A program made the translations under genes and the position numbers. Positions 1 through 33,993 of a stretch of 33,993 bases of DNA are shown here, piece by piece (the stretch's first letter is position 1; every line of letters starts with the position of its first letter). Under the pieces are notes generated by a model. That model was given only the letters and a program-made list of their open reading frames with translations, did no database searches and was not told the DNA's origin. Source of the DNA: Candidatus Cloacimonadaceae bacterium (GTDB taxonomy: Bacteria > Cloacimonadota > Cloacimonadia > Cloacimonadales > Cloacimonadaceae). Where the stretch lies: positions 1-33,993 of the forward strand of contig JAUYAR010000053.1 in the NCBI GenBank assembly GCA_030693415.1. Direction: 5' to 3'.

Positions 1-235
1 AGCCAGTTGCTCAATTTTATCGCTAAATCTTCCTTGGCGAGGCTGACCCTTGATCATACGGTCAACTATCATGCTCAATATCTTCCGCTCATCCTCGCTT
101 ATATCCAATGGACCGATATGCAATAAAACATTGAGACGGGGGACCATTGTCCGTGTTGACGGACTCAACCAGCTGGTAGTAAACGCTTGTGCTACCGGTT
201 CTTTTGCTTGTTACTGTCTTTCTTCTAATAAATAT
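1..235 (-). pseudogene. IS1634-type transposase, N-terminal part, frameshifted and without a normal start
   Basis: Minus-strand translation gives two pieces that align with the N-terminus of the transposase at 32907. The first, from about 235, contains VYYQLVES (YYQLVES in the intact copy). The second contains HIGPLDISEDE and GRFSDKIEQLA (YLGSLDISRDE and ARFSDKIEELA in the intact copy). They lie in different frames. Removing one base from the run of five G/C at 138-142 joins them, so a one-base insertion there is the simplest explanation. The codon at the position of the intact copy's ATG is ATA (233-235); nearby TTG or CTG codons could serve instead. The catalytic domain is outside the window. 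The protein is only about half identical to the right-hand copy, so these are related elements and not recent duplicates. Confidence 0.75.
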
Positions 236-541
236 GGCTCTACGAAAAAACAGTAGCAAAAGATGTCAAGCCTTTAATTCGCCTCGTAGTTCTAATTTTG
301 GACACTATGAGGACATTTTCAGCAATTTCGTTGTATATTTATCAATAACTTACGATTCAAATATGGGATTTTTCAAGTTTTTTTGCTCAACTTCGGCTAA
401 GAAACTATCCTCCACGATTCTGTCAAATACTTTTTTGTCTGTTGCTTAACCTATTTGTTGTTCTTGGAAGCCCGCTGTCTATTTTTCAATGACTTACGAG
501 CCTGAAACGACATACTTGACCAATTTCGTGCGAAACTTGGG
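1..541 (-). mobile_element. Upstream end of a degenerate IS1634-type insertion sequence, running off the left edge
   Basis: Read on the minus strand, this block starts at 541 with the same sequence that begins the right-hand element at 32754. About 66 of the first 76 positions match (466-541 against 32754-32829). It then continues through roughly 230 nt of non-coding DNA into a transposase start near 235. The leader is about twice as long as in the right-hand copy and holds a second copy of a 27-nt motif (329-355, similar to 473-499). The outer end of the element lies beyond the window, so its terminal repeats and any target duplication cannot be seen. The inner boundary at about 541 is inferred from where the homology and the interrupted host gene meet. 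Confidence 0.7.
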
Positions 542-771
542 CTTTACCAGTTTATCTGTGTCGGGAACCTGCCAAGTAGTGGTTCGCTGACTTTATCGTG
601 GTAGGGTCAGACTGTGTCTATATAGTTCACTCCGTCCTGAAAAGCATGATGGAACCTCTCAAAGGCTTTGACCTCATCGATCTTACCCTCTAGTGAAGTG
701 GAAACTCTCATGCAGCCGAGACCACGGGATGAAATCTCATCCGGTGATTTTGGCATCTATCCATATTGCAT
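542..771 (-). pseudogene. Aldo/keto reductase, N-terminal fragment with two in-frame stops, cut by an IS
   Basis: Minus-strand reading from ATG at 769-771 gives a recognisable aldo/keto reductase N-terminus of about 75 residues: SSRGLGCMRVS, an IDEVKAFERF helix, then GVNYIDT followed by PYHDKVSEPLLGR. In this family the NYIDTAxxYH segment carries the catalytic Asp. Two stops interrupt it: TAG at codon 5 (757-759) and TGA at codon 55 (607-609). The second sits where relatives often have Trp or Tyr. Homology ends at the insertion-sequence boundary near 541. The start is 12 nt downstream of the meaB stop, so this was probably the last gene of the mut operon. The rest of the gene is not in the window. 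Confidence 0.75.
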
Positions 772-783
772 GGTGTTGCTGCT

Positions 784-1875
784 TTATAGCTCAAGTAATA
801 GTTTAACCGCTGTGAGTACCGGAATCTCTCCTTTGGCGACTTGCTCTTTCAGGGGTGGAAGCGTTTGCGCGACTCCCGGTTTGGCATAAAAACTTTTCAG
901 CACCGCCTCGGTGATCAGGGATTCAAACCACATGGTGATCTGTTCGGTGCGCCTGGTTGAGAACGAACTGTTCGTTTTCCCTTGTTGCACAAAGGCTTGG
1001 ATGCTTTGCCATATCTCTTCGATTCCGGTTTTTTTGATTGCGGAACAGAGTAGGGCTTTGGTTTTCCAGTCTTTAGTAGAGGGTCTTAAGTAGTGAAGCG
1101 CGTGGTTCAATTCCCTCTGAGCGAGCTGTGCGGCAGGGATATTCTCGCCGTCGGCTTTATTTACGATGATCATATCCGCCAGTTCCATGATGCCTTTTTT
1201 GATTCCCTGAAGCTCGTCTCCGGCGCCAGCGATCTGCATCAGAAGGAAGAAATCCACCATCGAGCGAACCGTGATTTCGGATTGACCGACACCGACCGTT
1301 TCGATCAGAATGACGTCATATCCTGCGGCTTCGCAGAGCACGATCGATTCACGGGTTTTCCTCGCCACCCCCCCTAAAATCCCGCTGCTTGGCGAAGGAC
1401 GGATAAAACTTTGGGGATGGCGGCTGAGGATATCCATCCTCGTTTTATCTCCCAAAATGCTGCCTTTGGAAAGACTGCTGCTGGGATCGACGGCAAGCAC
1501 CGCAATTTGGTGCCCTTGTTCGAACAGCCAGAGTCCGAAACTTTCGATGAAGGTGCTCTTCCCCGCTCCCGGCACTCCGGTGATCCCGATGCGAATGGCC
1601 TTTCCGCTGTGCGGCAAGAGCTTGCGCATCAGTTCCTGACCCGGCTCGAAGTGTTTGGGAGAATTGCTTTCGATGATGGTGATGGCTTTGGAGAGCAGGG
1701 TGCGATCTCCGGAAAGAACTCCCTGAACGAGGGTTTCCGTATCATAGTGCTTGCTGCGCGGAAATTTCGCTTTCGAAACGTGATCCGGAGCCAACATGGC
1801 AGGCATCACGCTCGTGGCAAACTCCTTTCCCGCGCCGATTGGAGTCCATTCCGGCTTTCGCTTTTCATTCATCAC
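784..1875 (-). CDS. meaB: Methylmalonyl-CoA mutase-associated GTPase MeaB
   Basis: G3E-family P-loop GTPase that protects and reactivates methylmalonyl-CoA mutase and gates delivery of adenosylcobalamin. The 363 residues show a Walker A loop GVPGAGKST (about residues 100-108), VDPSSS, the GVGQSE switch region and the NKADG specificity motif near 238. Length is normal for MeaB/ArgK. The reading frame opens with GTG (1873-1875), and an ATG follows directly at 1870-1872; either could be the start. It begins 2 nt after the mutB stop, so the two are almost certainly cotranscribed, and a genuine chaperone-mutase pairing is expected. The old name ArgK (arginine kinase) is a historical misassignment. 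Confidence 0.95.
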   Translation of the reverse strand: MMNEKRKPEWTPIGAGKEFATSVMPAMLAPDHVSKAKFPRSKHYDTETLVQGVLSGDRTLLSKAITIIESNSPKHFEPGQELMRKLLPHSGKAIRIGITGVPGAGKSTFIESFGLWLFEQGHQIAVLAVDPSSSLSKGSILGDKTRMDILSRHPQSFIRPSPSSGILGGVARKTRESIVLCEAAGYDVILIETVGVGQSEITVRSMVDFFLLMQIAGAGDELQGIKKGIMELADMIIVNKADGENIPAAQLAQRELNHALHYLRPSTKDWKTKALLCSAIKKTGIEEIWQSIQAFVQQGKTNSSFSTRRTEQITMWFESLITEAVLKSFYAKPGVAQTLPPLKEQVAKGEIPVLTAVKLLLEL

Positions 1876-1877
1876 TT

Positions 1878-4013
1878 TTATCCGCTGATCGAGTCGAAGA
1901 GTTTCTCCATAATGGTGTTCGCCGCCTGGGGTAGTTTCGTTCCCGGACCAAAGATTGCCGCCGCTCCGTGAGAAAGCAGAAATTCATAGTCCTGAGCGGG
2001 AATCACGCCGCCGACGATGATGAGGATGTCTTCGCGCTTGAGCTTTTTCAATTCCCCAACAAGCTGTGGCAAAAGGGTCTTGTGCCCCGCTGCGAGGGAA
2101 CTCATACCGATGATGTGGACGTCGTTTTCCACTGCCTGGCGTGCCGTTTCCTCAGGAGTCTGGAAGAGGGGACCGACATCGACGTCGAAACCCATATCCG
2201 CGTAGGCGGTGGCAACGACTTTGGCACCACGGTCATGACCATCCTGACCCATTTTGGCAATGAGGATGCGCGGTCTGCGACCCTCAGTTTCGGCAAATTT
2301 GTCCGTGAGGTCTCTCACTTTTTCGATATCATCCATATTGGCATACTCGCTGCTGTAAACGTTGTTGATTAGTTTGATGCTTGCCTGATGGCGTCCAAAG
2401 ACCTTTTCCATGGCATCGGAGATTTCTCCCAGAGAGGCGCGGTTGCGAGCCGCGATAATGGCGCATTCAAGCAGATTTCCGTCTTTGGATTCGGCACATT
2501 TGGTGATCGCTGCCAGGCTTTTTTGTACCTTGTCGCTGTCGCGTTCAGCTCTGAGCTTTTTCAGCCTGGCAAGCTGAGAATCGCGCACGGCGCTGTTGTC
2601 CACTTCGAGGATTTCCATGGCGTCTTCGCGTTCGAGGACATATTTGTTCACGCCGACGATGATATCCGCTGCTGAATCGATTCTTGCCTGACGCCGGGCG
2701 GAAGCTTCTTCGATGCGCATTTTGGGCAGACCGGTCTCGATCGCTTTTGCCATGCCGCCGAGTCTTTCAACTTCGGTGATGTGTGCCCAGGCACGTTTCA
2801 TCAGGCCGTCCGTCAATTTTTCCACATAGTATGAGCCAGCCCAGGGATCGATCACTTTGGTGATATTGGTCTCGTGCTGCAAAAAGAGCTGAGTATTACG
2901 CGCGATGCGAGCGCTGAAATCCGTTGGCAGGGCGATCGCTTCGTCCAAAGAGTTTGTGTGCAGGGATTGCGTGTGACCCATTGTCGCGGCATGGGCTTCG
3001 ATGCAGGTGCGGGTGATATTGTTATATGGATCCTGTTCTGTGAGACTCCATCCCGAGGTTTGTGAATGAGTTCTCAGCGCCAGCGATTTGGGATTTTTGG
3101 GATTGAATTGATTGATGATCTTTGCCCAAAGCACTCTCGCTCCGCGCAGCTTGGCGATCTCCATGAAGTAGTTCATTCCTTCCGCCCAAAAGAAGGAAAG
3201 CCGCGGGGCGATCAAATCTATATCAATCCCCGCATCGATGGCGGTGCGGACATATTCAAGCCCGTCCGCGAGGGTATATGCCATCTCCAAATCCGCTGTG
3301 GCACCCGCTTCGTGCATGTGATAGCCGGAAATGCTGATGCTGTTGAAACGTGGCATTTTCTGTGAAGTGTAGCGGAAGATATCGGCAATGATGCGCATCG
3401 AGGGCTCGGGAGGATAGATATAGGTGTTGCGCACCATATATTCCTTCAGAATGTCGTTTTGGATCGTGCCGTTGAGCAGTTCCGGTGGCACGCCCTGTTC
3501 CTCGGCAGCGACGATGTAGAATGCCATGATCGGTATCACTGCTCCGTTCATGGTCATCGAAACCGACATCTGATCGAGCGGAATGCGATCAAAGAGGATC
3601 TTCATATCAAGGATCGAATCCACCGCCACACCAGCTTTTCCGACGTCGCCAGCTACTCTTTCGTGATCGGAATCATAGCCGCGGTGAGTAGCAAGGTCAA
3701 ACGCGATCGAAAGTCCTTTCTGCCCCATCGCCAAGTTTCTGCGGTAGAAGGCGTTGCTCTCTTCTGCGGTGGAAAATCCTGCATATTGCCTGATCGTCCA
3801 GGGGCGTTGAATAAACATCGATGGATATGGACCCCTGAGGAAAGGCGGCAAACCGGAAAGATAGTCAAGATGCTGCACGGCATCGAGATCGCTCTTGGTA
3901 TAGATAGGGCTGACGTCGATCTGCTCGTTGGTCTTCCAGATCGGGAAATCGGGTTTTGCCGCTTTTCCTGATGGGGAAAAACTCGGGGTCAGGTTGGTCA
4001 GATCAGGCTTCAT
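1878..4013 (-). CDS. mutB: Methylmalonyl-CoA mutase, large (catalytic) subunit
   Basis: Adenosylcobalamin-dependent enzyme that interconverts succinyl-CoA and (R)-methylmalonyl-CoA in the cytoplasm. The 711 residues match the family. A TIM-barrel substrate domain fills the first three quarters ([33 protein letters not shown]). The C-terminal B12-binding domain carries the base-off motif DGHDRG with the cobalt-ligating His at about residue 594. The open frame extends upstream to 4229, but the added 72 residues lie inside mutA and do not look like the family. The ATG at 4011-4013 overlaps the mutA stop as ATGA and is the better start. Downstream neighbour meaB starts 2 nt after its stop. No methylmalonyl-CoA epimerase or decarboxylase is present in the window. 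Confidence 0.96.
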
Positions 4014-6106
4014 GCGTTCACCCCCATGCGGATCGCGATATCTTTCAAAGTCTCGAAAGCGTTGGCGCGAAGATGGATAAAGATTTCCACTCCCGCGGTA
4101 CGATAGCTTTCCACCATATCCGTGGGATAACCGGCAAGGATGATCACCGGTGGTGTGGGCAAAGCCTTCAGTTCCCTGCACAGAGCGGAAACCAGCGAAG
4201 GATAGCTTTCGTCCGTGGCGCATACGCATACGGCTTTGGGTTTGGCAGTTGCGACTTCATTGACTGCTGTGACAACGCTTTCAAACACGTTCTGATTGAC
4301 GATGTCAAAGGCTGCGATCTGCAAAAATCCGATGGAGAAATCCACTCTCGGTTTGATCTGTGAGTTGATCCCAAAACCGAGCATCATGACGTCCGCTTTG
4401 TTTATCGATCTGTGAGCGAGAACGGCGTCTCTGAGAGCTTCGAGATGCATCGCGGCAGATAATCTTTCCCTGGTGGGAATCGCTTCCACTTTAAGATTCA
4501 GTGCTTCGGAGATCTGTTCGATATCTGCGTTGCGCAGCCAGGCTTCGGCGATCATGTCCACGATCAAATCATTATCGGGATGGTCTTTCAAGCATGTCAA
4601 ACTCTGGGCCAAGCCGCTGTCCGCTTTATTCGCTTGCCTTCTTGCTTTTGCTTTGCCCAGCCAGGCATGCACCGGCTCCAAAGCCATGAGAGGCTTTTCG
4701 GCTGGGTCAGCATACATGTTGACCCCGATGACGATATCGCGGCGCTTATCGACATTGTCAATACGCTCATTGGCAACGGCTTGGATCTCTTTATGGAGCA
4801 TGCCGCCGGAGATATACTTCCTCATTCCGCCGGAGCTTTCGATCATTTGCATCAGTTTCCAAGCTTTGTGGGAAAGCTCAGAGCAGAGCGTTTCGATATA
4901 GTAGCATCCACCTGCGGGATCGACCACTTTGGAAAAATGCGCTTCCTCGCCGAGGATGATCTGTTGGTTGCGGGCAATGCGTTTGGAGAATGCTTCCTGT
5001 GCTCTCAGGTTTGAATCGAAAGGAGTGATCTCGAGGCTATCCACGCCTCCGATCACTGCTGCAAAGCCCTCCGTGGCACTGCGAAGGATGTTTACATAGA
5101 TGTCGTATCTGGTTTTATTGAAAGAACCGGTCACACCGTGAATCCAGAGCTTTTGGGCTTCCTGACCGCCGCCGTAAGCCTTGATCAATTCAGACCAGAG
5201 CATCCTCGCAGCGCGGACTTTGGCGATCTCCATATAGAAATTCGATCTCAAAGAAAGCTTGAGCACAAAGCGTGGCGCGACCTGTTCGATGGTAAGCCCG
5301 CTTTCGATCATAGCGTCAAGAGTGTAAACTGCTGAGGCGAGGGCATAGCCAAGTTCCTGAACCGCGTTTGCGCCTCCGTTTGCATATATCGAGGCATCAA
5401 TAAGGATGGTCTTGATCCCCGAGGCTTTAAGCTCCGCCCAAATGGTCATTTGCCTGGCAATACGCACGCCGCGTTCAGGCTTAAAGGCTTTATCCAGATA
5501 GACTTGCGCGAGCGGGTCAAATGCGAAAACACCGCTCAGATCGCTATTGGAAATGCCGGTGGATTTGGCATAGGCGCTAATGAGCGCGAGCTGGAGGATG
5601 ACATTTTCATTGCCGAAGGCGAAAACCGGTATGGCTTCGAGTTTCACGCCCGCAAGCAGAGCTTTGATATCGTTCAGGCAGGAAAGCGCGACTCCGCGTT
5701 TGTCAGCGTGGCTGGGGAATTTTCCGCACAGGGAATCTGGATGGATCAGCAGATTGACGCAATTCAATCCGCGAAGAAGCTCATCGAGCAGTTCTTCGTT
5801 GAGCATTTCCAGATCGGGGTTATCCTGCAACTGGGCTACCAGCCAGGGCTCTGAGGTGTATCCATCCGGTTTCGAACCTCGTTGATAGGGCGGCTCGCCA
5901 GGCAGAGCTTTCAGAAACTCCAAATGTTCAACGTCTTCTCTGCGGTAGATCGGTTCAAGCGTGATCCCCTCGTATGTTTTGGCCTTCATCGCTTTGTCGA
6001 AATCCGCACCCTTGAGGGTCTCCTCCACCGCTATTTTCCATTGATCAAAGGATGGCGGAGGAAACTCGGAGAGTAGGTTCAGCTCGACATCTTTGTCATG
6101 TTCCAC
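4010..6106 (-). CDS. mutA: Methylmalonyl-CoA mutase, small subunit
   Basis: Partner subunit of MutB in the heterodimeric mutase. The 698 residues show the barrel domain ([40 protein letters not shown]) followed by a C-terminal Rossmann-like domain. That domain lacks the DxHxxG cobalt-ligand motif, as expected for the non-catalytic chain. The start is GTG (6104-6106), with AAGGAG 7 nt upstream. The stop overlaps the mutB start by 4 nt (ATGA), a translational-coupling arrangement. The pgk-like gene ends 26 nt upstream, with no terminator visible in between, so mutA is probably transcribed from the promoter in front of that gene. Confidence 0.94.
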
Positions 6107-6132
6107 TATGGATCTCCTTGTATGTTATATAG

Positions 6133-7410
6133 TTATGATTTGATCAGCGCTTCCACCGGCTTCATCTTGTATGGCGAGCCTTGTTCGATGGCGTCCAAAA
6201 TCGCGCCTCCGCCAGTGAAAAAATAGTATCGGGGATCGTCAACCGCTTTGGCAAAAACTTCAGGCAGCAATTCCTTGAACTCCTGAATGGTGTCGCCTCC
6301 GCCGAAAAGCTTCGCGGCAGCAGGGTTGGCGTCGATCAGTTGATACATGCTTTTGGTGCCATCGACGAATAGCAAAGTATATCCCATCACGGCATTTACG
6401 AAGATAGCAGCACTGCTCGCGAAGATAGATTTGATCTTGTCAATCTCAAAAGACTTGGGCGAAACGTCGAGAACAAAATTCAATTCCGTGCCAGCTTTCA
6501 GGTCTTTGATATCGCGAACGCGCCAGCTTTCATTATTTTCGATGGAGTCGCTTTCAATGATAAATGGAAGCTCTACGATGCGGTCTTCATAGCCTTTGAC
6601 GTCACTCAGGAATTTGTGCGCCATCGCTATATCCTCAGAGCCTACACCTTTGATTCTGATGTCATATTTGACGGCGAGATAGGCATTGTAGATCACGCCT
6701 CCGAGCACGAGCCGGTCGCAAATCTTGATCAGTGAGGAAAGTGGACCGATCTTGGTATCGAACTTCGCGCCCGCCACGATTGCAAGAAAAGGACGATCGG
6801 GATCAAATATCTTGTTCAGGTGCGCGATCTCTTTCTGCATCAGCAATCCGGCGTAGGAAGGCAGATAACGCGTGACCCCCAAAGTGCTGACGTGAGCTTG
6901 CCAGGAACCGAAAGCGTCGTTGATAAAGACATCGGCAAAGGCTGCAAGCTTTTGGGCAAGATCGTCAGCGCTAATATCCTTCGCCTCTTCACCCTTGAAC
7001 CATCTGGTATTGGGCAGATAGACAAAATCGACCTCTTTGTTTTTGAGCTTTTCCACACCGATGGCGATCGGCTCGAGATCTTTGATCCCATCGTCTCCAT
7101 CTGCATGGCACTGAGGGATATAGCCTTTGAGCTGGAGTTTTTCTTCCAGATAGTAAACTATCGGCTCGACCGCGTCATCTTGGTCGATGGTAATGATTCC
7201 GGTCTTTTTGTCGTAGGGTCTGCCCACATGACTCATCAGAATCGGCAAACCGCCTTGTTTGAAAATGCTCCGCAGAGTGCTGAGGGTGGCATCTATCCTC
7301 ATGCTGTCCTTGATCTTGCCTTTTTTCACAACATTGTGGTCGAGGCGCACGAGCACGATCTTGTTTTTTAGATCCGCGTCCAACATGCTGGAAACCTGTG
7401 CATTTAGCAT
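6133..7410 (-). CDS. pgk: Divergent phosphoglycerate kinase
   Basis: Phosphoglycerate kinase transfers phosphate between 1,3-bisphosphoglycerate and ADP. Most signature elements can be followed in the 425 residues: VRLDHNV (R22, D24), SHVGRP (H61, R64), PNTRW (R136), GAKFDTK (K216, K220), GGGDT (about 370-374) and FTGGGA (398-403). The segment normally read as GTAHRAH is FGSWQAHVST here, so the substrate-binding Arg appears to be Gln171. The usual NGPxGxFE loop reads NAVMGYT (339-345). Three ATGs lie at the 5' end. AAGGAG abuts the first, so the third (7408-7410, nine nt away) is chosen. The gene leads the mut operon. It may be the organism's working enzyme or a paralogue with an altered substrate. 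Confidence 0.85.
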   Translation of the reverse strand: MLNAQVSSMLDADLKNKIVLVRLDHNVVKKGKIKDSMRIDATLSTLRSIFKQGGLPILMSHVGRPYDKKTGIITIDQDDAVEPIVYYLEEKLQLKGYIPQCHADGDDGIKDLEPIAIGVEKLKNKEVDFVYLPNTRWFKGEEAKDISADDLAQKLAAFADVFINDAFGSWQAHVSTLGVTRYLPSYAGLLMQKEIAHLNKIFDPDRPFLAIVAGAKFDTKIGPLSSLIKICDRLVLGGVIYNAYLAVKYDIRIKGVGSEDIAMAHKFLSDVKGYEDRIVELPFIIESDSIENNESWRVRDIKDLKAGTELNFVLDVSPKSFEIDKIKSIFASSAAIFVNAVMGYTLLFVDGTKSMYQLIDANPAAAKLFGGGDTIQEFKELLPEVFAKAVDDPRYYFFTGGGAILDAIEQGSPYKMKPVEALIKS

Positions 7411-7533
7411 AATCATCATCTCCTTCGATCAAACATAAGTTCTTATGGTATATTGATTTCCCTAAAGCCAAGACGCATCCGGCAGGAGAAATCCACGTGC
7501 AAAAACATCCTATTTTCTCTTTGTGGCAAAATC

Positions 7534-7547
7534 TTGATTTACGTCAA
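7534..7547. promoter_or_regulatory. Possible CRP/FNR-family operator
   Basis: TTGAT-TTAC-GTCAA matches the FNR consensus TTGAT-N4-ATCAA at 9 of 10 positions and is flanked symmetrically (CTTGA...TCAAG). It lies between the nuclease stop (7557) and the pgk-mut operon start (7410), so it could serve that operon. A single match of this length can arise by chance, and no regulator gene is in the window. Confidence 0.3.
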
Positions 7548-7556
7548 GGATTTTCT

Positions 7557-8021
7557 TTATTTCTTCTTGCGCCTAAACTCCCAGGGAGGAATCGGATTCT
7601 TGTCCGCCCATAAACCCACACCATTACTACGTGCTGTCCTTTCCATCTCCGAGAGGAGTTTTTCCTTGTTATACTGTTTGTAATGCCATGCCAAACCCGC
7701 TTTGAGCAGTTTGTGGTTGAGGATCATTCCGTTTGGAGCGTGCACCACTCCCAGATAGCGGCCGTAGCGGTCTTTGGATAGAAAGATGATCTTCACTTTT
7801 TTTCCAAATACCATATCTGACGTAAACTGCTTTGCCCGGTTTCCATAGGGCTGGCTTTTTTCCGGACAATCAATTCCATCCAAGCGGATGCGATAGCTGA
7901 TTTTGCCTTTCAATACCGTGATCGTGTCTCCATCCTGAACCGCGATCACTTTGCCGGTGATCTGTTTGGCATAGAGGTAGCCGATCATCAGGATTGCCAG
8001 CAATAGCATTAGTTTTCTCAT
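7557..8021 (-). CDS. Staphylococcal-type (TNase/SNase) thermonuclease, exported
   Basis: Calcium-dependent nuclease fold that cuts DNA and RNA. The N-terminus MRKLMLLLAILMIGYLYA is a signal peptide or membrane anchor, so the protein acts outside the cytoplasm. The SNase domain covers about residues 20-150: GKVIAVQDGDTITV, then IRLDGIDCPEK with the catalytic Arg and Glu and a metal-binding Asp, DRYGRYLG with the second catalytic Arg, and the C-terminal NGVGLWAD typical of the family. At 154 residues it is a single-domain enzyme. It stands alone: a 146-nt gap separates it from the pgk operon, and it is divergent from ppiD. The 188-nt divergent spacer contains a small hairpin, CCTTGT-A6-ACAAGG (8137-8154). 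Confidence 0.9.
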   Translation of the reverse strand: MRKLMLLLAILMIGYLYAKQITGKVIAVQDGDTITVLKGKISYRIRLDGIDCPEKSQPYGNRAKQFTSDMVFGKKVKIIFLSKDRYGRYLGVVHAPNGMILNHKLLKAGLAWHYKQYNKEKLLSEMERTARSNGVGLWADKNPIPPWEFRRKKK

Positions 8022-8209
8022 CTTCCACTCCCGATAACCAATCCATAATAAATGGCAAATCTGTCAATTGCGAAAGCCAAAACAAGCTGAATTATTTCGA
8101 TTGTAAATGCAGCAAGTTCCACCCTTACAAAAAAAACCTTGTAAAAAAACAAGGCTTGAAAATAATGGGTTTCTCAGATAAAGAATTTGACCCATAGTGG
8201 AGGAAATAA

Positions 8210-9991
8210 ATGCTTGATAACCTGAGAAAGAAACAGAAACTGATCGTCTATATAGTAGCCGGAGCCTTCATCCTGACGGGCGCCATCGGCGGACTCACCG
8301 GGATTTTTGCCGGTGGAAATCACTTGGCTAAAGTGAACGGACACAAGATTACTCTGGAAGATTATCAGAAGAAAATCGCTGAATATTATGAGCGCTATTC
8401 TCAACAAGGACAAAACGTAGATGACAACATGCGCAAGCAGATCGAAAACTCGGCTTGGGAAGAGATGGTCAACGAAGTCATTTGGACACAGCAGATTAAG
8501 AAACATCGCATCAAGCTCAGCGAGGACGAGATCCTCACCGAGATGCAAAACAACCCGCCCCAGGAACTGATGCAGAACGAAAGCTTCCAGACCAATGGAC
8601 GTTTCGATCGTAGTAAATATCTGGAAGCGCTTAAAAATAATCCCCAGTTCTTTGTGATGATGGACGAGTATCTGCGCAACTACCTTCCCCGCAAGAAATT
8701 GCAGGATAAGATCAAGAAAGATGCAAATATCACTTTGGACAGCCTCAAGGTCGAATATGGAAAAGATACAAACACCGTTAACGGCAAAGCACTCTGGTTT
8801 GATTTTAACAAAGCCGATTCCGTCTTCGTGAGTGATGACGAAATCAAGAAATACTATGACAAGAACAAGGAAGACGAATTTAAGAAAGGCCCCGCCTCCC
8901 GCATCAAATACTTAGTATTCGAGATGAAAGCGTCGGATGATGATTTCAACTCCATCAAGCTCGAAGCAGACAACATCTATAAGCAAGCCATTGGAGGAGC
9001 AAACTTTGCAATGCTTGCGGAACGCTACAGCGAAGACCCAGGAAGCGGCAAACAGGGTGGTTCACTGGGTGTCTTTGGCAAGGGACAGATGGTGCCCGAA
9101 TTTGAAAAAGCCGCTTTTGCCCTCAAACCGGGGGAAATATCCAAACCAGTGCGCACAAACTTCGGTTGGCACATCATTCGTTGCGATTCAATCGCTACCG
9201 CGACCGCGGACAATTATCAGATCAAAGCCAGCCACATCCTTCTTTCCGTGAAGGCATCGGACAAGACCATCAACCAGATTCGCGACAAAGCCGAAGCCAA
9301 CAAGAAACTGATCGCCAAAAAAGGCATCGACGTTGCTGCCAAGGAATTGAAAATGGAAGCTGCGAATTCCGAATGGATGCCTCACGATTCTGAAGATATC
9401 CCAGGAATCGGCAAACTTCCAGCCCTCAAACAATTTATGATCAAGGGTAAGGAGAAAGCCGTTTCCGATCTGCTGACCGATCAGCAGGGACGTCTCATCC
9501 TCGCTCAACTCACAGACAATAAAAAAGTCTATTATGAAGAATTTGATTCCGTCCGTCTGAGGATCAAGTATCAGCTCGAAAAAGAAAAGAAGGTCGCCAG
9601 CGTCAAGATCAAAGCTGAGGACTTCCTCAAACGCGTTCCTCAGGAAAACTATTTCCGCGCCGCCGAAGTCGAGGGCTGGAAAATCGTTGATTTGAAGGGA
9701 CACAAAGAAGGCTCCTTCATCCCCAACGTCGGAACCAGCCCAGAATTTACCAAAGCCGCCCTGGCGCTCAAGACCGGAGAGTATTCTCCTTTGGTGATCA
9801 CCAAGGAAGGTCCCTTCGTCATCTTCGCCGAAGAGCGCAAAACACCTGATATGAAAGCTTTTGAAAAGGATACAGCAAAACAGGACGAGATTCGCAAGCG
9901 TCTTGAGGAAGCCGCCTTCAACCGTTGGTATCAGGAATTGCGTAAGAAAGCAAAAATCATCGACAATCGCGCCAAGTTCGGTATGTTATAA
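8210..9991 (+). CDS. ppiD: PpiD/SurA-like membrane-anchored peptidyl-prolyl isomerase
   Basis: Periplasmic chaperone/foldase anchored in the inner membrane. The 593 residues begin with a short basic stretch and one membrane helix (about 11-33), then a SurA-like N-terminal chaperone region. One complete parvulin domain follows (about 230-325) with AERYSEDPGSG, GGSLGVFGKG and the closing GWHIIRCD. A second parvulin-like start (KASHILLSV, from about 337) lacks the GGxLG core, so it is probably degenerate or purely structural. GGAGG lies six to seven nt before the ATG. The phosphohexomutase gene starts 6 nt after its stop, and the two are likely one transcript. PpiD or PrsA-like would both be acceptable names; the membrane helix favours PpiD. 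Confidence 0.85.
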   Translation: MLDNLRKKQKLIVYIVAGAFILTGAIGGLTGIFAGGNHLAKVNGHKITLEDYQKKIAEYYERYSQQGQNVDDNMRKQIENSAWEEMVNEVIWTQQIKKHRIKLSEDEILTEMQNNPPQELMQNESFQTNGRFDRSKYLEALKNNPQFFVMMDEYLRNYLPRKKLQDKIKKDANITLDSLKVEYGKDTNTVNGKALWFDFNKADSVFVSDDEIKKYYDKNKEDEFKKGPASRIKYLVFEMKASDDDFNSIKLEADNIYKQAIGGANFAMLAERYSEDPGSGKQGGSLGVFGKGQMVPEFEKAAFALKPGEISKPVRTNFGWHIIRCDSIATATADNYQIKASHILLSVKASDKTINQIRDKAEANKKLIAKKGIDVAAKELKMEAANSEWMPHDSEDIPGIGKLPALKQFMIKGKEKAVSDLLTDQQGRLILAQLTDNKKVYYEEFDSVRLRIKYQLEKEKKVASVKIKAEDFLKRVPQENYFRAAEVEGWKIVDLKGHKEGSFIPNVGTSPEFTKAALALKTGEYSPLVITKEGPFVIFAEERKTPDMKAFEKDTAKQDEIRKRLEEAAFNRWYQELRKKAKIIDNRAKFGML

Positions 9992-9997
9992 ATTGCC

Positions 9998-11353
9998 ATG
10001 AGCAAATTGATGTCCAGCGTTAGCGGGGTTCGGGGTATCTTCGCGGATACCCTGAATCCCGCAGTTGTTTTACGCTATGCCGCACGTTTCGGCGAGCTGC
10101 AAAAAAGCTCAAATCCCCGTCCAATGATAGTCGTTGGCAGGGATTCCCGCACCACTGGAATCGCGGTACAGCATGCTGTTATCAGTGCTCTGATCAGCGT
10201 CGGCTGCGATGTCATGGAGATCGGTATCGTCTCCACTCCGACCGTTCTGCTGTGCGTGAAAGACCACCAAGCCGCGGGTGGAATCGCCATCACCGCATCG
10301 CATAATCCGCCTGAGTGGAACGCGATGAAGTTTGTCGATAACGATGGCATGTTTCTTTCCCCCGAGCGGGCGTCGCTATTTCTTTCCTCTGTAAACGAAG
10401 ATATCACTTGGGCGGATTGGGAAAACATCGGCACCCTCATTCGCTATAAACACGCAATCGACGATCATATCGACGCCATCTTAAAAATCCCTTATCTGAA
10501 TATCGATCAGATCAAAGCTGCCGAATTCAAGGTCGTGCTCGATTCCGTCAACGGTGCCGGAGGTCTGATTTCGCCTAAGCTATTGACCGCTCTCGGCTGT
10601 GAAGTGATCGAGATTAATTCCGCTCCCACAGGCATTTTTGCCCATCCGGCAGAACCGCTCAACCACAATCTGACACAACTCGAAGCCGCAGTGAAAGAGC
10701 ACAACGCCGATATCGGTTTTGCCACCGATCCGGATGTTGACCGTCTTTCGATCGTGGACGAGACCGGAAACTGCATCGGCGAGGAGCTCAGCGTAGTCCT
10801 GGCACAGCTTTTCGTTCTCCCCAAAAAGAAAGGAGACGTCGTCGTCAACCTCAGCACTTCAATGCTTTCGGACGACATCGCCAAACGCTTTGGCGTGAAA
10901 CTTCACCGCAGCAAAGTCGGAGAGGTCAACGTCGGCAAGCTGATGCAGGAGATTTCATCTCCTATCGGCGGAGAAGGCAACGGCGGAATCATCTGTTCTG
11001 AAGTGAATTACACGCGCGACGCCATCGCTGGGATGGCTTTGATCCTTGGGCTCTTAGCTGAAACCGGAAAAAATGTTTCAGAGATCGTTTCCGCACTGCC
11101 AAAGTATTATTTTGCCAAAGATAAGATCACCGTCGATCCTAAGTGCATGGACGATATCATGGCAAAGATTCCGCATCTCTTTGGCGGATACGATCTTGAC
11201 ACCAGAGACGGCATGAAACTCACCGCCCCGGACCACTGGATTCACATCCGCAAAAGCGGCACCGAACCGATCATCCGCGTCTATGTGGAAAGCGATTCAT
11301 ACGACAAATCACAGGAACTCTGCAAGATAGCTATTGCCAAACTGCAATTCTAA
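9998..11353 (+). CDS. glmM: Phosphohexomutase (GlmM/phosphomannomutase family)
   Basis: Alpha-D-phosphohexomutase moving phosphate between C1 and C6 of a hexose or hexosamine. The four family signatures are present in 451 residues. The phosphoserine loop is ITASHNPPEWNAMKF (about 97-111), the magnesium loop is DPDVDRLSI (about 244), the sugar-binding loop is GEGNGG, and the phosphate-binding loop is IRKSGTEPIIRVYVE near the C-terminus. The NPPEWNAMK form of the serine loop resembles bifunctional phosphoglucomutase/phosphomannomutase and archaeal-type enzymes as much as classical GlmM. The exact substrate (glucosamine-6-phosphate for peptidoglycan and LPS, or glucose/mannose) is therefore open. 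It follows ppiD by 6 nt. No clear terminator was seen after the stop. Confidence 0.85.
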   Translation: MSKLMSSVSGVRGIFADTLNPAVVLRYAARFGELQKSSNPRPMIVVGRDSRTTGIAVQHAVISALISVGCDVMEIGIVSTPTVLLCVKDHQAAGGIAITASHNPPEWNAMKFVDNDGMFLSPERASLFLSSVNEDITWADWENIGTLIRYKHAIDDHIDAILKIPYLNIDQIKAAEFKVVLDSVNGAGGLISPKLLTALGCEVIEINSAPTGIFAHPAEPLNHNLTQLEAAVKEHNADIGFATDPDVDRLSIVDETGNCIGEELSVVLAQLFVLPKKKGDVVVNLSTSMLSDDIAKRFGVKLHRSKVGEVNVGKLMQEISSPIGGEGNGGIICSEVNYTRDAIAGMALILGLLAETGKNVSEIVSALPKYYFAKDKITVDPKCMDDIMAKIPHLFGGYDLDTRDGMKLTAPDHWIHIRKSGTEPIIRVYVESDSYDKSQELCKIAIAKLQF

Positions 11354-11573
11354 TTGATTGCTTGGGAGGATAACTCTCTTGGGAGTCTGTACCAAACAGC
11401 GGGAATAATGCCACGCTATTTTTTGCATCGAGAGTGTGCTTAAATACGGTTTTGTTTATCGTTTGTTGGGGTTTTTTGTGTGGTGTTTCAGTTCCATTTT
11501 CATTTCTCCAAGCCTGCTCCAATGTTACCAATATTGCCAAACTTCGCTCCATCGAAACATCGCTTCGCTCCAT

Positions 11574-11593
11574 CGCAGCATCGGCATGCTGCG
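11574..11593. repeat. Hairpin, inverted copy of the one at 21723
   Basis: CGCAGCA and TGCTGCG form a perfect 7-bp stem around a 6-nt loop, TCGGCA. The same stem occurs at 21723-21742 with loop CGCCGA, which is close to the reverse complement of this loop. It lies 20 nt before a large palindrome, as its partner lies next to the related palindrome there. Confidence 0.7.
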
Positions 11594-11613
11594 CTGCATC
11601 CTCACGCCCCACT

Positions 11614-11675
11614 GCGTCAATCAAGCGTTAATCAAGCGTTAGTTTTATTACGCTTGATTAACACTTGATTAACGC
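11614..11675. repeat. Word-iterated palindrome, copy 1
   Basis: Arms 11614-11638 and 11651-11675 pair at 23 of 25 positions around a 12-nt loop. Each arm is two tandem units of the word (T)TAATCAAGCG. The centre, TTAGTTTTATTACGC, is the reverse complement of the centre of the larger palindrome at 21628-21711, so the two elements sit in opposite orientations. Confidence 0.8.
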
Positions 11676-11986
11676 TTTGGAAAGAGGAAGGAATTGTAAA
11701 CGACTGATAATAAAGCAAATAATGAAGCAATAGTGAAACAATTTTGAGCCTGTTTGATCTTTCACTCCATCACGCGTTCCATCACTCGTTTAACTCGTTT
11801 CGAGTGATGAAATCCGTTGGCAATCGAGGCGACTATCTTTACGAGTTTATCAAACATCAACGTGGAAACTGCATTACTTGATAAATAACAGGAGGGATTC
11901 TGATATTGATGTGACCGCTCCAGCATCAACATGCTCATTAAGCGATACTTAAACTATGGATTGCTATGTCTTTTTGTTATTATGGT

Positions 11987-12727
11987 TTATGTGATATCTT
12001 CAATGATGCTGCGGATCACCCAACTCGCGGCAGTCATGCCCATGATTGCGGGCATGTAGCTGATCGAACCAATGGTTTTGCGTTGCCTGCCACGTTCGAT
12101 GATGATCTCGTCCGGACTGTCGATATCTTCTTCCGGCAGGATCGGTAGTTCAGAAGAATAAACGCAAGGAAAATCTCCGGTGATGCCTCTGCGGCGCAGA
12201 AACTTACGAACCCGGCGCGCAAGAGGACAGTTGATGCTTTTGCTTAGTGGGGCAAGGTGGATTTTGGAGGGATCGAGACGGTTGCCGGCGCCCATCACAG
12301 AAATGATATTAAACCCTTCACGGACAGCGTGTTCGAGCATTCCGATCTTGGGTCCGAGGCTGTCGATGGCGTCGATGTAATAATCAAAGTCTTTCAACAG
12401 TTCCGCTCTGTTTTCGGCATCGATAAAGCTCTGATACGTTATCACTTCCGCGCTTGGATTGATTGCCAGAATGCGCTCTTTCATCAGTTCCGTCTTGGCT
12501 TTTCCGATCGAGCAAATTAGAGCGAGAATCTGACGGTTGAGATTGGTCTCTCCCACCACGTCGAAATCGATGATTGTAAAGTGCCCGACCCCTGCTCTAA
12601 CAAGTGATTCCACTGCGTAGGATCCGACACCTCCGAGTCCGATCACGCAGACCCGCGTTTTCGCCAAGCGTTTCAAAGCCTCCGCACCGATGAGTAGCTC
12701 CGTTCTGGAAAAGCTGTGAACGCTCAA
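11987..12727 (-). CDS. tcdA: tRNA threonylcarbamoyladenosine dehydratase TcdA (ThiF/MoeB family)
   Basis: E1-like enzyme that adenylates and cyclises t6A37 of tRNAs to ct6A. The 246 residues carry the nucleotide-binding loop IGLGGVGS (about 29-36), the adenylation region DFDVVGETNLNRQ, the DYYIDAIDSLGPK strand-loop, and the C-terminal segment ITGDFPCVYSSELP typical of the YgdL/CsdL group. The frame opens with TTG (12725-12727), overlapping the TatD stop as TTGA. Such overlap is the rule in this operon and supports the unusual start. It is the last gene of the envelope operon. Other ThiF-family functions (thiamine or molybdopterin) are less likely because no ThiS or MoaD gene is nearby. Confidence 0.87.
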   Translation of the reverse strand: MSVHSFSRTELLIGAEALKRLAKTRVCVIGLGGVGSYAVESLVRAGVGHFTIIDFDVVGETNLNRQILALICSIGKAKTELMKERILAINPSAEVITYQSFIDAENRAELLKDFDYYIDAIDSLGPKIGMLEHAVREGFNIISVMGAGNRLDPSKIHLAPLSKSINCPLARRVRKFLRRRGITGDFPCVYSSELPILPEEDIDSPDEIIIERGRQRKTIGSISYMPAIMGMTAASWVIRSIIEDIT

Positions 12728-13458
12728 AAGAGCTCTCCAAAAAGGTGTTTGGCAGAGATTTCCTGCATGTCCAACAGAGCTTCATCCGTTTGTCCGCTAA
12801 GCTTTTGGGTTGTTTCAAATACGTCAAGAAGACGCAAGAGAGGATTGCTCTCGCCTGCTTTGACGTAATATTGGATGATATCCGTTTCAAAAAGCATCCT
12901 GCCATGTCTGATCATGCGTTTCAAGAGCTCAAGCTTGTCGTCCACGAGGATGCGGGAACTGATGGTGAAAACGCTGTCCAGCCGGGCGAGCAGTTCAAAG
13001 CCTTCGAGGGATCCCGCATAGCCGTGAACGAGATATTTGAGATCATGGTTCTTGAGTATTTCATACGCCTGCTGCTGATGTCCAACGATATGCAGGACTG
13101 CCGGTATTCCATGCTCCGCCGCAATTATCAGGTTTTCTTTGAAGGCTTTTGTCTGGTATTCGATATCGGGATTTCCGCGATCCAGTCCGATCTCGCCGAC
13201 CGCCCATATACGCTTTGAGTAGGCAAGATGATCGATCTGAACAATATCCAGATCGCACTCATCGAAATTGGGATGCATACCGGCACTGAAGATGAGATTG
13301 TCGAAGGGGTATTTCAGGTAAAAATCAACCTCGCTGCGTCTGAGCGCGGCGGATACGAAACGCGTAATTCCATGACGGGCAGCCTCTTCCATCAGATCTG
13401 GAAGGTTCATAACCTCGCTCAGATTGGCAAGATGGCAATGGGCGTCGATCAAGCTCAT
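12724..13458 (-). CDS. TatD-family metal-dependent hydrolase
   Basis: TIM-barrel hydrolase of the amidohydrolase superfamily; relatives are 3'-5' DNases acting in DNA repair or RNA quality control. All expected metal ligands can be seen in 244 residues: HCH at 7-9, Glu in GEIGLD, His in VLHIVGHQ, His in LVHGYAGS, and Asp in FETD. The start ATG overlaps the upstream gene's stop as ATGA, and the stop overlaps the next start. Whether it is TatD, YcfH or YjjV cannot be decided from sequence alone. It has no obvious link to surface-glycan synthesis and is probably a housekeeping passenger in the operon. Confidence 0.88.
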   Translation of the reverse strand: MSLIDAHCHLANLSEVMNLPDLMEEAARHGITRFVSAALRRSEVDFYLKYPFDNLIFSAGMHPNFDECDLDIVQIDHLAYSKRIWAVGEIGLDRGNPDIEYQTKAFKENLIIAAEHGIPAVLHIVGHQQQAYEILKNHDLKYLVHGYAGSLEGFELLARLDSVFTISSRILVDDKLELLKRMIRHGRMLFETDIIQYYVKAGESNPLLRLLDVFETTQKLSGQTDEALLDMQEISAKHLFGELF

Positions 13459-14504
13459 TTTGCCAGCTCCGGGATCAGCTTAATAATCTGTGCGGCAGCG
13501 CGTTGTGATGCCTTGCCGTCAAAGGCGTCGAACATGATGTGATTAGCTTTCATTTGTTTGTCCTTTAGATGCTCAGGGGCGTTCAATAGCGTTTCAATTG
13601 CTTTCTCCAGTTCGTTGAAAGAGCTTATCGGCAACGATATCATGGAGATAAGTTCCTCGATTTCATCCAGACTGCGCTTTGCTCTTTCCGTCTTAAAAGT
13701 GATAATCGGCTTTGATAGCGCGCTGAATTCCGCCAGCAGAGAGCTCGTGTCGCCAATGCAGACGTCCGCCAGCATGATATATGGCAAGAGATTCGCGTCA
13801 TGGATAAGATGCACTCCCTCAGTCGCTTCAATCCGTCTTGCAATGCTCTTCTCAGTCCATGGATGGAGGGTCACGAGAATATTGTAACGTGCCGTAATCG
13901 TATGCAACCGATTGTACCAATTTTGCACTGCCGACATCCCGCTTTTGTCCCAGGTGGCGGAAAAGAGCAGAACCGGCTTTCTATCATCGAGTTGCAGCTT
14001 TTCTTTCAGCCTATCCAGATCGCTTGGGGAGATGCTTCCATCACGCATGGCATCCAATCTTGGAAAACCTACCGCTTTGCCACAGTGGACTCCAATCTCC
14101 TCCGCTGCCTGCAAATCCGCCAAACTGCTAAAAAGATAGAGATCAAATCGGTTATAGTTTTTCGCCATGGTCATGCGTTTGAAGTGATATGGTCCGTGGC
14201 GCATGCCGATCTTGACGATGGGTGAACAGGGAAACTTGTGCGTGGCGTGGCGGCACATGATCACTGCTTTGGGAAACGACGGCATTTTGCCGAAGGGGAT
14301 TTGCTTGCGCTTGAGGATAGCGATCAGCTCTTTGTTCCGTGTAATGATCAAGGTTTTTCCCAGGTGCTCCAAAACGGGGCTAATACTATAATAATCAATG
14401 AGTTCCTGGCAGTAAACAACCACCGGCTCGAGGCTGTTCAAGATACGCAAAAGGTGCCAGATCAGAGAATAGGGCAGCCTCAGAAGGGTTTCGCTAAACA
14501 CCAT
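13455..14504 (-). CDS. CDP-glycerol glycerophosphotransferase-like enzyme (GT-B fold)
   Basis: Resembles the C-terminal half of TagB/TagF-type transferases and capsule or UDP-GlcNAc-epimerase-like GT-B enzymes. In 349 residues it shows GMRHGPYHFKR, the nucleotide-binding strand KPVLLFSATWDK, LVTLHPW, and the late motif ADVCIGDTSSLLAEFSAL followed by KPIITF, which normally contacts the CDP moiety. The open frame runs back to 14594, but its first 30 residues lie inside the neighbouring gene. ATG at 14502-14504 gives an 11-nt overlap with the upstream stop and is chosen. There is no membrane segment. The donor could be CDP-glycerol, CDP-ribitol or another polyol; this is inferred from fold motifs only. 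Confidence 0.7.
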   Translation of the reverse strand: MVFSETLLRLPYSLIWHLLRILNSLEPVVVYCQELIDYYSISPVLEHLGKTLIITRNKELIAILKRKQIPFGKMPSFPKAVIMCRHATHKFPCSPIVKIGMRHGPYHFKRMTMAKNYNRFDLYLFSSLADLQAAEEIGVHCGKAVGFPRLDAMRDGSISPSDLDRLKEKLQLDDRKPVLLFSATWDKSGMSAVQNWYNRLHTITARYNILVTLHPWTEKSIARRIEATEGVHLIHDANLLPYIMLADVCIGDTSSLLAEFSALSKPIITFKTERAKRSLDEIEELISMISLPISSFNELEKAIETLLNAPEHLKDKQMKANHIMFDAFDGKASQRAAAQIIKLIPELAK

Positions 14505-15552
14505 GATCCCGCTTTCCGGCAAGGATGAAATTGTGCAAGCCATAGGCAAGCGTCTGCTGAAGATCGGAAGACTGGGAGACAAAGCTCCATCCACCGTCCC
14601 GTATCTGATAAAAACCCTTGCTGCGCACTATGGCGGCAGTGCCAAAATGCAGAGCCTGAAACTCGAACAGGTAGTTTTTCCCATTCGCGTTGCCGATGTC
14701 GATGGATAGAAAAGGGCTGGAAAACTTCTCATAAACCGAACGCGCAAAATCCAACAAACCAGATGGAACTTCAAACTCGAAGACGAACTTTTTCGTTCCG
14801 CTGGCACGGAAATCGGCACCTTTAATCAGGCGTTTCATTACGTAAAAACGGTCTCGCACAACGATCACCCGATAGTCGCAATCCAGCGCGGGAATGAACT
14901 CTTGCAGCACGAAAGCGCAGCCCGGGACCATGTATTCCATCCAGTCCGCTGCATCTTTTTTAGCTTCGAAGCCGGGGTATCCATCGAAGCGTTTATACTT
15001 TCTGAGGTGCTTTCGACGCAGCAGATCGATCTTCTCCAATAGCGATAAACCGGGGCTGAGCGCAGTGATTCTCTTCTTCAACACCGAGGCGTTTTTGCAT
15101 AGATACACGCCCTTACCGTTGGAACCGGAGGTCGTTTTCAAAACGATGGGATAGGTGATGGGATAGCTATCAACCTCTTCGGCTTCGCTTAAATACCAGG
15201 ATCGCGGTTCAAGGATGCCCAAACGTTTTTTGTAAAGCTCCGCAAAACCTTTGTTTTCATGACAATAGAGCAGGTCGAGGGAGGGAATGATCGTATTTGT
15301 TTCGCTCAAACTGAGCATGATGTCTTTGATGTAAGCACGAAGATGTTGGCGTTGGCTAAATGTATAGAAAATAAACTGGTTCGCAATTGGAGGATTTGCT
15401 TGTCCCAGATGATGAAACTGTTTCTCCAAAACTCGATATCCGTACTTTTCCAATTCGTCCACAAACTTGGCGGTATCGATCGAAACCCACGGCTTGCGGG
15501 ATTGACCGATGAAATGCTTCCCGCTGGTGACCAGTAATATCTCTGTGCTCAT
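14494..15552 (-). CDS. ATP-grasp ligase (RimK/YheCD-like)
   Basis: ATP-dependent carboxylate-amine (or related) ligase fold. In 352 residues there is an N-terminal pre-ATP region to about 115, then the ATP-binding block PIVLKTTSGSNGKGVYL, the hinge region FVLQEFIPALDCDYRVIVV, the basic loop DFRASGTKKF, and the metal-binding end LSIDIGNANG...LFEFQAL. The substrate is unknown. Its place between glycosyltransferases and a CDP-glycerol-transferase-like gene suggests attachment of an amino acid or similar group to a surface glycan; that is inference. The start ATG has GGAG about 8 nt upstream. It follows the GT9 gene after a 45-nt gap and overlaps the next gene by 11 nt. Confidence 0.8.
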   Translation of the reverse strand: MSTEILLVTSGKHFIGQSRKPWVSIDTAKFVDELEKYGYRVLEKQFHHLGQANPPIANQFIFYTFSQRQHLRAYIKDIMLSLSETNTIIPSLDLLYCHENKGFAELYKKRLGILEPRSWYLSEAEEVDSYPITYPIVLKTTSGSNGKGVYLCKNASVLKKRITALSPGLSLLEKIDLLRRKHLRKYKRFDGYPGFEAKKDAADWMEYMVPGCAFVLQEFIPALDCDYRVIVVRDRFYVMKRLIKGADFRASGTKKFVFEFEVPSGLLDFARSVYEKFSSPFLSIDIGNANGKNYLFEFQALHFGTAAIVRSKGFYQIRDGGWSFVSQSSDLQQTLAYGLHNFILAGKRDHGV

Positions 15553-15597
15553 GAAAGCTGCTCCAAGGCGCTTGTTATCGTTCTTCCGATCTCGGAT

Positions 15598-16632
15598 TTA
15601 ATTGATACAAACGTCATTCTTCGTTTTTTGCCGCAGGACAAGCTCAACTATTCTCTCACATTCTTTTTGAGCTGAGGGATAATCCACACTATCTATACGC
15701 CGGAAAACGCCATTGGCATCGCGCAGTTTGGGTTCGACATAACCATGCTTGCCATCGTTTGGCGGAGTCCAGTGTGAGTGGTAGAAATGACTGAAGATGC
15801 ACATTGTCGGAAGCCCCGCAGCTATCGCTAAATGACGTGGGCCGTTATCATTACCTAAATACATATCGGATAGCTCAAACAATCCATATAGCACCTGAAG
15901 AGAGTCTATCCTGTAATCTGTGTTTGGCTTGGGGGATTTCATCATGGACAGTATTTCATCGACCATGTGTCTTTCCCCCGGTCCCCAGGTAAAAATAAAT
16001 TTACAATTGTACTTGTGATACAGGTGATCACATAAAAGTGCGTAGTTTTCGGCTTTCCAAGCTCTATAACTTGCCTTGGATACCGGAGACAAAGCAATCA
16101 CCAGATCGCTCTTCCGATAACCGAGAGATTCATAAATTGCTCTTGCCCTAGCTCTTTCATCTGGTGATATAAACACTCTGGGCTCGGTAGGCGACATGTT
16201 TGGCGGCAGCAATCTCTGAACGAAACGGAACTTTTCATAAGCCGCATAATTTGCGACATCTACTTCTTTTACCAGCTCGGTATATGCGGAATTCCTACGT
16301 TTGCCGCGAAACGAGATTTTGTTCTTAGCCCTTGTCACAAAAGACATTAAATAAGTGCGAGGGTTCTTTTGAAAATCGACAAGGATATCATACTTTCGTT
16401 TCCTGAGAGAAAGCAAAAACCGTAAATGCTTCAAGAATGGAGTCTTTTTTTTCCAGACAATCAGCCTATTTATGTCCGGATGATTATCCAGGATTGGAGA
16501 AGCAGCGCTGCTGGTCAAAAAGGTGATCTCGGCAAGGGGATGTGCTTTTCTGATTGCACTGAGAGCCGGCTCACACATTAGTGTATCCCCGATCGCGGAT
16601 AATTGAATCAAGATGATTTTATCTGCTTTCAT
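15598..16632 (-). CDS. Glycosyltransferase family 9 (heptosyltransferase-like)
   Basis: GT-B enzyme of the lipopolysaccharide heptosyltransferase family, which adds heptose or another sugar to the LPS inner core on the cytoplasmic face. The 344 residues start with the family opening KIILIQLSAIGDTLMCEPAL, and carry LDNHPDINRLI, DILVDFQ, the donor-domain stretch VIALSPVSKASYRAWKAENYA and the late motif YLGNDNGPRHLAIAAGLPT, where the nucleotide-sugar is held. Length is normal. The start lies 14 nt inside the end of the GT2 gene. The presence of a GT9 enzyme argues for a real LPS-type outer membrane. Confidence 0.88.
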   Translation of the reverse strand: MKADKIILIQLSAIGDTLMCEPALSAIRKAHPLAEITFLTSSAASPILDNHPDINRLIVWKKKTPFLKHLRFLLSLRKRKYDILVDFQKNPRTYLMSFVTRAKNKISFRGKRRNSAYTELVKEVDVANYAAYEKFRFVQRLLPPNMSPTEPRVFISPDERARARAIYESLGYRKSDLVIALSPVSKASYRAWKAENYALLCDHLYHKYNCKFIFTWGPGERHMVDEILSMMKSPKPNTDYRIDSLQVLYGLFELSDMYLGNDNGPRHLAIAAGLPTMCIFSHFYHSHWTPPNDGKHGYVEPKLRDANGVFRRIDSVDYPSAQKECERIVELVLRQKTKNDVCIN

Positions 16633-17389
16633 GGCTCCACAATTCCTTTAGATACAGAAATTTAAGGAATACACAAGAGGCACCCAAAGCACAAATAACG
16701 AAGCCCTGCATGCCATCCCGCCACCCTCCGTTAATAAGATAATGACGCAGAAATTTGCCACCGGGGCGTAAAACGAAGTGCCACCAATAGGCTTTTTTGT
16801 TGTTGTCATACATGTCCTGAGCCTGCCACATTGCATATTTACTCGCTTTGCTAATGTGCTGCGAAAAGCTTGCTATAGGATTGTGCACAAGGTAGTATTT
16901 CCGCGCGATGTATTTTTTGTTATCAAGGCGGATCGAAGCATGGACACGAGTGTTTCGCCAATATCTTGTAGCGATATTTGTGTGCACCAGACGCTTTCCA
17001 TAGCTGCTTAAATAATCCTGGTGAGTCAAGAGCTTGCCCATAAAAATAGTGCGCGTCATAAACAAATAACCGTCATGCTGAGTATCCGAACTTTGAAGGA
17101 TAGAAAGGATTTTATCCCTTAGATTTGGAGGACAGTATTCGTCCGAATCGATGATAAAAACCCATTGGGTCTGTACATGACGCATACCCCAGGTGCGTTG
17201 TTCACGGGCATTTGTATATTGATGCTGATGAATGATTACATTCTCGTATGCTTTGGCTATGTTTAATGTGTCGTCTTCGCTAAATGAATCGATCAATACC
17301 ACACTATCACACCACTGAACGCTTTCCAAACATGCTTTGATCGTGCGTTCGCTGTTCTGGGTGAGGACAAATGCACTGACATCAAGCAT
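16619..17389 (-). CDS. Glycosyltransferase family 2 (WaaE/KdtX-like)
   Basis: GT-A inverting transferase resembling LPS core beta-1,4-glucosyltransferases. The 256 residues begin LDVSAFVLTQNSERTI, then SVQWCDSVVLIDSFSEDDT and NAREQRTWGM, and the metal-binding motif FIIDSDEYCPP (DSD). The C-terminal region has HYLINGGWRDGMQGFVI, as in WaaE relatives, with a short hydrophobic stretch. The open frame extends upstream to 17527, but that part lies in the GT4 gene. ATG at 17387-17389 overlaps the GT4 stop by 8 nt, and the protein then starts exactly where the family starts. It probably works with the GT9 and GT4 neighbours on one glycan. Confidence 0.88.
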   Translation of the reverse strand: MLDVSAFVLTQNSERTIKACLESVQWCDSVVLIDSFSEDDTLNIAKAYENVIIHQHQYTNAREQRTWGMRHVQTQWVFIIDSDEYCPPNLRDKILSILQSSDTQHDGYLFMTRTIFMGKLLTHQDYLSSYGKRLVHTNIATRYWRNTRVHASIRLDNKKYIARKYYLVHNPIASFSQHISKASKYAMWQAQDMYDNNKKAYWWHFVLRPGGKFLRHYLINGGWRDGMQGFVICALGASCVFLKFLYLKELWSHESR

Positions 17390-18458
17390 GAAAATCGCTC
17401 CGGCATTGGTCATAAAAATCAAGCAAATCCCGAATCCGATGCTCCATGCTATATTCCTCACGGATGGCAAGAACAGCATTAACCAGTCTCCGGTAAGTCT
17501 CTTCTGTGGAAAGCGGAAGATCGTCAAGGCTCGAAAGCAGGCAGCCTATTTCGTGGCTTTGAACAAACTGTACGATCTCGTCCAGGCTGTCCTGAACAAG
17601 AATCGGCAAGCCGGCGCAAAGGTAGTCGAAAGTCTTGTTGCCAAAGGCATAACGGATGGCGGAAAGCTTGGCGGCGATCGTGTCCTGAAACATAACCAAG
17701 CCATAATCCATTGCCGAGATCGTTTTGATCAGTTCAGTGTAGGGCAGTTTCTCGTGAAAGATAACTACTTCCAGAGCTTTATAATCTTCAAATCCTTTGT
17801 TGTTATTCGGAAAGAGGTGGATCCTGAATCTTCCGGGATCAAATTGTTTCAGTTGCGGTATGATATAGCGATGATCGCTCTTCTTTTCCGCAAGGCGTCC
17901 TTGATAGACCAGATGCGTCATTCCGTCTTTTGAGGAATGCTTCGGAGCCATGTCCGCCAGCTCTAATAGTTGTGATTGGGGAAAATAGTTGCCAAAGACC
18001 AGCCGCCTCGAAACGAAATTGTAATGCTTCATGGCTTCGCGCAAGTAGAGAGCCGCGGGATAGACGACTCCGTCAGATTCCTCGTTACAGATTCGCTCGG
18101 CTTCCTTTTCACGACGGCTGAGCCGGTGTTTGAAACTCATGAAATCATGACAGTCATAGATGACCGGAACACCCGGTTTTGACCTGATGAGTTTCGCGCA
18201 GAGTGTATCCGGCTGATTGTGAAAGTGGATCAGATCAATCCGCAGGTCGAGCACCATCTTTTTGACCTTGCCTACAATACCAAAATACCGTGAAAAGCGG
18301 GTAATGCTTTTGTAGAAGTGGTCTCCTCTGCCATAACCCTGATGGGGACTTTTGCCTTTGTGGAGCAGATGGACACTCGCACCGCTGCTCTGCAAAGCCT
18401 CTGCATATTTGATATTTCTGATGCACGGTGAGCTGTCCTGAACAAAGAGGATATTCAT
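17382..18458 (-). CDS. Glycosyltransferase family 4/1 (GT-B)
   Basis: Retaining GT-B glycosyltransferase. In 358 residues: N-terminal MNILFVQDSSPCIRNIKYAE, the acceptor-domain strand LIHFHNQPDTL, VPVIYDCHDF, the donor-domain opening HLVYQGRLAEKKSD, and the late block NKTFDYLCAGLPILV that aligns with the E(x7)E-containing region of the family. The first acidic residue of that block is Asp where many relatives have Glu. The start overlaps the transporter stop as ATGA. The donor and acceptor sugars cannot be told from the sequence; context points to LPS or other surface polysaccharide. Confidence 0.85.
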   Translation of the reverse strand: MNILFVQDSSPCIRNIKYAEALQSSGASVHLLHKGKSPHQGYGRGDHFYKSITRFSRYFGIVGKVKKMVLDLRIDLIHFHNQPDTLCAKLIRSKPGVPVIYDCHDFMSFKHRLSRREKEAERICNEESDGVVYPAALYLREAMKHYNFVSRRLVFGNYFPQSQLLELADMAPKHSSKDGMTHLVYQGRLAEKKSDHRYIIPQLKQFDPGRFRIHLFPNNNKGFEDYKALEVVIFHEKLPYTELIKTISAMDYGLVMFQDTIAAKLSAIRYAFGNKTFDYLCAGLPILVQDSLDEIVQFVQSHEIGCLLSSLDDLPLSTEETYRRLVNAVLAIREEYSMEHRIRDLLDFYDQCRSDFHA

Positions 18459-20407
18459 CGGAGGGATGGCCTTATCGGCAGTCTATAATTCCGAAACTGC
18501 ATCTCGTGCAACTTGCTGTATCTCGGACAGCTTGTCAGCAATTCTTCATGTGACCCGATGCCCACCACGGCACCCTGTTCCAAGACGACGATCCGATCGG
18601 CTTTCATTACAGTGGAAAGCCGATGGGCGATCATGATCACCGTGCGGTTTTGCGTGGCGGCTTCGATCGCCTGCTGCACTTTTTGTTCGCTTTCGGTATC
18701 CAGCGCGGATGTCGCTTCGTCAAAGATGAGTATGGGCGGATCTCCAACGATCGCTCTCGCTATGCAGAGCCGCTGTTTCTGTCCGCCCGAAAGGTTGGCG
18801 CCTTTGGTATCCAGCATTTCATCGTAGGTATTGGGGAAATTGAGAATAAATTCCTCCGCGTACGCGATCTTTGCGGCATTTTCGATCTGTTCATGCGAAA
18901 CCGCTTCCAGAGTGCCATAAGCGATGTTTTCACGGATGGTTTTGGTGAAGAGGATGCTGTCTTGAGTGACCACTCCAAAGAAGCGGCGTAAGTCCATCAG
19001 CTTGAGATCGCGGATGTCTGTGCCGTCGATTTTGATCGCACCGCTTTTGACGTCATACATACGGTTGAGCAGATTGGCGATAGTGGTTTTTCCACCACCG
19101 CTGGCGCCAACAAGCGCGATCTTTTCACCCTTGACGATCCTCAGATCGATTTCGTGCAGGACGGGGTTGCTTTCTTTGTAGAAAAAGCTCACTTTCTCGA
19201 AGACGATATCATGCTCGAAACTCTCTTTGGAAACGGCATCTGCTTTGTCCATGATGGAAGATTCATGATTCATCACCAGGGATATGCGCTCCAGGGAAAC
19301 GAGCGCCTTCTTGATCTCGGAGTACATCTGCGTGAGGACTTTGAGCGGATGCAGCATGGAAAATAGCGCGAAAAGAAACGCTGTGAAATCCCCCAAGGAA
19401 AAGGTCGAACCAGTCGCCAGCACCATCTTGCCGCCAATGATGATAACCACCACTCCGGTCACTGCGGTATTGATTTCCGAGATCGGAACATTCAGCGATC
19501 CATAGACCTGAGCCTTTCTCCACATCTTTAAATGTCTGCGGTTGATTTGATTAAAGTTCTGATACTCGCTTTCCTCACGACGGAACGCTTTCACGATCTT
19601 CATGCTGTTCAGCGCTTCTTCCACTGCGGAAAACATCGATGAGAGCTGTGATTGAATGCGTCTCGAATATTTCTTGATCTTATTGCCAAGATAGCCAACC
19701 GTGAGCGAAAATACCGGCAACACGATGATGCTATAGACAAAGAGCCCGGAATTGAGCATCATCGCGATGCGCATATAGACGAGGATGGTGACGATGTCCC
19801 GCAAGGCTTCAAGCAGGGCACGGATAAACTGTTCGCTGACGATTTCGACGTCGTTGACCATACGCACAATCGCATCGCCCACTTGGTTTTGATTGTAAAA
19901 CTCCAACGATTGGTTCATATAACGCATAAACATCATGTTCCGTACGTCGCGGATGGTGCGTCCGCGCAGTTGCACATAGAGCACCCTTTGCGTGAAGAAA
20001 AAGAGGTTTTTACACCCGATCGTCGCCAACACGAAGATGCAAAGCACATAGAGCAACGCCAGAGAATCAGTCTGCATCATGATCGTTTTCACGCTTTCCC
20101 AAAGCGGTGCAAGTGAGGACAGAGAACGTATCGCAAATAGTCCTCCGCTTTCACTGAAGAAGCTTTCCAAGCTGCCCCACAGTGCCGTCAGGAAAGTATC
20201 ATAGCTATGATAGAGAATGACTTGCTTGTCCGGATTGAAGACAAAATCAAAGAGCGGGATCACCAGCGTGATGCTCACTCCGCTGAAAAAAGCGAAAAAA
20301 AGCGTCGCCAACAAGCCTGACAGCATGAAGTACCAATAGCGGAACATTATCCGGTAAATCTGAAGCAGATTGCTCCAAGTGCTCGGTGTTTTAGAAAAAT
20401 TATCCAT
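18455..20407 (-). CDS. MsbA-type ABC exporter (fused membrane and ATPase domains)
   Basis: Half-transporter expected to dimerise and flip lipid A or a lipid-linked glycan across the inner membrane. The 650 residues contain a six-helix membrane domain (about 20-330) and an ATPase domain with Walker A GASGGGKTT (about 430), the Q-loop region FFGVVTQDSILF, signature LSGGQKQR (about 537), Walker B ILIFDEATSALD and the H-loop IAHRLST. The loop between the first two helices is long (about 70 residues). The open frame continues upstream into the tRNA gene. ATG at 20405-20407 is chosen because the extension is tRNA sequence. No good Shine-Dalgarno precedes it, and a terminator ends only 13 nt upstream, which leaves its promoter unclear. 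Confidence 0.88.
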   Translation of the reverse strand: MDNFSKTPSTWSNLLQIYRIMFRYWYFMLSGLLATLFFAFFSGVSITLVIPLFDFVFNPDKQVILYHSYDTFLTALWGSLESFFSESGGLFAIRSLSSLAPLWESVKTIMMQTDSLALLYVLCIFVLATIGCKNLFFFTQRVLYVQLRGRTIRDVRNMMFMRYMNQSLEFYNQNQVGDAIVRMVNDVEIVSEQFIRALLEALRDIVTILVYMRIAMMLNSGLFVYSIIVLPVFSLTVGYLGNKIKKYSRRIQSQLSSMFSAVEEALNSMKIVKAFRREESEYQNFNQINRRHLKMWRKAQVYGSLNVPISEINTAVTGVVVIIIGGKMVLATGSTFSLGDFTAFLFALFSMLHPLKVLTQMYSEIKKALVSLERISLVMNHESSIMDKADAVSKESFEHDIVFEKVSFFYKESNPVLHEIDLRIVKGEKIALVGASGGGKTTIANLLNRMYDVKSGAIKIDGTDIRDLKLMDLRRFFGVVTQDSILFTKTIRENIAYGTLEAVSHEQIENAAKIAYAEEFILNFPNTYDEMLDTKGANLSGGQKQRLCIARAIVGDPPILIFDEATSALDTESEQKVQQAIEAATQNRTVIMIAHRLSTVMKADRIVVLEQGAVVGIGSHEELLTSCPRYSKLHEMQFRNYRLPIRPSLR

Positions 20408-20420
20408 AATTACGCGCAAT

Positions 20421-20444
20421 AAAAAAAAGCCAGCGAATGCTGGC
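20421..20444 (-). terminator. Rho-independent terminator of tRNA-Arg
   Basis: On the minus strand GCCAGC-ATTC-GCTGGC is followed directly by eight T. It lies 11 nt after the encoded CCA end of the tRNA and 13 nt before the ATG of the ABC exporter. Confidence 0.85.
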
Positions 20445-20455
20445 AAGGAAAATAA

Positions 20456-20532
20456 TGGCACGCCCTGAGGGATTCGAACCCCCAACCTTCTGATCCGTAG
20501 TCAGATGCTCTATCCAGTTGAGCTAAGGGCGC
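20456..20532 (-). tRNA. tRNA-Arg, anticodon ACG, CCA end encoded
   Basis: The minus strand folds as a full 77-nt cloverleaf. Acceptor GCGCCCT pairs with AGGGCGT (the last pair is G-T). The D-arm has AGCTCAACTGGATAGAGC. The anticodon stem TCTGA/TCAGA encloses loop CTACGGA with anticodon ACG at its centre. The T-arm has GGTTCGAATCC. The discriminator base is G, followed by an encoded CCA. Anticodon ACG, with A34 normally edited to inosine by TadA, reads CGU, CGC and CGA arginine codons. Confidence 0.95.
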
Positions 20533-20541
20533 GCGTGGTTG

Positions 20542-20571
20542 CCAAAGATTATCAGCGCGCTTATCTGTCAA
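20542..20571 (-). promoter_or_regulatory. Promoter-like block upstream of tRNA-Arg
   Basis: On the minus strand TTGACA is followed after 16 nt by ATCTTT and then GG, about 10 nt before the tRNA. The block has the same 30-nt layout as those before the dksA-like and tdk genes (TTGACA, an AGCG core, final TGG). The -10 hexamer is poor, so promoter activity rests mainly on the perfect -35 and the shared layout. Confidence 0.45.
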
Positions 20572-20768
20572 GCACTATCTCGGTTATTGCCCTATTCTAC
20601 TTTTATTACTTGATTCCAATCTCCCCGGTTGCGAAGCTGGCTTTACAGGGATTTAACAGACTAAGTTCGTGAAACTAAAATACTTTAGGATACTTTGCAT
20701 TCGACGTCGATCTCAACGGCGGCAGGCGATTTTGGTCGATCATTTTCTGGATATCCCCCCCCTGCATC

Positions 20769-20790
20769 GCCGGTCACTCGCATGACCGGC
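20769..20790. other. Hairpin just after the thiol peroxidase gene
   Basis: GCCGGTCA and TGACCGGC form a perfect 8-bp stem with a 6-nt loop, 14 nt beyond the tpx stop. There is no T-run on the tpx (minus) side, so it is either a terminator of a non-canonical kind or an RNA 3'-end stabiliser. Confidence 0.5.
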
Positions 20791-20804
20791 TGTGTTATAG
20801 CTCT

Positions 20805-21305
20805 CTATTTAAGGGCTTTAAGCGCTGCCTTGTAATCCGGCTCCTGCACAATGTCCTCCACCAGTTCGCGGTAGATGACCTTTCCATCCTCGTTGATGAT
20901 TATCACCGCCCGGGCGAGCAATCCCGCCATCGGTCCGTCGATGATCTCCAAACCATAGTTCTTGCCAAAGGATCGATCCCGCATTTCGGAGAGAGTGATC
21001 ACTTTGTCGATCCCCTCTGCGCCGCAAAATCTCCCCAAAGCGAAGGGCAGATCGCGCGAGATTCCCAATATGACGGTGGTTTTCGCCTTTGCAGCTTCGG
21101 CATTGAACTTGCGAACGCTCATCGCGCAGACGCCGGTATCGATGCTGGGAAAGATGTTCATGAGTATCTTTTTGCCCTTGAAATCCGCCAGTTTCTTATC
21201 TGCCAGATCCAAGCCGGTGAGCATGAAATCCTTTGCTTTAGTGCCGATGCGCGGTAGGTTTCCACTCGTGTTGATTGGGTTTCCTTTCAGTTTAATCTTT
21301 GCCAT
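20805..21305 (-). CDS. tpx: Thiol peroxidase (Tpx, atypical 2-Cys peroxiredoxin)
   Basis: Thioredoxin-dependent peroxidase that reduces hydrogen peroxide and organic peroxides. The 166 residues match Tpx in length. The active-site motif FPSIDTGVC places the peroxidatic Cys at 60 with Thr57, and FCGAEG places the resolving Cys at 94, nearly the same spacing as E. coli Tpx (61 and 95). The opening ITLKGNP-type strand is also typical (IKLKGNPI). AAGGA lies 9 nt before the ATG, and a promoter-like pair is seen 37 nt upstream. It stands alone, flanked by repeat-rich spacers. An oxygen-defence enzyme fits an anaerobe with occasional oxygen exposure. Confidence 0.95.
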   Translation of the reverse strand: MAKIKLKGNPINTSGNLPRIGTKAKDFMLTGLDLADKKLADFKGKKILMNIFPSIDTGVCAMSVRKFNAEAAKAKTTVILGISRDLPFALGRFCGAEGIDKVITLSEMRDRSFGKNYGLEIIDGPMAGLLARAVIIINEDGKVIYRELVEDIVQEPDYKAALKALK

Positions 21306-21341
21306 TTTTTAAGTTCCTTATCAGCTTCAATTTTTACTGAC

Positions 21342-21369
21342 ATGATAGAGCATTTTAGAGGATTGGCAA
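21342..21369 (-). promoter_or_regulatory. tpx: Sigma-70-type promoter of tpx
   Basis: On the minus strand TTGCCA (21364-21369) and TATCAT (21342-21347) are separated by 16 nt, which would start the transcript about 30 nt before the tpx ATG. The elements and position fit a housekeeping promoter. Confidence 0.45.
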
Positions 21370-21539
21370 GTTTTGGATGAAGAAACTCGAGAGCAATTTT
21401 GAATATCTCGTTTGCGCTCTTAGCTCAAGCATCAATTATGTATATCCATAGCAACAGTTTGGCATACCACGAGCATGTTTTACAGGTATTTTCCAGTAAT
21501 TCCACGGTTAGTTGCCCAGGTCTTTCCAGGTTATGAAAG

Positions 21540-21583
21540 TTTGAGTGGGTTTGAGTGGGTTTTTGAGTGGGTTTTCTGAGGGT
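21540..21583. repeat. Short tandem repeat, TTTGAGTGGG units
   Basis: Three units of TTTGAGTGGGT with one to three extra T, followed by a degenerate fourth (TTTCTGAGGG). The array has no spacers and lies outside any gene. Confidence 0.75.
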
Positions 21584-21627
21584 TTTCGTTTCCGCATGGG
21601 GGCTGCAAGCCGCTCTATCACTTGACA

Positions 21628-21711
21628 GCGTTAATAAAGCCTTAATCAAGCGTTAATCAAGCGTAATAAAACTAACGCTTGATTAACGCTTGATTAAGGC
21701 TTGATTAACGC
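21628..21711. repeat. Word-iterated palindrome, copy 2 (37-bp arms)
   Basis: Arms 21628-21664 and 21675-21711 are complementary at 36 of 37 positions around a 10-nt loop. Each arm is built from repeats of TTAATCAAGCG / TTAATCAAGCC. It is followed after 11 nt by the hairpin at 21723, the mirror image of the arrangement at 11574-11675. Confidence 0.85.
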
Positions 21712-21722
21712 TTTGGATGTGG

Positions 21723-21742
21723 CGCAGCACGCCGATGCTGCG
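21723..21742. repeat. Hairpin, inverted copy of the one at 11574
   Basis: CGCAGCA-CGCCGA-TGCTGCG, a perfect 7-bp stem with 6-nt loop. The loop is close to the reverse complement of that at 11581-11586, so the hairpin-plus-palindrome unit is inverted between the two spacers. Confidence 0.7.
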
Positions 21743-21923
21743 GAAGCGAAATAAGAAAGCCAATAATAAAGCCAATATAAAGCCAATAGTGATCTTTCCT
21801 TGGAGTGCCGATAGATAGAGTTTCCACAGAGATGTCATGCGCTACTACATGCGCTACTACTGTTTTGTCCACTACTGTTTTGTACAACCGAATCGGGGTT
21901 CGGCATCCATAATCTCATGGAAC

Positions 21924-21941
21924 GCCGACGTCCCCGTCGGC
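21924..21941. repeat. GCCGACG-TCCC-CGTCGGC hairpin, copy 1
   Basis: Perfect 7-bp stem with a 4-nt loop. Near-identical inverted copies occur at 21999-22016 and 32481-32498 (ACCGACG-GGGA-CGTCGGT). Confidence 0.7.
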
Positions 21942-21998
21942 GATTGTAGCGATGAACTTGACACATCTGCAAATCTGTAAACCATCCTGCGGACAGGA

Positions 21999-22016
21999 AC
22001 CGACGGGGACGTCGGT
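21999..22016. repeat. ACCGACG-GGGA-CGTCGGT hairpin, copy 2
   Basis: Perfect 7-bp stem, identical to 32481-32498 and the reverse-complement type of 21924-21941. Both this copy and the 32-kb copy have GGAACCGACG in front and TCCATA soon after, so the repeated unit is longer than the hairpin. Confidence 0.75.
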
Positions 22017-22152
22017 AATTCCATAGGCGCATAGCCGAATCGGGGTTCGGCATCCATAGTGGGGTGGGGAGTTCGGCAGCCACATGGGGTGCAAAAATCG
22101 GTATCCCAATGGGGTGGGGAATTCCGATTCCTCACAGCCACCCGGTCGGCTA

Positions 22153-22192
22153 CAAAAAAAACAGGTTCGAACCGCTAAAGTCCGAACCTGTT
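22153..22192 (-). terminator. Rho-independent terminator of the dksA-lspA-porV operon
   Basis: On the minus strand AACAGGTTCG pairs perfectly with CGAACCTGTT across a 13-nt loop, and the descending arm runs into a T tract (eight T in all). It is 48 nt after the stop of the small coiled-coil gene and ends the unit that starts at the promoter near 25872. Confidence 0.9.
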
Positions 22193-22240
22193 GGAAAGAG
22201 CCTGAAAAATTGGCTATCTTACACTATGAGAACGTCTTGG

Positions 22241-22522
22241 CTAATAGAAGAACAGCTTAACTGCGATGGCGATGAGAATTGCGGAATTGAGCGCCAACCA
22301 GATCTGAAGACGGTTGTTGATCGTCTGAGTGGTTTCCCTGCTTTGCTGCACAGTCTTTTCGAGGCGAACGATGAGGTGTTCGACGGTTGCCAGTTTTTCC
22401 TGAGTTTTGTCAAACTTCTTGATATTGTTGTTATGCCCCGAATCACGTTTGAAGTGTCTGAACAGTTCCCATAGAAGCGGTAAAACGGCGGGGATAAACT
22501 TCTTAATTCCTATGTCTTTCAT
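22241..22522 (-). CDS. Small coiled-coil, C-terminally membrane-anchored protein
   Basis: No family recognised. The 93 residues show an N-terminal part with a hydrophobic/aromatic patch (IPAVLPLLWELF), a basic linker, a heptad-like helix (about 38-70: KTQEKLATVEHLIVRLEKTV), and one C-terminal membrane helix (about 74-92, LQIWLALNSAILIAIAVKLF). The predicted topology is tail-anchored with the coiled coil in the cytoplasm. AAGGAAG lies 7 nt before the ATG. It begins 15 nt after the PorV-like gene stop and is followed by a strong terminator, so it is a real member of that operon. Its role is unknown; it could be an accessory of the export or envelope function encoded just before it. Confidence 0.7.
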   Translation of the reverse strand: MKDIGIKKFIPAVLPLLWELFRHFKRDSGHNNNIKKFDKTQEKLATVEHLIVRLEKTVQQSRETTQTINNRLQIWLALNSAILIAIAVKLFFY

Positions 22523-22537
22523 TTGCTCACTTCCTTA

Positions 22538-23380
22538 TCAGAATTTGTAACCTAAGTTTCCATAAAGAGTTCCGTTTAAAACGGCATGAGTGGTATAGGA
22601 GAGATCAATCACGATGCCTTCGATGTCGAGACCGATGCCGGCATTCCAGGCGGCGGGGTTTTGATGCACGCCAAAGCGGATAAAAAGAGGCTCGAACAAT
22701 CTGGCTTCGACACCGCCCATAAATTCGGTTTCCTGGGCAAAATCCTTCTTCAGCTCGATGGTGGTGGTCACTCCGTCGTATGGGATGTAGGAAATGCCGA
22801 GAGCGAGCTTGCTGGGCAGGTTGTGTTGATTGGTATCGCCCATCACGGCTTGGTTGAAGTTGGTGACCGAGAAACCGAGTTTGGTGCGTCCATGCAGGAG
22901 TGCCGTGGCACCGAGGTCAAATCCAAAGGCGTCGTCGGTTTTTTCGCCGTCAAAACTGAGCAGATAATAATTCGCAGTGTAGCCAACACTAATTTTGGAA
23001 TGGATATCCTCTTGCAGGACAAAGCCATGCGAGGCACTCCAAATCTGTTCGCTCATCAGGTTGACATCGGCAAAATCGACATTGAACATCCTCGTGCCAA
23101 ACGCCAAAGTGCCGATCTTTTTGGGCAATTTAAAACCGATGGCGGCAGTTTGAATCTGGGAAAATCTCTGTCCATAGAGATTGGCAAAACCATACTGGAC
23201 TTCATATTCGGTCTCGGAGAGTCCGGCGGGATTGAAGAAAATGGCATTGACGTCGTCGGCAACGCCGGTGTATGCTCCGCCCATGGCACGCGCCCTGGCG
23301 GAAGGGATATAATCGTCAAAAACGGCGAGTAGCAAAGCTGCCTGAACGAGGATAACGCTGAGCAGTAATATCTTTTTCAT
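22538..23380 (-). CDS. PorV/PorQ-like outer-membrane beta-barrel protein
   Basis: Outer-membrane protein of the PorV/UPF0164 type found in FCB-group bacteria. The 280 residues start with a signal peptide (1-19). The family hallmark follows: SARARAMGGAYTGVADDVNAIFFNPAGL (cited here from 27 onward in two parts, ARAMGGAYTGVADD and AIFFNPAGL). Alternating beta strands then run to a C-terminal aromatic residue (LYGNLGYKF), as barrel proteins have. In T9SS, PorV shuttles cargo to the attachment complex by binding the cargo C-terminal domain. This gene starts 18 nt after a gene whose product has such a C-terminal domain. It is shorter than classical PorV (about 390 residues), so a general role in outer-membrane transport is also possible. 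Confidence 0.8.
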   Translation of the reverse strand: MKKILLLSVILVQAALLLAVFDDYIPSARARAMGGAYTGVADDVNAIFFNPAGLSETEYEVQYGFANLYGQRFSQIQTAAIGFKLPKKIGTLAFGTRMFNVDFADVNLMSEQIWSASHGFVLQEDIHSKISVGYTANYYLLSFDGEKTDDAFGFDLGATALLHGRTKLGFSVTNFNQAVMGDTNQHNLPSKLALGISYIPYDGVTTTIELKKDFAQETEFMGGVEARLFEPLFIRFGVHQNPAAWNAGIGLDIEGIVIDLSYTTHAVLNGTLYGNLGYKF

Positions 23381-23398
23381 AGATCAATCCTCTCCCGG

Positions 23399-24835
23399 TT
23401 ATTTCATTATTGATTTGATCACAATGGGTTGCACGGTCTCTTCCTTGGCGCCGCTGGCACGTTGGATGATCTCGAGATGGCAATAATACATGCCGATCGG
23501 CAAGAGCTTCATATTGGTATCGCGTCCGTCCCAGACAAAGCTTTCGATGCCAAGGGCGTTGCCGATGTTTTTGTTCACAGGGGTGGAAACAAGGCGCCCT
23601 TGAGCGTCATAAATGCGCACGATGGCTTTGGCATTCACGCCGGTGCTGATGGACTTTGTGCCATATTCGATGGTGATCTTTTCGTTGAGGGCGGGGTTGA
23701 AGATATTCTTGCCGTTATGAGCATTGGTGATATTCAGCCAAGCGATGCTGCGCCTGATCGCGGTGAGTATCTTTCCGCTGGTCAGGGAAAGGATCGGCGT
23801 CGTGTCATAGACAAAGGATTGTATCTGGATCACCGCTTCGCCGTAAGTGATCGGTTCCAAGATGAGTTTGATCAGAGTCATATCGTCCGCTGCGGAATTG
23901 ATCGGTTCCTGAGATTGAAAGGTGACCGTGATCAGATCTCCTTCCAGGGAAACTTGGACGTCCGGTTCATGGGATGTCATCGTTTCTACCATATCTACTT
24001 CGTGAAAAAGCACTTTACTTGGATCGATCTTGAAGACTGCGGTGTATGAGGAAACGCCCCAAACCGGTTTGATGCGGGAGGTGAGGACATTGACGGCTAC
24101 CAACTCGTTGATGATACCGGTGGTTGTCTGGATGCCGACGGAAGCGTTTGAAACGTTGTCCACCTGAACCATATCCTGCAAGTCGCGCGGGTTGATGGCA
24201 TAAAAGCTGAAGGAGAAATCCACCACGCCCTGAATCCTTGACCATGATTGACCAACATTGATTGGTGGCCAACTGAATCCAGTGCGCGGAAAGCATTGAT
24301 CGTCCACCTGACAGGCACCGCTGCCATCATTGACGTTGAACTCGCTATAGCTATTGGGGGTGGAGGTCACCGTGACGTCCTGCACGCGAACCAGGACGCT
24401 TTCCCATTGCTCTGCGGTAGCTGCACTAATAAGCTGACTTGTTTTGATCACCGATGGCTGCGGCAGGGGATTTCCCTGGCTCAAAACCTGATAGCCGGTG
24501 GTGGGAGACATTTCTGTCAGGTTAAAGTATTCGACGATCTTGCCTGTTACTTGAACCAGGTCGCCGCGCTGGGGATGATACTGGTTGGTGAATACCAGCA
24601 GTCCGCTCCATGGCCCGCCAGCAGGATCGGAGATAATGAAACCGTAGTTAGTGGCGCTGGTTCCGGTGTAGAACTTTTGCGCAACGACGATTCCCTGGAC
24701 AGTCACGATCTGATCGATCATTGGAGAGTTTCCGCTGGCGGCGGTGGTGTATTGCACATCATAACAGGTGATAACCTGTGCCGCAAGCCCCGTGCTGAGG
24801 AAAACTGCGAGCATCAAAAATAGGAAATGTTTCAT
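23399..24835 (-). CDS. Secreted OB-fold and cohesin-like protein with FlgD/T9SS-type C-terminal domain
   Basis: The 478 residues read as four parts. There is a signal peptide (1-19, ending GLAAQ). An OB-fold nucleic-acid-binding-like region follows (about 25-200: DQIVTVQGIVVAQK, LVQVTGKIVEYF, WESVLVRVQDVTV, FNVNDGSGACQVDD). Next is a beta-rich cohesin-like domain (about 245-365: VSSYTAVFKIDPSKVLFHEV, GDLITVTFQS). Last is a FlgD-Ig-like C-terminus (about 375-478: FNPALNEKITIEYG, VRIYDAQGRLV, FVWDGRDTN, LPIGMYYCHLE), as used for T9SS sorting. The OB part resembles those of secreted nucleases, but no catalytic domain was found. AAGGAG precedes the ATG. It follows lspA by 16 nt. Function unknown; surface adhesion or DNA/polymer binding is a guess. 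Confidence 0.75.
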   Translation of the reverse strand: MKHFLFLMLAVFLSTGLAAQVITCYDVQYTTAASGNSPMIDQIVTVQGIVVAQKFYTGTSATNYGFIISDPAGGPWSGLLVFTNQYHPQRGDLVQVTGKIVEYFNLTEMSPTTGYQVLSQGNPLPQPSVIKTSQLISAATAEQWESVLVRVQDVTVTSTPNSYSEFNVNDGSGACQVDDQCFPRTGFSWPPINVGQSWSRIQGVVDFSFSFYAINPRDLQDMVQVDNVSNASVGIQTTTGIINELVAVNVLTSRIKPVWGVSSYTAVFKIDPSKVLFHEVDMVETMTSHEPDVQVSLEGDLITVTFQSQEPINSAADDMTLIKLILEPITYGEAVIQIQSFVYDTTPILSLTSGKILTAIRRSIAWLNITNAHNGKNIFNPALNEKITIEYGTKSISTGVNAKAIVRIYDAQGRLVSTPVNKNIGNALGIESFVWDGRDTNMKLLPIGMYYCHLEIIQRASGAKEETVQPIVIKSIMK

Positions 24836-24851
24836 CTATGACTCCTTCATT

Positions 24852-25394
24852 TTAACTATTGTCTGGTTTTTCCTGCAGATCCGATGCAGGCGTGAGAGCT
24901 TTTTCTTCCCGGATAAAGATCATATCAATCATCATCAGCACCATGGCGATAAAAACGGCGCTGTCCGCGATATTGAACACTGGCCAACGATACATGATAA
25001 AATCTGGAAAATCAACGTCGATAAAATCGGTTACTCCACCCAAAAGGACACGGTCTATCATATTGCCGAGAGCGCCTCCCAAGACCAATCCGAAGGCATA
25101 CACCTGGATTCGGTGGGTGACCCGCTTCAGCAAAAATATAATAAAACCAATTGCGACAAGCGCAATCAGAGAAAATATGATCCGGTTATAGAGCGGGTTT
25201 GAGAGTCCGATGCTGAAAGCGGCTCCGGTATTGGTCAAGTGGGTGAACCGAAAGGTTTCGCCAAAGAGTTTTTCGCCGATCACAAAGGTATCCCCTTCCG
25301 CGGTATATAGACGCGTGAGGACTTTTGACGCCTGATCGAAGACGACCACTATCAGCATGATCACATAGGCAATGGTGGGTTTGATCGCTTTCAT
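24852..25394 (-). CDS. lspA: Lipoprotein signal peptidase (signal peptidase II)
   Basis: Inner-membrane aspartic protease that cleaves the signal peptide of prolipoproteins before the lipidated Cys. The 180 residues have four hydrophobic segments. The two catalytic Asp lie in GNMIDR (D114) and FNIADSAVFIAM (D144), and the TNTGAAFS loop is also conserved. The open frame extends to 25520 within the upstream gene. ATG at 25392-25394 is taken because family homology begins there and it follows the upstream stop by 8 nt. A GTG four codons earlier is possible. The C-terminus has a short charged tail. It is cotranscribed with the DksA-like gene, a pairing common in bacteria. Confidence 0.95.
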   Translation of the reverse strand: MKAIKPTIAYVIMLIVVVFDQASKVLTRLYTAEGDTFVIGEKLFGETFRFTHLTNTGAAFSIGLSNPLYNRIIFSLIALVAIGFIIFLLKRVTHRIQVYAFGLVLGGALGNMIDRVLLGGVTDFIDVDFPDFIMYRWPVFNIADSAVFIAMVLMMIDMIFIREEKALTPASDLQEKPDNS

Positions 25395-25402
25395 CAGGGA
25401 AT

Positions 25403-25804
25403 TCACCTTCTTTGCCGGCGTTTTTTTTCTTCCATCTTTTCCTTGCAAGTAATGCAATAGACGGCGTAGGGGATGATGTCCAGCCGGGCTTCGGAAATGC
25501 CGGTTCCGCACATTTCGCAAATGCCGTAGTTGCCGTCGTAGAGCCTGCGCAGAGAGTCGTTTAGCAGCCTGATCTTATCTCGTTCCTGCTCCATCATCAT
25601 CACGGTTTGTTCCATCAAATTGGTGTCCGAACCCTGATCCGCTTGGTGAAACGCATAGGAGGAAAGATCACCGCTGCTTTCGCGGGCGCCGATACTTTGG
25701 TCTTTATTGGCGTCGCTCAGATATGCCACGCTCTCTTGCAGTTCCTTCCTGATCACTTCTTCATAGTGTTTCAGTCTTTCCGGTGTCAAAGGTATTGCTG
25801 CCAT
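25403..25804 (-). CDS. DksA/TraR-type zinc finger protein
   Basis: Small coiled-coil/zinc-finger protein of the group that binds in the secondary channel of RNA polymerase; relatives act with ppGpp on stable-RNA and stress promoters. In 133 residues a long helical part (to about 90, with PLTPERLKHYEEVIRKEL) is followed by the C4 finger: C96, C99, C117 and C120 in CEMCG...YCITC. The tip between the two helices carries DxxxxA-type residues that would need a structure-based alignment to judge. GGAG lies just before the ATG, and a strong promoter lies 41 nt upstream. It is the first gene of the lspA-porV operon. Confidence 0.85.
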   Translation of the reverse strand: MAAIPLTPERLKHYEEVIRKELQESVAYLSDANKDQSIGARESSGDLSSYAFHQADQGSDTNLMEQTVMMMEQERDKIRLLNDSLRRLYDGNYGICEMCGTGISEARLDIIPYAVYCITCKEKMEEKKRRQRR

Positions 25805-25844
25805 TACTTGCTCCTGTTTGCTATGCTTTTCTTACTGAAAGTCC

Positions 25845-25872
25845 AGCATAATAATGCTGCCGCTATTGTCAA
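25845..25872 (-). promoter_or_regulatory. Strong sigma-70-type promoter of the dksA-lspA-porV operon
   Basis: On the minus strand a perfect TTGACA (25867-25872) and TATGCT (25845-25850) are spaced by 16 nt, placing the transcript start near 25838, about 35 nt before the ATG. The block belongs to a set of four similar 30-31 nt blocks in this window. Confidence 0.7.
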
Positions 25873-25892
25873 TAAAAAAGGTGTGCCCGTTT

Positions 25893-26708
25893 TCATCCCG
25901 CTTCTCTTTGCCTGATGAATGCGCCGATGATGGTGGTGAGCTTCATTCCCGCCAAGCCCGCGTGATGCCTGATTTCTTCTTGCGAATGTGCCAGATCGTG
26001 AAAGAGATTGCTATAGTTTGTTACGATCGAAAAACCTAACACTTTCATGCCGGAGTGACGTGCCACGATGACTTCCGGGACAGTGGACATGCCTACAAGG
26101 TCAGCTCCCCAAGCCGCGAAACAAGCGCATTCGGCTTTGGTTTCAAGGCTGGGACCGCTCACCGCGATATAGACGCCTCTCTGGATTTTTATATCATATT
26201 TGAGGGCTATATTAGCGCAGATATCGAGCCATTCCGGATCGTAGGGATTGTTCATCGAGGGAAAGCGCTCTCCGAGTTCTTCGTCGTTGATTCCGATCAG
26301 AGGATTCGTGCCCATAAAGTTGATGTGGTCTTCGATCTGCACGATCGCTCCGGGTTCAAGCTCTTCCCTGAGACTGCCGGAGGCGTTGGTCACGATCAGG
26401 TTTTTAATTCCCAGCGCTGCCATAACCCGCACGGGGAATACGACTTGCTGCATCGTATATCCCTCATAGAAGTGGAGTCTGCCTTGCAGAATCAGGATCG
26501 GGATTCCGTTTAGTGTTCCCATTATCATGTTGCCCAGATGGGATGGCGCGGTGCTGTTCACAAAACCGGGAATCTCATCATAGGGAATGCTGAATTGAAT
26601 TTCAACGCTATCCGCCAGGTCGCTGAGCCCGGTGCCGAGAATGATCGCGGTCTCCGGAATCATCGGAAGCCGGTCTTTCAACCAAAGTGCCGTCTGTTTG
26701 CTATCCAT
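25893..26708 (-). CDS. Purine nucleoside phosphorylase, trimeric class
   Basis: Phosphorolysis of purine (deoxy)nucleosides, mainly inosine and guanosine, to free base and (deoxy)ribose-1-phosphate. In 271 residues: IILGTGLSDLAD phosphate loop, GRLHFYEGY, the NASGSL loop (NAAGGL in most relatives), the VSGPSLETKAE base region, VGMSTVPEVIVARH, and the specificity segment SIVTNYS with Asn. This is the PunA/DeoD-trimer type, not the hexameric E. coli type. The frame begins with TTG at 26711, but the ATG at 26706-26708 has better spacing to AGGGA and is preferred. It is the last gene of the tdk-yggT-divIVA unit. With thymidine kinase it makes this a nucleoside-salvage locus. Confidence 0.93.
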   Translation of the reverse strand: MDSKQTALWLKDRLPMIPETAIILGTGLSDLADSVEIQFSIPYDEIPGFVNSTAPSHLGNMIMGTLNGIPILILQGRLHFYEGYTMQQVVFPVRVMAALGIKNLIVTNASGSLREELEPGAIVQIEDHINFMGTNPLIGINDEELGERFPSMNNPYDPEWLDICANIALKYDIKIQRGVYIAVSGPSLETKAECACFAAWGADLVGMSTVPEVIVARHSGMKVLGFSIVTNYSNLFHDLAHSQEEIRHHAGLAGMKLTTIIGAFIRQREAG

Positions 26709-26717
26709 CAATTTTCC

Positions 26718-27302
26718 CTACTTCTGAGTGTTTTGAGTATCTCTGTGCTGCTCGATCTTGGGATTGATCTCATCTTTGATCTGTCGAAACTCCGTATCCA
26801 GCAAGTTCTCCGATTCCTTGGTAAGGAGGGGGTCTTTGCTGATGCGTTCCATAAAGGTCTGGAGCTCGGATTTGAATTGCATCAGGAACTGACGTTTCTG
26901 TTCCTTGATGTGAATATATTGATGTTCGAGGGCGCCGAGATATTGTTTTGCTTCTTGGATGGCGCGTTTGGCTTTCAGTTCGGCTTCGTGGATGATGTTT
27001 TCGGCTTCCTTACGTGCATTGGCGATGATGTCCGCTTTGGTCTTTTCGGCAAAAACGAGGGTGCGGCTGATCAGTTCTTCGCGGCGTCTGAGGTCTTCCA
27101 CCGCGCTGCTTGCCTGGACTGCTTCCTGTTTCACTTCATACTGCATCTGCTCGCGGCGCTGGATATCTTTTTCCTGTCTGCGCTGATGTTCTTCAATCTC
27201 GCCGGCGATCTGTTCCAGAAAGGCGCGCACTTCTTTTTTGCTAAAGCCGAACATGGAGCCGGAAAACTCCTGGTGTCTGATGTCTATCGGAGATAGGGGC
27301 AT
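26718..27302 (-). CDS. DivIVA-domain coiled-coil protein
   Basis: DivIVA-type proteins bind curved membrane at poles or septa and organise cell division or growth. The N-terminal motif LSPIDIRHQEFSGSMFGFSK, with KKEVRAFLEQI after it, is the membrane-binding DivIVA domain (1-35). The remaining 160 residues are almost continuous charged coiled coil. Total length 194. GGAGG sits 4 nt before the ATG. It lies 12 nt after yggT; a yggT-divIVA pairing is common near cell-division genes in many bacteria, so it is likely functionally meaningful. DivIVA is best known in Gram-positives; short DivIVA-domain proteins also occur in other phyla. Confidence 0.87.
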   Translation of the reverse strand: MPLSPIDIRHQEFSGSMFGFSKKEVRAFLEQIAGEIEEHQRRQEKDIQRREQMQYEVKQEAVQASSAVEDLRRREELISRTLVFAEKTKADIIANARKEAENIIHEAELKAKRAIQEAKQYLGALEHQYIHIKEQKRQFLMQFKSELQTFMERISKDPLLTKESENLLDTEFRQIKDEINPKIEQHRDTQNTQK

Positions 27303-27314
27303 TGATCCTCCAAA

Positions 27315-27578
27315 CTAGATTAGAGACAATAGCATCCTGGCTATTATTCTCAGGATAAAATAAGCAATTATCGGTGATAAATCCAATCCCATGGACGGTA
27401 TGATCCGTCGGATCGGTCCGAGGATCGGTTCCGTGATACTATAGAGAAAATGAAAGAACCGGTTGTTTGGATCCTGGATGATCCAGCTCATCAGCACCCG
27501 CGCCAGGATCAAATAACTGTAGATCTGGGTGAGTCTGACCAGAAAAGTAACGGTGAGTTCGAAAGGAGTGAGCATCAT
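27315..27578 (-). CDS. YggT-family membrane protein
   Basis: Small integral membrane protein of unknown biochemical function; relatives (YlmG/CCB3) are linked to division, osmotic stress and organelle cofactor assembly. The 87 residues contain two hydrophobic segments and the family core SYLILARVLMSWIIQDP followed by TEPILGPIRRIIPSMGLDLSPI. The open frame reaches 27623, but that part lies in tdk. Two adjacent ATGs (27578 and 27575) come 4 nt after the tdk stop, and either may be used. The RVLMSW...P..GxxDLSP pattern is diagnostic. It is transcribed between tdk and divIVA. Confidence 0.88.
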   Translation of the reverse strand: MMLTPFELTVTFLVRLTQIYSYLILARVLMSWIIQDPNNRFFHFLYSITEPILGPIRRIIPSMGLDLSPIIAYFILRIIARMLLSLI

Positions 27579-27582
27579 AACC

Positions 27583-28143
27583 TTAGTCCAAAACCTCATG
27601 GCAATTTCGGCATCGGGCTTCATAGGCTTCGGTGCTGCCCACCAGGATCTGTTCGTCCTTATGTACTGTGCGTTGGGTGCGGTTGGCGGGATTTCCGCAG
27701 TTGAGGCAGATCGCCAGGTTCTTGGTCACATATTCCGCCACGGCAAGGAGCTGGGGCATGCTGGCAAAGGGGTTGCCCTTGTAATCCTGATCCAGACCGG
27801 CGACGATCACCCTCAAGCCTCTATCCGCAAGGTCGTTGCAGATGCCGACAATAGATTCGTCAAAGAACTGAGCTTCGTCGATGGCAACGATTCGCACGTC
27901 GTCCGTTAGATATTGATAGATCTCGCTGGGATTGTTGATCGGGATCGAAGGCGCCTGCATCTGCGAATGGGAAACGATGTTGTTGGCGTCATAGCGATCG
28001 TCCATAGCGGGTTTGAACACCATCAGAGGTTGCCTCGCATATTCGGCGCGGCGGATGCGACGGATCAATTCCTCCGTCTTGCCGCTGAACATGCTGCCGC
28101 AAATCACTTCTATCCATCCCGTTTTCTGGTTTATAATATTCAC
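27583..28143 (-). CDS. tdk: Thymidine kinase (type II)
   Basis: ATP-dependent phosphorylation of thymidine for dTTP salvage. The 186 residues show the P-loop GSMFSGKTEELIRR (about 16-29), the DEAQFF motif with the catalytic Glu near 93, the YKGNPF lid region, and a structural zinc site with CLNCG (about 146-150) and CRNC (178-181). Length is normal for the TK1-like type. The start is GTG (28141-28143) with AAGGAG 5 nt upstream. It is the first gene of the salvage/division unit, with a promoter-like block about 35 nt upstream. Confidence 0.96.
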   Translation of the reverse strand: MNIINQKTGWIEVICGSMFSGKTEELIRRIRRAEYARQPLMVFKPAMDDRYDANNIVSHSQMQAPSIPINNPSEIYQYLTDDVRIVAIDEAQFFDESIVGICNDLADRGLRVIVAGLDQDYKGNPFASMPQLLAVAEYVTKNLAICLNCGNPANRTQRTVHKDEQILVGSTEAYEARCRNCHEVLD

Positions 28144-28177
28144 TGAATCTCCTTAGCGAGCCAATTTTAGGAAATGA

Positions 28178-28207
28178 CCAAGCTTGGCAGTGCCGCTTTT
28201 TTGTCAA
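28178..28207 (-). promoter_or_regulatory. Promoter-like block upstream of tdk
   Basis: On the minus strand TTGACA, 16 nt, AAGCTT, then GG. It shares AAAGCGGCA after the -35 with the butyrate kinase block and has the same 30-nt length as those of the dksA-like and tRNA-Arg genes. The -35 is perfect; the -10 keeps only the A at position 2 and T at position 6. Confidence 0.5.
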
Positions 28208-28226
28208 TCACTATCGTGAAAATCCG

Positions 28227-28967
28227 CTACGATCTCATCTGCAGCCAGAAGTGATGAGCGATGATACCGGTCGCGACGGCAGCGTTGAGAGATTCCATCC
28301 CATCTTTCATGGGGATGTAAATACTGTCCGCGGCAAGCTCTTTGATTTCCATGGACAGACCATGCGCCTCCGAACCGACAGCAATGATCAACGGCTTGTC
28401 CCGTGGCAGTTTGTAATCCTGCAAAGCTGTTTTGCCATTCATATCGGCATAGATCAAAGCCGCGTAAAAGGAGGGTATCTCATCATGAGATTTGATCGCC
28501 CAGGGTATTTGAAACACTGCTCCCAGAGAGGCGCGGATCGTTTTGGGAGACATGACTTCGCAGCAATCTGGAGAAAGCAAGATGCCATCGATCCCAAACG
28601 CGGAAGCGATGCGAAAGATCGTGCCCATGTTGCCCGGATCGCCGATGCCGTCAAGATAGAAAGCTACGCGGAAATCGAACTTGCGCATTGTGGGAAACGC
28701 ATATAGAGCCGCAATCTTCTGCGGATGCTGAGTGTCGCACAGGCGGTCAAGGTCGCTCTGTTTCAGTAAATACGCCGGAACATTCAAGTCAGGCAGAGCT
28801 TTGGCATCCGATGCATAGATCTCCAGGGGCTTGAGTCCCATTCCGATCAGATGTTCGATCGCGCGGTTGCCTTCCACGACCACTTTTTGTTCCGCCTCGC
28901 GATATTTCTTTTGGGTCAGCTTCACCAGTTCCTTGAGACGGTTTTTGCTCAATTCAGGGATGTCCAT
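28227..28967 (-). CDS. TrmH/SpoU-family RNA 2'-O-methyltransferase
   Basis: SAM-dependent ribose methyltransferase of the trefoil-knot SPOUT superfamily, acting on rRNA or tRNA. The 246 residues have an N-terminal substrate-binding domain (L30e-like, about 1-100, with VVVEGNRAIEHLI and IAALYAFP). The catalytic domain follows with FYLDGIGDPGNMGTIFRIAS (motif 1, containing the catalytic Arg), LIIAVGSEAHGLS (motif 2) and IPMKDGMESLNAAVATGI (motif 3). GGAGA lies 8 nt before the ATG. It is transcribed alone. Its upstream region carries a cluster of DnaA boxes, so DnaA could affect its expression. The modified nucleotide cannot be named. Confidence 0.93.
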   Translation of the reverse strand: MDIPELSKNRLKELVKLTQKKYREAEQKVVVEGNRAIEHLIGMGLKPLEIYASDAKALPDLNVPAYLLKQSDLDRLCDTQHPQKIAALYAFPTMRKFDFRVAFYLDGIGDPGNMGTIFRIASAFGIDGILLSPDCCEVMSPKTIRASLGAVFQIPWAIKSHDEIPSFYAALIYADMNGKTALQDYKLPRDKPLIIAVGSEAHGLSMEIKELAADSIYIPMKDGMESLNAAVATGIIAHHFWLQMRS

Positions 28968-29010
28968 TTACCGATTCTCCAATGCTCTATTTTTTCAACT
29001 ATCTACAAAG

Positions 29011-29116
29011 TTATCCACAAAAGCAGTGGATAATCCACAATTTGTAATCTTATGCGGTTCACCATCTTACATGTCTGTATTTTTTTTTCCACAAAGTTAT
29101 CCACATGTTATGCACA
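29011..29116. promoter_or_regulatory. DnaA-box cluster (candidate origin or DnaA-controlled region)
   Basis: Four sites on the plus strand match TTWTNCACA: TTATCCACA at 29011-29019 and 29097-29105, TTTTCCACA at 29085-29093, and TTATGCACA at 29108-29116. Two near-matches overlap or adjoin the first: TTATCCACT on the minus strand at 29025-29033 and TAATCCACA at 29031-29039. A T-rich run (about 29079-29088) and an A/T-rich flank (28987-29010) are present. It occupies the spacer between the C11 protease stop and the TrmH-type gene start. No dnaA or dnaN gene is nearby, and genes on both sides read the same way, so origin function is unproven. Confidence 0.6.
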
Positions 29117-29137
29117 ATTCTCGCAAAGCACGTATTT

Positions 29138-30862
29138 CTACAGGATTGTGAATATTTGCCGCCTGATCCGTTTCCCGATTTTGATTTCGAGAACATAGCG
29201 TCCGGCACTTATTATTTCAAAACCGGGCAGCAGAATGAGCGGTTGTATCCCCTCGCCCGGTCGTGCTTGTCCCAGATCATTTTCCAGCACCCTGCGCCCG
29301 CGGATGTTGTAGATCCGCAGTCTGATGTTTCCCGAAACTTCATCAGGAACAAACCACCTGAGAGAAGCCATGTTTCTGCTGCTGATGGGGTTGGGCGCAA
29401 CAAGGATGTCAAAACCCGGCGCCGAATATTGATAATTAGATGTTGCGTAGTCCGATACGTTGCCGCTGGTATCGATCGCGCGGATTCTGAAAATGCCGGC
29501 TTGTCTGATCGGCACAAAAACACTGAAAACCAATTCCTCAACGGATGGATAAAAAAGATAGCTCTGAACATCCCCTCCCTGCTCCAGTCGGACTTCATAG
29601 TAAAGCGAATCCGGATCGGGAGACTGCCTGATCCGCATTTGCAGAGTGCCCAGAACGGTGCTCTGAGAAAGAATGACAGGCGTCCGTGGAGCAGTTGCGT
29701 CATCGCCATAGGCTCTGTTCAACAAAGCCAGCCAGCGCGTACCGGCAAACTTCAGCTTGTGATAATGACTCCACCAGCCATCGAAGTATTGCCTGTGCCA
29801 GGGAAACCAAATCGCCGCCGTGCCGATATTGGCATGCGGAATCCCGATGCTTCCGCTTTCCGCAACGCAATTTGCCCATATATGATACAAAGTCATGGCA
29901 TCCTGCGCCAACAGAGGGTCTGTGGCTTGCCCAGCAGTCCGAAATAACCACTCCGCTACATCCACATCGTTGTAGCCGGTATTCATTTCCCAGCATAGGT
30001 TTCGATACTTGAGCAGTTCCGGAGACCGGTCTTTAAATCGCATGGAAAAACTCTTGAAAGCGCTCAGAAACTCCGCCAACGGCGCTGTCTCGATGCTTGA
30101 ACAGGTGACCCGATGATTGATACTGTTTGGATTTTGAACGCCACCAATGTCGTATGAAGCCAGATATTCATTCGGAATACTTTCCACGATCTCCCGAATG
30201 CTTGAGGAAACGTGAAACAACGGTATCATCGTCTGATAGGGAAAGCCCTGCACGGGAACGAGTTCCGCGGACGCGATCACATAATCCGCTTTATCTTTGA
30301 CCTCCGCGAGAACCTCAAGGCTTTGCATACTGCAGGCGTCAAAAAGCAAAATATCCAGCTTTGGCATACCGGAAAATGCGCTGTCCAAATCCCCGTTCGC
30401 AACGCTCATCAGAGCCTCTGCGTCGTCATCGGTACAGATCCATTTCGTGTTGTCATTCTTGAACCAACTATCGGCATGAGACCAGATCACGAGCATCTTC
30501 CGCCTCGAGGGATATTGTGAAAAACCCCAGCGGATAAACTCTTTCAGGACAAGCGGATCTGCGCTGTTGACTGTTCCAAGATTTCCTAACACGGGAGAAG
30601 TGATCTGAGGAGAAGAATCCTGTTGAATTCTGTATCTTCGCGTGCCCGGCAGAGCGCTGAAAGCAGAAAAATCCGCCTGCACGATGAGATTGAGATTGGA
30701 CGAAATGGGGACTGATTCCATGTCGTTGATATCCTGCATCCCGTTTTGCCACAGATTGTTATCCGCTGCCATATAGATCAGCACCGTCCAGGTCTCGGCT
30801 GCAAGTCCTGCTACTAAAAACAGCATCCAAATCAGCAGGGGGATCAATGAACGCGCTCGCAT
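29138..30862 (-). CDS. Secreted clostripain-family (C11) cysteine protease with T9SS-like C-terminus
   Basis: Extracellular caspase-like (clan CD) protease; clostripain itself cuts after arginine. In 574 residues: a signal peptide (RSLIPLLIWMLFLVAGLAA), the opening WTVLIYMAADNNL, catalytic His129 in IWSHADSW, and catalytic Cys177 in LLFDACSM. The catalytic domain runs to about 400. A beta-sandwich linker follows (PVILSQSTVLGTLQMRI...), and the last about 90 residues have the APNPISS, LRIYNIRGRRV and AGRYVLEI pattern of FlgD-like/T9SS sorting domains. The frame opens with TTG at 30874, but ATG at 30860-30862 gives the better signal peptide. It lies 127 nt after butyrate kinase, beyond a hairpin (30880-30901). 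Peptide-supplying digestion fits an amino-acid fermenter. Confidence 0.87.
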   Translation of the reverse strand: MRARSLIPLLIWMLFLVAGLAAETWTVLIYMAADNNLWQNGMQDINDMESVPISSNLNLIVQADFSAFSALPGTRRYRIQQDSSPQITSPVLGNLGTVNSADPLVLKEFIRWGFSQYPSRRKMLVIWSHADSWFKNDNTKWICTDDDAEALMSVANGDLDSAFSGMPKLDILLFDACSMQSLEVLAEVKDKADYVIASAELVPVQGFPYQTMIPLFHVSSSIREIVESIPNEYLASYDIGGVQNPNSINHRVTCSSIETAPLAEFLSAFKSFSMRFKDRSPELLKYRNLCWEMNTGYNDVDVAEWLFRTAGQATDPLLAQDAMTLYHIWANCVAESGSIGIPHANIGTAAIWFPWHRQYFDGWWSHYHKLKFAGTRWLALLNRAYGDDATAPRTPVILSQSTVLGTLQMRIRQSPDPDSLYYEVRLEQGGDVQSYLFYPSVEELVFSVFVPIRQAGIFRIRAIDTSGNVSDYATSNYQYSAPGFDILVAPNPISSRNMASLRWFVPDEVSGNIRLRIYNIRGRRVLENDLGQARPGEGIQPLILLPGFEIISAGRYVLEIKIGKRIRRQIFTIL

Positions 30863-30879
30863 CCGTCCAATCAACCGAA

Positions 30880-30901
30880 AACGCCGACGGTTGCCGGCGT
30901 T
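30880..30901. other. Hairpin between butyrate kinase and the C11 protease
   Basis: AACGCCG and CGGCGTT form a perfect 7-bp stem with an 8-nt loop. There is no T-run on the minus side, so it is not a standard terminator. The GCCGACG word relates it loosely to the hairpins at 21924 and 32481. Confidence 0.45.
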
Positions 30902-30954
30902 CCCTCATTGATAGTAATAATTTGCGCCAATACTAAGGCTCGAAGCGGATCTAA

Positions 30955-30990
30955 CCTTTCCACTTTTTCACCTTTCCACATTTCCACTTT
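30955..30990. repeat. CTTTCCAC-type short repeats after butyrate kinase
   Basis: Iterated words CCTTTCCAC, TTTCACCTTTCCAC and ATTTCCAC abut the butyrate kinase stop. Their reverse complements (GTGGAAAGG) occur as a tandem run at 32252-32287 upstream of the same gene. Confidence 0.65.
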
Positions 30991-32068
30991 AATAGGGGTA
31001 TTCCTTCGCTTCTTCCAATCCGCTGAGGACGCGCACTGCGCCCATACAGAGGGCTTCCATTTCCTTTTCCCCGGGAAAGAGATGCAGGGGGGCAATGAAT
31101 TCCGTGCGTTTGCGAATCTCATCAACGACGAGCTTGTTATAGACCAATCCGCCGCTGAGGAAGATGGCATCGACCTTGCCGCAAAGCACTGTGGCGCAGG
31201 ATCCTATCTCCTTGGCGACTTGATAGCACATCGCGTCCTGAATCTCCCTGGCTCGCCCGTCACCTGCTTCGATGCGTTTATTGATCTCGATGCCGCTGTC
31301 CGTGCCAAGATATGCCATCAGTCCGGCGGTTTTGGAAAGATAGGAGCTGAGTTCTTTTTTACTATATTTTCCGGAATATGCCAGATCGAGCAGATCTCCG
31401 ATAGGCAATGCGCCCGCGCGTTGCGGAGAAAAGGGTCCCATACCCAAAAGCGCGTTATTGACATCCACCGCTCTGCCGGCGCGAATGGCGGCAACGGAGA
31501 TCCCACCCCCCATGTGGACGCCAATCAAATTGACGGATTCGATGTCCTTGCCCATTTGCTTTGCCAAAAGACGCGAAATATAGCGGATGTTCAAAGCGTG
31601 AAAAAGTGATTTTCTTTCGATCTCCGGGATGCCGGAAATCCTGGCGATGTCGTCAAATTCATCCACCACGACGGGATCGACGATGAAGCTTGGAATATTC
31701 AGGTCTTTGGCGATGGCGTCGGCGATAAAGGAGCCCAGATTGGATGCATGAATTCTGCCCCAAAGAGTTGGATCCTTCAGGTCGCGAAGCATCTTGTCGC
31801 AGATTTTCCATGTGCCTCCACTGACGGCGCGAACCAAACCTCCGCGTCCCACCGTGGCATGCAGCGAATCCGGGCGGACATTGTTTTCCGCCATTGCCTC
31901 AAGGACTAGGTTCTTGCGGAATTCATATTGCTCAATGATGCCGCCATATTTATCCAAATCGACTGGATCGTGCGCCAAGTTTTTTTCAAATAGCGGCATG
32001 CTGTCCTCATAAACAGCAATCTTTGTGGACGTGGAACCGGGATTGATAGCGAGTACTCGATAGGACAT
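30989..32068 (-). CDS. buk: Butyrate kinase
   Basis: ATP-forming (or ATP-using) kinase between butyryl phosphate and butyrate, possibly also branched-chain acids; it belongs to the acetokinase/ASKHA fold. The 359 residues match the family length. Motifs: AINPGSTSTKIAVYED at the N-terminus, VGRGGLVRAVSGG, FHALNIRYISR, the phosphate loop IGVHMGGGISVAA, DVNNALLGMGPFSPQRAG, and LSGGLVYN near the C-terminus. The start has GGGAGG 4 nt upstream. It suggests substrate-level ATP from butyryl- or isobutyryl-CoA-type acids in amino-acid fermentation. No phosphotransbutyrylase gene (its usual partner) is adjacent, and short inverted repeats flank the gene. Confidence 0.94.
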   Translation of the reverse strand: MSYRVLAINPGSTSTKIAVYEDSMPLFEKNLAHDPVDLDKYGGIIEQYEFRKNLVLEAMAENNVRPDSLHATVGRGGLVRAVSGGTWKICDKMLRDLKDPTLWGRIHASNLGSFIADAIAKDLNIPSFIVDPVVVDEFDDIARISGIPEIERKSLFHALNIRYISRLLAKQMGKDIESVNLIGVHMGGGISVAAIRAGRAVDVNNALLGMGPFSPQRAGALPIGDLLDLAYSGKYSKKELSSYLSKTAGLMAYLGTDSGIEINKRIEAGDGRAREIQDAMCYQVAKEIGSCATVLCGKVDAIFLSGGLVYNKLVVDEIRKRTEFIAPLHLFPGEKEMEALCMGAVRVLSGLEEAKEYPY

Positions 32069-32102
32069 AAATCCTCCCTCTATATGTTTTTATATTTTTT
32101 CT

Positions 32103-32133
32103 CCATGCTCTGTGAATGCCGCTTTATTGTCAA
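32103..32133 (-). promoter_or_regulatory. Promoter-like block upstream of butyrate kinase
   Basis: On the minus strand TTGACA (32128-32133), 17 nt containing AAAGCGGCA, GAGCAT, then GG, about 35 nt before the ATG. One nt longer than, and similar to, the blocks before the tdk, dksA-like and tRNA-Arg genes. Confidence 0.45.
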
Positions 32134-32251
32134 ATGGAAAGTTGCGACAATCAGATTTTTAAAGCGGATTGCTTGAAATCCGGTGGAATTGTTGTTGTGG
32201 TTATGGTGTTTTCTTGATGCATTTCCGCCACAATATCATCATGGATAGGTC

Positions 32252-32287
32252 GTGGAAAGGTGGAAAGGTGGAAGGGTGAAAAGGTGA
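32252..32287. repeat. GTGGAAAGG tandem repeat upstream of butyrate kinase
   Basis: Four imperfect units (GTGGAAAG, GTGGAAAG, GTGGAAGG, GTGAAAAG) in a row. The reverse-complement type lies directly after the butyrate kinase stop. Confidence 0.7.
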
Positions 32288-32295
32288 ATCCCTTT

Positions 32296-32353
32296 GCATT
32301 ACGGAATCAATACGGACTCATTACGGACTAAGTCCGTATTGACTCCGTAATGC
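32296..32353. repeat. Word-iterated palindrome, ACGGACT type
   Basis: Arms 32296-32318 and 32331-32353 pair at 22 of 23 positions around a 12-nt loop. The word ATTACGGACT or ATACGGACT recurs in both arms and in the loop. The design is the same as the TTAATCAAGCG palindromes, but the word is different. Confidence 0.8.
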
Positions 32354-32480
32354 TCACGGGCAAGGACGCGAATTGAACGGTTAAGAGTTTGAAATTAAAA
32401 GCAGTTGGATGATAATGGCCGGTTTCCGGAGTTGACGCTGTAGGTGTTTGTGCCGCCCCTGATGGAACTGCCGCACCGGA

Positions 32481-32498
32481 ACCGACGGGGACGTCGGT
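32481..32498. repeat. ACCGACG-GGGA-CGTCGGT hairpin, copy 3
   Basis: Identical to 21999-22016 over the 18 nt, with the shared flanks GGA before and AA-TCCATA after, showing a dispersed repeat longer than the stem. Confidence 0.75.
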
Positions 32499-32584
32499 AA
32501 ATCCATATTCCGCTCACCCATTCACCTGTTCACCGACAATCATCTCATATCTCATCTCTGGCATCATTTTGTGGACAATTTGCA

Positions 32585-32612
32585 TTGACACAATTTCATA
32601 TTGGATTATACT
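32585..32612 (+). promoter_or_regulatory. Sigma-70-type promoter of the small truncated gene
   Basis: TTGACA (32585-32590) and TATACT (32607-32612) are separated by 16 nt, and the transcript would start about 30 nt before the ATG at 32649. This is one of the two best promoters in the window. Confidence 0.65.
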
Positions 32613-32648
32613 GACACCTGTAATCAATTTGCCAGATGAGAGGTACCC

Positions 32649-32801
32649 ATGGATAAGTCAAAAGTGACCCCCAAATTTGAGGATAGTCCGCCGATAACAA
32701 TCAAGTATATCTTCAAAGACGATTATAATCCTATATATGCCAATGGAGCCTATCCCAAGTTTCGCACGAAATTGGTCAAATTTGCAATTTTGTGCTCGTA
32801 A
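32649..32801 (+). pseudogene. Small conserved-looking gene cut by the IS; residual 50-codon chimeric frame
   Basis: ATG at 32649 follows AGAGG and a good promoter. The first 35 codons look like real protein: MDKSKVTPKFEDSPP, then TIKYIFKDDYNPIYANGAY. At 32754 the sequence switches to the conserved insertion-sequence terminus, which adds 15 codons (PKFRTKLVKFAILCS) before a TAA inside the element. The NPIYANGAY stretch looks like the start of a small conserved domain that I cannot name; the rest is expected beyond the insertion sequence. The gene is not in the supplied long-frame range because it is short. Whether the chimeric peptide is made is unknown. Confidence 0.6.
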
Positions 32802-33993
32802 GTCATTGATAAATAGACAGCGCGCTTCCCAAAAAAAGCAAAAAATAACCAAAACGGCAACCATAATAAATCTTGACATATATTTGGCTCTCAATAACCT
32901 GACGTCATGTTTTTAAGAAAGAAAGTTTCAACGAACCCAAGTAACGGTAATGTATATACTTACTACCAGTTAGTCGAGTCTAGAAAGATCGAGAAAGGAT
33001 CGCGCAGTTTTGTCATATTGTATTTAGGCTCTCTGGATATCAGCAGAGATGAGCAGAAGATTATCAGTTCGTTATTGAATCATCGCATTGCCGGTCTTGG
33101 CAGAGTAGCCAGATTTTCGGATAAGATAGAAGAGCTTGCAGAGCAGATTTATCTCAAGTACATGCGCACCGTTAGTGAGAAGCAGGAAGATGAGCCTGAG
33201 CAATCGGCACTTGGGAGGATTTGTTTTACTCGGGAGAGCGTGGAAATGGGTCAGTATCGCAGTGTAGGAGCAGAGCTTATCGGGATGCACTATTGGAAAT
33301 CTCTCAAGTTTGACCAGATATTGGAAGAGTGTTCATTTACCAAGAGGGATAGAGAGCTTGCCCGGGCAGTTATACTCGGGCGCTTGATTTCTCCTGGCAG
33401 TGAGCGTCATACCTTAGGCTGGTTTCATCGGCAAAGCTGTCTGTTTGAGTTTAGCAGAGCGCTACAGAATGGAGTAAGGAAGGATTCATTTTACCGTGTC
33501 TGTGATCGGCTTCATGCAAACAAGGACAGAATAGAGGCGAAGGTCAGGGAGAATTTGAAGCTATTTTATGGCTTGGTGGATCGGGTATATTTGTATGATT
33601 TGACCAATACTTACTTTGAGGGTAGCATGCTCAAAGCGGAGCTTTGTAAGCGCGGCAAGAGCAAAGAAAAGCGGAGTGACTGTCCGCTTGTAACCTTGGC
33701 GCTTGTCGTTGACCAAGACGGATTTCCTGTTTACAGTAAGATATATCGGGGCAACCAGTCAGAACCTGAAACCTTGAAGCATGTCATCAGCGAGATTTAC
33801 GATTTTAAGGACGACGTGGTATCCAAAACGATTAAACCGTCGATAGTAATGGATAGAGGCATCGCCACGAAGGAAAACATTGCCTACTTACGTAAGCTGG
33901 GATGTTCTTATTTTGTCATAGAGCGGCGCAACCAAGTGGATGATTACCGTGACGAGTTTGATGATATCGAGTCATTTGAGCTGCATGAAAGTC
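32754..33993 (+). mobile_element. IS1634-type insertion sequence, left part, running off the right edge
   Basis: The element begins at about 32754 with CCCAAGTTTCGCACG, which contains the self-complementary TTTCGCACGAAA-like core, and has a 153-nt leader before the transposase ATG at 32907. The first 76 nt match 466-541 in inverted orientation. The right end lies outside the window. Left and right elements face away from each other and bracket the whole 32-kb host segment. Confidence 0.75.
32907..33993 (+). CDS. IS1634-family DDE transposase, C-terminus outside the window
   Basis: Open frame of 362 codons without stop to the window edge. The N-terminal part has YYQLVES, LYLGSLDISRDEQK and RFSDKIEELAEQIY. 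The middle has a helical region (RELARAVILGRLISPGSERH, DSFYRVCDRL). The catalytic core follows with the first Asp in LYDLTNTYFEGS (about residue 230) and the second in VMDRGIATKENIAYLRKLG (about 314). The third acidic residue should come further on. These motifs fit the IS1634 group of the IS4 superfamily, whose transposases have about 500-600 residues. TTGACA lies 29 nt before the ATG. The visible part is intact, so the element may be active. Confidence 0.88.
   Translation, partial: MFLRKKVSTNPSNGNVYTYYQLVESRKIEKGSRSFVILYLGSLDISRDEQKIISSLLNHRIAGLGRVARFSDKIEELAEQIYLKYMRTVSEKQEDEPEQSALGRICFTRESVEMGQYRSVGAELIGMHYWKSLKFDQILEECSFTKRDRELARAVILGRLISPGSERHTLGWFHRQSCLFEFSRALQNGVRKDSFYRVCDRLHANKDRIEAKVRENLKLFYGLVDRVYLYDLTNTYFEGSMLKAELCKRGKSKEKRSDCPLVTLALVVDQDGFPVYSKIYRGNQSEPETLKHVISEIYDFKDDVVSKTIKPSIVMDRGIATKENIAYLRKLGCSYFVIERRNQVDDYRDEFDDIESFELHES

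Follow-up and report, generated by a model that had tools for sequence, protein, structure and literature searches.

In Porphyromonas, two PorV/PorQ-type outer-membrane barrels of the T9SS attachment complex each hold a surface protein bearing a C-terminal sorting domain (CTD), as PorQ:PorZ and PorV:PorU (PMC5562754; this and the other papers are cited from excerpts of their text). The CTDs of PorZ and PorU comprise 96 and 108 residues, against 67 to 88 in processed cargos (PMC11285876). For type A CTDs a single shared PorV is reported (PMC12618676), and type B CTD substrates, among them adhesin-like surface proteins, have cognate SprF/PorP shuttles encoded directly downstream of the cargo (PMC12618676, PMC9143113). 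FadL-like barrels can also hold surface proteins, as in the case of BamG (PMC12578637). In Riemerella, DNA uptake depends on a surface protein with DUF5689 and on a helix-hairpin-helix (HhH) protein (PMC8459023).

The window, by which we mean the whole 33,993-nucleotide stretch of Candidatus Cloacimonadaceae DNA analysed here, encodes a cargo with a barrel gene directly downstream, the arrangement of the type B/SprF systems. Cognate pairing has been described for type B CTDs and SprF/PorP, whereas the barrel here is of the PorV/PorQ type. The cargo shares with PorZ and PorU a long CTD (about 100 residues, FNP to end); those proteins and their barrels, however, are core T9SS parts, whereas here an extra paralogue and an OB/cohesin protein are encoded next door to one another. 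We favour, with modest confidence, the explanation that the two form a cognate surface-display pair of the type 9 secretion system (T9SS) with a nucleic-acid role. The open-licence literature that we searched yielded no account of the cargo-barrel pair or of the cluster described below, and none of the matches listed joined T9SS to DNA uptake.

The gene run and the barrel

The ORF listing of the window confirms three close-packed ORFs, all on the minus strand: the cargo gene (23399..24835; 478 aa; a putatively secreted T9SS-type protein), the barrel gene (22538..23380; 280 aa; a PorV/PorQ-family 14-strand outer-membrane barrel), and a gene for a small protein (22241..22522; 93 aa). The gaps of 18 nt between cargo and barrel and 15 nt between barrel and small protein bear out the order and spacing given in a first-pass annotation of this DNA. 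Upstream lies lspA (24852..25520, minus strand; named by eye), as in the other loci of the class that we read; its ORF ends 16 nt before the cargo starts, and the trio is thus the tail of a longer gene run, which also holds tdk- and pnp-like genes (named by eye). The listed start of the lspA ORF is probably too far upstream. An intrinsic-terminator-like hairpin closes the run (22160..22192, minus strand), with a stem of 14 pairs, 6 of them G-C, followed by six T, in agreement with the strong terminator that had been noted there. Since the terminator scan found 7 sites against 6.9 in shuffles, the hairpin is singled out by its strength alone.

The first-pass annotation had called the barrel PorV-type and would have given up its export-module view had the barrel lacked a cargo-binding pocket and grouped with FadL-type transporters. 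The barrel matches the PorV/PorQ model NF033709 at E 1.4e-20, scoring 74.2 bits where the curated cut-off is 90; judged by sequence, it is a clear PorV/PorQ-family relative below the curated line, and an extra paralogue. The structural model (14 strands, pLDDT 91) has PorV 8gl6_F as its closest solved structure (Z 32.1, rmsd 2.0), with FadL 2r88_A tied on Z (31.2, rmsd 2.8). The PorV grouping is supported by the profile and the nearest structure, with FadL level on Z. At E <= 1, neither Toluene_X (PF03349) nor a PorP/SprF model was among the barrel's matches, and phmmer found no match for it in the PDB.

It is quite improbable, in our assessment, that the barrel is a FadL-like transporter of small molecules such as nucleosides, with the cargo as a surface binding partner and no shuttle relation between them. 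FadL/TodX-family chains do superpose on the model at Z 27-31, the FadL-type NCBIfam model FilD gives a weak match (0.08), BamG offers the precedent cited above, the wider cluster holds nucleotide genes, and the tdk- and pnp-like genes lie in the same run. Against this, the barrel's sequence is PorV/PorQ and without a Toluene_X match, in contrast to the second barrel in the HhH cluster described below, which has one; moreover, conservation in the cargo is highest in its T9SS sorting domain.

The genome encodes T9SS parts: SprA (C31) matches TIGR04189 over the frame with 428.9 bits, the cut-off being 200, and PorU is also encoded. It holds 9 PorV-family genes and 89 Por_Secre_tail matches, and at least 4 of the 9, by their listed ORF starts, begin no more than 18 nt from a CTD gene lying upstream. 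The barrel-cargo pair, which had been presented as one special case, is thus one of several such CTD-barrel pairs in a single genome.

The cargo and its sorting domain

The cargo opens with a signal peptide (residues 1-20; 24776..24835, minus strand; hydrophobic stretch at residues 4-22), cleaved, as judged by eye, after GLAA and before Q; no canonical lipobox was seen by eye at this N-terminus. The front part that follows (residues about 43-222; 24170..24709, minus strand) is of the ExeM/NucH extracellular DNase type and probably an OB fold: residues 46-169 match the opening portion of NF033681, the ExeM/NucH model, at 5.7e-12, a portion which we take to be the OB fold, and PF01336 matches weakly (0.075). 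The OB fold proposed in the first-pass annotation accordingly stands on a sequence basis rather than on a fold test, the structure-match listing for the cargo model covering residues 226-476. Unlike the ExeM/NucH DNases, the cargo is without a nuclease domain in the Pfam search.

The cohesin-like guess proved right. The domain at residues 226-361 (23753..24160, minus strand) superposes on 5nrm_A with Z 16.2 and rmsd 1.9 over 124 aligned residues, with no cohesin match to the cargo in Pfam. The combination of OB and cohesin folds, which had seemed unusual, turns out to be a local variant of a front part that changes fast. Two of 10 scanned orthologous cargos match DUF5689 below its cut-off (1.6e-5 and 1.7e-4), and the window's own cargo gives no DUF5689 match at E <= 1. 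Cohesin was named in none of the 10, and the middle of cargos from outside the family mostly fails to align to the cohesin part. These last two observations weigh against the trio being a scaffoldin-like anchor for dockerin-bearing enzymes, a reading that the cohesin fold itself and the cellulosome-like parts described in Ca. Stygibacter (excerpt of PMC8542988) would otherwise recommend. The genome has a single dockerin match (C37), in a protein that bears a CTD itself, so the case for a cellulosome-like use is weak and we regard it as the most improbable of the readings considered.

The CTD (residues 362-478; 23402..23752, minus strand) has the long PorU-like form. The FlgD/T9SS-like character assigned to it earlier is upheld by profiles and by comparison of the model with PorU 6za2_B (Z 12.3, rmsd 2.4, 102 aligned), and phmmer against the PDB returned FlgD for the cargo at 0.0032. 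The cargo has the two marks of a T9SS CTD substrate, a hydrophobic N-terminus and an Ig-like sorting domain with the Lbeta3beta4 glycine; G413 is invariant in 27 cargos, and in RgpB this glycine is required (excerpt of PMC11285876). The CTD falls below the cut-offs of the type A sorting domains TIGR04183 (17.4 bits vs 23) and PF18962 (16.6 vs 27). It also falls below that of CHU_C (PF13585; 16.2 vs 27), which we take to be the type B CTD. The pair thus differs from the type B systems on both sides, in a barrel that matches PorV/PorQ and no PorP/SprF model and in a FlgD-Ig/PorU-like CTD.

A rival account makes the barrel a PorV-like shuttle, transient and non-exclusive, which takes this cargo and others from SprA to cleavage by the PorU sortase. 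PorU is present in the genome, PorV is the nearest structure, and ordinary CTDs far outnumber barrels. We nevertheless think it unlikely, since better PorV-like and PorQ-like candidates lie elsewhere (L205, 1.1e-26; L204, 3.5e-40; both below the curated lines), since the pairing recurs across phyla, and since this CTD differs from the others in both score and length. A CTD profile built from the cargo's own family gives that cargo 147.7 bits against at most 52.6 for 76 other matches in the genome. After the GxY motif the cargo has 28 residues. Of the 18 rows set beside it (17 genes, one from G002), 15 have 18-19, and the three with longer tails (21, 22, and 23 residues) are also directly upstream of PorV-family barrels; one barrel-paired cargo (C178) has a CTD of ordinary length. 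An argument that PorU-likeness itself proves escape from cleavage was rejected, because the PorU profile is unspecific (many ordinary CTDs of the genome outscore the cargo CTD) and a PorZ-type hairpin insertion is not decisive, having failed to block cleavage in Porphyromonas (excerpt of PMC11285876); greater length alone was kept. We lean slightly, by analogy with PorQ:PorZ and PorV:PorU, toward stable anchoring by the barrel over transient shuttling.

Conservation within Cloacimonadota

By hand count, including genome G048, the barrel is present in 42 of the 47 genomes from the family to which the window belongs, with the cargo beside it in 41 of the 42 and the small protein likewise in 41, the exceptions lying at contig ends; the trio is therefore conserved as neighbours, a point that the first-pass annotation had set as a check. 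The barrel and the small protein are jointly missing from four genomes (G010, G041, and G057, 90-99% complete, and G114, 72%), in which the full-length cargo gives no score and SprA is kept; unlike core PorQ and PorV, the pair is dispensed with in some genomes that retain SprA. In L092 and L094, two small ORFs lie between cargo and barrel.

Inside the class, adjacency partly reflects one stable gene run, since the pair sits behind lspA. The order pnp-dksA-lspA-cargo-barrel recurs among the class loci read, and a mirror-tree analysis (17 loci and our own, with lspA, dksA, and pnp as controls) gives partial r of 0.51 for barrel-CTD, 0.50 for barrel-lspA, and 0.43 for barrel-dksA, and hence no signal for barrel-CTD beyond that for lspA. 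The run might then account for the co-location by itself, with no special functional link. We hold this to be very improbable, given the joint absence in the four genomes, the swapping of the cargo's front while the CTD is kept, and the absence of any lspA or dksA match upstream of the cargo in L149, L154, and L155, the three loci under other phylum names that hold sequence there. A cognate pairing of cargo and barrel, judged from the sequences, is likely, and we infer with good support that the barrel probably serves as a private shuttle or anchor for this cargo.

The small protein probably takes no part in the export step, being met only in loci of the Cloacimonadota class, separated from the barrel in some members of the order, and without a signal peptide by eye. 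The C-terminal membrane stretch ascribed to it holds (one strongly hydrophobic stretch, residues 74-92), and its coiled coil stands by eye, with a DUF7365 match at 0.03. Searches for a known family gave weak matches only (EMP24, 0.0012).

The pair in other phyla and a candidate nucleic-acid role

Among the 54 best relatives (L104-L157), 48 have an ORF with a CTD immediately upstream of the barrel, and by record names the pair occurs in Zixibacteria (L155), Gemmatimonadota (L152 and L156), and Endomicrobiia (L157). Outside the window's own family the front of the cargo is readily exchanged (412-1074 aa) and its C-terminal ~100 residues stay beside the barrel; it is the CTD, rather than the rest of the cargo, that travels with the barrel. 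Seven loci with the pair come from records under names other than Cloacimonadota (L149, L151, L152, and L154-L157; L135, labelled Armatimonadota, was left out because it is the same contig as class genome G108), and in all 7 a ComEA-like HhH protein follows. A FadL-like barrel comes after the HhH gene in 5 of the 6 loci that continue, and a 5'-nucleotidase is next in 3 of the 4 that go on further; the exceptions are L157, where the ORF after HhH does not match the second barrel, and L156, where the ORF after the second barrel has no nucleotidase match.

Within family f12, the barrel lies less than 2 kb from HhH in 14 of 15 genomes that have HhH. In the window's own genome HhH is on C94, and it, the FadL-like barrel, and the 5'-nucleotidase form a second cluster away from the trio. 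Strict co-dependence of trio and HhH is rejected. Both occur in 91 of 117 genomes, the barrel alone in 3 (G023, G063, and G115), HhH alone in 16, and neither in 7 (Fisher p 3.9e-4, uncorrected for kinship or completeness). In this hand count G107, whose small protein lies at a contig end, and G082, where a contig end leaves a barrel fragment, were scored as present, and a weak HhH match in G063 as absent.

The Riemerella natural-transformation proteins RS04920 (DUF5689), RS04915 (barrel), and RS02645 (HhH) likewise join a surface protein beside an outer-membrane barrel to an HhH protein (PMC8459023). The likeness is one of gene types. The excerpt of that paper mentions no CTD or PorV-type barrel and places its HhH protein in the periplasm. 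The linkage of HhH to the pair holds in f12 and in the other-phylum records but not in the window's own genome. Against the PDB, phmmer matched our HhH protein to an EEP-family protein at 6e-4 and to ComEA at 0.064.

Taken with the DNA-binding and nucleotide-processing genes that often adjoin it in other lineages, the pair suggests a surface device that catches DNA or nucleotides. An earlier hint at binding of DNA or another polymer is narrowed accordingly, the ExeM/NucH-type front part and the neighbours elsewhere favouring nucleic acid; the role is a tentative one, which we hold slightly short of even. Building on gene order, conservation, the folds of barrel and cohesin part, and family matches, we propose that the cargo would use its signal peptide to cross the inner membrane and SprA to cross the outer one, that its long PorU-like CTD would be taken up by the PorV/PorQ-type barrel from the next gene, and that the barrel would retain it on the surface non-covalently, like PorQ-PorZ and PorV-PorU in Porphyromonas. 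The displayed front part may bind nucleic acid or nucleotides, and the system may originally have worked with the ComEA-like HhH protein (by eye probably an outer-membrane one), the FadL-like barrel, and the 5'-nucleotidase. The small tail-anchored protein would be a Cloacimonadota addition, perhaps an inner-membrane or cytoplasmic accessory.

A bolder version, which we consider doubtful, is a pilus-free outer-membrane machine for DNA capture, uptake, or scavenging in several phyla around the FCB group, in which a T9SS-displayed OB-fold protein on its own PorV-type barrel would pass DNA to the HhH protein, with the FadL-like barrel, the 5'-nucleotidase, and inner-membrane ComEC. The genome encodes ComEC, a non-specific support that says little, since ComEC is also matched in 10 of 14 control genomes.

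If a PorV/PorQ-type barrel is indeed tied to one long CTD, with several such pairs in a single genome, the T9SS would use private barrels for cargo sorting to a greater extent than the picture of one shared PorV allows. New here is the occurrence of HhH, a FadL-like barrel, and in some cases a 5'-nucleotidase beside the pair in other families and phyla, which points toward nucleic-acid capture. To our knowledge, extracellular DNA capture and import outside pilus systems is largely an open question, for which HhH, the second barrel, and the 5'-nucleotidase are a concrete candidate in this group. The gene set is compact.

Conservation of the trio

The cargo (23399-24835), the barrel (22538-23380) and a small protein (22241-22522) are encoded head to tail on the - strand of contig C53, part of a genome of 2.8 Mb and 99.8% completeness. 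Gaps of 18 and 15 nt separate them, lspA ends 16 nt before the trio begins, and the trio closes at a hairpin of 14 pairs that has a T run. We assigned the presumptive names lspA, dksA, pnp, yggT, divIVA and tdk by eye. Arms of 38 nt, 97% complementary and made up of an 11-nt tandem unit, form an inverted repeat at 21627-21714, which separates the trio from the redoxin gene. A repeat-rich gap at 21888-22124 has a direct repeat of 24 nt and a GC-rich pair of 16-nt inverted repeats.

Of 117 class genomes, 92 contain a clear barrel orthologue, either complete or truncated by a contig end (all per-genome tallies are hand counts), and two further genomes have traces at contig ends. Relatives are named Candidatus Cloacimonadota; the barrel of Syntrophosphaera thermopropionivorans is 74% identical. 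The first-pass annotation had proposed that the three genes form a single export module, and in the window's own family they are indeed neighbours: 42 of 47 genomes carry the barrel, the cargo adjoins it in 41 (the exception, G096, is at a contig end), and so does the small protein (again 41, the exception being G073, at a contig end). In part of the order, the small protein is located away from the barrel. Among the other five own-family genomes, the small protein of G107 lies at a contig end; in G010, G041, G057 and G114 (the last just 72% complete) neither barrel nor small protein was found, SprA is kept, and no cargo match exceeds paralogue level (best E 3e-5, 1.6e-27, 4e-29 and 8e-9, respectively).

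The small protein, which has one membrane stretch, C-terminal, and no signal peptide by eye, was matched in 75 of the 117 genomes. Its matches in another family, f12, are more distant (4e-10 to 2e-5), and its profile did not find it in the loci of other names that were searched. In a second collection, whose counts are not independent of the first because many records represent the same genomes, an open reading frame (ORF) with a C-terminal sorting domain (CTD) lies immediately upstream of the barrel in 48 of 54 loci (L104-L157). The six exceptions are contig ends (L115, L153), another small ORF in that place (L140, L141), and a CTD gene further upstream (L149, L151). Among 25 weaker loci (L158-L182), faint upstream CTD matches occur in only three (0.00025 to 0.018).

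The barrel and its probable sorting-domain partner

The modeled barrel has 14 strands (mean pLDDT, 91), and its top solved structures, 8gl6_F (Z 32.1; rmsd 2.0) and 6h3i_F (Z 31.7; rmsd 1.9), are both PorV chains. Because FadL chains reach Z 31.2 (rmsd 2.8), Z alone does not settle the choice between PorV and FadL. PorV takes the first rank in Foldseek. The sequence is that of a PorV/PorQ-family relative, under the curated line, and FilD, a FadL-type model, matches it weakly (0.08). Ten matches in the genome yield nine PorV/PorQ-family genes, the tenth, on contig C94, being weak and of FadL/Toluene_X type. Since more PorV-like (L205) and more PorQ-like (L204) candidates occur elsewhere in this genome, we regard the window's barrel as an extra paralogue. 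Measured from listed ORF starts, four of the nine (on C53, C45, C80 and C178) begin at most 18 nt from where an upstream CTD gene ends; the chance of at least four is 2e-4, assuming 2400 genes and 91 CTD genes. The upstream gene on C80 (L209) encodes a second PorU-like protein, and its barrel best matches NCBI's putative PorV2. In a fifth case, on C20 (L203:1065-5187), a PorV/PorQ-family barrel lies directly downstream of a protein whose C-terminus is weakly PorZ-like (0.00096).

The type 9 secretion system is present in this genome, with matches to SprA (428.9 bits across its reading frame) and PorU (602.5 bits) and 89 places matching Por_Secre_tail. The window's cargo is absent from these 89 because its sorting domain (residues 362-478) scores under the type A cut-offs. 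Profile A2, built from 30 sorting domains of the cargo's family, gives it 147.7 bits versus at most 52.6 for the genome's 76 other matches, a lead that is partly by construction since the family is its own. Of the profile's 108 positions, 74 of those 76 matches stop at or before position 94, one ends at 98, and PorU's own ends at 103. The cargo continues for 28 residues past its GxY motif versus 18-19 in 15 of 18 rows compared (17 genes, one C182 gene appearing twice; one row from genome G002); the other three, with 21-23 residues, each lie directly upstream of a PorV-family barrel. The C178 cargo, also barrel-paired, has a tail of 19.

Across 20 loci, 18 of them outside the own family, cargo ORFs are between 412 and 1074 aa long, and every one of them matches the CTD region of the window's cargo. 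Ten scanned cargos mix OB, lamin-tail, Big_5 and chitobiase-type modules, with no catalytic domain over cut-off; PF01336 (OB) exceeds it in three (L088, L091 and L097), further along the cargo than the window's front part. In G002, a paralogue (L212:3981-6704) shares the OB-cohesin front, at 42% identity across residues 2-356, and joins it to a metallophosphoesterase plus a sorting domain of the ordinary kind. Because the front varies and is reused in G002 while the CTD stays, we interpret the OB-cohesin unit as a module and the CTD as the barrel's fixed partner. Barrel and cargo are not always adjacent: at L092:4369-5078 and L094:3392-4107 they are separated by two small ORFs that by eye look MNT/HEPN-like.

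PorV and PorQ barrels hold PorU and PorZ at the cell surface (PMC5562754), and type B cargos depend on a barrel encoded directly downstream (PMC12618676) and remain bound to it (PMC9143113). By analogy, the window's barrel would take up the long CTD of its cargo and would then keep the OB-cohesin protein on the surface.

Helix-hairpin-helix neighbours and a putative nucleic-acid role

In f12, as in records from other phyla, the long gene that comes after the cargo-barrel pair encodes a ComEA-like HHH_3 (HhH) protein of ~800-870 aa, probably in the outer membrane, judging by eye from a signal-like start and, in several, a terminal aromatic residue. HhH follows in all seven pair-bearing loci not named Cloacimonadota (L149, L151, L152, L154, L155-L157; the L154 record is named only "bacterium"), and in f12 the barrel is <2 kb from HhH in 14 of the 15 genomes having HhH, the other HhH being at a contig start. 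A FadL-like second barrel comes after HhH in L151, L152, L154, L155 and L156; L157 gave no such match, and the L149 sequence ends there. Next comes a 5'-nucleotidase in L151, L154 and L155 (5_nucleotid_C up to 2.4e-35), with no match in L156 and the sequence ending in L152. In the window's genome, HhH, FadL-like barrel and 5'-nucleotidase stand in a row on C94 (L210:523-6235), an order repeated in L213 and L214, so the gene set appears to be split, with the trio on C53 and the HhH cluster on C94. HhH matches, in 108 of 117 class genomes (weakly in G063), are more widespread than the trio.

These neighbours, a cargo front matching the ExeM/NucH DNase type (5.7e-12) and a possible precedent in Riemerella together suggest a putative role with nucleic acids. 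In Riemerella, three components are each reported as essential to transformation: a surface protein with DUF5689, the barrel of its operon and an HhH protein (PMC8459023). Two observations count against the role: DUF5689 was looked for and not found in the window's cargo, and the trio and the HhH/nucleotidase genes are unlinked in this genome.

Two WOR-3 loci, L169 and L173, have a barrel of 24-25% identity beside an HHH_3-type protein, tested as such in L169, and no CTD cargo was seen upstream; in L169 the barrel is 24% identical and HhH follows it.
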